The notes under the pieces: model-generated | The model's input: only the letters and a program-made list of their open reading frames with translations | Told to the model about the DNA's origin: nothing | Databases searched by the model: none | Translations under genes and position numbers: made by a program | DNA from: an uncultured Cohaesibacter sp. | GTDB taxonomy: Bacteria > Pseudomonadota > Alphaproteobacteria > Rhizobiales > Cohaesibacteraceae | Direction of reading: 5' to 3' | Length of the DNA stretch: 64,000 nt | Assembly (NCBI RefSeq): GCF_963676485.1 | Contig: NZ_OY781114.1 | Location: 2,930,501 to 2,994,500 of the forward strand | Part shown: one piece after another, positions 1 to 64,000 of the stretch | Numbering within the stretch: position 1 is the first letter of the stretch | Layout of the letters: each line of letters begins with the position of its first letter

Positions 1-432
1 CCGCAAATTGGCGGTGTGGTGCATACCCATTCCCGCCATGCTGTCGCCTGGGCTCAGGCGCGCCGGGAGATTCCGTGCCTTGGAACAACGCAGGCCGACT
101 ATTGTGCCGGTCCGGTGCCATGCACCAAGCCGCTCAGCGAAGAGCAGGTCAATCGCGATTATGAAACAACGACTGGCGAGGCCATTGTTGAACGCTTTGC
201 AGGGCTTGATCCTGCGGCCGTCCCGATGGTTCTGGTGGCCGGTCATGGACCTTTTGCCTGGGGCAAGAATGCCGACGACGCTGTACACAATGCTGTTGTG
301 CTCGAAGAAGTCGCCCATATGGCAACAATCACTGCAACTATTTCCAACCCCATACCGCCATTGGAGCAGTATGTGCTCGATTATCACTATGAGCGCAAAC
401 ATGGCAAAAACGCTTGGTATGGGCAGAAATAG
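1..432 (+). CDS. araD: L-ribulose-5-phosphate 4-epimerase, 3' part
   Basis: This is the C-terminal 143 residues of a class II aldolase/epimerase-family enzyme that interconverts L-ribulose-5-P and D-xylulose-5-P, the last step of the arabinose pathway. The frame is open from base 1, so the gene starts before the window. Visible are the metal-site histidines in GVVHTHS, the GHGPFAWG segment and the typical tail HYERKHGKNAWYGQK, which resembles the end of enterobacterial AraD. By comparison with the family (about 230 residues), roughly 90 residues are missing upstream. It is followed by its own terminator and then araA. An overlapping frame from base 8 is a shadow. Confidence 0.93.
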   Translation, partial: PQIGGVVHTHSRHAVAWAQARREIPCLGTTQADYCAGPVPCTKPLSEEQVNRDYETTTGEAIVERFAGLDPAAVPMVLVAGHGPFAWGKNADDAVHNAVVLEEVAHMATITATISNPIPPLEQYVLDYHYERKHGKNAWYGQK

Positions 433-442
433 CCACCGTCTT

Positions 443-488
443 GCGGTTCCGAGGGGGGAATGCTTAAGCATCTCGGGACCGCTTTTTT
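443..488 (+). terminator. Terminator after araD with nested hairpin
   Basis: An 11-bp stem (443-453 with 472-482, one G-T wobble) is followed by six T. The loop itself contains the perfect 12-bp palindrome ATGCTTAAGCAT (460-471), so a second hairpin can form on top of the first. Confidence 0.8.
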
Positions 489-584
489 GCGCAAAGGGGA
501 GGGAATAAGGCTTTGCATCCTTCGCGCAAACATATCCAGACCATAGCGCAACTGACGCCGGTCGAAAATTGAAAGGGCATGGAA

Positions 585-2096
585 ATGTTTGGTTTGAAAC
601 CTTTGAAATTCTGGTTTGTGTGCGGCTCGCAGCACCTTTATGGCCCGGAAACACTGGCCGAAGTGGCGGATGGTGCCCGTAAGGTTGTTGAAGGGTTGTC
701 CAAAGACGGGCGCCTTGTGCTGCCGCTTGAATTTGCGACAGTTGCGACCACCGGGGAGGAAATTGCAGATGTTTGCCGCCGGGCTTCAGCTGACCCTGAA
801 TGTGGCGGTATCATCTTGTGGATGCATACCTTTTCGCCTTCGAAAATGTGGATTCGCGGCCTTAATGCTCTGACCAAGCCGATGTTGCATCTGCATACCC
901 AGCTCAATGCTGCATTGCCTTGGGATTCCATCGATATGGACTATATGAACCTGCACCAGTCTGCCCATGGCGACCGGGAAGCGGGCTTCTTGCATACGCG
1001 CATGCGTATCGGGCGCAAGGTGGTTGTCGGCCACTGGAGCGACCCCGATGTTCAGGGTCGGATCGATAGCTGGATGCGTGCTGCACGCGCATGGGATGAT
1101 TGGCAGGGGTCTGGTGTTTGCCGCTTTGGCGACAATATGCGCAATGTGGCCGTTACCGATGGTGACAAAGTGTCTGCCGAGATGGCTTTTGGCTTCAAGG
1201 TTGATTATTGGCCGGTTGGTGATCTGGTTGCCAAGATGGCTGATTTCTCCGATGCAGATGTAGAAGCGCTGGTTGCTGAATATGACAAGACCTATGAGCT
1301 GGTGCCGGAATTGCAGGCTGGCGGCGCCAAACGGGCGTCCCTGCTAGATGCGGCCCGTCAGGAATTGGCGATCTCTTACTTCCTGAAAGAGGGCGGATAT
1401 AAGGGCTTTACTCATACCTTTGAAGATTTGCATGGCCTCAATCAGCTGCCTGGTCTGGCACCTCAGCGCATGATGGAGCAGGGCTTCGGTTTTGCCGGTG
1501 AAGGGGACTGGAAGACGCCTGCGCTTGTTCGCGCCATGAAAGTTATGGGCCATGGCAAGAGCGGCGCTTGCTCCTTCATGGAAGATTATACCTATGATGT
1601 TTCCAAGCCGGGCGAAGAGCTGGTCCTCGGGGCTCATATGCTCGAGGTCTGCCCGACCATCGCGGAAAGCAAGCCTCGCCTTGAGATTCATGAGCTGGGC
1701 ATTGGCGGCAAACCAGATCCGGTGCGTATGGTCTTTGATTCCATCAAGGGCAATGCGATCAACGCCTGCCTCATTGATATGGGCAACCGCTTCCGCCTGA
1801 TTGCCAACGAAGTTACCTCGGTTGAGCATCCGGATCTGCCGAAATTGCCTGTAGCGCGTGCTGTGTGGCAGTGCAAGCCAGACTTCAAAACTGCATGTGA
1901 GGCATGGATCTTGGCCGGTGGCGCCCATCATACCGCATACAGCTATGATGTGACCGCTGAAATGCTGGAAGACTTTGCGACGATTGCCGGTATCGAGCTG
2001 GCTTTGATTGATGATGATACCAAGATCTCCGATTTCAAACAGTCTCTACGGAATAATGAAATCTACTGGCATCTGGCCAAGGGCATTCGTGTTTAA
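585..2096 (+). CDS. araA: L-arabinose isomerase
   Basis: The enzyme converts L-arabinose to L-ribulose in the cytoplasm. The 503-residue length fits the family (about 500), and the opening segment [16 protein letters not shown] is the family hallmark. The acidic metal-site regions and an intact C-terminus ending near [20 protein letters not shown] are present. I chose the ATG at 585 because the purine run AAAGGG at 572-577 is then seven bases away. An in-frame ATG at 579 is only one base from it. araA lies between araD and the arabinose regulator, but a terminator on each side suggests it has its own promoter in 489-570. Confidence 0.96.
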
Positions 2097-2122
2097 TCGC
2101 TAGTGCTCTGAGGATAGAATCA

Positions 2123-2152
2123 AGTCCGGCCAAGATGTTGGTCGGGCTTTTC
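2123..2152 (+). terminator. Terminator after araA
   Basis: A 9-bp stem with G-T wobbles (2123-2131 with 2140-2148) is followed by TTT. It lies between araA and the convergent regulator gene. Confidence 0.7.
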
Positions 2153-2208
2153 TATGCTATTGATTTGTTAAAATTTTTCAAAATATTGGGTGCATTATTG
2201 TGCGGTCA

Positions 2209-3246
2209 TCATCCGCTATGTTTGGGAAGGGCGACTTCGGCTGAGAAAACTGCGGTTGCCTTGTCCAGCGCGGCATCGACCTGTTCGCCTTCAGAACGGA
2301 CAATCATCGACAGGCTGCGCTCTCTGAAGGTGCGCGGGCTCATGTTGGTGTGGCGACGAAAGACGCGCGAAAAGTAAAGAGGATCGTCATAGCCAACCAT
2401 CTGCGAGAGCGCCTTGATAGGGACGTTGGAGACGCGCAGCACCTGCATGGCATATTGAATGCGTTGGCCGTCGCGCCATTGTACGATGCCTGTGCCAATA
2501 TATTTGCGGAACAGGTGAGAGAGGCGCGAGGGGGATAAGCAGACGTGGCTGGCGATTTCGTTGACCGTCAGGGGCTTGTCCAGATTGTTCGAAATCAGGG
2601 TGCAGGCGGCAAGAACGCGCTCGTCAATCTCGATGTTGGATTTTTTCTCTGCTCTGTTCATTCTTGCGCAAAATAGCAGGATATGTTCCAGTCTGTTGAA
2701 GGCCAGATCAGCAGAAAGACTGTCGGAAAGCCCGGCCCATTTTTCCACCTCGACGAAGAGGCGGAACAATTCGCTGAAGCGGCTTTCTTCTCTGTGGCGC
2801 ATGATATAGGCGCCGTTGACCTCTTCGTCCCATTGCAGCCAGGGTTTCCAGAAGGCGCGTGGCTGGAAATAGATCCAGCGGTGCCACCATTTGTCGGCTT
2901 CCGGGTCACGTCCATAGAGATGTTGTGCATCAGGAGGGAAGAGAACGATGTCTCCGGGCTTTACAATCGTTGTATTTTTGCCGTCGAAGAGCTTGCCCTG
3001 ACCATCCACGGTCAGGTTGATGATCCATCCATGCATGCCATTGGGACGATCAATCGGGAAGTCGAGCGGGCCTCCCTTTTCAATGGGGGTGATCCCGGCA
3101 ACCAGCCGGATTCCGAACTCGAACCCCGGGAAAAGAGCAGCCACTTCCTTGTCGTAGTTCTTGGGTGAACTGCGATAGGAAAGCTTGTTAAAGATTCTCT
3201 GTACCTGCGGATCTTGGGCAGGATCGAAATAAGAATGATCGTCCAT
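2209..3246 (-). CDS. araC: AraC-type arabinose regulator
   Basis: A 345-residue regulator with an N-terminal cupin-like arabinose-binding domain and a C-terminal double helix-turn-helix. The segment VKPGDIVLFPPDAQHLYGR followed by a WWHRWIYFQPRAFW run, and the C-terminal LSPSRLSHLFRKYIG and YFSRVF segments, match enterobacterial AraC closely as I remember it. The match is much closer than to a generic AraC-family protein. It is divergent from araB, with 162 bases between the starts. The ATG at 3246 has AGGCTAGAG upstream. The earlier in-frame ATG at 3267 has no visible ribosome site, so 3246 is preferred. Arabinose-dependent control of araB and araA is inferred. Confidence 0.9.
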   Translation of the reverse strand: MDDHSYFDPAQDPQVQRIFNKLSYRSSPKNYDKEVAALFPGFEFGIRLVAGITPIEKGGPLDFPIDRPNGMHGWIINLTVDGQGKLFDGKNTTIVKPGDIVLFPPDAQHLYGRDPEADKWWHRWIYFQPRAFWKPWLQWDEEVNGAYIMRHREESRFSELFRLFVEVEKWAGLSDSLSADLAFNRLEHILLFCARMNRAEKKSNIEIDERVLAACTLISNNLDKPLTVNEIASHVCLSPSRLSHLFRKYIGTGIVQWRDGQRIQYAMQVLRVSNVPIKALSQMVGYDDPLYFSRVFRRHTNMSPRTFRERSLSMIVRSEGEQVDAALDKATAVFSAEVALPKHSG

Positions 3247-3283
3247 GTCTCTAGCCTGATGCTGCATTGTGAAATATCAGGAT

Positions 3284-3356
3284 CGTCCATATTGTAAACT
3301 AAGTCTATCGAAATTGAAAGCCGCGTTATGGATGAGTTTGAGGAGAATTGTCCATA
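3284..3356. promoter_or_regulatory. Candidate AraC half-sites between araC and araB
   Basis: The divergent intergenic region holds CGTCCATA at 3284-3291, TGTCCATA at 3349-3356 and an inverted related site TTATGGAT at 3326-3333. Spaced direct and inverted half-sites fit an AraC-family regulator. The assignment is by position and repetition only. Confidence 0.45.
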
Positions 3357-3408
3357 GAAGCGGCTAGAGAGAATCTGTTGGCGTTTCAACGGTAGGGAGG
3401 AATATCGA

Positions 3409-5037
3409 ATGAGTTCAACCAAAGACAGCTGTGTTCTTGGTCTCGACTTCGGATCGGATAGTGTGCGGGCCGTCGTTGTGCGGGTCGCAGATGGGGAGGA
3501 GCTTTCCTCGGCTGTTGCGAACTATCCCCGCTGGGCTGAGGGAAAATTCTGTGATGCGGCGCGTCAGCAGTTTCGCCAGCATCCTTCTGATTATCTCGAA
3601 GCGATGGGGGCTGCCGTACGCGAAGCGGTCGCCGGGCTTGAGTCTCATCCTGACATTATCGGTATTGGTGTGGACACCACAGGGTCGTCCCCAATGCCTG
3701 TTACGGCTGATGGCACCGCTCTGGCGCTCAAGGATGGTTTCTCTTCCGATCCGGATGCCATGTGCATTCTCTGGAAAGACCATACTTCAGTTGCCGAAGC
3801 GCAGGAGATCAATGATCTGTGCCATTCAGGCCAGTTCCCTGATTACACCAAATATGTGGGCGGCATCTATTCTTCGGAATGGTACTGGGCCAAGATTCTG
3901 AATATTGGCCGTCGCAATCCAACCGTTTTCCGTGCCGCTGCAAACTGGGTCGAGCTGTGCGACTGGATTCCTGCCGTTCTGGCAGGCGTAACCGATGCGT
4001 CCAAGATTGTTCGGTCGCGTTGCGCGGCTGGTCACAAGGCTTTGTGGCATCCCGAATTTGGTGGTTTGCCAAGCCGGGATTGGTTGCAGGCGCTTGATCC
4101 TGTGCTTGGCAATCTGACCACACCGCTGTTTGGAGAAACCAAAACCAGTGATCAGGTGGCTGGCAATCTGTCTTCTGACTGGGCCGGACGCTTTGGCCTC
4201 AATGCCGGTATCCCGATTGCTGTTGGTGCTTTTGACTGCCATATGGGCGCAGTTGGTGCTGGCATCGAACCTTATTCTCTGGTGCGTGCCATGGGGACTT
4301 CGACCTGCGACATTCTCGTTGCGCCTCCTGAAGAGGTTAGCGACACGCTGGTCAGCGGTATTTGCGGACAGGTGCCGGGCAGTGTTCTGCCTGATTTGAT
4401 CGGTTTTGAAGCCGGTCAGTCGTCCTTCGGCGATGTATTTGCATGGTTCGAGCGCTTGCTGCAGTGGGGCCGCAATGGGCGCGGCAAGGCAGGCTCCTTG
4501 TTGCCGGAGCTTGAAAAGGAAGCGGCTGAACTGCCGCCGGGTGGCTATGGTGAGCGCGCGTTGGACTGGCTCAATGGACGCCGCACTCCTGATGCAGACC
4601 AGACGGTCAAATCGATCATTGCCGGATTGCATCTTGGATCGACGGCTCCGTCCATCTATCGGGCCCTCATCGAGGCCACGGCTTATGGCTCTCGTGCAAT
4701 TGTGGAGCGGTTCGAAGAGCAGGGTGTCAAGGTCAATAGCATTGTTGCCATTGGCGGTATTGCCCGCAAGTCTGACTTTATCTCTCAGGTTTGTGCTGAC
4801 GTGATGAACCGCAAGGTGGATGTTGCGCTTTCCGATCAGGCCTGTGCGCGTGGGGCTGCCATTTTCGCAGCGACTGCTGCTGGTGCCTATGAGGATATCT
4901 ACAAGGCCAAGGATGCCATGCTGAGCCCGATCGAAAAAAGCTTCGAGCCGAATCCTGAAATGCATAAGCTCTATAATGCGATCTATGAAGACTATAAGCG
5001 CATTGGCGCCTTTGCCGGTGATCTGGCCAAGAGCTAA
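3409..5037 (+). CDS. araB: Ribulokinase
   Basis: An FGGY-family carbohydrate kinase of 542 residues that phosphorylates L-ribulose. The N-terminal phosphate-binding segment GLDFGSDSVRAVVV and the following YPRW, FCDA and QHPSDYLEAM runs resemble enterobacterial AraB. The C-terminal ATP-binding half carries AIGGIARKSDFISQV. GGTAGGGAGGAAT lies just before the ATG. The gene is divergent from araC and separate from araA-araD, so the pathway genes form at least three units here. A strong hairpin terminator follows. Confidence 0.95.
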   Translation: MSSTKDSCVLGLDFGSDSVRAVVVRVADGEELSSAVANYPRWAEGKFCDAARQQFRQHPSDYLEAMGAAVREAVAGLESHPDIIGIGVDTTGSSPMPVTADGTALALKDGFSSDPDAMCILWKDHTSVAEAQEINDLCHSGQFPDYTKYVGGIYSSEWYWAKILNIGRRNPTVFRAAANWVELCDWIPAVLAGVTDASKIVRSRCAAGHKALWHPEFGGLPSRDWLQALDPVLGNLTTPLFGETKTSDQVAGNLSSDWAGRFGLNAGIPIAVGAFDCHMGAVGAGIEPYSLVRAMGTSTCDILVAPPEEVSDTLVSGICGQVPGSVLPDLIGFEAGQSSFGDVFAWFERLLQWGRNGRGKAGSLLPELEKEAAELPPGGYGERALDWLNGRRTPDADQTVKSIIAGLHLGSTAPSIYRALIEATAYGSRAIVERFEEQGVKVNSIVAIGGIARKSDFISQVCADVMNRKVDVALSDQACARGAAIFAATAAGAYEDIYKAKDAMLSPIEKSFEPNPEMHKLYNAIYEDYKRIGAFAGDLAKS

Positions 5038-5068
5038 AGTGTATATCCACGCATAGTGGTATCAACCT

Positions 5069-5098
5069 GGCCCAGGCAGCTTGCTGTCCGGGCCTTTT
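5069..5098 (+). terminator. Terminator after araB
   Basis: An almost continuous hairpin from GGCCC (5069-5073) to GGGCC (5090-5094), with inner CAGC/GCTG pairing, is followed by TTTT. Confidence 0.75.
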
Positions 5099-5235
5099 CT
5101 ATTCTGAGTGGGCTTTGGGAGGATGGGACCGGTCAGGCTTCCACAGATCAAACGAAGGGCTAGGCATTTCCGGCAAAATGTTGTTAAAGATAGCGCAATT
5201 TGCATTCGCGTGGACATGCCCGCAGGAGACGCCTT

Positions 5236-6303
5236 ATGAGCCCCTTTGATAATCAGACAGATTTTATTATTCGTCGTCCCGATGATTGGCATTTGCATTT
5301 GCGCGATGGTGATATGCTCAAGGCGGTATTGCCGCATAGCAGCGCTCATTTCGGGCGGGCGATCATTATGCCCAATCTGGTGCCTCCCGTCGTGAAAGCA
5401 GCGGATGCTAAAGCCTATCGCGATCGTATTCTGGCTGCTCTGCCCCCTGCACACCGCTTCGAACCATTGATGACCTTGTATCTGACCGAGGGCACGGATC
5501 CTGCGGATGTGGAACTGGGCGTGAAATCCGGGCTCATCAAGGCGCTGAAGCTTTATCCGGCAGGCGCGACGACCAACTCCGATAGCGGCGTACGCAGCAT
5601 CGAGGCGGTTTATCCAGTGCTTGAAAAGATGGCCGAGATTGATGTGCCACTGCTGGTGCATGGTGAAGTGACGGATGCTGATATCGATATTTTCGATCGC
5701 GAGGCCGTTTTCATTGATCGCGTCTTGACGCCGATCCGGGAGCGCTTCCCCTCTTTACGTATCGTGATGGAACATGTGACCACGGAAGATGGCGTGAATT
5801 TCGTCAAGAGCGCGGGCGCAAAAACCGCAGCCACCATCACGACGCATCATCTGATTATCAACCGCAATGCCATTCTGGTGGGCGGTATCAAGCCCCACTA
5901 TTATTGCCTGCCGGTTGCCAAGCGCGAGAAGCATCGCCTTGCTCTGCGTGCTGCGGCAACATCTGGCGATGGTCGCTTTTTCATTGGGACGGACTCGGCG
6001 CCGCATTCCAAGTCTGCCAAGGAATGCGCTTGCGGCTGCGCGGGGGTATTCAATGCCAGCAACACGGTCAACTGTCTGGCCCATGTGTTTGAGGAGGAGG
6101 GCGCGCTTGATAAGCTGGAAGCCTTCATGTCTCTTAATGGCCCTGCTTTTTATGGTCTTCCGGCCAACGAGGAGCGCATTCGCCTGTATAAGGCTGAGGC
6201 GCCTTTGGTTCTGGAAGACAAGGTCACCATTGATGGTGATGAAGTCGTTGTTTTTGATCCCGGTTTCCCGTTGTTCTGGCGATATGAAACCGCTAACGCT
6301 TGA
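5236..6303 (+). CDS. pyrC: Dihydroorotase
   Basis: A 355-residue amidohydrolase that closes carbamoyl-aspartate to dihydroorotate in pyrimidine synthesis. [13 protein letters not shown] near residue 17 carries the two metal histidines. [13 protein letters not shown] holds the lysine expected to be carboxylated, and LVHGEV and HVTTEDG supply further metal-site positions. These features put it in the E. coli PyrC (type II) group. The ATG at 5236 follows AGGAG with good spacing. An upstream in-frame ATG at 5200 would add an arginine-rich stretch with no family support. pyrE follows 38 bases later, probably in one transcript. Confidence 0.95.
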
Positions 6304-6341
6304 GCCGTTTATTCGGTTCGCACCTTCCAAAGGATGCCCTG

Positions 6342-7052
6342 ATGATTACTTCTTCTTTTCCTGATCGCGCGCTAATGGCCGAATTGACTGCACAGATGCT
6401 GCTGGAGGTCAATGCAGTGCACTTCCGCCCAGAGGAGCCCTTTATGCTGGCGTCCGGTTTGGCCAGTGCCACCTATATTGATTGCCGCAAGCTGATCTCC
6501 TACCCGCGCATTCGCAACACGCTGATGGAATTCTGCGCGGCGACAATCATGCGTGATATCGGCTTTGAAAAGATTGATGCGGTTGTTGGTGGTGAAACGG
6601 CCGGTATTCCTTTTGCTGCCTGGATTGCAGACAAACTGGCTCTGCCAATGAATTATGTGCGCAAGAAACCGAAGGGATATGGTCGCGATGCCCAGATCGA
6701 AGGGGCGCCGATTGCAGGCAAGAGGGCGCTTCTGGTGGAAGATCTGACCACGGATGGCGGCAGCAAGATCAACTTCGTGGAAGCCATGCGCAAGGCCGAG
6801 GCCGAGGTGAATGATACGATCGTTCTCTTCTATTACGATATCTTCCCTGAAGCGCTTGAGAATATGAAAAAAATTGATCTCAATCTGCATTATCTGGCCA
6901 CATGGCATGATGTTCTGGCAGTGGCCAAGAAGCAGAATTACTTCGACACCAAGACGCTTGATAGCGTCGAACGCTTCCTCAATGAGCCGCTCAAGTGGTC
7001 CGGTGAACATGGTGGTGTGACTAAGATTACGGCGGTGCCTGAAAAGGGCTAA
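6342..7052 (+). CDS. pyrE: Orotate phosphoribosyltransferase
   Basis: The enzyme joins orotate to PRPP to give OMP, the step after dihydroorotate oxidation. The PRPP-binding motif [14 protein letters not shown] is intact, and [17 protein letters not shown] is the flexible catalytic loop of the family. Length is 236 residues. The ATG at 6342 has AAAGGA about eight bases upstream. A TTG at 6300 overlapping the pyrC stop is a possible but weaker start. The gene follows pyrC and ends at a strong terminator. Confidence 0.95.
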
Positions 7053-7081
7053 TGTGCGCAGAAGTGTTTGAATTTAACGGG

Positions 7082-7115
7082 CAGGGGCAGGCTTTGGTTT
7101 GCCCCTGTTTTTTTG
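7082..7115 (+). terminator. Terminator after pyrE
   Basis: CAGGGGCA (7082-7089) pairs with TGCCCCTG (7100-7107), followed by a run of seven T. Confidence 0.85.
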
Positions 7116-7140
7116 TGTGCAGGAGGCGGGTTAGGGTGGA

Positions 7141-8151
7141 TCAGCAGCTTTCTCGCCAGCGGATCTGGGTGCCCAGAGTGACCTTCTTGGAAAAGCTGCG
7201 GCCTGACAGGCGCTCAAGCAACAGATCCACCGCCACGTGCCCTATATCTTCTGCGGGAATGGCAACGGTTGTCAGGCTTGGCGAAATCAGACCGGCGGCG
7301 GGAATATCGTTAAAGCCGACAATGCGCACATCCTCCGGCACGCGCAGATCAAGGCTGCTGGCAGCCTGAAGGGCGCCGATGGCCATGGTGTCGTTGGCGG
7401 CGATGATGATCTCGGGGCGGTCGTCTGTATCGAGCAACTGCCGGGCCAATTCAAAGCCGCTCATCGGGGTGGGGCGTTCGAAGCGCACGTTGGCGGGGGC
7501 TTCCAAACCACGCGCCTTGAACCATTGCATGAAGGTGCGGCTGCGCAGGTCCGGATAGGGGCGGCGCGGGTTTTCCTCTCCCGATGAGGCACCGATGAAG
7601 CCGAACTTTCTGTATCCCTTTTCCCAGAGGGCGTTGAGGATATCGGCGGTTGCCTGTTCCAGATCCGGGTAGACGCAGTCGATGTCCTTGCGATCGGGTG
7701 GAAAATCGACGCAGACGAGGGGCACCCCCATGGTGACCAGCGTGTCGATTGTCTTTTGCCCGTGCGGCCCGACTACCAGAATGGCGTCGCTTTTCTTGGG
7801 GAAGTCCTTGGGCAGATCATCTAGCTGGTTGCAGCGATGGTCGATCCTGAGATCGGCTTGCGAGAGATGTTTCTCGATGCTGTGGCGAATGGTGATAAAA
7901 TAGGGGTCGGCCAGCTCTTCAGTTGCGTCCAGGGTGTGAAGCAGCGATATCCTTGCGCTTTTCCCAGCTCCCGTCATCTGCTTCTTTCTGGCTCGCATAC
8001 GCGGCGTTGCATAGTCGAGATCTTGCGCCGTTTCGATGATCTGGCGACGCTTTTCTTCAGAGACCGACAGGCTGGCGTCATAATTGAGGACGCGGGAAAC
8101 CGTCGTTGGCGATACGCCCACGCGGTCTGCAATGTCCCTGATGGTTGCCAT
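7141..8151 (-). CDS. LacI-family regulator of the gal genes
   Basis: A 336-residue repressor. Residues 1-50 form a LacI helix-turn-helix (IRDIADRVGVSPTTVSRVLN), followed by a periplasmic-binding-like effector domain ending in a dimerisation region. The N-terminal part recalls E. coli EbgR more than GalR. It is divergent from galE, and a perfect A/T-rich palindrome lies between them, so control of the galactose operon is the natural inference. The effector (galactose or a galactoside) cannot be read from sequence. Confidence 0.85.
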   Translation of the reverse strand: MATIRDIADRVGVSPTTVSRVLNYDASLSVSEEKRRQIIETAQDLDYATPRMRARKKQMTGAGKSARISLLHTLDATEELADPYFITIRHSIEKHLSQADLRIDHRCNQLDDLPKDFPKKSDAILVVGPHGQKTIDTLVTMGVPLVCVDFPPDRKDIDCVYPDLEQATADILNALWEKGYRKFGFIGASSGEENPRRPYPDLRSRTFMQWFKARGLEAPANVRFERPTPMSGFELARQLLDTDDRPEIIIAANDTMAIGALQAASSLDLRVPEDVRIVGFNDIPAAGLISPSLTTVAIPAEDIGHVAVDLLLERLSGRSFSKKVTLGTQIRWRESC

Positions 8152-8275
8152 GCCCTGGCTCCTTATTGTCGTGTCTTTTCCAGCTTTGAACCATAATATC
8201 CCCTTGAAGGGAAGGGATGGCCGGTGAATGGCTGTGCTTGAAATTCGCTATAGCAAATCACTCAAATAATTATCT

Positions 8276-8289
8276 AGTAAATATTTACT
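8276..8289. promoter_or_regulatory. Candidate operator of gal LacI-type regulator
   Basis: AGTAAATATTTACT is a perfect 14-bp palindrome in the 255-base gap between the divergent regulator and galE. Size and symmetry suit a LacI-family operator. Confidence 0.5.
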
Positions 8290-8406
8290 TCTGTCAATTT
8301 CGGGGCTACAGTTCAGTTACTGCCGAAAATGTGATTTAACGCTTGATGTTGGAATCATTGAATGGCGATGCAGCCTATGGGCATGGTTGCTATAGGGAGT
8401 GGAGAT

Positions 8407-9405
8407 ATGAAACGAAATATTCTGGTGTGCGGTGGGGCTGGTTATATTGGCTCCCATATGGTTCAGCTCTTGCTGGAAGCCGGACATGATGTTGTTGTGT
8501 TTGATAATTTGTCCTCTGGCCATGTCGAGGCAGTCTCGGGCGTCACTCTGGAACGCGGCGATCTTCTGAACCCTCAGGATCTCGATGCTGTTTTCAAGAA
8601 GCATAAGGTGGATGCAGTCATTCACTTTGCAGCCCTGATTGCGGTGGGGGAATCGGTTGAAAAGCCCGATCTTTATTATCGAAACAATGTCACTGGCACA
8701 CTTAATCTGCTTGACGCCATGCGCAAGGCGGGTGTCGAGCGCATTGTCTTCTCTTCCACTGCCGCCGTGTTTGGCAATCCGCAAAGGGATTTGATCGATG
8801 AAACCCATCCGCTGGGTCCGATCAACCCTTATGGTTGGTCCAAGCGGATGGTTGAGCAGGTTCTGTCTGATATGGCGACCGCTTATGGTTTGCGCTCTGT
8901 TGCCTTGCGCTATTTCAATGCAGCCGGGGCGCACCCCAATGGCCTCATTGGAGAAGCACACAATCCGGAAACGCATCTGGTGCCGTTGGTTTTGCTTACC
9001 GCCCTTGGCATTCGCGAAAAGCTCTCGGTCTTTGGCAGCGATTACGAAACACGCGATGGCACATGCATCCGCGACTATATCCATGTGCTTGATCTTGCTT
9101 CTGCGCATCTTTTGGCGCTCGATTATATGGATATCCACGAGGGCGCTCATCGCTTCAATCTTGGCAATGGCAACGGCTTTACCAATCTTGAGGTCATTGA
9201 GACAGCCAAGCGGCTGACCAATCGTCCCATTCCTTATGAGATGGCGCCGCTGCGGGCCGGAGATTCCGCTCGGTTGGTGGCCGACAGCACGCGCGCCAAA
9301 ACGGAACTGGGCTGGAAGCCCAAATTTGACGCGCTCGAAACAATCATTGAAACGGCCTGGCGTTGGCACCATGAGCCTAAATATGGTCCCTTTGCCGGCA
9401 AATAA
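8407..9405 (+). CDS. galE: UDP-glucose 4-epimerase
   Basis: A 332-residue extended SDR enzyme that interconverts UDP-galactose and UDP-glucose. The NAD site GGAGYIGSH is near residue 8, and the catalytic YxxxK lies in [20 protein letters not shown] and [12 protein letters not shown] are GalE hallmarks. The ATG at 8407 follows a GGAG run. An in-frame ATG at 8362 adds 15 residues before the Rossmann strand and is rejected. It is the first gene of galE-galT-galK, and its stop overlaps a spare ATG of galT. Confidence 0.95.
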
Positions 9406-9419
9406 TGAGGAGGCCTTCT

Positions 9420-10466
9420 ATGGCTGAAGAAACTATGCCTACAGATGCTCCGCATCGTCGATATAACCCTCTCAAGGGAGAGTGGGTGCTTGTTTCCCCT
9501 CATCGCAACAAACGGCCTTGGCAGGGGCAGCAGGAAAAGGTCGTGATCGTGGAAAAGCCCCGTCATGACCCCAACTGTTATCTTTGCGCGGGCAATGAGC
9601 GCAATTCGGGTGCGGTCAATCCCGATTATAAAGGGCCGTTCGTCTTTCCAAACGATTTTCCGGCTTTGCTGGAAGACACTCCGGCAGGAGGAACCTCAGG
9701 GGATCCGCTATTTCGGGCCGGAACGGTGCGTGGTACGGCGCGGGTGATGTGTTTTTCCGAGCGGCACGACCTGACTTTGCCCGAGCTCCCGGTTGCCGAT
9801 ATTCGCATGGTGGTGGATATGTGGGCCGATCAGATCGTTGATCTGGGTGCGCGCTATGACTGGGTTGCCGTGTTTGAAAATAAAGGCTCAGTCATGGGCT
9901 GCTCGCAGCCGCATCCGCATGGTCAGATCTGGGCCTCGGATTTCCTGCCCAATGAGGTTGCCATTGAAGATGCCAACCAAGCGCGCTTTCTTGCCGAGAA
10001 TGGCGAGGTCATGCTGGTGCGCTATGCTGCGGATGAAGCGCGTAAAGGCGAGCGGGTGGTTGTCGAGAATGACGATTGGATTGCCGTGGTGCCCTGGTGG
10101 GCGACATGGCCGTTTGAAACGCTGCTGATGCCAAAACGCCATATTCTCCGCCTGCCGGATCTGACAGACAAAGAGCGCAATGGCTTGGCGGATGCGCTCA
10201 AGGGCCTCTGCACCAGATATGACAATCTGTTTGAAACCGAATTTCCCTACACGATGGGCTGGCATGGAGCGCCGACCCGTCAGGGCAAATTCGATCACTG
10301 GCAACTGCATGCGCATTTTTATCCGCCTCTGTTGCGCTCGGCGACGGTGCGCAAATTTATGGTCGGCTATGAGATGCTCGCTGAAGCCCAGCGCGATTTG
10401 ACAGCAGAGAGTGCGGCGGAGCGTCTGCGGTCCTTGTCCGATATTCATTATAAAACAGCAAAATAG
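9420..10466 (+). CDS. galT: Galactose-1-phosphate uridylyltransferase
   Basis: A 348-residue HIT-superfamily enzyme that exchanges UMP between UDP-glucose and galactose-1-P. The nucleophile motif HPHPHG sits in [14 protein letters not shown]. The start [20 protein letters not shown] and zinc-site cysteines in CYLCAGN are typical. AGGAGG at 9409-9414 is five bases before the ATG at 9420. The alternative ATG at 9405 precedes the ribosome site. It lies in the gal operon between galE and galK. Confidence 0.95.
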
Positions 10467-10477
10467 GGGGGGGACGC

Positions 10478-11587
10478 ATGGCTGAGGAAAAAGAGACTGC
10501 GTCAGTCAAGGCGGCTTATGAAAGACATTTCGGGCAGCCGCCCGACGTGGTTGCCTATTCACCCGGACGGGTCAATTTGCTGGGTGAGCATACCGATTAT
10601 AACGGTGGCTTTGTGTTGCCCATGGCGCTGCGTGGTCTTGGTGTGTCCATCGCGCTTGGCAAGGGCGACAAGCCCGGTGTCATAGAGGCCTATTCCGATA
10701 CATTCGCTCAGACCGAACTGCGGCATATCGAGGATGGGCGCGAAGGGCGCTGGTCTGACTATCTTCTGGGGTGCCTGAAGGCTGTGGCCCATGAGGATGT
10801 GGCCGTGTCCGGCTTGCGTGTGGCGCTTGAAACAACTCTTCCCATGGGGGCGGGGCTTTCCAGCTCCGCAGCACTGGAGGTGGTGACGATCAAGGCAGTG
10901 CTGGCTCTCTTTGGTCGCGAGATGAGTTCGGTGGATGTTGCCGTCAAGGCACGTGCGGTCGAGAATGAATTTGTCGGTATGCCCTGTGGCATTATGGACC
11001 AGTTTGCGTCTTCGGTAGGCGATCCGGGTGTGGCGATGTTCCTCAATACCCACACGCTGGATTATGAGCTGGTGGAGACATCACCAGATTTTGCCTTCGT
11101 TATCATCGCATCCGGCGTTAGCCATCAATTGGTTGATGGCGGGGAAGACGGCTATGCAACCCGCGTTGCAGAATGTCAGGCAGCTTGCAAGGCGTTGCAG
11201 GTCGAGATGCTCAGCGATCTTGGTATTGGTGATCTGGAGCGTATCAACGCGATTTTCGAGCCGCTGAACCGGAGGGCGCGTCACGTTATCAATGACAACC
11301 AGCATGTGCTGGATGGTGTGGTGGCGTTGCGCAATCATGATATGCAGCTTTTTGGCAAGCTGATGGTGGCAAGCCACATCTCTCAGAAAGAAGACTATCA
11401 GATTACGGTCGCAGAAACGGATGCGATTGTAGATGCCGCCCTTTCATTCGGTGCGCTTGGTGCCCGCCAGACCGGCGGGGGCTGGGGAGGCTCTGTGGTT
11501 GCGCTGGTGGAAAAAGGCAAAGTGGAAACCTTCAATCAGCGCATTCTGGATCGGTTTGAAAAGACCTCCATTCTCGCGGTGACCTAA
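10478..11587 (+). CDS. galK: Galactokinase
   Basis: A GHMP kinase of 369 residues that makes galactose-1-P. The galactokinase signature GRVNLLGEHTDYNGGFVLP is near residue 28, the ATP loop is PMGAGLSSSAALEV, and the third GHMP motif ARQTGGGWGGSVVAL is near the C-terminus. A run of G before the ATG serves as ribosome site. It is the last gene of the gal operon, with a terminator about 75 bases later. Confidence 0.95.
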   Translation: MAEEKETASVKAAYERHFGQPPDVVAYSPGRVNLLGEHTDYNGGFVLPMALRGLGVSIALGKGDKPGVIEAYSDTFAQTELRHIEDGREGRWSDYLLGCLKAVAHEDVAVSGLRVALETTLPMGAGLSSSAALEVVTIKAVLALFGREMSSVDVAVKARAVENEFVGMPCGIMDQFASSVGDPGVAMFLNTHTLDYELVETSPDFAFVIIASGVSHQLVDGGEDGYATRVAECQAACKALQVEMLSDLGIGDLERINAIFEPLNRRARHVINDNQHVLDGVVALRNHDMQLFGKLMVASHISQKEDYQITVAETDAIVDAALSFGALGARQTGGGWGGSVVALVEKGKVETFNQRILDRFEKTSILAVT

Positions 11588-11661
11588 AGGTGTCTGTCGA
11601 CCTTCCTTTCCGAGGCAGGTGATTCTGGCAGGGCAACGGCGCACCCATTGCGCAACATTGG

Positions 11662-11688
11662 CACCCGGTGGTTTCGTCGGGTGTTTTT
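11662..11688 (+). terminator. Terminator after galK
   Basis: CACCCG (11662-11667) pairs with CGGGTG (11678-11683), followed by five T. Confidence 0.7.
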
Positions 11689-11755
11689 GTATCTGTCGGC
11701 TCAGGTCGACGGGTTCGGCGGTCTATTTTGTGTGCATGTGTAGGTTTCTGAGGAA

Positions 11756-13348
11756 ATGCACATTGTGCACTTCTTTGCCGTCTTGCGCCTTTTGTTGTTC
11801 CGTGAAACTATACGGGTCATGGCCCAGATAGATGATCTCTTGCTTCTTATTCCGAACCGTTCTCTGGATTGTTTGATTGACGAAGATTTTGGCAAATTGC
11901 GGCCGATTTTTTCAGATCAGACAGAACCGGAGGATGCCATTCTGCTTGATATGTTCCCTCTGCCGCTGACGCGCTCGGGGCGGCTTTTGTTTGCATCCGA
12001 AGGGCGCCTGCGATTGCTCGACAGGGATGGCGCCCTGATAACGCAAAAGGGCTCGCCAGAAGGGGGCTTTGTACGCGATCTGCACAAGGGACCGGTGCGC
12101 AAAGCCTTAAAGGGGCTGCCTCGGTTGCGGGCCCTCATGCCCATCTGTCGCCTGCAATGCAGCTTCTCGCAGATGGCTTTGGTTGATGAGGAAGGGAAGA
12201 TCCACATAAGGGTGCAACTCATCGAGACACGCATGGTTGGCGGTGCCGATGGTCTGATAGCCTTTTTGCGTCCGGTGCGCGGTTATGAAAAGGCTCAGGC
12301 GCGGGGGCGCGAAAAGTTTTTGGAGCTTGGTGGCGGCGAAACCGGGCTGGAAGCGTTCCTCTCGGGCCTTTGTATGGGATTCCCTGCAGGCGTACTCAAA
12401 CCCGAGATCGCGATTGGCCAGAATGAGCCGGCTTTTGATGTGGCCACGGATATTATGGCCGCCTACCTGCCCGCGGCTCGCGTCAATGAGAAGGGGATCG
12501 TCAATGATATAGACACGGAATTCCTGCATGACTATCGCATTGCCTTACGCAAGATCCGCTCCGTGCTCAGTCTGTTCAAGGGTGTTTATTCCGAGGCGCA
12601 GACACGGGATCTGAAGCAGCGCTTTTCGGCGCTTATGGCAAAGACGGGCCAGCTCAGGGATCTTGATGTCTATCTGCTGAACAAGAAGGATTTCTTTGCG
12701 CTTATTCCCCAGGAGCTGCATGGTGGCGTCAAGGAGATGTTCGCGCTGTTTTTGCGAGATCGGAATGAGGCCGCCGTGGAACTTGCGGACCATCTGATCA
12801 GTGAGGCCTATCAGGCAGAGATGCAGGTGCTTTCCGATTTGCTTGCTGCTCCGGAACGGTTGGAAAAAGGGCCCAATAGCGATCTGGGCGCGCATGACTA
12901 TGCCTGCCGTCTCATCTGGAAACGCTATCGCAAAATTTGCAAGATTGCCAAAAGCATAGATGCAGAGAGTGACGACGAAGATGTTCATGCGCTGCGCATC
13001 CACTGCAAGAAGCTGCGCTATCTGATGGAGTTTTTCGCTCCTTTGTTTCCGCGCAAGGATGTCAAGCGGTTGATCAAGTCGATGAAGCGCTTGCAGGACA
13101 ATCTGGGAACGTTCAATGACTGCTCCGTGCAGATCGAGACGCTTTCCGGCTTTATGGAAAGTCACAAGTTTCGTAGTAAGGCCACGCAGATGAAAGTGGC
13201 CAAGAGTGTGGGAGCTCTGATTGCCATTCTGCATCAGCGGCAGGCAGAAGAAAGAGCGCGTGTGGTGGAGAATTTTTCTCGATTTGACAGCGAAGCGACC
13301 CGTCAGACCTTCAGGACGCTGTTCAAAATGCGGGAGGGGGAAGAATGA
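11756..13348 (+). CDS. CHAD domain protein with CYTH-like N-terminal region
   Basis: A 530-residue protein. Its C-terminal half is a CHAD domain, helical with conserved histidines, seen in LHDYRIALRKIRSVLSLFKG and in HALRIHCKKLRYLMEFF. CHAD domains are known to bind polyphosphate and target proteins to polyphosphate granules. The N-terminal 220 residues lack ExExK but have a strand pattern (ILLDMFPLPLTRSGRLLF, later VRKALKGLPRLRALMPICR) that recalls a degenerate CYTH fold; this is inference. The ATG at 11756 has GAGGA only two bases away. ATG 11819 (MAQIDDLLL) is an equally possible start. The stop overlaps the ParA gene by four bases. Confidence 0.85.
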   Translation: MHIVHFFAVLRLLLFRETIRVMAQIDDLLLLIPNRSLDCLIDEDFGKLRPIFSDQTEPEDAILLDMFPLPLTRSGRLLFASEGRLRLLDRDGALITQKGSPEGGFVRDLHKGPVRKALKGLPRLRALMPICRLQCSFSQMALVDEEGKIHIRVQLIETRMVGGADGLIAFLRPVRGYEKAQARGREKFLELGGGETGLEAFLSGLCMGFPAGVLKPEIAIGQNEPAFDVATDIMAAYLPAARVNEKGIVNDIDTEFLHDYRIALRKIRSVLSLFKGVYSEAQTRDLKQRFSALMAKTGQLRDLDVYLLNKKDFFALIPQELHGGVKEMFALFLRDRNEAAVELADHLISEAYQAEMQVLSDLLAAPERLEKGPNSDLGAHDYACRLIWKRYRKICKIAKSIDAESDDEDVHALRIHCKKLRYLMEFFAPLFPRKDVKRLIKSMKRLQDNLGTFNDCSVQIETLSGFMESHKFRSKATQMKVAKSVGALIAILHQRQAEERARVVENFSRFDSEATRQTFRTLFKMREGEE

Positions 13349-14094
13349 AGATCATTGCCTGCTATTCAAACAAGGGCGGAGTTGGCAAAACGGCAACATC
13401 GGTCAATTTGGCATATGCTTTGGCTGATGCTGGCAAGAAGGTGTTGCTCTGTGATCTGGACCCTCAGGGGGCTTCCAGCTTTTACTTTCGTGTCAAACCA
13501 TCAAAAAAGCTGACGGATGAACGTTTCTTCAAGGATGTGGAGCGGTTTACCAAATCCATTCGGGGCAGCAACTATGACAATCTCGATATTCTGCCTGCCA
13601 ATATGAGCTTTCGGAATTTCGATGTATTTCTTGCGCGCATGAGAAACAGCCGTTCGCGCTTGAAGAAAGCCTTGAAGGCGGTCAAGAAGGACTATGATGT
13701 CATTTTGCTTGATTGTCCGCCCAATATTTCCACGCTTTCGGAAAGCGTATTCAAGGCCTCTGATGTCATTCTGGTGCCGGTTATTCCCACCACCTTATCC
13801 CAACGTACCTTCGAGCAGCTGGTGGACTTCTTCAGGGTCAATAAGATTCCGCTCAAGAAGCTGTCGGCCTTTTTCTCCATGGTGCAGACGGTCAAGTCTC
13901 TGCATGCAGACCTGATGGATGAATTGTCCGGGCAGTATAAGAAGCAGTTTATTTCAGCGCATATCCCCTTTGCGTCGGATATCGAACGGATGGGCGTGCA
14001 TCGTGCTCCGGTTCTGGCGAGCGCTCCGAAAAGCTCGGCTTCCAAGGCCTATAAGGCTCTTTATCGCGATGTGAAAAAGAAAGTGGATTTGTAA
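13345..14094 (+). CDS. Orphan ParA/MinD-type ATPase
   Basis: A 249-residue deviant Walker ATPase. The P-loop is KGGVGKTATS at residue 10, with the signature lysine before GG. Walker A' is DLDPQGASS and Walker B is VILLDCPPNIS. The family positions cargo (plasmids, chromosomes, protein clusters) by ATP-dependent dimerisation on the nucleoid or membrane. There is no parB or parS-like element nearby, so this is not a standard partition locus. It overlaps the CHAD gene before it and the CYTH gene after it, so tight co-translation is likely. The cargo is unknown; CHAD-bound polyphosphate is my hypothesis. Confidence 0.92.
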   Translation: MKIIACYSNKGGVGKTATSVNLAYALADAGKKVLLCDLDPQGASSFYFRVKPSKKLTDERFFKDVERFTKSIRGSNYDNLDILPANMSFRNFDVFLARMRNSRSRLKKALKAVKKDYDVILLDCPPNISTLSESVFKASDVILVPVIPTTLSQRTFEQLVDFFRVNKIPLKKLSAFFSMVQTVKSLHADLMDELSGQYKKQFISAHIPFASDIERMGVHRAPVLASAPKSSASKAYKALYRDVKKKVDL

Positions 14095-14606
14095 TGAGCA
14101 GCCGCCTTATCGAAAAAGCCGCTGCGGATTTGGAAATCGAACGCAAGTTTCTGGTAGCCGAGCTGCCGGATCTGGCTGGCCTCAAGAGCGTGGACGTGGC
14201 GCAAGGCTATCTGACACATTCGGACGATTCTGTCGAAATCAGGCTGCGCAGGAAAGCCTCAGGTGAGACCGCGAATTTCTTCATGACCCTCAAGTCTGAT
14301 GGAGCCCTTGAGCGCAAGGAGATCGAGGTTGCTGTGAGCGCGGAACAGTTTGAAAGCTTTTGGCCGGCAACGGCTGGGCGTCAGATTGAGAAAACACGCT
14401 ATGTGGGGGCGCTCGACAATGGGCTTCACTATGAGTTGGATGTCTTTCATGGCGGGCTGAAGGGGCTTTTGCTGGTCGAGGTGGAATTTCCTTCCGTAGA
14501 GGCTGCCAACCGGTTCAAGGCTCCGGCATGGTTCGGTGAAGATGTGACCGGTAACAAGGGATACAAGAATAAGGCCTTGGCTGTGAAGGGGATGCCCCAG
14601 CCGTGA
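14094..14606 (+). CDS. CYTH domain protein, likely triphosphatase
   Basis: A 170-residue CYTH (triphosphate tunnel) protein. The diagnostic ExExK motif is present as LEIERKFLV near residue 14. Strands with alternating charged residues follow, such as VEIRLRRK and ERKEIEV, up to KGYKNKALAVKG at the end. Bacterial relatives hydrolyse inorganic triphosphate, and other CYTH members use nucleotide triphosphates. It is translationally coupled to ParA by a one-base overlap (TAATG). Catalytic residues look complete, unlike the N-terminal region of the CHAD partner. Confidence 0.9.
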   Translation: MSSRLIEKAAADLEIERKFLVAELPDLAGLKSVDVAQGYLTHSDDSVEIRLRRKASGETANFFMTLKSDGALERKEIEVAVSAEQFESFWPATAGRQIEKTRYVGALDNGLHYELDVFHGGLKGLLLVEVEFPSVEAANRFKAPAWFGEDVTGNKGYKNKALAVKGMPQP

Positions 14607-14659
14607 TGCTCCGTTGGGGTGTTGAGCCTATCGGGCTTTGATTGTGAAGCAAGACGAGA

Positions 14660-14697
14660 GCCGTCGGATGCGTGTTCGCATTTGGCGGTTTTTTTAT
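14660..14697 (+). terminator. Terminator after CYTH gene
   Basis: A 13-bp wobble-rich stem, GCCGTCGGATGCG with CGCATTTGGCGGT and loop TGTT, is followed by a T run. Confidence 0.75.
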
Positions 14698-14884
14698 TGG
14701 CTCGATTTACGCAAAAGAACGTAAGTTTAAATTATTATCTATTCTTAGAATCTGACCAGTATTGAGTATGGATTTGCTCGGATCGCGGAGCGTCTTTTTA
14801 GGCTTGGGGCCGCTCTCATAGTAAAAAGCAGTGCATTGGCACCTGTTTCGAGCGATTTGTTATAGAGTTTGCCATTTTTACAGG

Positions 14885-14921
14885 TTGACCGAATTGCGGT
14901 TCGTTTGTACCGTAATGTGGA
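14885..14921 (+). promoter_or_regulatory. Shared-type promoter/operator, copy 1
   Basis: The -35 candidate is TTGACC (14885-14890), with a 17-base spacer and -10 candidate TACCGT (14908-14913). The block TTTGTACCGTAATGTGGA (14904-14921) recurs upstream of the cupin operon and, on the minus strand, the thiolase gene. It drives the CoA-transferase pair by position. Confidence 0.55.
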
Positions 14922-15051
14922 TTTTGATTGCCGGCACATTGAGAATAATTGGTCGACTGTATGCAGTCAGAATGATGGCCAGTCCGATATCTTTTGGGAA
15001 TAGGACTTTATGCGGCCTGAGGTGCTACAGCGGAGGAAATAGTAGTAGCCA

Positions 15052-15705
15052 ATGAAGACAGCAACAAAACTGGAAGATGCTGCTGCGCTGATCCCCGAAG
15101 GAGCAGTTTTGCTCATTGGTGGGTTTATGGCGGTTGGAACGCCCGAGCGCATGATCGATGCATTGGTTGAGCGGGGCGTAGGCGGCTTTACCATCGTGGC
15201 AAATGATACAGCCCTGGTAGGAAAAGGCGTCGGGAAACTGGTTACGGCTGGTTTGGTCAAGAAAGTGATTGCCAGCCACATCGGCCTCAATCCGGAAACC
15301 CAGCAGAAGATGATTGCAGGGGAAATCGAGGTAGAGCTTGTTCCTCAGGGAACCCTGATAGAACGCATTCGTGCTGGCGGTGTCGGCCTTGGCGGTGTGC
15401 TGACCCAGACCGGTCTTGGTACGCCCGTGGAAGAGGGCAAACAGATCGTCGAGGTTCAAGGGCAGAAATATCTCCTGGAAGAACCGATCCGTGGCGACTT
15501 TGCGCTGATCAAGGCCAAGCAGGCCGACTATAAGGGCAACCTTGATTACGCCCTGACAGCACACAATTTCAATCCGGTCATGGCTATGGCTGCCGAAACG
15601 GTTATTGCCGAAGCTGAGACCATCGTGCCGATTGGCGGCATTCAGCCCGATGCAGTCAAAACACCGGGTATTCTGGTCGACCACATTCTGGAAGGGGAGC
15701 TTTGA
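15052..15705 (+). CDS. 3-oxoacid CoA-transferase, subunit A
   Basis: A 217-residue family I CoA-transferase alpha subunit, AtoD/ScoA type. It has LLIGGFMAVGTPERMIDAL near residue 22, which contains the usual GGF.xxGxP pattern, and IASHIGLNPETQ. The heteromer moves CoA from an acyl-CoA such as succinyl- or acetyl-CoA to a 3-keto acid such as acetoacetate. The B subunit starts one base after the stop. In this setting acetoacetate released by the BKACE enzyme downstream is the likely acceptor (inference). GGAGGAAATAGTAGTAGCC precedes the ATG. Confidence 0.92.
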   Translation: MKTATKLEDAAALIPEGAVLLIGGFMAVGTPERMIDALVERGVGGFTIVANDTALVGKGVGKLVTAGLVKKVIASHIGLNPETQQKMIAGEIEVELVPQGTLIERIRAGGVGLGGVLTQTGLGTPVEEGKQIVEVQGQKYLLEEPIRGDFALIKAKQADYKGNLDYALTAHNFNPVMAMAAETVIAEAETIVPIGGIQPDAVKTPGILVDHILEGEL

Positions 15706-15706
15706 T

Positions 15707-16357
15707 ATGAACGCCAAAGAGATCATTGCCCGCCGTGTGGCTATGGAAGTGAAAGACGGCATGCTGGTCAATCTGGGCATTGGACTGCCCAGCATGGTGA
15801 CCAACTATCTACCCGATGATGTTGATGTGATGTTTCAGGCCGAGAATGGTGTCGTCGGCCTTGGCGGCAGTGCGATGCCGGGTTTTGAAAACAAAGATCT
15901 GACCGATGCTGGCGGCGGGCTGGTGATGGCCGTGCCGGGCGCTGCGTCTATCGATTCTGCTGTTTCCTTCGGCCTCATCCGGGGCGGTCATCTGGACATG
16001 ACTGTGCTTGGTGGCTTGCAAGTTGATGAACGGGGCTATCTGGCCAACTGGATGGTGCCGGGCAAGATGGTGCCGGGTATGGGCGGCGCGATGGATTTGG
16101 TGGCTGGCGCCAAACAGGTCATTGTTTCCATGGTGCATACGGCCAAGGGAAGCCCGAAGATCGTTCCCGAATGCACGTTGCCTCTGACAGCTGAACGGCG
16201 CGTTTCGCTTATCGTCACCGAGATGGCTGTCATCGAGCCGACGGATGAAGGGCTGGTTTTGCGTGAGCTTGGTCCGGATGCGACGGTAGAGCAGGTTATC
16301 GAAGCGACAACGGCCAAACTGGTTATACCGGACTCTGTGCCTCACATGGCGCTTTAG
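15707..16357 (+). CDS. 3-oxoacid CoA-transferase, subunit B
   Basis: A 216-residue beta subunit, AtoA/ScoB type. The catalytic glutamate lies in AENGVVGLG near residue 47, and NLGIGLPSMVTNYL is typical. TTGSHMV-like family text is seen here as the G-rich stretches around GGGLVMAVPGAAS. The ATG at 15707 follows the subunit A stop by one base and has GGGGAG upstream. A longer open frame from 15605 runs inside subunit A and is not a real start. The pair ends at a strong terminator, so it is a separate transcript from the cupin operon. Confidence 0.92.
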   Translation: MNAKEIIARRVAMEVKDGMLVNLGIGLPSMVTNYLPDDVDVMFQAENGVVGLGGSAMPGFENKDLTDAGGGLVMAVPGAASIDSAVSFGLIRGGHLDMTVLGGLQVDERGYLANWMVPGKMVPGMGGAMDLVAGAKQVIVSMVHTAKGSPKIVPECTLPLTAERRVSLIVTEMAVIEPTDEGLVLRELGPDATVEQVIEATTAKLVIPDSVPHMAL

Positions 16358-16419
16358 GGCAGCGGTCGCTGTCAGGTTTTGAGGTTTTGTCGCTTCATTG
16401 TTTGACAAATACAGACGCG

Positions 16420-16457
16420 AAAAAATCCCGGATCTCGCAAGATCCGGGATTTTTTTG
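16420..16457 (+). terminator. Terminator after CoA-transferase pair
   Basis: A perfect 14-bp stem, AAAAATCCCGGATC (16421-16434) with GATCCGGGATTTTT (16441-16454) and six-base loop, continues into T. The A run also makes it usable from the other strand. Confidence 0.9.
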
Positions 16458-16657
16458 ATTCAAACCATGCGGTTGTACGCGCGCACGCTTTCGCTTTTTA
16501 CGGTACCACATTGTGATACATTCGCTATACATGAGATGCCATAAGTAAAAACAGTTATCTTGTAATGGTTTGTGAGCATATGTCTGTTGATTGATTAATT
16601 CCAGTGAACTTTCTTCCTATAATGCAGTATTAGTGTATCGATATACGGGACATTTGC

Positions 16658-16694
16658 TTGTGTTTTTGAATGCTCACTTGTACCGTAATATGGA
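16658..16694 (+). promoter_or_regulatory. Shared-type promoter/operator, copy 2
   Basis: TTGTGT (16658-16663), a 17-base spacer, and TACCGT (16681-16686). CTTGTACCGTAATATGGA (16677-16694) differs from copy 1 at two of 18 positions. It precedes the cupin-SDR-dehydrogenase-symporter-BKACE genes. Confidence 0.55.
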
Positions 16695-16774
16695 ACAGGA
16701 GGAGGAACTATCCTGACATAATCGAGGGACTTGGCGCTTCGGCTTTGCCGATGACGGGAGGAGTTTGTGCGTTT

Positions 16775-16804
16775 GATCCGGTTTCGTGAAGAAGAAACGG
16801 GATC
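16775..16804 (+). promoter_or_regulatory. Hairpin in leader of cupin operon
   Basis: GATCCGGTTTC (16775-16785) pairs with GAAACGGGATC (16794-16804) at 10 of 11 positions, with loop GTGAAGAA. There is no T run, so it looks like an mRNA leader structure rather than a terminator. Its function is unknown. Confidence 0.35.
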
Positions 16805-17022
16805 CTTATAACGCTTTGAAGTGAAAAGCTTTCTTGCTTCTCCTTCCCAAGATGGATGGTTTCTTTTCAGCAGGTTTGGGTCGTTGCGAGCTGCACCGGA
16901 TTGATCGCTGCGATCAGACTATTGGAGGCTTTCTTGCTGGTGCAGAGGGAAGCTTCGCAAGGTATCGGGCGAGCCTGAAAATGGCTGTTTGGCCCGTAGA
17001 ATGAAACTAACGGAGGAAGGTA

Positions 17023-17367
17023 ATGCATCTAAAACGCTTTGCAGATGCTCCTGCCTATGAAGCGCCCAACCATTTCGGTTGTTATGGTCTGCGGCTTCAG
17101 GGCTTTGAGGAAAACGGTCCCAAAAATCAATGGATTGGCTTTAGCCAGTTTTTCCCAGGTGGTGGCGCCGGGCCGGACTCTACGCCGTTTGAGAAAGTTT
17201 ACATCATGATTGAAGGGGAAATGACCCTGATCATCGATGGAGAGGAAACAGTCCTCAAGCCACTCGACTCGTGCGTCATCCAACCCGGTGAGGTTCGTGT
17301 GCTCGAAAACCGTACCAACATGACCGCAAAGATGATGGTCGTCATTCCTTATCCTCCGGAGGCTTGA
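17023..17367 (+). CDS. Small single-domain cupin
   Basis: A 114-residue cupin_2-type barrel. The segment FEKVYIMIEGEMTLIIDGEE is the first cupin motif region with unusual F-E-K in place of H-x-H. LKPLDSCVIQPGEVRVLENRT is the second motif, with few histidines. Metal binding is therefore doubtful, and a non-metal isomerase, decarboxylase or binding role is possible. GGAGGAAGG precedes the ATG. It is the first gene of an operon with an SDR and a hydroxyacyl-CoA dehydrogenase, the SDR starting four bases after its stop. The substrate is unknown. Confidence 0.85.
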   Translation: MHLKRFADAPAYEAPNHFGCYGLRLQGFEENGPKNQWIGFSQFFPGGGAGPDSTPFEKVYIMIEGEMTLIIDGEETVLKPLDSCVIQPGEVRVLENRTNMTAKMMVVIPYPPEA

Positions 17368-17370
17368 ACA

Positions 17371-18168
17371 ATGAATGTAATGGCTAATCCCCTTTCCATG
17401 TTTGATGTGAAAGACAATGTGGCATTGATTACCGGTGCGTCCGGTGCTTTTGGCATGGTGGCTGCTCGTATTCTGGCCGGTGCTGGCTGCAAGCTGGTTC
17501 TGGTTGCTGGCAATCAGACGGCTCTGGATGAAATTTCCAAGGAATGCACCGACATGGGTGCGGATGTCACATCCATCAATTCCCGTCCCACAACCGAAGC
17601 AGTCTGCAACGATCTGGTTGCAAAAGCGGTTGGAGCTTATGGCCGTTTGGACATTCTTGTTGTTGCTTCGGGCATGAACAAGGTTGCTCCGATCACTGAG
17701 ATGGAGCCTTCCACCTTTGAAGCTGTGATGGATGCCAATGTGAACCAGAGCTGGCTGCTCTCCCGTGCGGCCGCCGCGCAGATGAAGAAACAGGGTGACG
17801 GTGGCAAAATCGTGCTCATGTCTTCGGCTCGTGGCCTTCTTGGTCATCCGGCTGGCTATTCTGCCTATTGCGCTTCCAAGTCTGCGGTTGACGGTATCGT
17901 CAAGGCACTTGGCTGCGAGTTGGGCAAAGACGGCATCACGGTCAATGCGATTGCGCCAACCGTTTTCCGCTCTCCGCTGACGGCCTGGATGTTCGAAGAC
18001 AACGAGAATGCCAATGCCGTACGTGCAGGCTTCCTGTCGCGCGTGCCAATGGGGCGTCTGGGCGAGCCGGAAGATCTTGCCGGTCCTTTGCTGTTCCTGG
18101 CCTCGAAAGCCTGTGATTTCTACACCGGTCACATCTTGTATGCTGACGGTGGCTACACGGCGGGATAG
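17371..18168 (+). CDS. SDR-family oxidoreductase
   Basis: A 265-residue classical short-chain dehydrogenase. The dinucleotide site TGASGAFGMVAARIL is near residue 24. The NNAG-equivalent is VVASGMNK, the catalytic serine lies in VLMSSARG, and the YxxxK motif is in YSAYCASKSAVDG. The C-terminus LYADGGYTAG is typical. GGAGG lies just before the ATG. Family members oxidise a secondary alcohol or reduce a ketone. Here it would make or use a beta-keto compound for BKACE, but the exact substrate is not visible. Confidence 0.9.
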   Translation: MNVMANPLSMFDVKDNVALITGASGAFGMVAARILAGAGCKLVLVAGNQTALDEISKECTDMGADVTSINSRPTTEAVCNDLVAKAVGAYGRLDILVVASGMNKVAPITEMEPSTFEAVMDANVNQSWLLSRAAAAQMKKQGDGGKIVLMSSARGLLGHPAGYSAYCASKSAVDGIVKALGCELGKDGITVNAIAPTVFRSPLTAWMFEDNENANAVRAGFLSRVPMGRLGEPEDLAGPLLFLASKACDFYTGHILYADGGYTAG

Positions 18169-18171
18169 GCG

Positions 18172-19101
18172 ATGAGCAGTCATATTCGCACTATTGCGGT
18201 TATTGGTGCCGGTCTGATGGGGCATGGTATTGCCCTCACGATGGCACGCGCCGGCTATGATGTGACGATTACAGACCCGGTGGCTGAAGCACGTGCTTCA
18301 GTCATCGAGCGGATCAAGCAGAGCATGACAGCCATGGGTGTTGCCGATGGTGACATCGATGCAGCTGCTGCGCGTGTGTCTGTTGCAGAAACCATCGCTG
18401 AAGCCGTGGGCAATGCCGATGCCGTGTTTGAAGCGGCACCGGAAAAGCTTCCTCTCAAGCAATCGATCTTTGCAGAGGTGGAAGCCAGTGCTCCGGCGCA
18501 TTGTATTCTGGCATCGAACACGTCGGTCATTCCCATCACCGATATCATGAAGAATCTCAAGCTGAAGGGCCGTGCATTGGGCACCCATTGGTGGAACCCG
18601 CCGCACATGATCCCTTTGGTCGAGGTGGTCAAAACCGAATGGACCGAGCACGACAATGCTCAGGCCATGATGGATATCCTGCAAAAAGCCAAAAAGACGC
18701 CGGTGCTTGTCGAAAAAGACGTGCCGGGCTTTATCGGCAACCGGTTGCAGCATGCGCTTTGGCGCGAGGCGATCAGTCTCGTGGAGAAGGGCATTTGCGA
18801 CGCAGAGGGCGTGGATACGGTCATCAAGTCCTGCTTTGGGCGGCGTCTGTCTGTTCTGGGACCACTGGAAAATGCCGACTTGGTCGGCACGGATCTGACG
18901 CTTGATATTCACAATACGGTTCTGGCTGATCTGGAGGATCGCAAGGGACCGTCCCCCTATCTCGAAAAGCTGGTTGCCGATGGCAAGCTGGGCATGAAGT
19001 CGGGAGAGGGATTCCGCAAGTGGACGCCGGAGGAAGCAGACGCTGTTCGCAATAGGGTTGCGACCCATCTGCGCAAACTTGAGGGAATTTTGGAAGACTA
19101 A
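18172..19101 (+). CDS. 3-hydroxyacyl-CoA dehydrogenase family enzyme
   Basis: A 309-residue NAD-dependent beta-hydroxyacid dehydrogenase. The Rossmann motif is VIGAGLMGHGIALTMARAG near residue 9. ASNTSVIPIT and GTHWWNPPHMIPLVEVV include the catalytic histidine region, and KDVPGFIGNRLQHAL links the domains. The GTHWWNPP variant and single C-terminal domain recall members acting on free hydroxy acids (lambda-crystallin/L-gulonate dehydrogenase, carnitine dehydrogenase) as well as CoA esters. Next to BKACE, oxidation of a beta-hydroxy acid to a beta-keto acid is plausible. It starts three bases after the SDR stop. Confidence 0.9.
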   Translation: MSSHIRTIAVIGAGLMGHGIALTMARAGYDVTITDPVAEARASVIERIKQSMTAMGVADGDIDAAAARVSVAETIAEAVGNADAVFEAAPEKLPLKQSIFAEVEASAPAHCILASNTSVIPITDIMKNLKLKGRALGTHWWNPPHMIPLVEVVKTEWTEHDNAQAMMDILQKAKKTPVLVEKDVPGFIGNRLQHALWREAISLVEKGICDAEGVDTVIKSCFGRRLSVLGPLENADLVGTDLTLDIHNTVLADLEDRKGPSPYLEKLVADGKLGMKSGEGFRKWTPEEADAVRNRVATHLRKLEGILED

Positions 19102-19262
19102 GGGGTCCAGACAAGACCTCGGGCAGGAGTTGCTGTCTCCTGCCAAACAAACTGAAGCGAGATGGCTTGCCACCTTGCTTCACGTCAAATGCCTATGCTG
19201 AGCGGGGGTGTTCTCGTGCGGTATGTCTACAGGCAAGACTTCAGGGAACAGGAGGATGTAAA

Positions 19263-20744
19263 GTGAACTGGGGAATCATCGTTGCCGTTTTGGCCTATGA
19301 GATCATATTGATCTTTGGCCTGGGCCTCTATTTTAATATGCAAATGAAGCGCAAGGAAGGTGAGGGAAGTTTCCTTCTTTCCAACCGCGATTTGCCGGTC
19401 GCCGTCGTTGCCGTGACGATGGCTTTGACCGTGCTCGGAACGCCACATATTTTCGGTATTTTCGAGATGAGTTGGTTTATCGGGGCTACCAGCATCTGGT
19501 TTGGCCTTGCTCATGCTGTGCTGTTGGTTGTGACCATCACGACGACGGCTCTTTGGGCACGCCGTACGAACGTGACTTCAATGCCTGAATTTGTCGCGCT
19601 CATTTTTGGCGAAGGTCCTCGTCTGATGGTTGCCGCAATCATGGCCGGACTGATCTGGGGGCTCCTTACCCTTGAAGGTCAGGGCATGGGCATTGTGTTT
19701 GCCACCATGACCAATCTTTCCATTCAGGAAGGGGCTGTTGTCGGCGGTATTCTCGGTATCCTCTATGTCGTCTTTGCTGGCATGAAAGAAATCGGCTGGG
19801 TCAACCTGGTCAACTGCATCATCATGTATGTTGGGCTGGTCGTCACGATGTTCTACATCACAGCTGGCATGCCTGAAGGTGGGTGGCAGACTGTTGCCGA
19901 CTATTATGTCAATCAAGACCAGGCCGAAATGCTTTCGATCTTCGGCACGCCTGATCTGCTCATCACTTTCGGTCTGGCAACCGTTCTCTCAACGACATTC
20001 TGCCAGTCGATCAACCAGCAGCTTCTGCAGCCTGCCATGGCTGCCAAGAATGAAAAGACCATCCGTCGCACAATCTGGATTGCCGTGCCACTCAATGGTT
20101 TGTTCTGCGTGTTCATGGCAGCTATTGGCCTTGCAGCCAAAGCCAACCCGGAATTCTTCGAGCTTGGTCCGAAGATGGCCGCTCCTGCCATGTTGGTGAA
20201 TATTCTGCCCGGATGGCTCGTTGCATGGCTTGTTGCTTCGCTGCTTGCAGCAATGCTTTCAACTTTTGCAATGTCGTCCATGGCGCCTGCAACCATCTTT
20301 GCCAACGACGTCTACAAAAACTTCTTCAACCCTGATGCTACCGAAGAGCAGATGCGGAAAGTGACCCGCATTCTGATCGTGATTTTGGGTGTTGCAGCCT
20401 TCCTTGTTGCTGGCTATCTGCCTGCAATCGTCTCGGCCATCAACTGGGTGTTTGCTTGGCTTACTCCTGTGTTCTGGCTGGTCATTATCGGTCTGTTCTG
20501 GAAACGCAACTCTGCAGCGGCGATGATTACCATGGCTGTTACATGGGTCATCAACTCTCTTTGGAGCTTCACTTCCCTTCCAGAGATGGTTGGCTTTGCG
20601 GGTATGCCAAACGTTTATCCGAGCCTGATCGTTGGTCTCATCTTCGGTATTGGCCTTCATGCAATCCTGCCTGGCAAGCCCGGTCTTTTCCGCGGAGGAA
20701 ATGACATCAAGGACTTGGCTTCCGCAGAAGCCGCAACGGCATAA
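19263..20744 (+). CDS. Sodium:solute symporter (SSS family)
   Basis: A 493-residue inner-membrane transporter with about 13 predicted hydrophobic helices, starting NWGIIVAVLAYEIILIFGLG. The early loop SFLLSNRDLPVAVVAVTMAL fits the SSS family, and later segments such as FATVLSTTFCQSINQQLLQP agree. The GTG start at 19263 has AGGAGG seven bases upstream. A longer frame from 19167 begins with a hydrophilic, non-family stretch. It lies in the BKACE operon, so it probably imports the pathway substrate with Na+. Two tiny membrane proteins follow at once. Confidence 0.9.
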   Translation: MNWGIIVAVLAYEIILIFGLGLYFNMQMKRKEGEGSFLLSNRDLPVAVVAVTMALTVLGTPHIFGIFEMSWFIGATSIWFGLAHAVLLVVTITTTALWARRTNVTSMPEFVALIFGEGPRLMVAAIMAGLIWGLLTLEGQGMGIVFATMTNLSIQEGAVVGGILGILYVVFAGMKEIGWVNLVNCIIMYVGLVVTMFYITAGMPEGGWQTVADYYVNQDQAEMLSIFGTPDLLITFGLATVLSTTFCQSINQQLLQPAMAAKNEKTIRRTIWIAVPLNGLFCVFMAAIGLAAKANPEFFELGPKMAAPAMLVNILPGWLVAWLVASLLAAMLSTFAMSSMAPATIFANDVYKNFFNPDATEEQMRKVTRILIVILGVAAFLVAGYLPAIVSAINWVFAWLTPVFWLVIIGLFWKRNSAAAMITMAVTWVINSLWSFTSLPEMVGFAGMPNVYPSLIVGLIFGIGLHAILPGKPGLFRGGNDIKDLASAEAATA

Positions 20745-20761
20745 CCGAGGGAGAGATCATC

Positions 20762-20893
20762 ATGTTGTTCTGGAATTTGTTTATCCAAGCAGCCGTCATT
20801 GTCTACGTGATCATGTTTATCGGGGTCGGTCTGTCTTGGCTGGCACGCAGAAACAAGAAGGACGAAGACGCAGTAAACGAGGGAGAAGTCTGA
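20762..20893 (+). CDS. Small single-helix membrane protein (43 aa)
   Basis: A 43-residue reading frame starts at an ATG after GAGGGAGA. One hydrophobic helix (residues about 10-27, AAVIVYVIMFIGVGLSWL) is followed by a positive RRNKK and then an acidic tail. It lies 17 bases after the symporter, and its stop overlaps the start of the next small gene (TGATG). This resembles the small accessory subunits that accompany some SSS/NSS transporters. Its function is inferred from position, and the protein is too short for firm family assignment. Confidence 0.7.
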   Translation: MLFWNLFIQAAVIVYVIMFIGVGLSWLARRNKKDEDAVNEGEV

Positions 20894-21006
20894 TGGGTGT
20901 TGAAGCTGGATGGATGTATATGGTCATGGGTGTAATGGGCGCATATGGCGTCGCCATGATCGTTGGTCTTATCTTCAAAGCGCAACGGAAAGCCGGAAAG
21001 CGCTAG
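20893..21006 (+). CDS. Small single-helix membrane protein (37 aa)
   Basis: A 37-residue frame overlaps the preceding stop by one base and has GAGGGAGAAG upstream. Its helix covers residues about 8-28 (MYMVMGVMGAYGVAMIVGLI), followed by the basic tail KAQRKAGKR. Coupled translation with the 43-residue protein and the symporter suggests a transporter accessory pair. The pair has opposite tail charges, one acidic and one basic, which could help them associate. No family was recognised. Confidence 0.65.
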   Translation: MGVEAGWMYMVMGVMGAYGVAMIVGLIFKAQRKAGKR

Positions 21007-21120
21007 CAGATTTACGCTGCCAGTTGCCGCAAAATGCAATGAAGCTGCGTAACGGAAGTTTTGGTCTTCCCCGGCTTTGCAGCCCCCCTCCTTACCTCTT
21101 AAGTGGCTGTAAAGTCTCTT

Positions 21121-21204
21121 TCCCCCGAAGCTTAGGCTTCGGGGGATCCCAAAATACAGGGCCGACACGACGACCAGGGTGCAAAGCCTGCCGCGCCGGC
21201 CCTG
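21121..21204 (+). promoter_or_regulatory. Two hairpins before BKACE gene
   Basis: A perfect stem, CCCCCGAAGC with GCTTCGGGGG and loop TTAG (21122-21145, plus a T-A closing pair), is followed by CAGGGCCG (21157-21164) pairing with CGGCCCTG (21197-21204). The first lacks a T run. They probably set mRNA processing or partial read-through into BKACE. Confidence 0.5.
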
Positions 21205-21281
21205 TCGATGAAATGAAAATCCGAACCGTTTCCGAACTGCATAAGACAAAAACCGGAAACTGAAAGTAAGGGAGCCCGATA

Positions 21282-22214
21282 ATGGCACGTCAAAAGAAAA
21301 CTGTGATTACCTGTGCGATCACCGGCGGCATTCACACGCCAACCATGTCCGATGCTTTGCCGTATACGCCAGATGATCTGGCTACCCAAGCGATTGCCGC
21401 CTCTGAAGCAGGTGCTGCGATCCTTCATTGCCATGCGCGTAAAGCGGAAAATGGCTATATCTCGATTGACCCGCAAGATTTTTCCACCTATCTGCCACGG
21501 ATCAAGCAGGCCACGGATGCTGTGATCAACATCTCCACTGGCGGCAGCGTTCTCAATACGATTGACGAGCGCATTGCGCCAGCTCTGGCTCATTCCCCTG
21601 AAATGTGCTCCATGAATATGGGCTCCATGAACTTCTCTTTCCATCCGCTTGCAAAGCGCTATGACGAGTTCAAGTTTGACTGGGAAAAAGAATATATCAA
21701 GAATTCGGACGGCTATATCTTCCGCAATACCTTTGCGGATATCGAGAATGCCGCCACCCAGCTGGCGCCGCACAAGATCAAGTTCGAGCATGAATGCTAC
21801 GATGTTGGCCATCTCTATAATCTGAAATTCTGCATGGATATCGGCCTGTTCAAGGCACCGATCTTCATTCAGTTCATCTTCGGTATTCTGGGCGGTATCG
21901 GCACGGATGTCGACAACCTGATCTTCATGAAGCGCACCGCTGATCGCCTGTTTGGCGATGATTATCGCTGGTCTGTGCTTGGTGCTGGCAACGCGCAGAT
22001 GGCGCTTGGCACAACGGCAACCCAGATGGGCGGCAACGTGCGTGTCGGTCTGGAAGACAGCCTGTTCATCTCTCGCGGCAAGTTGGCTGAAAGCAATGCC
22101 CAGCAGGTCGCCAAGATCCGCCGGATCATTGAGGATCTGGGCTGCGAAGTGGCCACACCGGATGAAGCCCGCGAAATGCTCGATCTCAAAGGGGGCGACC
22201 AGGTCGGCTTCTAG
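21282..22214 (+). CDS. Beta-keto acid cleavage enzyme (BKACE, DUF849)
   Basis: A 310-residue zinc-dependent TIM-barrel enzyme. The start KKTVITCAITGGIHTPTMS and the metal-site HCHAR near residue 48 are family hallmarks. So are INISTGGS, SMNMGSMNF, and the later WSVLGAGNAQM and RVGLED segments. BKACE enzymes condense a beta-keto acid with acetyl-CoA to give acetoacetate and a new CoA ester. Substrates differ across the family (3-keto-5-aminohexanoate, dehydrocarnitine and others). With the dehydrogenases upstream and CoA-transferase and thiolase nearby, this is the central step of the local pathway. Substrate not determined. Confidence 0.93.
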   Translation: MARQKKTVITCAITGGIHTPTMSDALPYTPDDLATQAIAASEAGAAILHCHARKAENGYISIDPQDFSTYLPRIKQATDAVINISTGGSVLNTIDERIAPALAHSPEMCSMNMGSMNFSFHPLAKRYDEFKFDWEKEYIKNSDGYIFRNTFADIENAATQLAPHKIKFEHECYDVGHLYNLKFCMDIGLFKAPIFIQFIFGILGGIGTDVDNLIFMKRTADRLFGDDYRWSVLGAGNAQMALGTTATQMGGNVRVGLEDSLFISRGKLAESNAQQVAKIRRIIEDLGCEVATPDEAREMLDLKGGDQVGF

Positions 22215-22319
22215 GCCGGATGCCTGTTTTCTGCGTGGTGAGCGGAAAGGGGCGTCGGGGAGAGCGATTGATCAGTTGGTCGGTCTCCCCGCAACCAGAT
22301 GCTTGCTACGCGACCATTG

Positions 22320-22356
22320 AAACCCCTCCTGCCTGGATATGGCAGGAGGGGTTTTT
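22320..22356 (+). terminator. Terminator after BKACE operon
   Basis: AAACCCCTCCTGCC (22320-22333) pairs with GGCAGGAGGGGTTT (22341-22354), followed by T residues. Confidence 0.9.
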
Positions 22357-22399
22357 GTTTCTGAAGCCGCTCAGTGAAGCCGGCATGATGGCCGTACGC

Positions 22400-23797
22400 C
22401 TATGAAATCTTGCCAATGCGGGCGTGATGCAGGGATGCAATGGCGCAGGAAGCCAAGCGGGCCAGATCGCCATCGGAGCGGGAATTGAGCACGATGGGCA
22501 CCTTCGCTCCGAGCACGAGCCCGGCCGGTTCGGCATGAGAGATATAGGCCAGCTGCTTTGCAAGCATATTACCCGCATCGAGATTGGGAACGACGAGGAT
22601 ATCGGCTTGCCCAGCAACCTCGGAGGTGATGCCCTTGGTGCGTGCAGCGGCCAGATCTATGGCATTGTCCATGGCCAGCGGACCATCAACAATGCCGCCG
22701 GTGATCTGGCCCCTTTCGGCCATCTTGGAGAGGAGCGCCGCATCCATCGAGGAGGGGATATCCGGATTGACCGTTTCAACGGCGGAGAGAACCCCAGCCT
22801 TGGGCAGCTCTATGCCGATGGAAATGGCGACTTCGATGGCGTTGCGGACGATGTCAGCCTTGGTTTTCAAGTCCGGTTGGATGTTGATGGCGGCGTCCGT
22901 GACCAGCAAGGGATGGGAAAGTCCGGGCACATCCATGACGAAGACATGAGTGAAGCGGCGACCGGCTCTGAGGCCCCGCTCTTTGCGCAAGGCGGCGCGC
23001 AACAAGTCATCCGTATGCAGATGCCCCTTCATCAGGGCTCCGGCGATCCCGTCGGCGATATAGTCAACCGCCTTGCTGGCGGCGCGGGCATGGTCGATCT
23101 CGTCGATGATTTCAATGCCGTCAAGGGATTGGCCCAGCTCTTTGGCTACGCTGAGGATACGTTCCTTGCTGCCAAACAGGATTGGCTTGATGATGCCTTT
23201 CTTGCGGGCAAGCAGAGCACCTCCAAGCGACTTTTCCTCTTCGGGGGCAACGACCGCTGTTACCACCGGATCAAGAGCCTGCGCCCTTTCGATAATGGCT
23301 TCGAAATGAGGATGGTGATCAAGAATTAGCTCCGGTGCGGGAAGGGCATTGAAGCGCATCTTTGTTTTCGGCGCATATAGATCGGCTTCGCCGGAGACCA
23401 GCAACTTGTTGTCTGCGGTCCGTGTTACCTTGTTTTCGAAGCGGATGACATTATCCGGCAGTTTGGCGATGACCTTCACTTCAACAAGAAGCTCATCACC
23501 GGCGTAGCAAAGTTCGTGGAAATCCAGCGTCTGCTTTTTGTATACCGAGCCGGGGCCGGGGATCTGGTTGCCCATCACCGCAGAGATCAGGGAGCCGACC
23601 CAGAGGCCGGGGGCGAAGGTTTCGGGGAGACCTTCCTGCTCTTGTGCATAGGCTGCGAGATGATAATGGTTCAGGTTGCCGGAGACATTGGCAAAAATGA
23701 GAAAATCCTGCTCCCGGGCGAGGCGGGTCAGGCTGGCTTTGTCGCCTATTTCAATTTCGTCGTAGGTCTTGTTCTCGGATATGAATCGATCGGACAT
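22400..23797 (-). CDS. MaoC / phosphate acetyl-butyryl transferase fusion
   Basis: A 465-residue two-domain enzyme. Residues 1-150 are a MaoC/hot-dog hydratase-like domain (SLTRLAREQDFLIFANVSGN, then a conserved TLDFHELCYAGDEL run). Residues about 170-460 are a PTA_PTB phosphotransacylase (GIIKPILFGSKERI, GHLHTDDLLRAAL, PDIPSSMDAALLSKMAERG). Family members convert acyl-CoA plus phosphate to acyl phosphate, with an enoyl-CoA hydratase-type partner. It is separated from the thiolase by a terminator, so it has its own promoter. It may dispose of acyl-CoA made by BKACE, though no acetate kinase is seen in the window. Confidence 0.88.
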   Translation of the reverse strand: MSDRFISENKTYDEIEIGDKASLTRLAREQDFLIFANVSGNLNHYHLAAYAQEQEGLPETFAPGLWVGSLISAVMGNQIPGPGSVYKKQTLDFHELCYAGDELLVEVKVIAKLPDNVIRFENKVTRTADNKLLVSGEADLYAPKTKMRFNALPAPELILDHHPHFEAIIERAQALDPVVTAVVAPEEEKSLGGALLARKKGIIKPILFGSKERILSVAKELGQSLDGIEIIDEIDHARAASKAVDYIADGIAGALMKGHLHTDDLLRAALRKERGLRAGRRFTHVFVMDVPGLSHPLLVTDAAINIQPDLKTKADIVRNAIEVAISIGIELPKAGVLSAVETVNPDIPSSMDAALLSKMAERGQITGGIVDGPLAMDNAIDLAAARTKGITSEVAGQADILVVPNLDAGNMLAKQLAYISHAEPAGLVLGAKVPIVLNSRSDGDLARLASCAIASLHHARIGKIS

Positions 23798-23874
23798 CTG
23801 CGGCTCCGTTTGGGGCTGGACTGTTTCTTTTCTTCTGGTCTATGGCTGCAAGGCAAAAGCATCCTTTGAATAAA

Positions 23875-23910
23875 AAAGGCGGATTTGAACGTGAATTCAA
23901 ATCCGCCTTT
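23875..23910 (-). terminator. Terminator after thiolase gene
   Basis: A perfect 15-bp stem (23875-23889 with 23896-23910) and six-base loop is followed on the minus strand by a T run. It lies between thiolase and the MaoC-PTA gene. Confidence 0.88.
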
Positions 23911-23955
23911 CTGCTAATTATACCCTAAAAGATAGGAGAGTGCAGGATTGCCGCC

Positions 23956-25131
23956 TTATGGGCGCTCCACGCAAAGGGCAACGCCCATGCCGCCGCCGAT
24001 GCAAAGGGTCGCAAGGCCTTTCTTGGCGTTGCGGCGCTTCATTTCAAACAGCAGGGTGTTGAGGATACGGCAACCGGACGCGCCGATCGGGTGACCAATG
24101 GCAATCGCACCGCCATTGACGTTGACGATTTCCGGATTCCAGCCCATTTCCTTGTTCACGGCGCAAGCCTGGGCAGCAAAGGCTTCGTTGGCTTCCACCA
24201 GATCCAGATCTTCCGCTTTCCAGCCAGCTTTTTCCAGCGCAATACGAGAGGCATAGACGGGCCCCATGCCCATGATCTTTGGATCAAGGCCTGCGGTTGC
24301 GTAGGAAACGATACGGGCCAAAGGTTCAATGCCGCGCTTTTCGGCCTCTTGGGCTGTCATGCAAAGTGTGACGGCGGCGCCGTCATTGATGCCAGACGCG
24401 TTGCCTGCGGTGACCGTGCCGTCCTTGATGAAGGCAGGACGCAGCTTTTGCAGATTTTCAATGGTGGTGCCGGGGCGAATGAATTCGTCTTTGTCGACAA
24501 TGATGTCGCCCTTGCGGTTCTTGACTGTGAAAGGAACGATCTCATCGTCAAAGCGACCGGCTTTCTGGGCTGCTTCTGCGTAATTCTGCGAGCGCAGCGC
24601 CAGGGCATCCTGCATTTCGCGGGTGATTTCCCACTGCTCGGCCACATTCTCGGCTGTTTGCCCCATGTGATAGCCGTTGAAGGCCTCCCAGAGGCCGTCC
24701 TTGATCATGGTGTCGATCATTTTCAGATCGCCCATTTTCTGACCTTGACGGATATAGGCAACATGAGGAGCCTGAGACATGCTTTCCTGACCACCAGCAA
24801 CGACAATCTTGGCGTCACCGAGCATCACATGCTGTGCAGCAAGGGCGACGGTGCGCAAACCTGAACCACAAACCTGGTTGATGCCCCAGGCGGCACTTTC
24901 AAGCGGGAAGCCAGCATTGATATGGGCCTGACGGGCAGGGTTTTGCCCTTGGCCGGCATTGAGCACCTGACCCAGAATGGTTTCAGACACTTCTGATGGA
25001 TCAACGCCAGCGCGTTCGACAACTGCCTTCAATACGGCAGCACCCAGCTCATGGGCTGGAACCTTGGCAAAAGATCCTAGAAAACTGCCCACAGCGGTAC
25101 GCGCTGCGGACGCAATCACGACATTGGTCAT
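23956..25131 (-). CDS. Acetyl-CoA C-acetyltransferase (thiolase)
   Basis: A 391-residue thiolase. The nucleophilic cysteine is in NQVCGSGLR (about residue 89), the histidine in [15 protein letters not shown], and the second cysteine in [11 protein letters not shown]. It matches the biosynthetic/degradative type (AtoB/PhaA), which interconverts two acetyl-CoA and acetoacetyl-CoA. Upstream, on the minus strand, lies promoter copy 3, nearly identical to that of the CoA-transferase. It would finish acetoacetate breakdown: CoA-transferase first, then thiolysis. GGAGGAGC precedes the ATG. Confidence 0.95.
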
Positions 25132-25198
25132 GTTGGAAGCTCCTCCGACTTATTTCGACTGCGGCGTCACAGGAACTGTCGCAGCGTTTGATATTTGC

Positions 25199-25235
25199 AT
25201 CAAATAACGGTACACTAGAACCGCTATGCGGTCAA
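25199..25235 (-). promoter_or_regulatory. Shared-type promoter/operator, copy 3
   Basis: Read on the minus strand: TTGACC (25230-25235), 17 bases, TACCGT (25207-25212), then TATTTGA. The spacer shares GCGGTTC with copy 1, and the core TGTACCGTTATTTGA matches copies 1 and 2 at most positions. Confidence 0.55.
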
Positions 25236-25390
25236 TGTGAATTGGCTCAATTCCACGGCCAAATCGCCTTTTCACATGCGTGTTTGCATGGTGAGCGGGG
25301 AGTGTAATGGGGCTTAAAATGTCTTTGTATTAGGAATTCTGATATTAGGCCTTTTGGTATTATTCCTTCGTTGGCATAGACTTAGGCACT

Positions 25391-25417
25391 AAAAAAGCCC
25401 TCGTAAGGGAGGGCTTT
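25391..25417 (-). terminator. Terminator after IclR gene
   Basis: AAAGCCCTC (25394-25402) pairs with GAGGGCTTT (25409-25417). On the minus strand it ends in six T. Confidence 0.8.
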
Positions 25418-25452
25418 CAGGCAATCTTGAGGCTGGGAAGTTGAGGTGCGGC

Positions 25453-26223
25453 TTAACTGCTGCGGCGCGTCATACGCTTTTTGACGTGGGCTGCGGTCTT
25501 TTTCAATGCCTCTTCAATCTCTTCCTTCTTGTCCGCATAGCGGCTAGAGGGAACAGGAACCGAAATGGCGTGAAGATCGCCAAACCAGTCTCTAAAGGCA
25601 AAGCCGATTGCCGAGATGCCCGGCGTATGGTGGTCTTCGTCAAATGCCATGCCAACCGCGCGGATCTTTCGCAAATCCGCCAGAACTGCATCCATGTCGC
25701 CTTTAACGCCCCAGCGCTCCCATTCATTCAGAACCAGTTGCTGGGCCTTGTATTCTTCCATCAGGCTGAGGCAGGCCCGACCGTTGGCCGTGCTGGAAAG
25801 CGGAAAGGCTTCACCAACCGCCGATACAGTACGCAAACGATGGGTTCCTGGCACCTGATCAAGAAAGATCATCGCGTCACGCCGGAAGACTGACAGGTCG
25901 GATGTTTCGCCGGTGGACTGGGTTAGCTCGGTTAGCAGCAGACGACAATATTCTACGATATTGTAGCGTGTTGCCTCTGCCAGTGCGTTAAGCTCCGGCC
26001 CAAGGCGCAAGCCCCCTCCCTGAGAATCCGTTATGATGAAATTCTCTTGCTGCAAGGCGTTTACAATGCGCTGCACCGTGGAGCGGGGCAAGTCAACGCG
26101 CTGGGCAATCTGCCCAAGGCTCATGCCCGACTGACTTGTTTTAAGGGCGCGCAGGATGTCCGCCGCTCTCGCTATGACCTGAATTCCGCCACGTGAATTC
26201 TTTTCTTTTTCATTGGTGGACAT
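25453..26223 (-). CDS. IclR-family regulator
   Basis: A 256-residue regulator. A winged helix lies at residues about 14-75 (VIARAADILRALKTSQSGMS, then RVDLPRSTVQRIVNALQQ), and the C-terminal effector domain follows, with LPLSSTANGRACLSLM-like sequence and the conserved GISAIGFAFRD. IclR proteins often control aromatic, short-chain acid or CoA-dependent catabolism. It lies next to the thiolase, and the three matching promoters are the natural candidate targets. A 15-bp palindrome lies upstream of its own gene, suggesting autoregulation. Confidence 0.9.
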   Translation of the reverse strand: MSTNEKEKNSRGGIQVIARAADILRALKTSQSGMSLGQIAQRVDLPRSTVQRIVNALQQENFIITDSQGGGLRLGPELNALAEATRYNIVEYCRLLLTELTQSTGETSDLSVFRRDAMIFLDQVPGTHRLRTVSAVGEAFPLSSTANGRACLSLMEEYKAQQLVLNEWERWGVKGDMDAVLADLRKIRAVGMAFDEDHHTPGISAIGFAFRDWFGDLHAISVPVPSSRYADKKEEIEEALKKTAAHVKKRMTRRSS

Positions 26224-26295
26224 GACGTTTCCGTTAGACTCGTTGCGTTTATATCAAGTGAATAACAAGATATGAGAAATAGCAACCCATAATGC

Positions 26296-26310
26296 GATAC
26301 AATCTGTATC
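26296..26310. promoter_or_regulatory. Palindrome upstream of IclR gene
   Basis: GATACAATCTGTATC has perfect 6-bp arms and a 3-bp centre, about 73 bases before the IclR start on its promoter side. Candidate autoregulatory operator. Confidence 0.4.
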
Positions 26311-26486
26311 ATTTAGTGGAATTTTGGAAGTATTCGGGCAAATCTTCGAGGTTTGTGCAAAAATATACCGATATTCGCGCCACTTTGAAGGCTTCGCGCT
26401 TCCCGAAACCCGACTGATTATGCCGCTGGTGGCTTCGGGAGGCGACTCTTTTTCTGCTCAAGACATTCTAAAGCTGGACGATGGTC

Positions 26487-27758
26487 TCAGTCTACACTTT
26501 CCTCGCCTTCTAGTTGATCAATTATCTTTAACAGCTCGATCGGGCGGGTGATCCTGTAGTCCGGTTTTTCCAAATCATCCTTGGGTGTCTTGTCATGGCG
26601 CGGTGCCCAGTCCAGCCAGACCGTCTTGATGCCCAGCGCATTGGCACCGCGAATATCGCGGGAAAGATTGTCTCCCAGCATGATGATTTGCCCGGCATCT
26701 TCGCGGCGTAAACCAAGCTGCATCAGTGCTTCGATAAAGATGCGTGGGCTTGGCTTGGTGATGCCGCAATTCTCAGAAATGGAAATTGCATCAAATTGAT
26801 CCCAAAAGCCGTTTTTCTTCAGCACATTGTGAAAGCTCTGCTCGAGCCCGTCAGCCACCAGAGCGGTCAGATAGCCTCGTTCCTTGAGGCCTTCCAATAA
26901 CTGGCGGCTTGTGTCGATGCTCTTGGCAGACAGAACCAGATTTTCCCTGTCTTCGCTGTAAATCCTTGTGCCTTCGTCGATCAGCGTGTCGCCGCTATCG
27001 AGCAAAACAGCCTTGATGCCCTTTTTGTTCTTGCGCAGCTCTTCGGTCTGATCGCGCAACAGGCGCGGGATCAGGATCTTCAATTCACCCCAGCTCATGA
27101 AGGGAACCTTGGAAAGATCAAAGCTCTTCTCGAAGCTGTAGCTCGGTTTAAAGCTCTTCTGGCGCAAATAGTCATGGGCCAGAAAATCGTCATAAGGCGA
27201 GAGGAAGCTCATATGGTCGACGAATTCGTCCGGAATTTCGAATCCGATGATCTCGTCAGGATTGTTGCAGACATCGTCAAGCCACTCCTGCTTTTCGATG
27301 ATTTCAGCGGATGTTGGCGCCAAGGCATGTTTGCCGGGTTCGCAGAAGAGCCGGATTTGACGGTCCTGCCAGTTTGTCTGGCTCATGTTGATCATCTCAC
27401 CATGGGCGCTCGCTGTGATATGGATGGGGGTGTTATTCTCATTGAGATAGATCCATACATGGTCCAGCTCATAAAGATGTTGGATGTCACCTGTCCACCA
27501 GATGGCATATTCCAGAATGCTGGCGGTTCTGTTGGGAGCCTGTGTGAACGGGTTCTTGTGGTGAAAACTTGGCGAGGTTTCCCCACGCTTGAGATGGGAG
27601 ATACCAACGACTGCGGGTTCGAAGGGCTCAAACTTGTCACATAGCAATATGGGAGCCAACTGCCTTGCCATCAGAGCGGTGGTTGCGTCGATCCTCTCAG
27701 GAAGCTGAGCTGGTCTAAAGGATCTTTCATTCTTTGCGGTGCTGTCCTGACTATTCAT
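26487..27758 (-). CDS. HAD-family hydrolase with unrecognised N-terminal domain
   Basis: A 423-residue protein. Residues about 246-423 are a HAD hydrolase: motif I AVLLDSGDTLIDEG (Asp nucleophile, second Asp two residues before the L), motif III lysine in GITKPSPRIF, motif IV GDNLSRDI. Residues about 30-240 form a separate, aromatic-rich domain (EYAIWWTGDIQHLYELDHVW) that I cannot assign. No signal peptide is seen. Substrate unknown. It has no operon partner: the IclR gene lies 263 bases away on the same strand. Confidence 0.8.
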   Translation of the reverse strand: MNSQDSTAKNERSFRPAQLPERIDATTALMARQLAPILLCDKFEPFEPAVVGISHLKRGETSPSFHHKNPFTQAPNRTASILEYAIWWTGDIQHLYELDHVWIYLNENNTPIHITASAHGEMINMSQTNWQDRQIRLFCEPGKHALAPTSAEIIEKQEWLDDVCNNPDEIIGFEIPDEFVDHMSFLSPYDDFLAHDYLRQKSFKPSYSFEKSFDLSKVPFMSWGELKILIPRLLRDQTEELRKNKKGIKAVLLDSGDTLIDEGTRIYSEDRENLVLSAKSIDTSRQLLEGLKERGYLTALVADGLEQSFHNVLKKNGFWDQFDAISISENCGITKPSPRIFIEALMQLGLRREDAGQIIMLGDNLSRDIRGANALGIKTVWLDWAPRHDKTPKDDLEKPDYRITRPIELLKIIDQLEGEESVD

Positions 27759-28479
27759 ACTGTCTCTCTATTATTGTTTGTTCTGGTTTTTAAACGCCTC
27801 TTGCCAAAAGGCGAAGGGCGCGGATTGCGGCACCCGGTTGTTTTTGCTTGCTTGGTGCGATCTGCGGCAATTTGCATCTGCGCCAGCTTGCCAATAGCGA
27901 GCGGTCTTCCTTGCTCCTTGGCACAAGAAAGACGGGGGGGCTCCCGTGATTTGGCGTGTCTGTCACAGCGTTTGTGGCGCACAGTGCTGGGTGGATCACA
28001 TGCGTGGAATGATCAAAAACGCAAGGCAATGGCCGATGATTGCCACGCTTGTATTCCAGTTCCTATTAAACGCTTATGTGCGTGACTTGCAAAGCGCATA
28101 GATTTCTTTTTATCGGGATTGGTCTATTTTGTTTGTTCTTGTCCTGAAGTTCTGTTTTCCCATTTTTCCGAGCAGGCTGTGCCTTGATATAGGTGGGGTT
28201 GATCGCTGCTTGATGCAAGGACAGCTGTGGCGGGCTTTCAGGTTGAGAGGATCGTTCATTTGTCATTGGTGGTTGATCCGACTATCATGGCTGGCTTACT
28301 CGTTGCTTCCTGCTCAAAGAGGGGCCTCGTCCGTTGCTTTGACCTGAAGTGGATCCACACATGCTGGCATATGCGTCATGTGTAGAAAGCAAAATGGAGA
28401 AATGCATATGTGAGGCAGACTGGAGCCTTTGAGGGAGGGGCCTTTTTGCGGTGAATCGAGGTAGGGATAGGGGAGGTGA
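27759..28479. other. Intergenic region without recognisable gene
   Basis: These 721 bases have several short open frames, none with family-like sequence, a good ribosome site or consistent codon use. I see no clear terminator or repeat. It holds the promoters of the flanking divergent genes. Confidence 0.5.
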
Positions 28480-29547
28480 ATGATGATCGATATGGCACTC
28501 GTGTATGGGGTTGAAGCGCTTGTTGCCTTTGCCAGTCAGGCGCTGGAGGCTGTGGGGCTTTCCGGGCCCATGAGCAAGACAGTGGCCTCGGTTCTGGTTG
28601 AGGGCGATCTGCTCGGGCATGATACACATGGTCTGGCGCTCTTGCCCGGCTATCTAGCATCCGTGCGCGAAGGGGAAATGGCGCTTGATGGCACGCCTAG
28701 CGTGCTGAACGAACGGCCCGCCGCAGCGCTTTGGGATGGGCGAAAGCTGCCCGGACCATGGCTGATCACCGAGGGCCTGCAAACTGCCATGGAGAAAGCG
28801 GAATATTACGGCACTTTTACCTTGTCCATCAGTAATAGCCACCACACCGCCGGTCTGGTTTCCTATCTCAAGCCGGTTACTGATCGCGGATTGGTGGGGC
28901 TTGTGATGGTGTCCGACCCCACCGAGCAATGCGTTGCGCCGTTCGGTGGGTGTCAGCCAGTGCTTTCTACCAACCCGTTCGCCATTGGCTATCCTTCCCG
29001 AGGGGGCGCCGTGATGCTTGATATGAGCACGGCGATGACAACAAACGGTATGGTCAAACGCCTTTACAATGAGAAAGGCCAGTTTGCACATGAGTGGCTG
29101 ATCGATGCGGACGGAACACCAAGCCGAGATCCGGCAATCCGTTTTGCCAAGACTCCGGGTGCCATCATGCCACTTGGCGGGTTTAGCGCCGGATATAAGG
29201 GCACGGGGCTTGGCATGACTGTGGAAGCCCTGACGCACGGCCTGTCAGGCAATGGACGCCACCGCAACCCACAAGGCTGGCAAAATAATGTCTTCATACA
29301 GGTTCTGGATCCGGCGGCATTTGGCGGAGGAGAGAGTTTCGCCATGGAAGCAGGATTCTTGGCCGACGCCATTCGCCACAGCAAGGCGGCAAAGGCAGAT
29401 GGCCCTTCGCCTCGGGTTGCTGGCGATCGAGCACAGGCCCTGAGGGCTGATCGTCTCGTTGAGGGGGTGCCTCTTTCTGAAGGCATTCTCGCTGGACTTG
29501 CCAAATGGGCCGAAGAGCTGGGCCTTCCAATGCCTCAGAATAGTTGA
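28480..29547 (+). CDS. Malate/L-lactate dehydrogenase-like oxidoreductase (Ldh2 family)
   Basis: A 355-residue NAD(P)-dependent dehydrogenase of the Ldh2 fold, distinct from Rossmann LDH/MDH. Landmarks are EGDLLGHDTHGLALLPGYL, SNSHHTAGLVSYL (catalytic histidine region), CQPVLSTNPFAIGYP and GYKGTGLGMTVEAL. Family members reduce or oxidise 2-keto/2-hydroxy acids (malate, lactate, ureidoglycolate, 2,3-diketogulonate). GGGGAGGTGA precedes tandem ATGs at 28480 and 28483. No operon partner is visible, so its substrate stays open. Confidence 0.88.
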   Translation: MMIDMALVYGVEALVAFASQALEAVGLSGPMSKTVASVLVEGDLLGHDTHGLALLPGYLASVREGEMALDGTPSVLNERPAAALWDGRKLPGPWLITEGLQTAMEKAEYYGTFTLSISNSHHTAGLVSYLKPVTDRGLVGLVMVSDPTEQCVAPFGGCQPVLSTNPFAIGYPSRGGAVMLDMSTAMTTNGMVKRLYNEKGQFAHEWLIDADGTPSRDPAIRFAKTPGAIMPLGGFSAGYKGTGLGMTVEALTHGLSGNGRHRNPQGWQNNVFIQVLDPAAFGGGESFAMEAGFLADAIRHSKAAKADGPSPRVAGDRAQALRADRLVEGVPLSEGILAGLAKWAEELGLPMPQNS

Positions 29548-29898
29548 CGGCAAGGCTCTAAGGGTTACAGCTGCCCCCTTTATTGATTGCGGTGGGCAAA
29601 AAAATACAGCAACCGCAGGGAAGCGAGTTGCTGCAAGAAAGTCGTTTACTGTATTGGACCGAAAAGGTGATCACCATGAGTTGGGTGATCGTCATCCATC
29701 AACGATCTGGATGTTGAGGATGGTAACGTCTCGGGGCAAGTCATGGAAAAGGCATGACAAATCTGTCCCGTCGGCGCTTCGCTATCAGGGGGAGGCCGCT
29801 GTAGCGGCCCATTTCCTGATCAAGAGACTGATGACCACAGTTGCGGCCATCAGAATGCCTTGTTCAATGCAAGATTTCCCTTACATCACGGATATGCC
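29548..29898. other. Convergent intergenic region
   Basis: These 351 bases lie between two convergent genes. I see no gene and no convincing hairpin terminator. Confidence 0.45.
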
Positions 29899-30846
29899 TT
29901 ACATGGCACCATATTTATAGACGCGTGGTTCTGCTTCCAGAACGTCATCTTCGTCGATTTCAGCAACGCAGCGCACCATGGAGCCGTCGCCCATGTGCCA
30001 ACGGATTGGCAGTGCGAAGAAGCGGAATTTCTTGTTCTTGACCTTGTCGAGGTCGCCGCCGAGGTTTTCAACGCCTACGATGCCGTTGCCCAGAAGATAT
30101 TTATGGCAAGGTTCCCAAGTGCCGCAGTTGCCGGTTGCTTCCAGCTCTCCGAATTTCTCGTCGTATTTTTCTTTGCCATGTACCTTGATATAGGTTGCAC
30201 GGTCGAATTCTGCATAGGCTTCTTCGCCGAATTCGTCGATGAATTCCTCAACAATGGTGCGACCGGAATAACCAGGCAGGTTCATGCAGGTGCCGTTGTT
30301 GCCCATGGAGGTGTGCAGCGGATGGTCAAGGGCCTGCTGGTCAAGAGCGACCACTTTGACCTTGTGCTTGACGAACCATTTGCCAGCGTCGATGCCGGTG
30401 CCAAGAGAATAGTGATAATAGTCTTTGGAATCGTCGAACTTGCGGTGCATGCCGGTGTTGAGGCAAACAACCATGCCTTCGAGCTCTTCTGGTTTCATGC
30501 CAGCGCGCTCAACTGCGGCTTCGAGGTCTTCCGGCATGATCAGCTTCCAACGATCAACGCGCACGTCAAGGCAAACAGCGTCTCCGCAATAGGCGTCAAC
30601 CGGCAGTTCGTGCGTGTAAAGAGCGCGGCTACCGTCAAACATGCGTTCCATCACATGGCGCGGTGCATCGCAGTGCGTGCCTGTATGCATGGTGCATTTG
30701 ATCGACTGGGTCAGAACGCCCGCTTTTGCCATGCTGTGCATTGGTGCGATTTCCGGTTTGGAAAAATATGGCCACAGGGGCATATCACCAAAAAACGGAT
30801 GGCTCAGATCTACGAAGACTTTTTTTCCCATTTTAAACTCCATCAT
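29899..30846 (-). CDS. Cyclase-family metal hydrolase
   Basis: A 315-residue member of the cyclase/kynurenine formamidase-like superfamily. The metal-binding signature HTGTHCDAPRH is present near residue 54, preceded by FVDLSHPFFGDMPLWPYF. Relatives hydrolyse formamides, isatin and other cyclic amides. The start could be either of two nearby methionines (30846 or 30843), and the local ribosome site GCGACAATG is weak. It stands alone, with a long 5' region containing two inverted repeats. The substrate is not deducible. Confidence 0.87.
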   Translation of the reverse strand: MMEFKMGKKVFVDLSHPFFGDMPLWPYFSKPEIAPMHSMAKAGVLTQSIKCTMHTGTHCDAPRHVMERMFDGSRALYTHELPVDAYCGDAVCLDVRVDRWKLIMPEDLEAAVERAGMKPEELEGMVVCLNTGMHRKFDDSKDYYHYSLGTGIDAGKWFVKHKVKVVALDQQALDHPLHTSMGNNGTCMNLPGYSGRTIVEEFIDEFGEEAYAEFDRATYIKVHGKEKYDEKFGELEATGNCGTWEPCHKYLLGNGIVGVENLGGDLDKVKNKKFRFFALPIRWHMGDGSMVRCVAEIDEDDVLEAEPRVYKYGAM

Positions 30847-31333
30847 TGTCGCTCTTTACTTCAGAGCATTCTTGACGATACCGCGCTCCTCAGATCTGAC
30901 TCTGATTGCTCTTGGAAGCACGGGCACAAGCTTTGGGGACGTGAGCAAAAGCCAAAGAGACACTGCAAAATGCCTCATCAACAGTCCGCACCATGTGCTG
31001 CTCTGCAGGCACAGGATTACGTTGGTGACAGGTGACCTTGATCATCCGAATAGAAACTGGGTCTGATTGGAAAATCGCGTCGCGAGCGACTTTGGTCACC
31101 TTGGGTTCCTCCACTTCGGTCGGCTGACAAAACCGAACCTATCCCACTTTGTGAGATAGTCGTATCGTATCGTGGTTTTATGTGCAACCGTAGAACCCCC
31201 TATATCGCTCACATGGCGATACACTTCTTGCAAATGTGAAAAGTTTTCCAACTTTTCCCAATCAGACCTATCGGCAGCTGCATGCAATGTCGGGGATCAA
31301 TGGGAGGCGGGGTGCTGAATTGCGCGTGTTTGT
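30847..31333. other. Intergenic region upstream of cyclase gene
   Basis: There is no gene in these 487 bases. They contain two inverted repeats near 31140-31221, on the promoter side of the cyclase gene, and the 3' end of the cutC unit. Confidence 0.5.
31140..31221. promoter_or_regulatory. Inverted repeats upstream of cyclase gene
   Basis: TATCCCAC-TTT-GTGAGATA (31140-31158, one mismatch) and TATCGC-N7-GCGATA (31203-31221, perfect arms) share TATC/GATA ends. They may be binding sites for one regulator. No regulator gene is adjacent. Confidence 0.35.
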
Positions 31334-32086
31334 TCAGGAACCAAGAAGCATGGCTTTTAGTGCTTTGATCTTATCGGGGTCGGTTTGTCTGTCAGAGAGT
31401 GGCGAGAAGCCGAGATTGGCGACTTTGTCAGTCGGCGCCAAGGGGCTTGAGCAGGAGGCGTGGATTTCTCTTGCGCCGATCTTGAGAAGCGGCTGGACTG
31501 TGTCCGCACCAATGCCCCCGCCAGGCATGATGGTTATGGTGTTGCCGCCTTGCCTGATCAATTGTTGCAAGACAGGAAGCGCATCGGTGGCTGATGTCGA
31601 ACCGCCCGAGGTAAGAATGCGCTTGATGCCAAGGCTGGCAGCTTCTTTCAGCGCTTCGGTAAAATTGGGCACCATGTCAAACGCGCGATGCAAGGTGATG
31701 TCCATCGGGCCTGCTGCTTTGATCAGGGCGGTAAGCGCTTTGAGATCCAGCCGCCCGTCCTCCTTTGAGGCCCCGATGACGACACCGGCAAGGCCTGTCT
31801 TTCTTGCGGCTCGGATGTCCTTTTCCATTATGCTGATATCCTGCGCATTGAAACAGAAATCACCACTGCGCGGGCGGATAAGCGCATGAACAGGGAGCGG
31901 ACAGACCTTGGCGGCGTGGGCCATGAAGCCGACAGATGGCGTCAGACCGCCGGTGGTAAGGGATGAACAAAGCTCAATGCGGTCAGCGCCTGCTTTGATC
32001 GCTGTTTGCAGGCCTTCGCTATTATCGACGCAGACTTCCAGCAGGGGTGCCGATGGGGATTCGCTATGTTGCTTGTTGAGAGCCAT
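31334..32086 (-). CDS. cutC: CutC family protein
   Basis: A 250-residue TIM-barrel protein. LEVCVDNSEGLQTAIKAGAD is the typical start, then RIELCSSLTTGGLTPSVGFM. VHALIRPRSGDFCFN is also characteristic, as are GASKEDGRLD and RILTSGGSTSATD. CutC was named for copper homeostasis in E. coli, but a direct metal role is disputed and an enzymatic role is possible. It is the last gene of the minus-strand nag operon, 36 bases after the ROK kinase, which suggests a link with amino-sugar use rather than copper. Confidence 0.92.
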   Translation of the reverse strand: MALNKQHSESPSAPLLEVCVDNSEGLQTAIKAGADRIELCSSLTTGGLTPSVGFMAHAAKVCPLPVHALIRPRSGDFCFNAQDISIMEKDIRAARKTGLAGVVIGASKEDGRLDLKALTALIKAAGPMDITLHRAFDMVPNFTEALKEAASLGIKRILTSGGSTSATDALPVLQQLIRQGGNTITIMPGGGIGADTVQPLLKIGAREIHASCSSPLAPTDKVANLGFSPLSDRQTDPDKIKALKAMLLGS

Positions 32087-32122
32087 GGCAGATCGTGTCC
32101 GTTCATCCTTGCCGAAAAGAAC

Positions 32123-33031
32123 TTATGGGCTTTGTCTCAAGCCCAGAATGGCAGCACCGATAAGGCCCGGTTCGACCTTGTTTTTTGCCGGGACGACCAA
32201 CGGGGTTTCCGGGTCAACCAGCATTCGGCTTCTTACTGCCTTATCGATGGCCGCGAGCAGCTTGGGCTCGTTTGAGAGGCCGCCGCCCACGGGAACCACA
32301 GAGGCACTGATGGTGTTGATGATCAGAGCCAGCGGTGCGGAAAGTATATCGAGATAGATATCGATTGTTCGGCAGGCTTCGGGCTCTTGGTCATGCCACC
32401 TTTGCAGAATCTCTTCCGAAGAGGCTTTGATGCGATGAATATGAAAATGGATCTTCTCAAGACCGCGTGCCCCGCATGTGGCGTCAATGCAGCCTTCCAG
32501 TCCGCAGCCGCAAGCGAAACGGGGCAAGGTTGCTGGCGGCGAACCAGCCGTGGTGGCCGCGACAGGACCATGGCCCCATTCACCGGCATAGCCGCCATTC
32601 TTGTTGATCAATTGCCCATCAATGACGAGACCTCCGCCCACGCCCGTGCCCAGAATGACGCCAAAGACCACGCGATGGCCAACGCCTGCGCCAAGTTCGG
32701 CTTCCGTAATGGCAAAACAGTCGGCGTCGTTGGCGATGGTGACCGGCAGCCCAAGAGCTTTCTCCAGATCGGCAGCAATCGGACGACCATGTAGACAGGG
32801 AATGTTGGCAACAACGCCAAGGCCGGTTTTCGGATGCTGGAAACCGGCAATGGAAATGGAAACCCGTTGCGGTGGCCTTTTTGCCCTGTCAATGACGCTC
32901 TGCAACGCCGATACAAAGGCCTCAAAGTCGGTACCTGGCGTGGGAATGCGCGGCACCGCACTGATTTTTTGAGGATTGTCCACCAGAGCGCCCTTGATCG
33001 TGGAACCGCCAATATCAAAGCAAACGATCAT
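32123..33031 (-). CDS. ROK-family sugar kinase, probable amino-sugar kinase
   Basis: A 302-residue ROK kinase. The phosphate site is FDIGGSTIKGALVD at residue 5. GTGVGGGLVIDGQLI is followed by GEWGHGP, whose E and H are typical of N-acyl hexosamine/glucose kinases. The zinc motif is CGCGLEGCIDATCGARG. It overlaps nagA by four bases. GlcNAc, MurNAc or ManNAc are possible substrates. In this locus a kinase for GlcNAc and/or MurNAc would feed NagA and MurQ (inference). Confidence 0.88.
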   Translation of the reverse strand: MIVCFDIGGSTIKGALVDNPQKISAVPRIPTPGTDFEAFVSALQSVIDRAKRPPQRVSISIAGFQHPKTGLGVVANIPCLHGRPIAADLEKALGLPVTIANDADCFAITEAELGAGVGHRVVFGVILGTGVGGGLVIDGQLINKNGGYAGEWGHGPVAATTAGSPPATLPRFACGCGLEGCIDATCGARGLEKIHFHIHRIKASSEEILQRWHDQEPEACRTIDIYLDILSAPLALIINTISASVVPVGGGLSNEPKLLAAIDKAVRSRMLVDPETPLVVPAKNKVEPGLIGAAILGLRQSP

Positions 33032-34206
33032 GCTGTGGGCCCTTGGTTGGCATTGCTATGGGCGCAGACGCCTCCGATCCATGTGGATTGCAAGGAGAGG
33101 GTTTCATCAAGCAACAGGAAATCGGCCTCAAAGCCGGGTTTGAGCCAGCCTTTGCTTTCTGCCCCAATGGCTTCGCACGGATAGCGAGAGGCCATCTTCA
33201 AGGCCTCTTCCAGCGAAAGTGGCAGCGTCTTGATTGCCTTGCGGACCATGGAGATCATGTCGATATCAGCGCCAGCCAATGTGCCATCAGCAAGGGCAAG
33301 ACGGCCCTCGCGGCGGAAGGTCTGGCGACCGCCGAGGATGAATTCCGTTGCATCGGTGCCCGTTGGCGACATGGCATCGGTGACGAAGAAAATGCGCCCC
33401 GGCCCCTTTTTGGCATGAAGGGCAACGCGCATGTTGGCGTTGGCAATATGGTACCCGTCCGCGATCATGCCGCAATAGGCCTTGTCGGTTGTCAGTACGG
33501 CCCCAACAAGACCGGGCTCGCGATTGCGCATCTGGCTCATGGCGTTGAAGAGATGTGTCGCCATGCTGGCGCCTGCTTCGAAATAGGCAAAGGCGGTTTC
33601 AGCGTCACAATCGGTGTGACCGAGGCTGACATGCCACCCCGCCTCAACCAGAGCCGCAACCTGATCAATAGTGACATTTTCCGGCGCGATGGTGATCATG
33701 CTTTTGCCGAATGTTCCTTGCGCGGCAAGAAGTACGGCAAGATCCTGTTCATCCATCGGGCGGATGAAATCGGCCACATGAACGCCCTTGCGCGGCACGG
33801 ATAGATGCGGGCCTTCCAGATGGAGGCCAAGGAAACCGGCGACCTTTGCTTGTGTGGCTTGTTTGCCAGCTTCTAGAGCCCTGTCGCGTATATCGGGTCC
33901 ATCGGTGATGAGGGTCGTCATCAGGGCCGTGGTGCCAAAGCGGGCATGGGCCTGACAGATGGTTGCGATGCCTTCTTGTGTTGGCGTCTCGTTGAGCAGG
34001 GCGCCGCCGCCGCCATTGACCTGCAAGTCGACAAATCCCGGCACGATCATCGCCGCATTGTCTGGCCGCTGCGCATAGCGGGAGGGGATCGCATCCTGCT
34101 TTACGATGCCGGTGATTTTGTTGCCTTCAACAAGCAGGGCCGCTTTTTCCGCAACGCGGTTGCCATCAAAAATACGATCGGCGCAAAAGGCTGTCGGCTT
34201 GGTCAT
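33028..34206 (-). CDS. nagA: N-acetylglucosamine-6-phosphate deacetylase
   Basis: A 392-residue amidohydrolase-fold enzyme that removes acetate from GlcNAc-6-P. Landmarks are VPGFVDLQVNGGGG near residue 54, GLHLEGPHLS, the histidine in SLGHTDCDAE, ATHLFNAMSQMRNREPG, GYHIANANMRVALHAK and the catalytic aspartate in FVTDAMSPTG. The four-base overlaps with the SIS-domain gene before it and the kinase after it indicate a tightly coupled operon. Confidence 0.95.
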   Translation of the reverse strand: MTKPTAFCADRIFDGNRVAEKAALLVEGNKITGIVKQDAIPSRYAQRPDNAAMIVPGFVDLQVNGGGGALLNETPTQEGIATICQAHARFGTTALMTTLITDGPDIRDRALEAGKQATQAKVAGFLGLHLEGPHLSVPRKGVHVADFIRPMDEQDLAVLLAAQGTFGKSMITIAPENVTIDQVAALVEAGWHVSLGHTDCDAETAFAYFEAGASMATHLFNAMSQMRNREPGLVGAVLTTDKAYCGMIADGYHIANANMRVALHAKKGPGRIFFVTDAMSPTGTDATEFILGGRQTFRREGRLALADGTLAGADIDMISMVRKAIKTLPLSLEEALKMASRYPCEAIGAESKGWLKPGFEADFLLLDETLSLQSTWIGGVCAHSNANQGPTA

Positions 34207-35222
34207 CGTGTCACCGTCACTTTCTTGAGCGCTGCCGGCTTGTCCGGATCCAATCCACGCTTAAGAGAGAGCTGTTCCACGAAGCGGTAGAAGGGCACGA
34301 TCAGGGCGAGCGCGTCAGTCAGCGGATGGCCCGTGGCAACAAAAGGTAGCTGGATGGCATCCTCAGATCGGTCCGATGAAATGTAACAATGCGGGTTCTT
34401 GGCAACGACGCCCTTGGCGATCTCAACAATGGAGCGTTCAGCCGCATCTCGCGCCGCAAAGGCGATGACGGGGAAATTCCGGTCGACAAGTGAAACAGGC
34501 CCATGCAGCATTTCAGCCGAGGAATAGGCTTCGGCATGCAACTCGCTGGTTTCCTTGCATTTGAGGGCTGCTTCTGCGGCAATCGCCATGGTGGGGCCAC
34601 GCCCGAGCATATAGAGCGATTGGGCCTTGGCAACCGGCTCCAGCATATCGGACCAGTCAAGACTTTCGGCCTTCTCCAGCTGCTCGGGCAGCTGGAGAAG
34701 GGCCTTTTTCAAGGCGTCGTCTTCAGCCCAGTAGGCGATGAGGGCGAGACCTGCCACAATCGAATTGACATAGGATTTGGTGGCGGCAACGGCATATTCC
34801 GTGCCTGCTCTGATATCCAGTGCATGTTCGCAAGCCTGGGAGAGGGGCGAGGGCAGGGTGTTGACCAAGGCTGCGGTGAGGGCCCCTCCCTTGCGGGCCG
34901 TTTCGGCCATGGCAACAATATCGGAGCTGGCGCCAGACTGTGAGATGGCAATCGTGGCCGCTCCCCTCATCTTCATGCTGGCACCATAGATGGAGGCTAT
35001 GGACGGGCCTTGCGAGGCGACAGGCAGACCGAGCACCAACTCGATAGCATATTTGAGGAAATAGGCCGCATGGTCCGAGGAGCCGCGGGCGATGGTGACG
35101 ACGACCTGCGGGTCAAAAGCCCTGAAGGCCTTTGCTATTGGAGCGATTGTTTCTGGTGCGGTTTCGAGCAACCGGGCGACGGCTACCGGAATCTCTTCGG
35201 TTTCTTGTCGCATTTTGGTCAT
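34203..35222 (-). CDS. Glucosamine-6-phosphate deaminase, SIS type (NagB-II)
   Basis: A 339-residue protein with two SIS domains, resembling the isomerase half of GlmS without its glutaminase domain. Motifs include ARGSSDHAAYFLKYAIE, ISQSGASSDIV and TEYAVAATKSYVNS, with CKETSELHAEAYSSAEMLHG as the sugar-phosphate loop. This type (NagB-II) deaminates glucosamine-6-P to fructose-6-P. AgaS-like galactosamine deaminase is the alternative. It is followed by nagA with overlap, so the route from GlcNAc-6-P to Fru-6-P is complete. Confidence 0.88.
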   Translation of the reverse strand: MTKMRQETEEIPVAVARLLETAPETIAPIAKAFRAFDPQVVVTIARGSSDHAAYFLKYAIELVLGLPVASQGPSIASIYGASMKMRGAATIAISQSGASSDIVAMAETARKGGALTAALVNTLPSPLSQACEHALDIRAGTEYAVAATKSYVNSIVAGLALIAYWAEDDALKKALLQLPEQLEKAESLDWSDMLEPVAKAQSLYMLGRGPTMAIAAEAALKCKETSELHAEAYSSAEMLHGPVSLVDRNFPVIAFAARDAAERSIVEIAKGVVAKNPHCYISSDRSEDAIQLPFVATGHPLTDALALIVPFYRFVEQLSLKRGLDPDKPAALKKVTVTR

Positions 35223-35260
35223 GACAAACGGCTTTCTTTTTGTCGCAAACCCGATCGGGC

Positions 35261-36067
35261 TTATCTGGGGAAACTCATTTCCGCGACGAAATCGTAGGTG
35301 TCGCCACGGTATAAAGACTTGGTGTATTCGATGGCTCTGCCGCTCTGCAGGTAGGAAATGCGCTGGATGCTGAGCCCTGCGATGCCGGGAACGACTCCGA
35401 GCAGTTCTGCCTGAGGGGCTTCCAGATTGACTGCGGAAATCTTCTGAACCGCACGTACCGGGCGATTGCCGTTGCGTTCAAGAATGTCATAGAGCGAGCT
35501 TTTCACTTCTTCCGGGTCGGACAGGATATCGACAGGCAAGACGGCTCGTTCCAGCGCCATGGGCTGGCCATTGGCCTCGCGCAGGCGGTGCAGGCAGGCA
35601 ACATGGCCACTTGCGGAAAGGCCTAGCGTCAGGATCTCATCGGGGGAGGGGTGTCGGATTTCGCGCTCGAGCCAGTTGGACGAGGTTTTCAGGCCGCGCG
35701 CCAGCATATCCTCGGTAAAGGAGGTGAGGTGGGAGAGCGACTGCTCCACCTTGCTGGCCTGTTCACGCACAAAGGAGCCGGAGCCCTGACGTTGTTCGAT
35801 GACGCCCTTTTTTACCAACTCCTGAATGGCCTTGCGCACGGTGACGCGGGAGAGCTCTGCCAATTCGGCAATTTCCCGCTCCGCGGGCAGTGAATGTCCC
35901 GGTAGCAGAAGCCCCTGTTCGATGCCCTTTTCGATGCGGCGGCTCAGGACAGCATAGAGCGGCCCTGTCTTTTTGCTGAGCCACTCTCCGGGTCGAAGGA
36001 AGTCTTCTACAGTCATTCGGGGTATCCCCATGTCGCTATGCATGCCTCGCCAGATCTGTCTTTTCAA
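35261..36067 (-). CDS. GntR-family regulator with UTRA domain
   Basis: A 268-residue HutC/NagR-type regulator. The N-terminal winged helix covers about residues 35-110 (LPAEREIAELAELSRVTVRK, then QELVKKGVIEQRQGSGSFV). A C-terminal UTRA ligand domain follows, ending RAIEYTKSLYRGDTYDFVAE. NagR/DasR relatives bind GlcNAc-6-P or GlcN-6-P. The start is uncertain: ATGs at 36067, 36043, 36031 and 36016 are in frame, and 36031 has GCGAGG upstream. It is first in the minus-strand nag operon and divergent from murQ, so it may control both directions. Confidence 0.9.
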   Translation of the reverse strand: MKRQIWRGMHSDMGIPRMTVEDFLRPGEWLSKKTGPLYAVLSRRIEKGIEQGLLLPGHSLPAEREIAELAELSRVTVRKAIQELVKKGVIEQRQGSGSFVREQASKVEQSLSHLTSFTEDMLARGLKTSSNWLEREIRHPSPDEILTLGLSASGHVACLHRLREANGQPMALERAVLPVDILSDPEEVKSSLYDILERNGNRPVRAVQKISAVNLEAPQAELLGVVPGIAGLSIQRISYLQSGRAIEYTKSLYRGDTYDFVAEMSFPR

Positions 36068-36293
36068 GGGCTATTCAACCGGGTGTAAGCCGTGAGTGAA
36101 TGGCCTGCTTGTGCCGTGTGTTGATCTGGTTATTTCATACCCCAATGATGCAATTAAAAAAAGACCAAAACAATACCAAAATTGCATATGCATAAAATTA
36201 TTGCCCACAATGCACGAAATTGCGCCATATTTTGCGATAGACATTTGGTACTTAATAGGTATTATATTGAGATGTTAAAAATGGGGGAAGGCC
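36068..36293. promoter_or_regulatory. Divergent promoter region, nag regulator / murQ
   Basis: A 226-base, strongly A/T-rich gap. AATACCAAA near 36173 and TTGGTACTTAATAGGTATTA near 36245 give inverted AATACC/GGTATT elements. These are candidate GntR sites but do not match the classic NagR palindrome well. Confidence 0.4.
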
Positions 36294-37199
36294 GTGGTCA
36301 ATCTGACTGAAAAGCTGCATGCCGATGCTATCGGACTGGATGCGCGCGCGCCGAAGGAGGTTGCGGCCCTGCTCGTTGAAAGCCAGATTGAGGCTGCGGG
36401 GGTCGTGGCTGATGTGCTCCCTGATTTATGTGATGGTGCTGGCTATATGGCCCGTTCGCTCGCTGAGGGAGGTTCCCTGATTTATGCGGCTGCGGGCTCT
36501 TCTGCACTGATGATGTTGGCCGATGCGCTGGAGCTTGGCGGTACCTTCGGTATTGAAGAAGGGGCTGTGCGCGTTCTCATGGCTGGTGGCCTTCCGACCA
36601 GTGTCCGGATGACAGGCGATACCGAAGACGAGACGGAGAGCCTCGCTATCGCTCTTGCAGATATTGGCGCGCGCGATACGCTGGTGGCCGTATCGGCAAG
36701 CGGCTCTACACCCTACACGCTGGAAGCGGCCCGGATCGCCAAGCAAAGAGGCGCGCGCATTGTTGCGATTGCCCATAATCCGGATGCGCCACTGCTGACG
36801 CTCGGGGATTGCTCCATTCTGTTGCAAACAGCACCGGAGGTCATTTCCGGGTCGACCCGCATGGGCGCCGCAACGGCCCAGAAGATTGCCATGAATACCA
36901 TGTCCACCTTGATGGCGATCCATCTGGGGCATGTGCATGACGGCATGATGGTCAATCTCAAAGTGGATAATATCAAGCTTAAGAAACGGGCGAGCCAAAT
37001 CGTGCAAGTCATTGCCGATGTGCCCGTCGAACAGGCAGAAACCGCATTGTCGCTTGCCTGTGACAATGTGAAACTTGCCAGTCTCATTGCGGCTGGCACC
37101 CTTTGCGTCGAGGAGGCGCAAGCCCTGCTTGACAAAGAAAAAGGCAACTTGCGAGGCGCTTTGCGGCGGCTCGCGAAACCAGTTCAGATTCAAAAATAA
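36294..37199 (+). CDS. murQ: N-acetylmuramic acid 6-phosphate etherase
   Basis: A 301-residue SIS-fold lyase that cleaves D-lactate from MurNAc-6-P to give GlcNAc-6-P. Motifs are IYAAAGSSALMMLADALEL, TGDTEDETES, VSASGSTPYTLEAA and ISGSTRMGAATAQKIAMNTM. A helical C-terminal region follows. The GTG start at 36294 sits six bases after GGGGGAAGG. It heads the plus-strand operon with a sugar ABC transporter. Its presence implies that MurNAc or anhydroMurNAc is used, not just GlcNAc. Confidence 0.93.
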   Translation: MVNLTEKLHADAIGLDARAPKEVAALLVESQIEAAGVVADVLPDLCDGAGYMARSLAEGGSLIYAAAGSSALMMLADALELGGTFGIEEGAVRVLMAGGLPTSVRMTGDTEDETESLAIALADIGARDTLVAVSASGSTPYTLEAARIAKQRGARIVAIAHNPDAPLLTLGDCSILLQTAPEVISGSTRMGAATAQKIAMNTMSTLMAIHLGHVHDGMMVNLKVDNIKLKKRASQIVQVIADVPVEQAETALSLACDNVKLASLIAAGTLCVEEAQALLDKEKGNLRGALRRLAKPVQIQK

Positions 37200-37254
37200 C
37201 AATTCGGAACAACCGAGGATCGGGCACCCCTAAACAGAGAGGTTCAACCTAGTT

Positions 37255-38502
37255 ATGAAATTCACTCCAATTGCTCTATTGGCTGCAACATTGCTTAGCA
37301 GTGCCGCTTATGCGGAAGACGTTACCCTGACCATCGAAAGCTGGCGGAATGACGATCTGAAACTCTGGCAGGACAAGATTATTCCTGCATTTGAAGCCAG
37401 CAATCCCGGCATCAAACTGAAATTCACCCCGATGGCCCCGACCGAATATAACTCGGCCATCAACTCCAAGCTTGGCGCAGGATCCGCTGGCGATCTGATC
37501 AGCTGCCGTCCGTTCGATGCCTCTCTTGCCCTTTACAAGGCAGGCTATCTGGCAGATCTGACCTCCATGGATGCCATGAGCAACTTCTCCGATGTTGCCA
37601 AGGCTGCCTGGCAGACCGATGATGCGGCTCACACCTTCTGCGTGCCGATGGCTTCAGTCATTCACGGCTTCATCTATAACAAGGATGCATTTGACGAGCT
37701 GGGGCTCTCTGCTCCGGAAACCGAAGCGGAATTCTTTGCTGTTCTTGACAAGATCAAGGAAGATGGCAGCTATATTCCGATGGCGATGGGCACCAATGAC
37801 CAGTGGGAAGCTGCCACCATGGGCTATCAGAATATCGGCCCAACCTACTGGAAGGGCGAAGAAGGCCGTCTGGCTCTGATCAAGGGCGAACAGAAGCTGA
37901 CCGACCCGCAGTGGACCGAGCCATATGCTGTTTTGCATAAATGGGCACCTTATCTGGGGGATGGGTATGAAGCTCAGACCTATCCGGACAGCCAGAATCT
38001 GTTCACGCTTGGTCGTGCGGCGATTTATCCTGCCGGTTCATGGGAAATTTCCATGTTCAACGATCAGGCCGACTTCAAGATGGGGGCTTTCAAGCCGCCG
38101 GTCAAAGCCAAGGGTGATACCTGCTATATCTCTGACCATGTTGATATCGGCATCGGTATGAACGCCAAGACCGAGCATCCGGAAGCTGCGAAAGCCTTCC
38201 TGGCATGGGTGGCTTCTCCGGAATTTGCTGAAATCTTCGGCAACGCTCTTCCCGGCTTCTTCCCGCTCTCCAGTACGCCTGTTGAAATCAGCGATCCGCT
38301 TGCCGAGGAATTTGTTAGCTGGCGTGGAGATTGTGAAACCACCATCCGCTCTACCTATCAGATCCTGTCTCGCGGCACGCCGAACCTTGAAAATGAAACA
38401 TGGGGTGCTTCTGTTGCCGCCATCAAAGGAACGGCCACACCTGAGGAACTGGGCAAGAAACTGCAGGACGGTCTGGATAGCTGGTACAAACCCCAGAAAT
38501 AA
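37255..38502 (+). CDS. Sugar ABC transporter binding protein
   Basis: A 415-residue family 1 extracellular solute-binding protein. A signal peptide MKFTPIALLAATLLSSAAYA ends before EDVTLTIESW. The mature part has MAPTEYNSAINSKLGAGSAG and YPAGSWEISMFND typical of CUT1 sugar-binding proteins. It is 55 bases after murQ, in one operon with two permeases and an ATPase. The substrate is probably a peptidoglycan- or chitin-derived amino sugar (inference from neighbours). A hairpin without T run follows, and high expression relative to the permeases is expected. Confidence 0.9.
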   Translation: MKFTPIALLAATLLSSAAYAEDVTLTIESWRNDDLKLWQDKIIPAFEASNPGIKLKFTPMAPTEYNSAINSKLGAGSAGDLISCRPFDASLALYKAGYLADLTSMDAMSNFSDVAKAAWQTDDAAHTFCVPMASVIHGFIYNKDAFDELGLSAPETEAEFFAVLDKIKEDGSYIPMAMGTNDQWEAATMGYQNIGPTYWKGEEGRLALIKGEQKLTDPQWTEPYAVLHKWAPYLGDGYEAQTYPDSQNLFTLGRAAIYPAGSWEISMFNDQADFKMGAFKPPVKAKGDTCYISDHVDIGIGMNAKTEHPEAAKAFLAWVASPEFAEIFGNALPGFFPLSSTPVEISDPLAEEFVSWRGDCETTIRSTYQILSRGTPNLENETWGASVAAIKGTATPEELGKKLQDGLDSWYKPQK

Positions 38503-38523
38503 TCCATTCCGATTGTGAAAATG

Positions 38524-38552
38524 CGGTCAGGCAGGTCTGTGCTGTCTGACCG
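38524..38552 (+). promoter_or_regulatory. Intercistronic hairpin after binding protein gene
   Basis: CGGTCAGGCAG (38524-38534) pairs with CTGTCTGACCG (38542-38552) apart from one wobble. With no T run, it probably protects the upstream mRNA or lowers read-through to the permeases. Confidence 0.5.
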
Positions 38553-38695
38553 ATCCTGACGATGAGCCGGCCTTGGGGCCTTGTCTTCACCTTCGGGTGT
38601 AGTGCCCTCATCGACACCCTTCAGAGCCCTCGCGCCAATGGCCCCGCAGCCGTATAGGCGTTTCTGGAAACCGGGTTCCGCTACTGGAGATCGTG

Positions 38696-39610
38696 ATGCA
38701 AGCTTCCCGCTTCCGATGGCATATCGTCATTTTTCTGGCACCGGCGGTTATTGTTTACACGGCGGTTATGATTTTCCCGCTGTTCAATACCTTGCGACTG
38801 GCCCTTTATACTGATGTTGATCAGGTGCGCACCTTTGTCGGGTTGGACAATTTCAACATGTTGTTTGGTGATCCGCGCTGGTCCGAGCAATTCTGGAACG
38901 CGCTGGGCAACAACTTCAAATTCTTCTTCATTCATATGCTCGTGCAGAATCCAATCGGGGTAGCGCTGGCGGCCTTGCTTAGCCATCCGCGCTTGCGCTT
39001 TGCCGCGCTTTACCGCTCGGCCATCTTCATTCCGACTATTCTCAGCTTCGTGATCGTGGGCTTTGCCTGGAAACTGATCCTGTCTCCGATCTGGGGCATT
39101 GCGCCCTCCATGCTGGATGCAGTGGGGCTTAAATCCCTGTTCGCTCCTTGGCTTGGCAAGGAAGCCTATGCTCTGGTCACGCTGTCGCTGATTTCCGTTT
39201 GGCAGTTTATCGGTATTCCGATGATGCTGATCTATGCGGCGTTGCTCTCGATCCCGGAAGAAATTCTGGAGGCGGGCGAGATCGATGGCATCACGGGCAT
39301 CAATGCCTTCTGGAAGATCAAGCTGCCACTGATCCTGCCGTCCATCGGCATCATTTCGATCCTGACGTTTGTGGGCAACTTCAATGCCTTCGATCTGATC
39401 TACGCCGCGCAGGGGGCGTTGGCAGGGCCTGACTTCTCAACCGATATTCTGGGCACCTTCCTTTATCGCACCTTCTTCGGGTTCCAGCTTCAGCTGGGTG
39501 ATCCTTATATGGGCTCGGCCGTGGCTGGCTCCATGTTTGCGATCATTCTGGTCGGGGTTTGTATCTATCTGTTCGGCATCCAGACGCGCCTGCGGCGCTA
39601 CCAGCTTTAG
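38696..39610 (+). CDS. Sugar ABC transporter permease 1
   Basis: A 304-residue inner-membrane permease (MalF/UgpA type) with six helices. The start HIVIFLAPAVIVYTAVMIFP and the EAA-loop motif EAGEIDG near residue 200 are clear. The ATG at 38696 is preferred over GTG 38693, with TGGAGA upstream. The second permease starts twelve bases later. A gap of 190 bases separates it from the binding-protein gene, holding the intercistronic hairpin. Confidence 0.9.
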   Translation: MQASRFRWHIVIFLAPAVIVYTAVMIFPLFNTLRLALYTDVDQVRTFVGLDNFNMLFGDPRWSEQFWNALGNNFKFFFIHMLVQNPIGVALAALLSHPRLRFAALYRSAIFIPTILSFVIVGFAWKLILSPIWGIAPSMLDAVGLKSLFAPWLGKEAYALVTLSLISVWQFIGIPMMLIYAALLSIPEEILEAGEIDGITGINAFWKIKLPLILPSIGIISILTFVGNFNAFDLIYAAQGALAGPDFSTDILGTFLYRTFFGFQLQLGDPYMGSAVAGSMFAIILVGVCIYLFGIQTRLRRYQL

Positions 39611-39621
39611 GAGGCGGTTTC

Positions 39622-40461
39622 ATGAACAAAGCTCGTTCCAATCCCGTAAGTGCCGCCGCTATGCATGGTGCGCTCATCCTTTACACACTGATCGCGCTGT
39701 TTCCGGTGTTTGTGATCCTGATCAACAGCTTCAAGACCCGTCGGGCGATCTTCCGGGAGCCGCTGTCCCTTCCCAGCAGCGATAGTTTTTCGCTGATTGG
39801 CTATGAAACGGTGATGAAGCAGGGTGACTTCTTTCTCTATTTCCAGAATTCCATGATCGTTACGGTCGGCTCGCTGTTCTTCATTTTGCTGTTCGGGTCC
39901 ATGGCGGCCTTTGCACTCAGCGAATACCGCTTCAAGGGCAATATGATCATGGGGCTGTATCTGGCGCTGGGGATCATGATTCCGATTCGTATCGGCACGG
40001 TGGCCATTCTGGAAATGATGGTGGCTACCGGTTTGGTCAATACGCTCTGGTCGCTGATCCTTGTCTATACAGCGCAAGGATTGCCGCTGGCGGTGTTCAT
40101 CCTCAGCGAATTCATGCGGCAGGTTTCCGATGATTTGAAGGACGCGGGAAGGGTGGACGGGCTGAGCGAATATACCATTTTCGCTCGCATCGTTGTGCCG
40201 CTGGTCCGGCCTGCCATGGCGACGGTTGCGGTGTTCAACATGATCCCGATCTGGAATGATCTGTGGTTCCCGCTGATCCTTGCTCCGGCAGAAGAAACCA
40301 AAACGCTGACACTGGGCAGTCAGGTCTTTATCGGTCAGTTTGTCACGGACTGGAATGCGGTGCTTTCCGCCCTGTCCATGGCGATCCTGCCGGTTCTTAT
40401 TCTCTATGTCATTTTCTCGCGGCAATTGATCCGCGGCATCACGTCAGGGGCAGTCAAATGA
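39622..40461 (+). CDS. Sugar ABC transporter permease 2
   Basis: A 279-residue MalG/UgpE-type permease. The EAA-loop DAGRVDG is near residue 178, with six hydrophobic helices starting at about residue 15. The ATG at 39622 follows TAGGAGGCGG. An in-frame ATG at 39559 lies within permease 1. Its stop overlaps the oxidoreductase start (ATGA). Confidence 0.9.
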   Translation: MNKARSNPVSAAAMHGALILYTLIALFPVFVILINSFKTRRAIFREPLSLPSSDSFSLIGYETVMKQGDFFLYFQNSMIVTVGSLFFILLFGSMAAFALSEYRFKGNMIMGLYLALGIMIPIRIGTVAILEMMVATGLVNTLWSLILVYTAQGLPLAVFILSEFMRQVSDDLKDAGRVDGLSEYTIFARIVVPLVRPAMATVAVFNMIPIWNDLWFPLILAPAEETKTLTLGSQVFIGQFVTDWNAVLSALSMAILPVLILYVIFSRQLIRGITSGAVK

Positions 40462-41492
40462 TCCGGACACTCATCGCAGGGCTGGGCAATATGGGCTATG
40501 CCCATGCGCTTGGTCATCACAATCATCCAGATTCTGAAATCGTCGCGCTGGTCAATCGCACAAGCGAAGCGCCTGAGGGGCCGTTGTCCGGCTATCCGGT
40601 ATTTGATGATTTCTACAAGGCTTTGCAGACAACAAATCCTGATCTGGTGGTCATTGCCACCTACACCGATACCCATGTCGACTTTGCTTGTGCTGCCATG
40701 GAAGCGGGTGCTCATGTCTTTGTCGAGAAGCCTCTCTCCATGACGGTAGAGGGGGCCAAGCGAGTGGTTGAAACCGCCAAGAATACAGGTAAAAAACTGG
40801 TGGTGGGCTATATTCTGCGCCATCACCCTTCATGGGTGCGGTTCGTTGCCGAAGCGCGCAATCTTGGCGGGCCCTATGTTTTCCGGCTCAATCTCAACCA
40901 GCAATCCAGCGGCCATGAATGGGAAACCCACAAGGCGCTGATGCAGACCACCAGCCCGATAGTGGATTGCGGGGTGCATTATGTGGATGTGATGTGCCAG
41001 ATCGCGGATGCCAAGCCGGTCAAGGTCAACGGGATCGGTTTGCGCCTTTCCGATGAAATCGCGCCGGAGATGTATAACTACGGTCAGCTTCAGGTCACAT
41101 TCGCAGACGGGTCTGTAGGTTGGTATGAGGCTGGCTGGGGGCCGATGATGTCGGAAACAGCTTTCTTCGTCAAAGACATTGTCTCACCAAACGGGGCCGT
41201 TTCCATCGTCGATGGCAACAAGGGGGCGAGCGCTGATGTGGATGGACATACCAAGGTGGGTGGCATTCTGGTGCACAGGCCCGAAGGGGATCGGCATATC
41301 GATCTTAGCGGCGAACCGGGGCACAATGAGCTGTGCGCTGCCGAGCAGGACTCCATCCTCAAGGCCATTCGCGACGATATCGATCTGACCCGCCACATGG
41401 AAGACGCCGTTCAGTCGCTGGCTGTTTGCCTCGCCGCTGATGAAAGCATCCGAACCGGTACGACTGTTATTCTTGAGGACAATACGCAATGA
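40458..41492 (+). CDS. Gfo/Idh/MocA-family oxidoreductase
   Basis: A 344-residue NAD(P)-dependent sugar dehydrogenase-type protein. The Rossmann start is LIAGLGNMGYAHALGHH, with IATYTDTHVDFACAAMEAG next and the family signature EKPLSMTVEG near residue 92. The catalytic-type histidine is in DCGVHYVDVM. It lies inside a sugar-transport operon, overlapping the permease and ATPase genes by four bases each. It may act on the imported sugar or its lactyl-derived form. The exact reaction is unknown. Confidence 0.9.
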   Translation: MIRTLIAGLGNMGYAHALGHHNHPDSEIVALVNRTSEAPEGPLSGYPVFDDFYKALQTTNPDLVVIATYTDTHVDFACAAMEAGAHVFVEKPLSMTVEGAKRVVETAKNTGKKLVVGYILRHHPSWVRFVAEARNLGGPYVFRLNLNQQSSGHEWETHKALMQTTSPIVDCGVHYVDVMCQIADAKPVKVNGIGLRLSDEIAPEMYNYGQLQVTFADGSVGWYEAGWGPMMSETAFFVKDIVSPNGAVSIVDGNKGASADVDGHTKVGGILVHRPEGDRHIDLSGEPGHNELCAAEQDSILKAIRDDIDLTRHMEDAVQSLAVCLAADESIRTGTTVILEDNTQ

Positions 41493-42475
41493 GCGCGCTA
41501 ACCCTGAAAAATGTTTACAAGGCCTTTGGTGACGTCGAGGTGCTCAAGGATATCAGCATCGAGGTGGAACAAGGGGAGTTTGTTGTCTTTGTCGGTCCAT
41601 CCGGTTGTGGCAAATCCACCCTGTTGCGTGTGATCGCAGGGCTTGAGGACGCCACTGCGGGCGAAGTGCATATCGATGGCAAACTGGTCAACACGGTGCC
41701 GCCGTCCAAGCGTGGCATTGCCATGGTGTTTCAGTCCTACGCGCTTTATCCGCATCTCAATGTGTTCAGCAATATGTCTCTGGCCCTCAAGCAGGAAGGT
41801 GTCAGCAAGACAGAGATTGCCGAGCGTGTACAGGAAGCCAGTCGCATGCTGCAACTGGATGACTATCTCAAGCGCTTTCCTTCAGAGCTTTCCGGTGGGC
41901 AGCGCCAGCGCGTGGCAATTGGGCGGGCTGTGGTACGACATCCCAAGCTGTTTTTGCTCGATGAACCGCTTTCCAACCTTGATGCCGCTTTGCGCGTCAG
42001 CACAAGGCTGGAAATTGCCAATCTGCATAAGCAGCTCGACGCCACCATGATCTATGTGACCCATGACCAGACGGAAGCCATGACGCTTGCGGACAAGATC
42101 GTGGTGTTGCGCGATGGACGTGTGGAGCAGGTGGGCAGCCCAATGGAGCTTTACAACAAGCCCGCCAACAAATTTGTCGCCGGTTTTCTCGGCTCGCCTG
42201 CCATGAATTTCCTGCCAGCCTCCTTGCTGACTGCGGGAGATACGCGGGTGATGGGATTGCGTCCGGAATATATCTATCTGGATGAGAGTGGACCGCTTTC
42301 GGCCAAGGTGCAGCATGTGGAGCAGCTTGGAGGGGATACCAATGTGATCGCGACCGTTGGGGATGGGGACGAGCATTTGGTGACGGTTCGCCTGTTTGGT
42401 CAGCATGATGTCGAGCGGGATCAGGCTCTCCAACTTGGCTTTGATAGGAACAATCTGCATTATTTCGATGAATAG
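41489..42475 (+). CDS. Sugar ABC transporter ATPase (UgpC/MsmX type)
   Basis: A 328-residue CUT1 ATPase. Walker A GPSGCGKST is near residue 37, the signature is LSGGQRQRVAIGRA, and Walker B is LFLLDEPLSNLDA with an H-loop histidine in YVTHDQTEAM. A short C-terminal OB-type regulatory domain follows (MGLRPEYIYL), less complete than in MalK. It closes the murQ-transporter operon. Confidence 0.93.
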   Translation: MSALTLKNVYKAFGDVEVLKDISIEVEQGEFVVFVGPSGCGKSTLLRVIAGLEDATAGEVHIDGKLVNTVPPSKRGIAMVFQSYALYPHLNVFSNMSLALKQEGVSKTEIAERVQEASRMLQLDDYLKRFPSELSGGQRQRVAIGRAVVRHPKLFLLDEPLSNLDAALRVSTRLEIANLHKQLDATMIYVTHDQTEAMTLADKIVVLRDGRVEQVGSPMELYNKPANKFVAGFLGSPAMNFLPASLLTAGDTRVMGLRPEYIYLDESGPLSAKVQHVEQLGGDTNVIATVGDGDEHLVTVRLFGQHDVERDQALQLGFDRNNLHYFDE

Positions 42476-42704
42476 CCCTCTCTGACGCCATTGGGTTTCA
42501 AATGCGGATTGCATCAACTGGGGCTGATTTCGAAGGGCAGGATTGGGGCCGGCAAGGCGTAATTGATCGATTGGGGCTGTCTTCATGAGAAGGCGGCCCT
42601 TTTTCTTGGATTTGGGAAGAGGGAACCAAAGCACGGCTTCGTCCGTTGATCAAATAACCACCAGTTTGACAGCCTTTGCTGTTTTGTTGATGAAAGGAAC
42701 GGGG

Positions 42705-43985
42705 ATGACAAAATGGCAATGGGTTCTTTTGCAATTGACACGTCGGCTATGGGTGCGTGCTGCGCTTATCGGCTTGTTGGGGATTGGTGCTGCTGTGCTG
42801 GCCACCTTGGCCGAGACCCTTGTGCCATGGGACCCCGGCGTTGACATCAGCTCCGACGCGGTCAACAGCATTCTGACCATCATTGCTTCGAGCATGCTGA
42901 CGGTGGCCACTTTTTCTCTCAGCGTCATGACGTCGGCCTATCGCTCTGCCACGAGCAATGCGACACCGCGGGCAACCCGGTTGCTGATTCAGGATCATAT
43001 GTCGCAGAATGTCCTGTCTACATTTATCGGTTCCTTCCTGTTCAGCATTGTCGGTATTGTTGTGCTCAAAACAGGGGCTTATGGCTCGCAGGGGCGGGCG
43101 GTCCTGTTTGGGGTGACGATCCTTGTCATCGCGCTCATTGTTGTTTCGCTGTTAAAATGGATCGATTACCTAACCCAGTTGGGTCGGGTGGAAGAGGCTG
43201 CCGATCGTGTCGAGCAGGCAACAAAGCAGGCTATTTCCTTGCGTCTTTCGCAACCCTTTCTGGGAGGGCAACCGCTCAGGCGGGAAAACCGGATTCCAGC
43301 CTCGGCCAAGCCGGTCAACTCTCTTCAGTCGGGCTATGTGCAACATATTGACATGCAGCGCCTGTCCGATTGTGCGCATGAGGTGAAGGCGCGTGTCTAT
43401 CTGGAGGTTGTGCCCGGTCATTTCGTCTTCACTCATGCCCCATTGGCGCGAATTGAGCTCGCATCCGATGCCCCGGATAGAAAGCTTCAGGATGAAGAGG
43501 CCGAAAAAGTGCTCAGCAAAGCCTTGGAGGAGGCGATCACCATCGGGCAGGAGCGCAGTTTTGATCAGGATCCGCGCTTTGGCTTTTGTGTCCTCGGCGA
43601 AATCGCCACGCGGGCGCTGTCGCCGGGAATCAATGATTCCGGCACGGCAATCGACATTATCGGGCGTGTCACGCGGTTGCTCTATCTCTGGTCAGATGAG
43701 CTGGAAACGGCCGCATCCGACGTGGACTTTCCAGACATCTATGTGCCTCCGATTGAAGACAAGGATTTGTTTGAGGATGCTTTCATGCAAATCGCCCGGG
43801 ATGGTGCCAGTCACATCGAAATTCAGTTGCGTTTGCGTAAGGCGCTGCAGGCTCTTGGCAAAACAGGAAGCGATGCTTTTCGGCTGGCAGCAAAAGAACA
43901 GGCCGCTCTGGCGCTTAAAAGAGCCAATGAGGCTTTGGGGCTGGAAGAGGATAGAGATCGCCTCAGCGCAGTGAGCGTCGAGTGA
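42705..43985 (+). CDS. DUF2254 membrane protein
   Basis: A 426-residue protein with four N-terminal hydrophobic helices within residues about 20-150 (LIGLLGIGAAVLATL, SILTIIASSMLTVATFSLSV, NVLSTFIGSFLFSIVGIVVL). A cytoplasmic region of about 270 residues follows. The family function is unknown. The segments SRLSP-like GFCVLGEIATRALSPGIND and PGTAID-like DSGTAIDIIGRV are conserved DUF2254 features as I remember them. The ATG at 42705 follows AAAGGAAC. An in-frame ATG at 42585 adds a hydrophilic leader unlike the family. It stands alone. Confidence 0.8.
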   Translation: MTKWQWVLLQLTRRLWVRAALIGLLGIGAAVLATLAETLVPWDPGVDISSDAVNSILTIIASSMLTVATFSLSVMTSAYRSATSNATPRATRLLIQDHMSQNVLSTFIGSFLFSIVGIVVLKTGAYGSQGRAVLFGVTILVIALIVVSLLKWIDYLTQLGRVEEAADRVEQATKQAISLRLSQPFLGGQPLRRENRIPASAKPVNSLQSGYVQHIDMQRLSDCAHEVKARVYLEVVPGHFVFTHAPLARIELASDAPDRKLQDEEAEKVLSKALEEAITIGQERSFDQDPRFGFCVLGEIATRALSPGINDSGTAIDIIGRVTRLLYLWSDELETAASDVDFPDIYVPPIEDKDLFEDAFMQIARDGASHIEIQLRLRKALQALGKTGSDAFRLAAKEQAALALKRANEALGLEEDRDRLSAVSVE

Positions 43986-44391
43986 TTTTGATAGGCCTCA
44001 GAGGCTATTGACCTGCTATCTCGGCAGGATGACGAGAAAGTGCTGCCCGGCTTCACCAAGCCCTCGTCAGCCAGGTCCTCTTCTGTCGGTTGATCGAATT
44101 AAGGCTGGCGTGCGCGCTGGCTGTTGTCTGTGTTATTTTTGCCGGACAACGTGTGAGGGGCTGTCAATCCAAAAGGTCACACCGGAAACCTGCTCATCGG
44201 CTGCTAATTCAAAAAAAGCCTATAAATTCCAATGCTTTACATTCTCTGAGTATGGCTTCCTGGCATCTTGCTATACGAAGGATGGTTGGGCGTCTTCTTG
44301 ACAGAAGGCAGAAATAATTTTATGACATCGATGTCAGACACCGATGTCATTTTTGATTTCGGTTCGTCACCAAGAGAAAATCGAGAGCAAA
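43986..44391. other. Intergenic region with LacI-type operators
   Basis: There is no gene in these 406 bases. The main content is a pair of neighbouring palindromic sites at 44323-44349 just before the LacI gene. Confidence 0.5.
44323..44349. promoter_or_regulatory. Tandem LacI-type operator candidates
   Basis: TGACATCGATGTCA (44323-44336) is a perfect palindrome with a central CG, as in many LacI-family sites. AGACACCGATGTCA (44336-44349) keeps one full half-site and five of seven positions of the other. Both lie just before the LacI reading frame. Confidence 0.55.
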
Positions 44392-45474
44392 GTGACAACC
44401 ATTTATGATGTAGCCAAGCGGGCAGGCGTATCACCCAAGACCGTTTCACGAGTGTTGAACGGGGATGCGCCGGTCAAGAAACAGACCCGTGATGCTGTGG
44501 ATGCGGCCATGGCCGAGCTGGGCTATGTGCCTTCCAATGCTGCGCGCATGATGCGTTCCAACAAGTCCGGGCTGGTTGGCTTGATCACTGGTGCGATTTC
44601 GCATGGCATTGAGCCTACCGAGCCGGAAGGCCTGCCCGATCTTTTCATCGTTCAGGGCATTCAGCATACCATGAGCTCAAGTGGCAAGACCTTGATGATC
44701 GCAGATACTGACGGGATCTCTGATCAGGTGCCGCATCTGATCCGGACTTTTCTACAGCATCGGGTGGAGGGTATCATCTATGTGGCCGATCACCATAGGC
44801 AGGTGACCTTGCCCAAAGTGCCCGATGGTTTTCCGATTGTGCTTGCCAATTGCTTTGATCCCGAAGGACATCCGTGTGTGTTGCCAGACGACAAGCAGGG
44901 GCAGAAAGGGCTCGTTGCCAAGCTTATCCAGAGTGGACACCGACGCATCGGATTTCTGACGCTGGATCGCACGCTCGTTGCGACGGGCTTGCGCTATCGA
45001 GGTTATCGGGAGGCGCTGGCCGAGGCTGACATTCCTTATGCCGATGAGCTTGTGACCATGGGCTATGAGGAAGGGCAGGAACGGGAGAGCCAGATCTTGA
45101 TGCAGGCGCTCAATCGGCTGCTTTCTCTTGAAGAGCCGCCAACCGTCATTTGCTGCGGCAATGACGAAATGGCGCTGCGTTTGTATGGCCTGTTGCGCTC
45201 GCGCGGCATTCGGGTGCCGGAGGACATCTCGGTTGCTGGCTATGACAATTATCGCGTGATCGCAGAGACGCTGTTTCCACCACTTACAACGGTTGAGCTG
45301 CCCTATTTCACCATGGGGCAGATTGCTGCTCAGCATTTGCTGGCTTTGACGTCAGAGCAGGATACCAAACCCGAACTTCCGGGGCTGGTGGGGAGCCCTG
45401 TTTGCTGGCGGTCTTCGGTTACGGCGCTCAACTCTGTGAGTGTTTTGAATTCTAAAGGGAGGACTAACCAATGA
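44392..45474 (+). CDS. LacI-family regulator of downstream sugar operon
   Basis: A 360-residue regulator starting at GTG, where TTIYDVAKRAGVSPKTVSRV gives a canonical LacI HTH. A periplasmic-binding-like domain follows, with the PEDISVAGYDNYRVI hinge-dimer segment near the C-terminus. A longer frame from ATG 44344 overlaps the second operator, so the GTG at 44392 is preferred. Its stop overlaps the binding-protein start by four bases. It would repress the transporter-glycosidase operon and itself through the tandem sites. Confidence 0.85.
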   Translation: MTTIYDVAKRAGVSPKTVSRVLNGDAPVKKQTRDAVDAAMAELGYVPSNAARMMRSNKSGLVGLITGAISHGIEPTEPEGLPDLFIVQGIQHTMSSSGKTLMIADTDGISDQVPHLIRTFLQHRVEGIIYVADHHRQVTLPKVPDGFPIVLANCFDPEGHPCVLPDDKQGQKGLVAKLIQSGHRRIGFLTLDRTLVATGLRYRGYREALAEADIPYADELVTMGYEEGQERESQILMQALNRLLSLEEPPTVICCGNDEMALRLYGLLRSRGIRVPEDISVAGYDNYRVIAETLFPPLTTVELPYFTMGQIAAQHLLALTSEQDTKPELPGLVGSPVCWRSSVTALNSVSVLNSKGRTNQ

Positions 45475-46730
45475 AACTTACCAAGATACTTGTTGCTTCA
45501 TTCTGCGCTTCGACACTCATGTCTGGCGTGGCCTTTGCGCAAACCGATCTGACCATGTGGTATCATGGCGCCGGGAATGATGTTGAGAGCAAGATCATCA
45601 ACCAGATCGTTGATGACTTCAACGCCAGTCAGAGTGACTGGAAGGTCACCATCGAGAGCTTCCCGCAGACCAGCTACAATGATTCCGTTGTTGCGGCTGC
45701 CTTGGCGGGCAATCTGCCGGATATCATCGATGTGGACGGGCCAATCATGCCGAACTGGGCCTGGTCCGGCTATATGCAGCCATTGCAGATTGATCAAACT
45801 AAAATCAAGAATTTCCTCCCCGGCACGAAAGGCATGTGGGATGGCAAGCTCTATTCCATCGGCCTATGGGATGCCGCTGTTGCGCTTTATGCCCGCACCT
45901 CCACTCTGGAAGAGCTGGGCCTGCGCACGCCTACGCTGGATAAACCATGGTCAAAAGACGAGTTCATGGATGCTCTCCAGAAGGCCAAGGACTCAGGCAA
46001 ATATAAATATGCCCTGGATCTGGGCATGAACGATCAGGGCGAATGGTATCCTTACGCCTTTTCTCCATTCTTGCAGAGCTTTGGCGGCGATATCGTGGAC
46101 CGCTCCACCTACAAGACGGCTGAGGGCGCTCTGAACGGCGATGCCGGGCTGGCCTTTGGGGAATGGTGGCAGAGCCTGTTCACGGAAGGATACGCTCCGG
46201 GAACTTCAGAAAGCCCTGCCGATCAACAGACCGGCTTCATCGATGGCAGCTTCGCCTTCCAGTGGAATGGCAACTGGCGGGCTGTGGCCACAATGGCTGA
46301 AGTGGATGATGTTGTCTTCCTGCCGGCTCCGGACATGGGCAATGGCCCGACCATAGGCGCCGGTTCCTGGCAGTTTGGTGTTGCCAAAACCTCCGAGCAT
46401 CCGGACGGAGCATCTGCCTTTATCGAATTTGCCCTGCAGGATAAATATCTTGCGGCCTTCTCTGATGGCATAGGTCTTATTCCATCCACGGCATCTGCAG
46501 CCCAGATGACCAAGAATTACAAGGATGGTGGACCGCTGGCTGTCTTCTATGACCTCTCCAACGCTCAGGCCAAGGTGCGTCCGGTAACGCCGGGCTATGT
46601 TGTCCAATCAAAGGTCTTCACCAAGGCTATGGCTGATCTGGCCAATGGCGCCGATGTTGCCGATACCCTTGATGCTGCCGTTGACGAGATCAATGCCGAC
46701 ATCGAGAAGAACAGCGGCTACGGTCATTAA
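45471..46730 (+). CDS. Sugar ABC transporter binding protein
   Basis: A 419-residue family 1 solute-binding protein. The signal peptide MKLTKILVASFCASTLMSGV ends AFA before QTDLTMWYHG. The motif GSFAFQWNGNW and YVVQSKVFTKAMADL fit CUT1 oligosaccharide binders. AGGGAGGAC precedes the ATG. It lies in an operon with two permeases, an ATPase and a clan GH-J-like glycosidase, so a di- or oligosaccharide is the likely ligand. It is translationally coupled to the regulator and followed by a hairpin without T run. Confidence 0.9.
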   Translation: MKLTKILVASFCASTLMSGVAFAQTDLTMWYHGAGNDVESKIINQIVDDFNASQSDWKVTIESFPQTSYNDSVVAAALAGNLPDIIDVDGPIMPNWAWSGYMQPLQIDQTKIKNFLPGTKGMWDGKLYSIGLWDAAVALYARTSTLEELGLRTPTLDKPWSKDEFMDALQKAKDSGKYKYALDLGMNDQGEWYPYAFSPFLQSFGGDIVDRSTYKTAEGALNGDAGLAFGEWWQSLFTEGYAPGTSESPADQQTGFIDGSFAFQWNGNWRAVATMAEVDDVVFLPAPDMGNGPTIGAGSWQFGVAKTSEHPDGASAFIEFALQDKYLAAFSDGIGLIPSTASAAQMTKNYKDGGPLAVFYDLSNAQAKVRPVTPGYVVQSKVFTKAMADLANGADVADTLDAAVDEINADIEKNSGYGH

Positions 46731-46739
46731 TCCTGTTTC

Positions 46740-46762
46740 GGGCCCGCTTTGCTGGCGGGCCC
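46740..46762 (+). promoter_or_regulatory. Intercistronic hairpin after binding protein gene
   Basis: GGGCCCGC (46740-46747) pairs with GCGGGCCC (46755-46762). There is no T run. It has the same position and likely role as the hairpin after the binding protein at 38.5 kb. Confidence 0.5.
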
Positions 46763-46891
46763 TTGCTCTGTTCACCGAGCACTGAACCCAACGTGTGGCT
46801 CACTTCATTCTGAAAGAGCCCCTATCCGGGTGGCTCTGTCGGAAGGGTTTTTCCGGCGGATGCCTGCTCATACCCAGCTGAACCGGAGATT

Positions 46892-47965
46892 ATGATGGCT
46901 TCGAAGCTTACACGCTCGAATGGGGCAGGATGGGCCTTTGCTCTGCCTGGCTTTATCTTGCTGTTTCTCTTCATTATTCTGCCCTTCTTTTTCGCCTTCT
47001 GGTTTTCACTGACCAACCAACGGCTGATTTCGCCCAATCCGACGGAATTTGTTGGCCTGTCGAATTATGAGAATCTGCTCGGGGTGTCGATCCTGACCTT
47101 GGAACCCCGGCGCGATGAGGCCGGGCAAGTTGTACGCGATGCGGACGGGGCGATCTCCTATCCCCGCGTGCGTACGATCACGCGCAATCCCGATTTTCCG
47201 CAATATAAGGGCATGCGAGAGTGGTTCCGTTGGCAAAGCGGCGAGAATGCCCGCGTTGTGGTGGCCAAGGATGTGGTCTTCATGAAGGCCCTCACCAACA
47301 CCATGCTGTTTGTGCTGATCATCGTGCCGCTGCAAGGGGGAGGGGCGCTCGGGCTCGCCTTGCTGATCAACCAGAAATTACGGGGGATCAACGCTTTCAG
47401 GGCCATCTATTTCACGCCCGTGGTCATTTCCATCGTTGTCATCTCGTTGCTCTGGCGCTTCATCTATGACGGCGATGACGGGTTGCTCAACAATGTATTG
47501 GCAGCGCTCACTTTCGGGGCATTCGAGCCCATCGACTGGCTGGGCAATACGGATACGGCGCTTGGGTCCATCATTGTCATGTCGGCCTGGCAGGCCATGG
47601 GCTTCCATATGGTGATCTGGCTTTCGGGGCTGCAAACCATTCCGGCAACGCTTTATGAAGTGGCTGCGATTGAGGGCTCTTCGAGCTGGCAGACCTTCCG
47701 CTATGTCACATGGCCCGGACTGCGCAATACAGCGGTTCTGGTGCTGATCGTCATCACCATGCAGGCCTTTGCCCTGTTTGCCCAGATTGATGTGATGACC
47801 AATGGCGGGCCTCTGGATTCAACCCAGACGCTGGTGTTCCAGGCGGTTGAGCGCGGTTATGGCAAGCAGGATATTTCCGGCGGCTCGACCATTTCGGTCA
47901 TCCTCTTTTTCATCGTTCTGCTGATCTCGCTGGTGCAGCGCTATCTGACGAGGGAGAAACGCTAA
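46892..47965 (+). CDS. Sugar ABC transporter permease 1
   Basis: A 357-residue MalF-type permease. The first helix is WAFALPGFILLFLFIILPFF. A long loop at residues about 65-120 precedes the core helices, and the EAA loop is YEVAAIEGSSSW near residue 250. CGGAGAT is upstream of tandem ATGs at 46892 and 46895. Its stop overlaps permease 2 (TAATG). Confidence 0.9.
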   Translation: MMASKLTRSNGAGWAFALPGFILLFLFIILPFFFAFWFSLTNQRLISPNPTEFVGLSNYENLLGVSILTLEPRRDEAGQVVRDADGAISYPRVRTITRNPDFPQYKGMREWFRWQSGENARVVVAKDVVFMKALTNTMLFVLIIVPLQGGGALGLALLINQKLRGINAFRAIYFTPVVISIVVISLLWRFIYDGDDGLLNNVLAALTFGAFEPIDWLGNTDTALGSIIVMSAWQAMGFHMVIWLSGLQTIPATLYEVAAIEGSSSWQTFRYVTWPGLRNTAVLVLIVITMQAFALFAQIDVMTNGGPLDSTQTLVFQAVERGYGKQDISGGSTISVILFFIVLLISLVQRYLTREKR

Positions 47966-48846
47966 TGGCACAGGTATCCCCAAAGAATGAAGGTTTGCTG
48001 CTGCTGTCTCGCTATCTGGTGCTGGGTTTGGTGGCAGCGATCTTCCTCTTCCCGCTCATCTTCATGATGGTTTCCTCTTTGAAGCCGGATGCGCAACTGC
48101 TGGCTGATACCAGCTCTCTCAGGGCGTTTCTGCCGGTGGGCGATGTGAGCCTTGATAACTACTTCGCGGCTTTTGATCGGGCTCCGATCGGGCGCTTCAT
48201 GCTCAACTCGGTGCTGATCACCGTTACGACTGTCATCCTGTCGATCATTATCTGCTCTGTTGCTGCCTTTTCCTTCGTCTATCTGGAATGGACGGGGCGC
48301 AATGTGCTTCTGTCGATCATTCTGGCGACCCTGATCATTCCGTTCGAAACCATCGCCGTGCCTTTGCTGCTGCTGGTCTCCCGTCTGCCATGGCTGGGGC
48401 TGGACGGCATGGAATGGGGTTGGCTGAATACCTATAGGGTGCAGATCATTCCATGGATTGTCGATGCGCTGACGGTTTTCCTGTTTGTGCAATATTTCAA
48501 GGATCTGCCGCGCGAGCTGATTGAAGCTGCGCGGGCGGAAGGGGCCAGCTGGCTGGCTGTGTATCGGCGGGTCGTCATGCCCCTGTCCGGGCCGGTGTTG
48601 GCCACTGCGGCCATTCTCAAGGCGCTCAAGATGTATAACGAGCAATATCTCTGGCCCCTGATTGTGGTTCAGGATGAGGCCCACAGACCCATCATGGTGG
48701 GGCTTGGCTATTTCTTCCAACTGGATGTCGCATGGGGCGAATTGATGGCCTATCTCACGCTCATCTCCATCCCCGTTCTGGTCTTCTATCTGGTCATGCA
48801 GCGGGCATTCATTGCCTCTATCGCATCCACCGGGGTCAAAGGTTAA
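47965..48846 (+). CDS. Sugar ABC transporter permease 2
   Basis: A 293-residue MalG-type permease with six helices (YLVLGLVAAIFLFPLIFMMV first). The EAA loop is EAARAEGASW near residue 190. It starts in the stop codon of permease 1, and the glycosidase gene begins seven bases after its end. Confidence 0.9.
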   Translation: MAQVSPKNEGLLLLSRYLVLGLVAAIFLFPLIFMMVSSLKPDAQLLADTSSLRAFLPVGDVSLDNYFAAFDRAPIGRFMLNSVLITVTTVILSIIICSVAAFSFVYLEWTGRNVLLSIILATLIIPFETIAVPLLLLVSRLPWLGLDGMEWGWLNTYRVQIIPWIVDALTVFLFVQYFKDLPRELIEAARAEGASWLAVYRRVVMPLSGPVLATAAILKALKMYNEQYLWPLIVVQDEAHRPIMVGLGYFFQLDVAWGELMAYLTLISIPVLVFYLVMQRAFIASIASTGVKG

Positions 48847-48853
48847 AAGCACT

Positions 48854-49852
48854 ATGGTAATAGAACTTGAAAAGCAATGGATCTGGGACAGCTGGTATGC
48901 CCATGACGGCTCGCTCTGGCACGGATATTTCCTAAAGGCCGACAAGACATTGGGAGATTCCGATCTCAGGCATATGAATGTCTCTCAAGGGCACGCGACC
49001 AGTTCGGATCTGATCAACTGGACCCATATGGGCACCTGTTTTGCTCCCTCCGAGGGACCGGCCTTTGATGATAAAACGACCTGGACCGGGTCTGTTTTGC
49101 AAGGGCCAGACGGCAAATGGCATCTCTTTTATACCGGCGCCAGCAAGGCTGAAGACGCTCTCTACCAGCGTATTGGACATGCAACCTCTGAGGATATGCA
49201 TCATTGGCAGCGGGTTGATGACAAGCCTTGTCTGGACCTGCTTGGGCCCGTCGCCAGCCAGTATGAAAGCGACCATAGGATTGGTCATTGGCATGATCGC
49301 GCCATGCGCGATCCGTGGGTCATGAAGGATCCGGACGGGAATGGCTGGCTGATGTATTTCACCGCCCGCGCTCCGGATATTGAAGAGGCCAATGCCGCAG
49401 GGGCCATCGGCTTTGCGACCTCGCCCGATCTTTACAACTGGACGCTCCAACCTCCGGTTTTCGTGGGTGGGTTCGGGCAGTTGGAAGTGCCGCAGGTCTT
49501 CAATGTGGGCGCGCGCTGGTACTGTCTTTTCTGCACATCCGCAGAGCATTGGTCTGAAGAGCAGAAGGCAACCGCGGGCACAGAGCCCGTTACTGGCAAC
49601 CACTATCTCATGGCGGACAATCCACGCGGGCCGTGGACCGTGGCGCCGGGCTTCTTTGATGGTGGGCTACCCTGCAGACGCTATGCTGCGCGTATTCTTA
49701 AAACGGATGATGGACTGGTCATTCTTGGTTTTGATGACAATGGCCGGGAGGATTTCATCGGCAAGGTCAGAGATCCCGAGCCGGTGAGCGTTGATGAACA
49801 GGGCTATCTGCATGTGGTCGGAGAGAGCCGGCAAGGGGGGAACCATGGCTGA
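48854..49852 (+). CDS. Clan GH-J-like (GH32/GH43-type) glycosidase, intracellular
   Basis: A 332-residue predicted five-bladed beta-propeller glycosidase with no signal peptide, so cytoplasmic. It has the blade-1 aspartate region WIWDSWYAHDGSLWHGYF in place of the usual WMNDPNG of GH32. The RDP motif is in RAMRDPWVMKDPDG, and a GH32-like acid motif is LEVPQVF in place of WECPDLF. The blade repeats TSSDLINWT, ATSEDMHHWQ and ATSPDLYNWT are clear. ATG 48854 is preferred over 48812, which lies in the permease. It probably hydrolyses the imported oligosaccharide. Fructoside is one option and arabinoside another. Confidence 0.82.
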   Translation: MVIELEKQWIWDSWYAHDGSLWHGYFLKADKTLGDSDLRHMNVSQGHATSSDLINWTHMGTCFAPSEGPAFDDKTTWTGSVLQGPDGKWHLFYTGASKAEDALYQRIGHATSEDMHHWQRVDDKPCLDLLGPVASQYESDHRIGHWHDRAMRDPWVMKDPDGNGWLMYFTARAPDIEEANAAGAIGFATSPDLYNWTLQPPVFVGGFGQLEVPQVFNVGARWYCLFCTSAEHWSEEQKATAGTEPVTGNHYLMADNPRGPWTVAPGFFDGGLPCRRYAARILKTDDGLVILGFDDNGREDFIGKVRDPEPVSVDEQGYLHVVGESRQGGNHG

Positions 49853-50915
49853 CGTCATTCTCAAGGATATTTGCAAGAGTTTTGGTCGAGTCGAAGTGAT
49901 CAAGGGCGTTGACATCACCATCGAAGATGGGGAATTCGTTGTCTTTGTAGGCCCTTCGGGGTGTGGGAAGTCGACCCTTTTGCGCATGATCGCCGGGCTT
50001 GAGGATATCACCTCCGGCACATTGGAAATCGGAGGGACCGTTGTCAACGATGTGCAGCCCAAGGAACGCGGCATCGCAATGGTCTTTCAGAGCTATGCCA
50101 TTTTCCCCCATATGACGGTGCGCGAAAATATGGCGTTTGGCCTCACCATCGCCAAGGCGTCCAAGGAGGAAAAGGAGAGCAAGGTGCAGGAAGCGGCCCG
50201 CATCCTGCAGATGGAAAATCTGCTGGATCGCAAGCCTAGCCAGTTGTCTGGCGGACAGCGCCAGAGGGTGGCCATCGGGCGGGCTATCACGCGCAAGCCT
50301 TCGGTCTTCCTGTTTGATGAACCGCTCTCCAATCTTGACGCCGCCCTGCGCATGGATATGCGCATGGAGATTGGCCGTTTGCATGAACAACTGGCTGCTA
50401 CCATGATCTATGTGACCCATGATCAGGTGGAAGCCATGACCCTTGCTGACAAGATCGTCGTGCTCAAGGATGGCAAGGTGATGCAGGTCGGCAAACCCAT
50501 GGAACTTTACCATGAGCCGGCGAATAAATTCGTTGCCGGTTTTCTGGGGGCGCCTTCCATGAATTTTCTGGAGGTTGATGTGCGGGAGCTTGGCAAAGAC
50601 AGCGCCGTCGTCAGTAATGGCGCTCTTGAACCAACGAGGGTGAAGGCACGCGGCCGGTCTTTCTCTAAAGATGGTAAAGCGACCCTCGGCATTCGGCCGC
50701 AATATCTCAAGCTTGCAGAGGCCGGAGAAGGTATGCTGCATGGCAAGGTTACTCTCACCGAGCGTCTGGGGACAGAAACCGTTGTGGATGTGGCTTTGTT
50801 AAGCGGTGGGAAGGTCATTGCTTCATTTGATGAAGATCTGATTCTGAAAGCAGGTGAGAGGCTCGACCTGATCTTCGACGCGGATCAGGCACATTTGTTT
50901 AACGCGGATGAATAG
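49845..50915 (+). CDS. Sugar ABC transporter ATPase (UgpC/MsmX type)
   Basis: A 356-residue ATPase. Walker A is GPSGCGKST at residue 37, signature LSGGQRQRVAIGRA, Walker B FLFDEPLSNLDA, and H-loop YVTHDQVEAM. The C-terminal TOBE-type region includes ATLGIRPQYLKLAE. The ATG at 49845 follows AAGGGGGG, and it overlaps the glycosidase stop by eight bases. A longer frame from 49791 runs inside the glycosidase. It closes the operon before a terminator. Confidence 0.93.
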   Translation: MADVILKDICKSFGRVEVIKGVDITIEDGEFVVFVGPSGCGKSTLLRMIAGLEDITSGTLEIGGTVVNDVQPKERGIAMVFQSYAIFPHMTVRENMAFGLTIAKASKEEKESKVQEAARILQMENLLDRKPSQLSGGQRQRVAIGRAITRKPSVFLFDEPLSNLDAALRMDMRMEIGRLHEQLAATMIYVTHDQVEAMTLADKIVVLKDGKVMQVGKPMELYHEPANKFVAGFLGAPSMNFLEVDVRELGKDSAVVSNGALEPTRVKARGRSFSKDGKATLGIRPQYLKLAEAGEGMLHGKVTLTERLGTETVVDVALLSGGKVIASFDEDLILKAGERLDLIFDADQAHLFNADE

Positions 50916-50938
50916 CCAGACTGGCTTTCGGCCTTAAG

Positions 50939-50967
50939 AGCCCGCCGGAGCAATCTGGCGGGCTTTT
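50939..50967 (+). terminator. Terminator after sugar transporter operon
   Basis: AGCCCGCC (50939-50946) pairs with GGCGGGCT (50957-50964), followed by TTT. Confidence 0.8.
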
Positions 50968-51038
50968 GCATAGAGAAACCCCGTGCTCTTGTCATTGCAT
51001 CTTTGCAGATTGTCCTGTTCCGGCAGATCGCTTGTAAG

Positions 51039-51200
51039 CTAGGTCTCATTGCGCCAGAGGCCGCCATAGCCATGAGATAGAAGCACCAGCGGGGGATGGT
51101 TGCTTGGTTGGATACCAAATCATGACATGGCTGCTTGCCAACGAGATTGACCGGAAGCCGATTATATTCTCGGCAGAGTCCGCAGCGCTTCGGTGGCTGC
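51039..51200 (-). pseudogene. Fragment of alpha/beta hydrolase (dienelactone hydrolase-like)
   Basis: Read on the minus strand, GFRSISLASSHVMIWYPTKQ then, after a one-base frame slip in a run of five C, PLVLLSHGYGGLWRNET and a stop. The WYPT...PLVLLSHG pattern is typical of the N-terminal part of secreted or cytoplasmic dienelactone hydrolase-like proteins. No catalytic triad region beyond this is present, so it is a decayed remnant. Confidence 0.5.
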
Positions 51201-51235
51201 AAAAGAGGAACGTAGAATCGAGAGAATCAAGCGCA

Positions 51236-51334
51236 TCATGCCACCATGAGATTTGAGAGAAAATCGATGAAGACAGCATGCTCAAAGCGTGCATTGGGCG
51301 CGACCACAAATGCGATTGAGATCTCGATATTGCG
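51236..51334 (-). pseudogene. C-terminal fragment of LysR-type regulator
   Basis: The minus-strand frame reads IEISIAFVVAPNARFEHAV then FIDFLSNLMVA and stop, the usual end of a LysR effector domain. A stop lies directly upstream and no HTH region is present. It is adjacent to the hydrolase fragment on the same strand. Confidence 0.5.
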
Positions 51335-51756
51335 TTAAATAGCTGAATTGAATTGATTATATCACCCGTTGGATGGCGCTACACTCTTGTATGAAGAGGG
51401 AGAAATCTGGGCAAAAAAATAGCTGAACCGAAGTTCAGCTATAAAGTTTTATCTGCGCTATTGCGCAGAGCAATCACCTTCCAGAGGGGAACAGCTGGCT
51501 ACAATCTCAAAGAGGGTCAATACCCAAATATGTTAATTGCCTACAGCTTGTGCAAAGCATGCACAATTATTATGCAAACCACAATGCGTAATAGCACATA
51601 GCAGATACCCATTTCCGGTATAAGACGCTCACCGTTTTTCCCTGTCGTCTAAAAGTGGCTGCTTCTTGCGGTTTTGTGAGGAGTGGTTTGCTTGCCCCTT
51701 GTCTTGAGTGGAATGCTTTGAGGGGGAGGAAATTTGCAAGGGATGCCGAAGCAAAA
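51335..51756. other. Non-coding stretch
   Basis: I see no gene, repeat or family-like frame in these 422 bases. Codon patterns are irregular, and the stretch probably belongs to the same decayed region. Confidence 0.4.
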
Positions 51757-51790
51757 AGAAACCACGCCATCTTGAGAGATGACGTGGCTT
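51757..51790 (-). terminator. Terminator after sodB
   Basis: On the minus strand CCACG and CATCT arms pair with AGATG and CGTGG around a short loop, followed by TTTCTTTTT. Confidence 0.6.
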
Positions 51791-51871
51791 GTTCTGGGCA
51801 GAAAAAGCGGGTCAGTTGCTTTTCCTTTGTCATCACATCCTTCAAAGAGGTGTGACTACAAAGGATCCCTT

Positions 51872-52474
51872 TTAACCAAGGTTTGCTTCGGCAAATTCAT
51901 AGTTTGCGAGTTTGTCGAGGAAGTTGGTTACATAATCAGGGCGACGGTTGCGGAAATCGACATAGTAGCTGTGTTCCCAAACGTCGAGGCTGAGAAGGGC
52001 TTTGCCTTCGCCTGTTGCCAGCGGATTGACACCGTTTGGAGTCTTGGTGACGGCAAGGGAGCCGTCGGCCTTCTGGATCAACCATGCCCAACCAGAGCCG
52101 AACTGGGTGGTCGCTGCCGTTTTGAAATCTGCTTTGAATTGCTCGATGGAGCCGAATGCTTCGATCAGCTTGGCTTCCAGTTTGCCCGGGATGCCACCGC
52201 CATTCGGGGAAAGGGCATTCCAGAAATGAATGTGGTTCCAGTGCTGGCCAGCCTGGTTGAAGATGCCGGCGCGGGCATCGTTGCCATAGGTCAGGGCAAT
52301 GATTTCTTCGAGGGACTTGCCCTGCAGGTCAGCATTGGCGTCAACAAATCCGTTCAGGGCATTCACATAGGCCTGATGATGCTTGTCGTGGTGAAGCTCG
52401 AGGGTTTCCTGGCTCATGCCAGCTGCTGCGAGTGCGGAATGGGAATAGGGAAGAGCTGGAAGTTCAAATGCCAT
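51872..52474 (-). CDS. sodB: Iron/manganese superoxide dismutase
   Basis: A 200-residue enzyme that dismutates superoxide in the cytoplasm. Metal ligands are visible in LELHHDKHHQAYVNALNG (first His), in QHWNHIHFWNAL (second), and in LDVWEHSYYVDFRNRR (Asp and His). The ATG at 52474 has AAGGAG upstream. A longer frame to 52762 crosses the divergent regulator and is rejected. It is divergent from a SufR-like regulator with a palindrome in the gap, suggesting redox or iron control. Metal choice (Fe or Mn) cannot be set by eye. Confidence 0.94.
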   Translation of the reverse strand: MAFELPALPYSHSALAAAGMSQETLELHHDKHHQAYVNALNGFVDANADLQGKSLEEIIALTYGNDARAGIFNQAGQHWNHIHFWNALSPNGGGIPGKLEAKLIEAFGSIEQFKADFKTAATTQFGSGWAWLIQKADGSLAVTKTPNGVNPLATGEGKALLSLDVWEHSYYVDFRNRRPDYVTNFLDKLANYEFAEANLG

Positions 52475-52533
52475 TGGTTTTCTCCTTTGATTGGCCCGAG
52501 CTTGCGTTTTCGGGAGCATCCTGTTATTAAAAC

Positions 52534-52545
52534 AAGTAATTACTT
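52534..52545. promoter_or_regulatory. Palindrome between sodB and SufR-like gene
   Basis: AAGTAATTACTT is a perfect 12-bp palindrome in the 91-base divergent gap. Candidate operator for the adjacent regulator. Confidence 0.45.
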
Positions 52546-52565
52546 TGAAAAACAAATGGTCGAAT

Positions 52566-53240
52566 ATGTCAAGTAAAAACTTGGAAAAAAGACAAAACTC
52601 CTCAGGCTTGGCCAGTGAGCGGGTGTTGATGGCTCTGAAAATGAACGGGGCCATGACATCAGCCCAGATGGGGAAGCGACTCAACACCACGGGTGAAGGG
52701 GCGCGCCAGCATCTGGTGAGATTGTCTGAAGAGGGCCTGGTAACCGAGGAGCGTCGTATCAAGGGCCGTGGGCGCCCGTCGGTCTATTGGTCCCTGACGC
52801 AGCAGGGGCACGACCATTTCCCGGATACCCATTCCGATCTTGCGGTTGACCTACTGGATTCGATCCAGAAAACCGTGGGGCCGGAAACGCTGGACAAGAT
52901 CATCACTTTGCGCGGAGAGAGAACCCAAGAGCGGTATCGTGGAGCATTGGATCAATGTGCCTCTCTGGCCGAGCGGGTGGAGCGACTTGCCGCATTGCGC
53001 AGTGCTGAAGGGTATATGTCGACGATGGAGGTGGCGCCGGATGGCAGCTTTCTGCTGTTTGAAAATCACTGCCCCATTTGCGCCGCAGCGCGGCTGTGCC
53101 AGAATTTTTGTCGCTCTGAACTGGAGGTCTTTCGCGCGTTGCTTGGACCGGAGGTGAAAGTCGAGCGAGTCGAGCACATTCTAAGTGATGGTCGTCGTTG
53201 TGCTTATCAAATTCGTCGGCATCCCTCCGAAGTCATTTGA
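52566..53240 (+). CDS. SufR-like Fe-S regulator
   Basis: A 224-residue regulator. The N-terminal winged helix runs from about residue 15 (SERVLMALKMNGAMTSAQMG) to the wing RRIKGRGRPSVYWSLT. The C-terminal part carries a cysteine cluster, HCPICAAARLCQNFC, four or five cysteines in a CxxC-x7-C-x3-C layout, as in SufR-type Fe-S sensors. Start ATG 52566 lacks a strong ribosome site, and upstream frames are less credible. Its position next to sodB fits control by oxidative stress or cluster status (inference). Confidence 0.82.
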   Translation: MSSKNLEKRQNSSGLASERVLMALKMNGAMTSAQMGKRLNTTGEGARQHLVRLSEEGLVTEERRIKGRGRPSVYWSLTQQGHDHFPDTHSDLAVDLLDSIQKTVGPETLDKIITLRGERTQERYRGALDQCASLAERVERLAALRSAEGYMSTMEVAPDGSFLLFENHCPICAAARLCQNFCRSELEVFRALLGPEVKVERVEHILSDGRRCAYQIRRHPSEVI

Positions 53241-53315
53241 CAGCACCTGAATTGACCGGTTCGCTAGCAGGCAGATCTCTCTTTCGACCATAAAGGGGCT
53301 TTACGGAAAGACATT

Positions 53316-53705
53316 ATGGATACAGTCACTGGAGGATGCCTCTGCGGTGCAGTCCGCTTCATAGCCAAGGGCCAGCCTGATCGCGTTGGAATTTGCCATT
53401 GCATGGACTGCCGTAAGCACCATGGCGCAGTATTCTATGCAGCGGCAGTTTATCAGGAAAAGTCTTTCCAATATTCGGGAGAAGCTCAAGAATATAAAGG
53501 CAGATTTTTCTGCCCAAATTGTGGGTCATCCATATTCTCGAAAAGCGACCGTGAAATAGAAGTGCATTTGGGAGCATGCGATGCACCCAACCTGTTTGAA
53601 CCAACATATGAATTATGGTGCAGCCGCCGCGAAGCCTGGCTTCCGCCTTTTTCGAACATGAAGCACTTCATGAAAAATTGGACCGTTGATGAGGACGCAG
53701 AATAG
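53316..53705 (+). CDS. GFA-fold (CENP-V/GFA) zinc protein
   Basis: A 129-residue glutathione-dependent formaldehyde-activating-type protein. Zinc cysteines are in GGCLCGAVRF, CHCMDCRKHHGAVF and FCPNCGSSIFSK. Most members are of unknown function, and few handle formaldehyde. AAAGACATT before the ATG gives only a weak ribosome site. It is a single gene between the SufR-like gene and an IS3 remnant. Confidence 0.9.
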   Translation: MDTVTGGCLCGAVRFIAKGQPDRVGICHCMDCRKHHGAVFYAAAVYQEKSFQYSGEAQEYKGRFFCPNCGSSIFSKSDREIEVHLGACDAPNLFEPTYELWCSRREAWLPPFSNMKHFMKNWTVDEDAE

Positions 53706-53731
53706 CCTTGACGTGTTCTGCTTAACTATCC

Positions 53732-54230
53732 TTGATTTTGGGTTACTCTGTTTCCGACGAGGAGATAGACAATGAAGAGAGTTTGCTTCGCGAAGATCAG
53801 ATCATCGATATTTTGAAAGAACATCGAGCAGACTTGAGCGCGAACGAACTGTGTCTCAAGCATGGTGTTAGTGATGCAACTTTCTACAAATGGCGTTCCA
53901 AATATGGCGGCATGGAAGTGTCTGAAGCCGTCGTCTAAAGGCTATCGAGGAAGAGAACAAGCGGCTAAAGAAGATGCCGGCTGAGTTGGCGCTTGATGGT
54001 GTCACCCTCAAAGAGAGGCTCGGAAAAATTTACAAAGCCCGGTTCTCGACGATGCGCGGTTGATTGGGCCATGACACACAAAGATTTTTCTCAACGCAAG
54101 GCACGAGATTAAGGCATGGAAGGGTGATTACAATAACGAGAGGACCCATTCTTCTTTGGGTAACCTCTCACCAAACGAATACGCAGATCAATCAGCCCTT
54201 GCCAATCACGGACCAGGAGGAGAAATTTGA
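53732..54230 (+). mobile_element. IS3-family insertion sequence remnant
   Basis: An OrfA frame (53732-53938) reads LREDQIIDILKEHRADLSAN and GVSDATFYKWRSKYGG, a classic IS3 HTH. It shifts frame after VSEA and continues out of frame as AIEEENKRLKK and MPAELALDG to about 54063. From 54087 comes the OrfB C-terminus, FLNARHEIKAWKGDYNNERT then HSSLGNLSPNEYADQS. The catalytic DDE centre and most of OrfB are gone, and I did not find terminal inverted repeats. Confidence 0.8.
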
Positions 54231-54377
54231 GAGGGGTGCTTTTCAGCGGCATCGGCCGTTGCCAAAACGCAGAACATTGATATGTCCCCCACCGCCATAT
54301 TCCGGTGACATTGGCAGCCTATCCGTATCGGAACCGACGGGCAGTCTCTGCATTCGGAACGAACAGATAGGGTCATC

Positions 54378-55694
54378 ATGACAGGGCAAATGGGAACGCA
54401 GCGACAACTCAAGGCAACACTTGCCCTCCTTGACGAGGTGGCCAAGGCACTCGACGCCGACATCATGATCGAGCTCTGGGACGGCTCCAGGGTGCCTCTA
54501 GGCAGCAATCCTGCCACCGACCTCACCATCCGGATCGCCGATCCGGGCGTCATTGCTTCGCTGCTGCGCCGCCCCGGCCTTGACCGCATCATCCGCCCCT
54601 ACATCAAGGGTCTCATCGAGATCAAGGGAGGCACGCTTTATGATGTCGGCCTGCTATTCGCCTTTACCCCTTCGCGCAAACGCCTCAAAAAGCTTCCGAA
54701 GAGCACTATCCTTTCCTTCCTAGCCGCCTTCCTCTTCTCTCCCGGTGTCAACCTTGACGCCAGCCGTGCCTTTTTGGGTGACGAGAGCGACCATGGCAAA
54801 AGTCGACCTAAGAGCGACGAGACCGAGTTCATCCAGTTCCACTATGATGTCGGCAACGATTTCTACGAACTGTTTCTCGATGATCTGCGCCTCTACAGCT
54901 GCGCCTATTTCACCGACTGGAACAATTCTCTGGATCAGGCCCAGCATGACAAGCTCGACATGATCTGCCGCAAGCTACGCCTCAAACCTGGCGAGCGTTT
55001 CCTAGATATCGGCTGTGGCTGGGGTGCCCTGATCCTCCATGCGGCTGAAAATTATGGAGTGCATGCCCATGGCGTGACCCTGTCCGATGCCCAGTTGATC
55101 CATGTCCGCGAACAGATCAAGGCAAAGGGTCTTGAAGATCGCGTCAGCGTGGAACTCAAAAATTATATCGATCTGGAAGGCCCCTTCGACAAGATCGCCT
55201 CGGTTGGCATGATGGAACATGTCGGCGAGGATAATCTCGACAATTATTGCGCCACTATCAATCGTCTGCTCGTTGACAAGGGGCTGTTTCTCAACCACGC
55301 CATATCCCGCAAGGCCAAGAAGGGAAAGAAGCGCTTCTCCGCCCGCCCCGAGCAACGCGCCCTGCAGAAATACATCTTCCCCGGCGGCGAGCTGATCGAT
55401 CTGGGGCGGACCATTTCCTGCCTTGAGCAGAATAAGTTCGAGGTGATGGATGTGGAAGGCTGGCGTGAACATTATCAACGCACCACCAAACTCTGGCTTG
55501 ATCGGCTAGAGGACAACCGCGACAGGGCGGTTGAGTTGGTGGGAGAGGAAGTCTACCGCATCTGGAGCGCCTATCTGGCCGGATCGTCGCTTGCCTTCCT
55601 GCGCGGTTCGGCCCGACTCTACCAGGTGCTGGTAAGCAAGAATCCCAAGGGACCTGCAAATTTGCCGCCAAGCCGGGCTGATCTCTATCGCTGA
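54378..55694 (+). CDS. cfa: Cyclopropane-fatty-acyl-phospholipid synthase
   Basis: A 438-residue SAM-dependent methyltransferase that adds a methylene bridge to unsaturated acyl chains in membrane phospholipids. An N-terminal lipid-binding region of about 150 residues precedes the methyltransferase core. Motif I is FLDIGCGWGALILHAAENYG near residue 215. YSCAYF and the VGMMEHVG region follow, and FPGGELIDLG is also conserved. Codons are strongly C-ended, unlike the T/G-rich neighbours, and remnants lie on both sides. Start ATG 54378 or 54390; no strong ribosome site is evident. Confidence 0.93.
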   Translation: MTGQMGTQRQLKATLALLDEVAKALDADIMIELWDGSRVPLGSNPATDLTIRIADPGVIASLLRRPGLDRIIRPYIKGLIEIKGGTLYDVGLLFAFTPSRKRLKKLPKSTILSFLAAFLFSPGVNLDASRAFLGDESDHGKSRPKSDETEFIQFHYDVGNDFYELFLDDLRLYSCAYFTDWNNSLDQAQHDKLDMICRKLRLKPGERFLDIGCGWGALILHAAENYGVHAHGVTLSDAQLIHVREQIKAKGLEDRVSVELKNYIDLEGPFDKIASVGMMEHVGEDNLDNYCATINRLLVDKGLFLNHAISRKAKKGKKRFSARPEQRALQKYIFPGGELIDLGRTISCLEQNKFEVMDVEGWREHYQRTTKLWLDRLEDNRDRAVELVGEEVYRIWSAYLAGSSLAFLRGSARLYQVLVSKNPKGPANLPPSRADLYR

Positions 55695-55747
55695 ATGGAG
55701 GTGGCCTGCGAATAGGGCATTTTCAACCCCGCACCTGTCCCAAGTGA

Positions 55748-56165
55748 TCAGATCCGATAGGGATTGGCAGGCATTTCCCGAACCTGCATGATCTTGTCAA
55801 TCAAGCCCCATTCCATTGCTTCTTCCGCGTTCAAAATCCTCATACGAACGCCCACAATGCTCCGCATAGAGCCTAGTCATACGCTGCTTGGTTTTCAGGT
55901 TTTCCTCAACGTGGATCTGCATATCGGATGCCTGACCTTGAAAACCGAGCGATGGTTGATGGATCAGGATGCTTGCATTTGGGAGCGCGACTTGCTCGCC
56001 CGGCTCACCCGCCATCAAAAGAAAAGAACCCATGGAGCGAGCGGTTCCCATGCAGAGCGTATGCACCGGTGCACTGATAAACCGCATTGTGTCATTCACC
56101 TCGCCGTTAAGAAAGATGATCCGATCACGCAAAAGTCGGGAGTAAAAATCTGCCCAACAACTTCA
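55748..56165 (-). pseudogene. clpP: Doubly deleted clpP remnant
   Basis: On the minus strand [17 protein letters not shown] jumps directly to [20 protein letters not shown], losing about 40 residues including the YINSPGG region. The serine (SMGSF) and histidine ([10 protein letters not shown]) segments remain. After SYEDFERG a second loss shifts frame to [20 protein letters not shown] with the normal end at 55750. Both junctions fit deletions. It cannot make a normal protease; a functional clpP must exist elsewhere. Confidence 0.85.
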
Positions 56166-56436
56166 GCAAATGTGAGTCAGAACCAATTTAAAATGATGAA
56201 GGCGGGGCAGTTTCGAATGATCATTGACAGGGGGGCGGATAGGCGCTCCAAAAAAACTAGACTCATTTAGCAAAAACCTATCCCTATTTGATCTTGAGAG
56301 GCCCCATTATTTCAGTTTGACTGGGTGGCATAAATCGAACGGTTGGCGGTAAGGCGGCCGTTTTCAAGACAAACCAACGTGTCTTTGTTGCTGTTTCGGC
56401 ATGAAAAGATGCGCTGTCATTTGAGGGATGCCACTC

Positions 56437-57465
56437 ATGTCCGGAAGCTTTCTGGAAGCTTTCTTGAAGCGAATTGTTGGCTTCATTCTTGTGCTGCTCG
56501 TGCTCTCGGTGGTGATTTTCATTCTTGCGCGTGTCGTGCCGGGTGACCCTGCCCGTATTGCTCTGGGGCCTAGTGCCAGTCAGGAACAGGTCGATGCAAT
56601 GCGCCAGTCCATGGGGCTGGATGACCCGCTCGTGGTTCAATATCTCAGTTACTTGGGCAAAGCCGCCACCGGCGATCTTGGCAAGTCCTTGCTGTCCGGC
56701 AAACCGGTTTCTGAAGACGTTCGGACATTCCTGCCCGCCACGGTGGAACTGGTTGTCGTCACGGTTCTGTTCATGTTTGCCGTTGCTGTGCCGTTGGGTG
56801 TTTTGACTGCCAAGCACAGAAACAGCTGGATCGACAATGTTGGCCGGATTGTTTCGCTGGTGGGCGTAACGGTGCCCAGCTTCGTGGTCGCAATTTTGTT
56901 GCAGATTTTCGTTGCCAACTTTGTCGATGGGTGGCCCATTCTGGGTCGGGTTGATTTCCAGCTTGGCAGCCTTGACGGACACACGGGCTTTCTGTTGATC
57001 GACTCTATTCTCGCAGGTCGGCCGGATGTCTTCCTCAGCGCCTGCCAGCATCTGGTTCTGCCCGCCTTTTCTCTGGCTCTTGCGAGCATCGGCCAGATCA
57101 CACGCATCACCCGCTCAACGATGATCGAAAATCAGCGCCGCGACCATGTGTTGACCCTGCGCTCCTTCGGTGTTCCGAGCAATGTGATCGTTTTCCGTTA
57201 TCTCTTCAAGCTGTCGTCCATCGCTCCGTTGACCATTATGGGGCTCGAGTTTGCCTCGCTGATCGGCAATGCCTTCGTGATTGAAATGCTCTTCTCCTGG
57301 GGTGGGTTCGCCTCCTACGGCCTAAGCGCCATCATGCAGAAGGATATCAATGCGGTGATGGCTGTGGTGCTTATCTCTGGGCTGTTTTTCATTCTGGCCA
57401 ATCTGGTCATCGATATTTTACTTGCCCTGATCGACCCGCGCGTTAGCGCCAAGGAGGCGCGATAA
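56437..57465 (+). CDS. Peptide-type ABC transporter permease (DppB-like)
   Basis: A 342-residue permease, MalF-unrelated oligopeptide family. The start LKRIVGFILVLLVLSVVIFI and the conserved RVVPGDPARIALG are DppB hallmarks, with the EAA-type loop near VLTLRSFGVPSNVI. TTTGAGGG at 56420-56427 is nine bases before ATG 56437. ATG 56428 is an alternative. It is the first gene of the transporter-HyuA-DUF917 operon. Confidence 0.9.
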   Translation: MSGSFLEAFLKRIVGFILVLLVLSVVIFILARVVPGDPARIALGPSASQEQVDAMRQSMGLDDPLVVQYLSYLGKAATGDLGKSLLSGKPVSEDVRTFLPATVELVVVTVLFMFAVAVPLGVLTAKHRNSWIDNVGRIVSLVGVTVPSFVVAILLQIFVANFVDGWPILGRVDFQLGSLDGHTGFLLIDSILAGRPDVFLSACQHLVLPAFSLALASIGQITRITRSTMIENQRRDHVLTLRSFGVPSNVIVFRYLFKLSSIAPLTIMGLEFASLIGNAFVIEMLFSWGGFASYGLSAIMQKDINAVMAVVLISGLFFILANLVIDILLALIDPRVSAKEAR

Positions 57466-58337
57466 TGTCTGTCATCGGATCTGACGAGAAAGTTCTCTCC
57501 TCGCGCTATATGCAGTGGTACCGGTTCAGCCGAAATCCTGCGGCTCTGGTGGGTGCCGTGATTGTCATCTCGGTCATTCTGGCTGCAATCTTTGCTCCCT
57601 TCATCGTGCCTCATCCCGATCATGCAGGCGCTGTGGTCGATTTCCGCAGCCGCCATGCCGCCCCGGATTTGGTGCATTGGTTCGGCGCAGACAAAGTTGG
57701 CCGCGACATCTTTTCGCGCACCATTTTCGGTTTCCGCGTTTCGCTTTTGCTGGTCTTCGGGGTGCTTGGGGTTTCTGTCCCTTTGGGGGCAACTCTTGGC
57801 ATGCTGGCCGGATATTTCGGCGGTTGGACCGAGCGTATTGTTTCGGGGCTCACCAACGTGATGCTTGCGATTCCGCCGCTGATCATGGCGTTGGCGATCG
57901 GTAACGTGCTTGAGCCCAACTTGGTCAACTCCATGCTTGCCATCACGCTCATCTGGTGGACCTGGCATGCTCGCCTTGTCTATCGCGTCAGCAAATCCAT
58001 CTCGGCGGAGGATTATATCGAAGCCGCCCGCATGGCCGGTGCCAGCAACTGGCACATACTGACCCGCGAAATCCTGCCAAACTGTATTGCGGTGATTTCC
58101 GTCAAGACAACGCTCGACGCCGCTTTCGTCATTCTGTTTGGTGCCACGCTGTCCTTCCTCGGCCTTGGTGTTAAACCTCCCATTCCCGATCTTGGGTCCA
58201 TGGTGGCGGATGGGCGCCAGTTCCTGCCGGAAAAATGGTGGGAAGTTCTCGCACCCGGCTTTGCGATCTTCTACGCCACCCTCGGTTTCAATCTGCTTGG
58301 CGATGGCCTGCGCGACATGTTCGATGTGGAGGCTTGA
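57465..58337 (+). CDS. Peptide-type ABC transporter permease (DppC-like)
   Basis: A 290-residue permease. FGADKVGRDIFSRTIFGFR and the EAA loop EAARMAGASNWHIL are family hallmarks, with six hydrophobic helices. It overlaps DppB by one base (TAATG) and is three bases before the ATPase gene. Confidence 0.92.
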   Translation: MSVIGSDEKVLSSRYMQWYRFSRNPAALVGAVIVISVILAAIFAPFIVPHPDHAGAVVDFRSRHAAPDLVHWFGADKVGRDIFSRTIFGFRVSLLLVFGVLGVSVPLGATLGMLAGYFGGWTERIVSGLTNVMLAIPPLIMALAIGNVLEPNLVNSMLAITLIWWTWHARLVYRVSKSISAEDYIEAARMAGASNWHILTREILPNCIAVISVKTTLDAAFVILFGATLSFLGLGVKPPIPDLGSMVADGRQFLPEKWWEVLAPGFAIFYATLGFNLLGDGLRDMFDVEA

Positions 58338-58340
58338 TCA

Positions 58341-60026
58341 ATGACACACCCTCTTTTGCAAATCTTCGATCTGAATGTGTCCTTCTCCAGCTATGGGCGC
58401 AGCACCCATGTGCTCAAGGATGTGTCCCTCAAGATCGACAAGGGTGAACGCGTGGCGCTGATCGGGGAAACCGGTTCGGGCAAGTCGGTCACGTCCAAGA
58501 GTATTCTGGGCACCCTGCCGGACAATGCCAATATATCCAGCGGCAGCATTCGTTTTGACGGTCAGGAACTGTTTGCGATGAATGACAAGGAGAGAGAGGC
58601 CCTCAAGGGCACGGCTTTCTCGATTATCATGCAAGATCCGCTCAGTTCCTTCAATCCGGTCTTCAAAATCGGCAAGCATCTTGATGACGTGATGTATTAC
58701 GCTGACAAGCGCAACGGGATCAAATCCGGTGCCAAGCAGCGCATGGCCCGCATTTTCGATGTTCTGAGGCAAGTCCAGCTCGACAATCCCGAACGGATTT
58801 GTGCAGCATACCCCTTTCAGCTTTCAGGCGGGATGCGCCAAAGGGTTTTGATTGCCCTTGCGTTGTTGCACCGCCCCAATCTGCTGATTGCCGATGAGCC
58901 GGGCACCGCACTCGATGTGACAACGCAAAGTGAAATTCTCAAACTCATCAACCAGCTCGTTGATGAAGAGGGGCTTTCCCTTTTGATGATCACGCACAAT
59001 CTGGGCGTTGTCAGGCAAACGGCCGACCGCGTCTATGTTATGCGTCACGGGGAGATCGTAGAGGATGGCCCCTTCAAGCAGATCTTTGAGCATCCGCAGA
59101 AGGACTATACCAAGGGGCTGATCGAAGCGATCCCGCCGCTCTACGGTGCCAATGTCACAGACCAGCCAGTCGCGAACACGGACCCCATCATCAAACTCGA
59201 CAAAGTCTCAAAGACATTCGAGGCCAAAGCCAGCTTGTTCGGCAAGAAGGCAGGTCACAGGGCCGTTGAAGAAACCTCCCTGACCATCGCTGAAGGGGAA
59301 ATTTTCGGACTGGCCGGAGAGAGCGGCTCAGGCAAGACGACGCTCGCCCGCACCATCATGGGACTGTTGGGGCCCACAACGGGGCGGATTACGGTTGCCA
59401 ACCACGAACATCAGGAAGGTGAGAAGGTTGCTCCGCTCAGGGAGTTGACGCAGATCGTCTATCAAAATCCGGGCACCTCGCTTAATCCGAAAAGAACGGT
59501 TGCGCAGACATTGTCCGTACCGCTTGCCTTCGTCAAGATGCCCAAGAACGAGCAGCATGCACGCATGACGCAGTTGCTCGAGCAGGTGAATTTGCCCGAG
59601 AGCTATCTCTCCAAATACCCCCATGAGCTTTCTGGCGGACAGAAGCAGCGCGTTGCAATCGCCCGCGCTCTGGCGGCTAAACCACGCATTCTGGTGCTTG
59701 ATGAACCGACATCGGCCCTTGATGTTTCAGTCCAGAAGGATGTGGTCGCGCTGTTGCAGCGCCTGCGCGAAGAGCTTGGCCTTACCTATCTTTTCATCTC
59801 TCACGATCTTTCCCTGATGCGCAATTTCTGTTCGCGCATCGCCATCATGCTGAAGGGCGAAATCGTTGAACATGGCACACCGGCGGAAGTGTTTTCCAAT
59901 CCGCACCATCCTTACACCCGCGCCCTGATCGCCGCTATTCCGGTGATGAGCGACGCCGAGGAAGAACAAAAACCAAAAGTCAGTGAAGAAGAGCGCCAGA
60001 AATTTCTTGTTCAGGCCAAGAGCTGA
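58341..60026 (+). CDS. Fused dual ATPase of peptide-type ABC transporter (DppD-DppF)
   Basis: A 561-residue protein with two ATP-binding domains. Domain 1 (about 1-265): Walker A GETGSGKSV, signature LSGGMRQR, Walker B LLIADEPGTALD. Domain 2 (about 290-555): Walker A GESGSGKTT, signature LSGGQKQR, Walker B LVLDEPTSALD. Most systems encode the two separately, and single-chain versions also occur (GsiA, YejF). Both catalytic centres look intact. It couples the DppB/DppC pair to uptake of the operon substrate. Confidence 0.93.
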   Translation: MTHPLLQIFDLNVSFSSYGRSTHVLKDVSLKIDKGERVALIGETGSGKSVTSKSILGTLPDNANISSGSIRFDGQELFAMNDKEREALKGTAFSIIMQDPLSSFNPVFKIGKHLDDVMYYADKRNGIKSGAKQRMARIFDVLRQVQLDNPERICAAYPFQLSGGMRQRVLIALALLHRPNLLIADEPGTALDVTTQSEILKLINQLVDEEGLSLLMITHNLGVVRQTADRVYVMRHGEIVEDGPFKQIFEHPQKDYTKGLIEAIPPLYGANVTDQPVANTDPIIKLDKVSKTFEAKASLFGKKAGHRAVEETSLTIAEGEIFGLAGESGSGKTTLARTIMGLLGPTTGRITVANHEHQEGEKVAPLRELTQIVYQNPGTSLNPKRTVAQTLSVPLAFVKMPKNEQHARMTQLLEQVNLPESYLSKYPHELSGGQKQRVAIARALAAKPRILVLDEPTSALDVSVQKDVVALLQRLREELGLTYLFISHDLSLMRNFCSRIAIMLKGEIVEHGTPAEVFSNPHHPYTRALIAAIPVMSDAEEEQKPKVSEEERQKFLVQAKS

Positions 60027-60035
60027 TGAAACTCA

Positions 60036-61610
60036 ATGGAGCACAATGTGTATCGTTTGGGCATTGATGTAGGCGGCACGAATACCGATGCCGTTATCAT
60101 GGAAGAGAACAAGGTTCTTTCCGGTATTAAGGCTTCAACCACCGAAGATGTCACCTCCGGCGTGATCGAAGCTATGGAAGGGGCCATCGAGAAGGCGGGG
60201 ATTGACCGCGAAAAGATCTCCAATGTGATGATCGGGACCACCCATTTCACCAACGCAGTGATTGAGCGTAAGCATATCAATCATGTGGCTGCGATCCGCT
60301 TGGGTCTGCCAGCAACCGAGTGCCTGCCGCCCATGGTCGATTGGCCCGCTGATTTGCGTGATGCTGTGGGACACAATGCCTACCTCGTCAGAGGCGGTTA
60401 TGAGTTCGATGGTCGCCCAATCGCACCGCTCGACGAAGAGGAGCTTGTGCGCATCGCCTCCGACATCAAGGCAAAAGATGTCAAGGCCGTTGCGATCACC
60501 TCTGTTTTCTCCCCCATCAATCAGGATATGGAGCTTAAAGCACGCGATATCATTGCTGAGCAATGCGGAGACATTCCCATTGTGCTGTCAAATGACATTG
60601 GGCGCATCGGTATTCTGGAGCGCGAAAGCGCAGCGATCATGAACGCCAGCCTGCTTGAGCTCAGCGCCAAAACCGTCAAGGCTTTTGGCAATGCCTTGCA
60701 GCAAGCCGGCATCACTTGCCCGTTCTATATCACTCAGAATGACGGCACCTTGATGAGCGCGGAAATGGTTAGCAAATTCCCCGTTCTCACATTTGCTTCA
60801 GGTCCCACCAACTCCATGCGTGGAGCAGCATTCCTGACTGGCTGCAAGGAAGCCATCGTGGTCGATATCGGCGGCACGACCACAGATGTGGGGGCACTGC
60901 ATATGGGCTTCCCGCGTCAGGCAGCGACCATTGTTGATGTCGGCGGCGTGCGCACCAACTTCCGTATGCCGGACGTCTTCTCTATCGGCCTTGGTGGCGG
61001 ATCGCTCGTCAAACAGGCCGAGGACGGCAGCGTGACCGTTGGTCCGCAATCCGTCGGCTATCGCATCACCAAGGAAGCCCGGGTCTTCGGCGGGGATGTC
61101 CTGACGACGACTGACATCGCGGTTTCGCAAGGCAAGGCCAGTGTTGGCGATGCTGCCAAAGTTGCTGATGTTGATGCCGAGTTGGCCAAAACTGCAGATG
61201 CGGAAATCTATCTGATGCTCGAGAGAGCCGTCGAGCGTAGCCGTATCTCGCCAGATCCCATTCCGGTGATTGCGGTGGGTGGCGGATCTATCCTGATGCC
61301 TGATGCCCTTGGTGATCTTGAGGTTATTCGCCCGGAAAACTTCGCTGTCGCCAATGCGGTTGGTGCCGCTATTGCGCAGATTTCTGGTGAAGTTGATCGG
61401 GTCTTCTCCCTTGAAGGTGGCCTGACCCGTGAGGCATGCCTTGCGCAAGCCGAAGAAGAGGCAACCCAGAACGCCATCAAGGCGGGTGCAAAAGCAGACA
61501 CCATTGAGGTGATCGAGCGTGAAGATGTGCCTCTGGCCTATCTGCCAGGCAATGCCACTCGTATCCATGTGAAGGTCGTTGGCGAGATGGGAGGCACCCA
61601 TGGCGAATGA
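60036..61610 (+). CDS. Hydantoinase/oxoprolinase A-type protein (HyuA)
   Basis: A 524-residue ATP-dependent family member. The N-terminal region YRLGIDVGGTNTDAVIMEE and later VVDIGGTTTDVGAL form the actin-like nucleotide site. IGTTHFTNAVIER is a family marker. Length is shorter than the fused 5-oxoprolinase, and there is no HyuB partner in view. It may use ATP to open a cyclic amide such as a hydantoin. ATG 60036 follows GAGC weakly. It overlaps the first DUF917 gene by eleven bases, so coupled synthesis is likely. Confidence 0.9.
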   Translation: MEHNVYRLGIDVGGTNTDAVIMEENKVLSGIKASTTEDVTSGVIEAMEGAIEKAGIDREKISNVMIGTTHFTNAVIERKHINHVAAIRLGLPATECLPPMVDWPADLRDAVGHNAYLVRGGYEFDGRPIAPLDEEELVRIASDIKAKDVKAVAITSVFSPINQDMELKARDIIAEQCGDIPIVLSNDIGRIGILERESAAIMNASLLELSAKTVKAFGNALQQAGITCPFYITQNDGTLMSAEMVSKFPVLTFASGPTNSMRGAAFLTGCKEAIVVDIGGTTTDVGALHMGFPRQAATIVDVGGVRTNFRMPDVFSIGLGGGSLVKQAEDGSVTVGPQSVGYRITKEARVFGGDVLTTTDIAVSQGKASVGDAAKVADVDAELAKTADAEIYLMLERAVERSRISPDPIPVIAVGGGSILMPDALGDLEVIRPENFAVANAVGAAIAQISGEVDRVFSLEGGLTREACLAQAEEEATQNAIKAGAKADTIEVIEREDVPLAYLPGNATRIHVKVVGEMGGTHGE

Positions 61611-62727
61611 AGGCCGCAATGTTGATGAAAACGGCTTCTGGTTGCTCACCGAGGCGGATCTCGATGCGCTTGAAGTGGGCGCTGCGATCTACGGCACTGG
61701 CGGTGGCGGCAACGCCTATATCGGAAAGCTGCGCGCACGCGAAGTCTTGCGCGCTGGCTATCCTCTGAAAGTTCAGCCGCTTGAATCGGTCAAGGATAGT
61801 GATCGGGTGATCTCGATTGGCGGCATCGGTGCGCCGGTCGTTGCCTATGAGCGTATCCGCGAGGGTCGCGAAGGGGTTCGTACGATACGGGCTCTGGAAG
61901 AGCGTTTGGGGATCTCGGTCGACTCTGTCGCATGCGAGGAAATCGGTGGGTCCAATTCCATGGAGCCATTGATTGATGCTGCATTGTTGGGGCTGCCCGT
62001 GGTGGATGGCGATGGCATGGGCCGCGCTTTCCCGGAAATGCAGATGACAACCTGGGCCATCTATGGTCATCGCTCGACACCGAGCGCGATGTGCGATCCA
62101 CACGGCAACATCGTTATCTTCGAGCACGCCATCAGTGAGCTTTGGCATGAAAGAATGGCCCGCGCCTGTGTGGTTTCCCAAGGTGGTGCCTCGACGCTGG
62201 CTGCAGCTCCCATGGCCGGGGCATTCGTTAAAAAGGTGGCTATTCCCAACAGCTACACCAAAGCGATTGCCCTTGGGCACGCGGTTTTGGAAGCGCAAAA
62301 AAATCACGATGACCCAATCGAGAAGATCCTGCAGATGGAAGGCGGCAAGCGTCTCTTCACCGGCAAAATCCATGACCTCAAACGTCATTTGATGGGCGGG
62401 TTTGTCCGAGGCGAAGCCATTCTGGCCGGTTTGGACGGCCATCAGGGCGAAGAGGCTTCTATCCTGATCCAGAATGAAAATCTGATCTTCAAGCGCAATG
62501 GCGTCATCGAAGCCGTTGTGCCGGATCTCATCATCGTTCTGGATATCGATACTGGCACGGCCATTTCAACGGAAATGCTGCGCTACGGACAGCGCGTAGC
62601 CATTCTGGCGCTTCCCTGCCATCCGTTGCTGCGTACCCCAGAGGCACTGGAAGTGATCGGACCCAAAGCCTTCGGCTTTGATGACGTTACGTATCGTCCG
62701 CTTTCACATGTTCACGGAGAGGTCTGA
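61600..62727 (+). CDS. DUF917 protein, copy 1
   Basis: A 375-residue member of the DUF917 family, which Pfam now relates to S-methyl thiohydantoin desulfurase; I recall this naming but cannot check it here. Key text: AAIYGTGGGGNAYIG near residue 33 and VDGDGMGRAFPEMQM near residue 135. The start ATG 61600 has GGGAGG upstream. It ends overlapping copy 2 (TGATG). The second copy is a true paralogue with similar motifs in the same order. A joint enzyme (heteromer) or two successive steps are possible. Confidence 0.88.
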   Translation: MANEGRNVDENGFWLLTEADLDALEVGAAIYGTGGGGNAYIGKLRAREVLRAGYPLKVQPLESVKDSDRVISIGGIGAPVVAYERIREGREGVRTIRALEERLGISVDSVACEEIGGSNSMEPLIDAALLGLPVVDGDGMGRAFPEMQMTTWAIYGHRSTPSAMCDPHGNIVIFEHAISELWHERMARACVVSQGGASTLAAAPMAGAFVKKVAIPNSYTKAIALGHAVLEAQKNHDDPIEKILQMEGGKRLFTGKIHDLKRHLMGGFVRGEAILAGLDGHQGEEASILIQNENLIFKRNGVIEAVVPDLIIVLDIDTGTAISTEMLRYGQRVAILALPCHPLLRTPEALEVIGPKAFGFDDVTYRPLSHVHGEV

Positions 62728-63818
62728 TGGCACAGCGCATCATTACCGCAGACGACATGGACACCATCGCGCTTGGCGGTGCATTCCTTGGAACCGGTGG
62801 CGGGGGCGATCCTTACATCGGCAAGCTGATGGCCAAGGCTGCCATTGAAAAATATGGTCCTGTCACGGTTATCGCCGCCGACAGCGTGGCAGATGACGCC
62901 CTGTGTGTGCCCGTCTTCATGATGGGTGCCCCGACGGTCATGCTGGAAAAACTGCCTCAGGGCGAGGAAGCCATCGCGGCCTTGCATAGCCTTGAAGCCT
63001 ATATGGGACGCAAAGTTGACGCCGTCATGTGCGTGGAAGCGGGCGGTCTGAATTCGACCATTCCGTTTGCCGTCGCCGCAGCCACAGGTCTTCCTCTGAT
63101 CGATGGCGACGGCATGGGGCGCGCTTTTCCGGAGTTGCAAATGGTCTGCTTCACCATCGAAGGCGTTCAGGCCACACCGATGGTGCTTGCAGATGACAAG
63201 GCAAATTCGGTGGTGCTCAACGCGATATCAAACCAGTGGACCGAGCGGCTGGCTCGCGCCTCTACCATCGAGATGGGCGGCGCGGCTCTCGGGGCTGGCT
63301 ATCCCATGACCGGCGAGCAAATGAAGCGGGGCACCCTGCATGATACGCTCGGACTGATCCAGCAGATCGGTGAGACCATCGAAAGCGAACGGGCAGCCAA
63401 CCGCAACCCCAGTCCTGTCCTTGTTGAACAGTTTAAGGGCCGCAAGCTCTTCACCGGCCGGGTGATGGATATCGAACGTGCCACCGTTGGCGGCTTTGCT
63501 CGTGGCAAGGCAATCATCAAGGGGCTCGATAAAGACGCCGGAAACACTTTCACGGTCGAGTTCCAGAACGAATTCCTCGTTGCCAAGAATGGAGAAGGGC
63601 AAGTGCTCGCCACTACGCCAGATCTGATCTGCGCTCTGGATTCGGATGGCGGCCTGCCGGTAACAACCGAGCAAATCCGCTATGGCCTCGCCATCGATTT
63701 TCTGGGCTTGCCCTGCAATCCAAAATGGCGAACACCCGCCGGTCTGGATCTCGTTGGCCCGGGCTATTTCGGCTATGACCACGATTACACGCCGGTTGAA
63801 GACATTTCCCTTTCATAA
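62727..63818 (+). CDS. DUF917 protein, copy 2
   Basis: A 363-residue paralogue of the preceding gene: AFLGTGGGGDPYIGKLMAK, then LIDGDGMGRAFPELQMVCFT and KLFTGRVMDIERATVGGFAR align in order. The two share their DGDGMGRAFPE core exactly. It starts in the stop codon of copy 1. A retained pair suggests divergent roles. The binding protein of the same transporter follows 44 bases after its stop. Confidence 0.88.
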   Translation: MAQRIITADDMDTIALGGAFLGTGGGGDPYIGKLMAKAAIEKYGPVTVIAADSVADDALCVPVFMMGAPTVMLEKLPQGEEAIAALHSLEAYMGRKVDAVMCVEAGGLNSTIPFAVAAATGLPLIDGDGMGRAFPELQMVCFTIEGVQATPMVLADDKANSVVLNAISNQWTERLARASTIEMGGAALGAGYPMTGEQMKRGTLHDTLGLIQQIGETIESERAANRNPSPVLVEQFKGRKLFTGRVMDIERATVGGFARGKAIIKGLDKDAGNTFTVEFQNEFLVAKNGEGQVLATTPDLICALDSDGGLPVTTEQIRYGLAIDFLGLPCNPKWRTPAGLDLVGPGYFGYDHDYTPVEDISLS

Positions 63819-63862
63819 AAACAAAAAGCAAAACAAACCAAGCCACCACAGGAGAATTTCGA

Positions 63863-64000
63863 ATGAATAAGTCAATCCTCGCCGCAGGTCTTGCGGTCTT
63901 GGCTTTGTCCTCGGCCATGACCTCATCGGCCTTTGCTGAAGACAAGGTTTCGATTGTTGCGAACGCGACCCAGATCTTCGGCACGATCGATCCGGCAAAG
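63863..64000 (+). CDS. ABC transporter binding protein, 5' part
   Basis: The first 46 residues of a secreted protein: a signal peptide with KSILAAGLAVLALSSAM then TSSAFA before EDKVSIVANATQIFGTIDPAK. The TIDPAK segment is common at the start of DppA/OppA-type binding proteins. AGGAGA precedes the ATG. It runs off the window end and presumably belongs to the DppBC-DF transporter upstream. Confidence 0.8.
   Translation, partial: MNKSILAAGLAVLALSSAMTSSAFAEDKVSIVANATQIFGTIDPAK

Follow-up and report, generated by a model that had tools for sequence, protein, structure and literature searches.

A conserved CHAD-ParA gene pair is a candidate machinery for spreading polyphosphate granules through the bacterial cell

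What does a ParA-type ATPase do in an operon that otherwise encodes a CHAD protein and a CYTH phosphatase? The question is raised by three overlapping genes in a 64,000-nucleotide stretch of DNA from an uncultured Cohaesibacter sp. (hereafter the window). A preliminary description of this stretch read the genes as a device that positions or segregates polyphosphate bodies and turns over their products, an interpretation that our analysis partly supports. The reading we prefer, and consider rather probable, is that the operon specifies an McdAB-like system for the positioning and segregation of polyphosphate granules.

The operon comprises three frames on the plus strand (11756-13348, 13345-14094 and 14094-14606) with successive overlaps of 4 bases and 1 base, as originally described. 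It is located on the large contig C1, the Cohaesibacter chromosome, with galE, galT and galK upstream and genes for CoA-transferase subunits downstream. The initial naming of the three products also held when they were compared with Pfam, which returned CHAD (4e-57), AAA_31 (ParA-type; 1.1e-42) and CYTH (7e-5). The CYTH match coincides with the curated cut-off (23.2 bits), and the call is secured by a family profile match to PDB entries 2fbl and 3typ at about 1e-68. One detail had to be revised, namely the start of the CHAD frame at 11756. Since CHAD orthologues align from Met22, and the frame of a sister genome (G014) is closed just before the equivalent methionine, the gene most likely starts at 11819. 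An alignment of the upstream region revealed the palindrome TGCACATTGTGCA at 11757..11769, which is exact in the window and in the Cohaesibacter genome G006 and near-exact in four other Cohaesibacter genomes.

The CHAD gene (11819..13348, plus strand) encodes a 509-aa protein with a TTM/CYTH-like N-terminal domain and a long CHAD domain. The N-terminal domain, about residues 7-170 (11837..12328, plus strand), was recognized by the beta strands of an AF2 model (pLDDT 90.7 for the whole protein) and by Foldseek matches to 5a60 (3e-7) and 2gfg (3e-3, above the 0.001 line). No ExExK motif occurs within the first 40 residues in any of the 34 orthologues, so this degenerate half is probably not catalytic. 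The CHAD domain (12452..13144, plus strand) matches the profile of CtCHAD (6qv7) at 1e-84 and the fold of 6qva with a TM score of 0.93 by target, with further fold matches to 6qv7 and 3e0s. The structure of CtCHAD, to which the domain is closest, has been solved in complex with polyphosphate. Lorenzo-Orts et al. (PMC6537752) mutated its residues His253, Arg256, Arg260, Arg296, Arg418 and Tyr419. The equivalents of these six contact residues, assigned by residue counting on the CtCHAD profile alignment to 6qv7, are invariant in 34/34 orthologues. The outer patches of the domain are less strictly kept (30 to 34 of 34), and one position is Arg in 23/34. With its CHAD fold and conserved polyphosphate contacts, the protein has the domain fold and binding residues of the CHAD phosins YgiF and CtCHAD, and its CHAD domain is expected to bind polyphosphate. 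In contrast to the window, none of the 27 control loci of other, YgiF-type CHAD proteins that were read has such an adjoining ParA. One of them (L167) shows a 21-bit ParA match on a frame that overlaps the CHAD gene. Elsewhere in the window genome, at G000:C1:3994833-3995144, a 379-aa frame gives a further CHAD match, weak at 25.9 bits; comparable weak matches turned up in most Cohaesibacter genomes that were searched.

Related loci were collected by querying GTDB genomes with the window ParA, and the best 80 of 107 were used as the sample. The CHAD gene lies directly upstream of parA on the same strand in 79/80 of these loci (best 80 of 107), with L103 as the sole exception, and the four-base overlap seen in the window recurs in 38 of the 71 loci measured. 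The best 80 of 107 loci belong to Alphaproteobacteria (47), Gammaproteobacteria (11), Desulfobulbia (9) and Betaproteobacteria (8), with single loci in Desulfobacteria, Myxococcia, Kiritimatiellia, Actinomycetes and an unplaced Proteobacteria MAG; 31 named genera are represented. The actinomycete locus (L044), on a contig labelled Enemella, holds an alphaproteobacterial-looking copy and is probably a contamination. Apart from CHAD, ParA and CYTH, each neighbour cluster is found in at most 16 of the best 80 of 107 loci, so the conservation is not plain synteny. As a control, we examined 19 loci of non-orthologous ParA proteins with 1.5 kb flanks; none of them contained a protein related to the CHAD or the CYTH of this operon. 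The conserved neighbourhood on which the first interpretation depended is thus present in related genomes.

The pair also co-occurs across genomes. Among 18 Cohaesibacter genomes, ParA (E <= 1e-129) was detected in 11 and CHAD (E <= 1e-55) in the identical 11; three of the remaining seven carry a CHAD of another kind (about 1e-39 to 1e-40) and the rest have only weak matches. Among 289 Alphaproteobacteria, ParA was found at E <= 1e-60 in three genomes, and CHAD proteins of this subfamily (>= 300 bits) in the same three, adjacent to it; the next-best CHAD scored 170 bits, and 54 other genomes, from which the 27 control loci above were read, had a lesser CHAD match. In two of these three genomes CYTH is convergent with the pair, still adjacent. 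Distances among ParA and among CHAD proteins from 85 loci are correlated (r 0.84), a value reached in 0/2000 permutations (best 0.42), to which shared descent contributes.

The linkage has a boundary. In 61 Pseudomonadota genomes with the ParA threshold set at E <= 1e-40, 30 loci were read, and CHAD of this type was found within 1.5 kb in five, the window included. When two samples were pooled, it adjoined 5/5 ParA genes scoring at least 285 bits (L118, L119, L120, L148 and L149) and 2/27 of the weaker matches (L125 and L131). At eight of the 25 CHAD-less loci, a Pfam scan of large neighbours yielded no CHAD, a search that a remoter CHAD could escape. On the ParA tree, the CHAD label requires six changes versus a shuffled mean of 36.1. 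We conclude from these comparisons that pairing with CHAD characterizes this ParA clade and a few branches close to it and does not extend to all of its relatives. The 25 loci (L121-L147 except L125 and L131) represent a sister ParA group without an adjoining CHAD of this type; several have neighbours in common, including what we take from its sequence to be a truA-like gene. Plasmid ParA matches at 40-43% identity were found in Marinobacter, Pontibacter and Halomonas, and no CHAD is annotated beside the match in the Marinobacter and Pontibacter plasmid regions.

The third gene (14094..14606, plus strand) encodes a 170-aa CYTH/TTM phosphatase. Its ExExK motif is kept in 15/15 sequences, with R50, R52, K67, E76, E78, K100, R102, E114, D116, E129 and E131 invariant, so that both the motif and the tunnel residues of CYTH/TTM tripolyphosphatases are present. 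The closest structure by profile is NE1496 (2fbl; 2e-68), the tripolyphosphatase NeuTTM, with which the window protein has fold and catalytic residues in common. Among the best 80 of 107 loci, CYTH follows the pair in 42/80, Nudix occurs in 7/80, PPK1 lies near the operon in 7/80, and at least one of the three is near 52/80; the CYTH, Nudix and PPK1 counts are lower bounds because some contigs end early. The window genome itself encodes PPK1. This ParA is also found on six Paracoccus plasmids. RHH (ribbon-helix-helix), CHAD, ParA, CYTH and NUDIX genes stand in a row on Paracoccus plasmids, and on NZ_CP065895 the operon adjoins pstCAB-phoU-phoB. Four Paracoccus plasmid regions were read, each with 4 to 16 kb of flanking sequence, and pst-phoU-phoB was present in this one. 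The proposed link to polyphosphate was borne out by the CHAD contact residues, the NeuTTM-like CYTH and the PPK1, Nudix and Pho genes nearby, and we regard it as strong. Of the trio sought across genomes, the CHAD-ParA part stood as the invariant unit of the operon, while CYTH proved not constant but optional. Other proteins were noted near some operons: members of the Nudix cluster with N-termini like those of SixA histidine phosphatases within a few kb at L035, L041, L067 and L068 (His_Phos_1 plus NUDIX by Pfam at L068), a protein that combines PhoU and APH-kinase domains after CHAD-ParA at L131:2268-3731, and a His_Phos_1 protein encoded by the next gene after the pair at L120.

The ParA protein (249 aa; 13345..14094, plus strand) has a mean column identity of 72% over 20 diverse rows. 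It carries the deviant Walker A motif KGGVGKT with the signature lysine and the catalytic Asp; K10, G11, G12, G14, K15, T16, D37 and D39 are invariant in the 20 rows and V13 is kept in 90% or more. Its AF2 model (pLDDT 78.4) stops three residues past the final helix, and no MinD-type membrane-targeting tail is present. The nearly invariant F48 aligns with Phe52 of HpParA, which contacts a ParB arginine (PMC11229316). After the IP motif, where Soj rows have R or K (IPRN, IPKS, IPRT), this clade has the nearly invariant Phe209 instead of the basic DNA-binding residue, so this site lends no support to nucleoid binding; other conserved basic residues are R220, K107 and K108. This replacement is consistent with an alternative that we consider unlikely, namely that ParA docks or assembles polyphosphate machinery, in the manner of the ParA-like BcsQ of cellulose secretion, and together with CHAD and CYTH controls granule size, nucleation or turnover. 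BcsQ structures indeed follow Soj in the Foldseek list (ranks 11-15), and polyphosphate turnover enzymes are regular neighbours. However, the best matches in both sequence and fold are partition ParA/Soj proteins, and the RHH partners of many relatives are typical of partition ParA proteins.

An RHH gene of 50-70 aa with a lysine-rich start is found just before CHAD in 34/80 loci (best 80 of 107) and appears decayed in three more (L062, L070 and L081). Three of five RHH proteins passed RHH_1 in Pfam and two matched RHH families below the cut-off; matches to solved structures were weak, with ParG among them (E 0.72). At L053, the place of RHH is taken by a divergent small protein that is longer and likewise rich in lysine. 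A palindromic site with the core TGACGTCA was first exposed by a Pho-box scan, and this core occurs within 450 bp upstream of CHAD in all 34 RHH loci (32/33 by count; the sites of L040 and L045, which that count overlooked owing to misdrawn CHAD frames, make up the total). It occurs in two of the 41 loci with RHH absent or decayed (L062, decayed, and L082), at a background expectation of 0.006 per 480 bp. The exact extended pattern TGACGTCATNANNTCA was found in one place per genome in 8/8, always at the coordinates of this operon; a reversed control pattern matched once across the eight genomes. A Pho box upstream of the operon was itself rejected, with a mean best score of 9.55 versus 9.06 in mononucleotide shuffles, a score of 9/14 in the window and no convincing site.

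Within Cohaesibacter, G006 and G016 keep both RHH and its site. No TGACGTCA was found in the upstream regions read from the window and eight other Cohaesibacter genomes, and an RHH profile search of 13 Cohaesibacter genomes gave no match in 12, the window genome among them. The stretch at 11803..11822, which has the CHAD start codon inside it, is a probable decayed RHH operator; the stretch aligned with it in G006 and G016 contains TGACGTCA, and the RHH gene comes next. We conclude that the window lineage lost RHH. The preliminary remark that ParA stands without parB or parS is accordingly correct for this lineage only, given that relatives encode RHH and a palindrome. On the ParA tree, RHH state changes 15 times by parsimony, with at least four changes forced and eight loci unscored. 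Because RHH changes repeatedly and CHAD remains in 79/80 loci (best 80 of 107), RHH appears to be a dispensable regulator, most likely an autoregulator, and CHAD the constant partner. RHH as an obligate ParA partner was rejected as a general rule.

We consider it improbable that the operon serves the regulation and metabolism of phosphate without any spatial role, with ParA and RHH tuning transcription and polyphosphate being handled by CHAD and CYTH. Plasmid ParA proteins can co-repress and the RHH site is single, private and promoter-proximal, yet CHAD-ParA persists where RHH and its site were lost. A type Ib-like DNA partition cassette (ParA with RHH) that carries CHAD and CYTH as chance cargo is very improbable: RHH centromere-binding partners of ParA proteins are described (ParG, omega, SegB) and this ParA occurs on plasmids, but the window copy is chromosomal, its genome has another chromosomal-type ParA (279 aa) and a plasmid RepA-type protein (403 aa), the exact extended pattern has a single promoter site per genome in 8/8 rather than iterated centromere repeats, and RHH is often missing where CHAD is not.

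In the preferred granule-positioning system, the CHAD protein would coat the granule by way of the domain that binds polyphosphate and would serve as the cargo adaptor, in the role of ParB or McdB. ParA, as an ATP dimer, would use the nucleoid as a scaffold and be released by the CHAD-coated granule; granules would then spread or follow ParA gradients and be shared at division. Nucleoid binding, ParA-CHAD contact and granule movement are here predicted from the ParA family and the gene linkage. CYTH, and in relatives also Nudix, may trim short-chain products at the granule, and in many relatives RHH on the promoter palindrome would limit expression, a layer the window lineage is without. We count in favour of this system the order of CHAD before ParA amid varying neighbours and their exact co-occurrence, the invariant polyphosphate contacts with PPK1, CYTH, Nudix and pst-phoU-phoB nearby and a PPK1 of the genome's own, and the Soj-like fold with F48 and no MinD-type tail. 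Counted against it are Phe209 and the ends of the CHAD orthologues, where the AF2 model has low-confidence stretches of about four residues and lacks the long, flexible and basic tail by which ParA is activated in other systems; RHH does have a short basic tail but is missing from about half of the loci. A further point against it is the report, as told in PMC6537752, that Ralstonia showed no apparent phenotype when other CHAD proteins were deleted. More tentatively, a partition cassette of ParA, RHH and operator may have been re-tasked to a polyanion that is not a nucleic acid, with polyphosphate replacing the plasmid, CHAD replacing the centromere-binding protein and RHH kept as an autorepressor until dropped. 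If so, polyphosphate granules would have an ATP-driven partition system, the first of its kind, which plasmids would carry from one bacterium to another along with the trimming enzymes.

The ParA-CHAD pair is a concrete candidate for the way in which bacteria space and inherit their granules, simple in its genetics and present in genera that can be cultured (Cohaesibacter, Ruegeria and Paracoccus). The ParA family would gain a new candidate cargo, and CHAD proteins a possible function beyond sticking to granules. In the text available to us of a 2025 review (PMC13052382), AlgP alone is named for granule positioning, its ATP dependence is given as unknown, and the granule-positioning proteins of Caulobacter are described as not identified. 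The words polyphosphate and CHAD are absent from the main text of a 2023 ParA/MinD survey (PMC10241942), and we found no ATP-driven polyphosphate positioning in the open-licence PMC literature (preprints not covered).

Several known systems resemble the operon in part. The preliminary description knew of no system of this composition; parA-CHAD adjacency is in fact printed for Acidithiobacillus (PMC10892726, PMC6416229), in a folD-ppk-parA-CHAD cluster whose parA adjoins ppk and a gene for a CYTH-CHAD protein. In the parts of these papers available to us, the cluster, alike in gene neighbourhood, is read as copper resistance or cAMP synthesis and no positioning role is proposed. AlgP of Pseudomonas aeruginosa also spaces polyphosphate granules evenly, but it is described as a histone H1-like tether with no ParA. 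Type Ib systems (ParF-ParG, delta-omega) and archaeal SegAB are similar in their small ParA without HTH, their RHH protein, whose N-terminal tail is basic, and their palindromic site, whereas here the CHAD gene lies between RHH and ParA, the promoter-proximal site is single in each of the eight genomes, RHH is frequently lost, and ParA is Soj-sized rather than ParF-sized. McdAB, which positions carboxysomes, likewise combines a ParA-type ATPase gene with an adjoining gene for a cargo-binding protein and acts on a non-DNA cargo; in contrast, the putative cargo protein of the window belongs to the polyphosphate-binding CHAD proteins and has no relation to McdB, carboxysomes play no part, and a nucleoid gradient is a prediction. 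By this analogy, the operon is best read as working like McdAB while belonging neither to McdAB nor, as regards the window, to type Ib partition. Its genes make a good candidate for the machinery that spreads polyphosphate granules through the cell.
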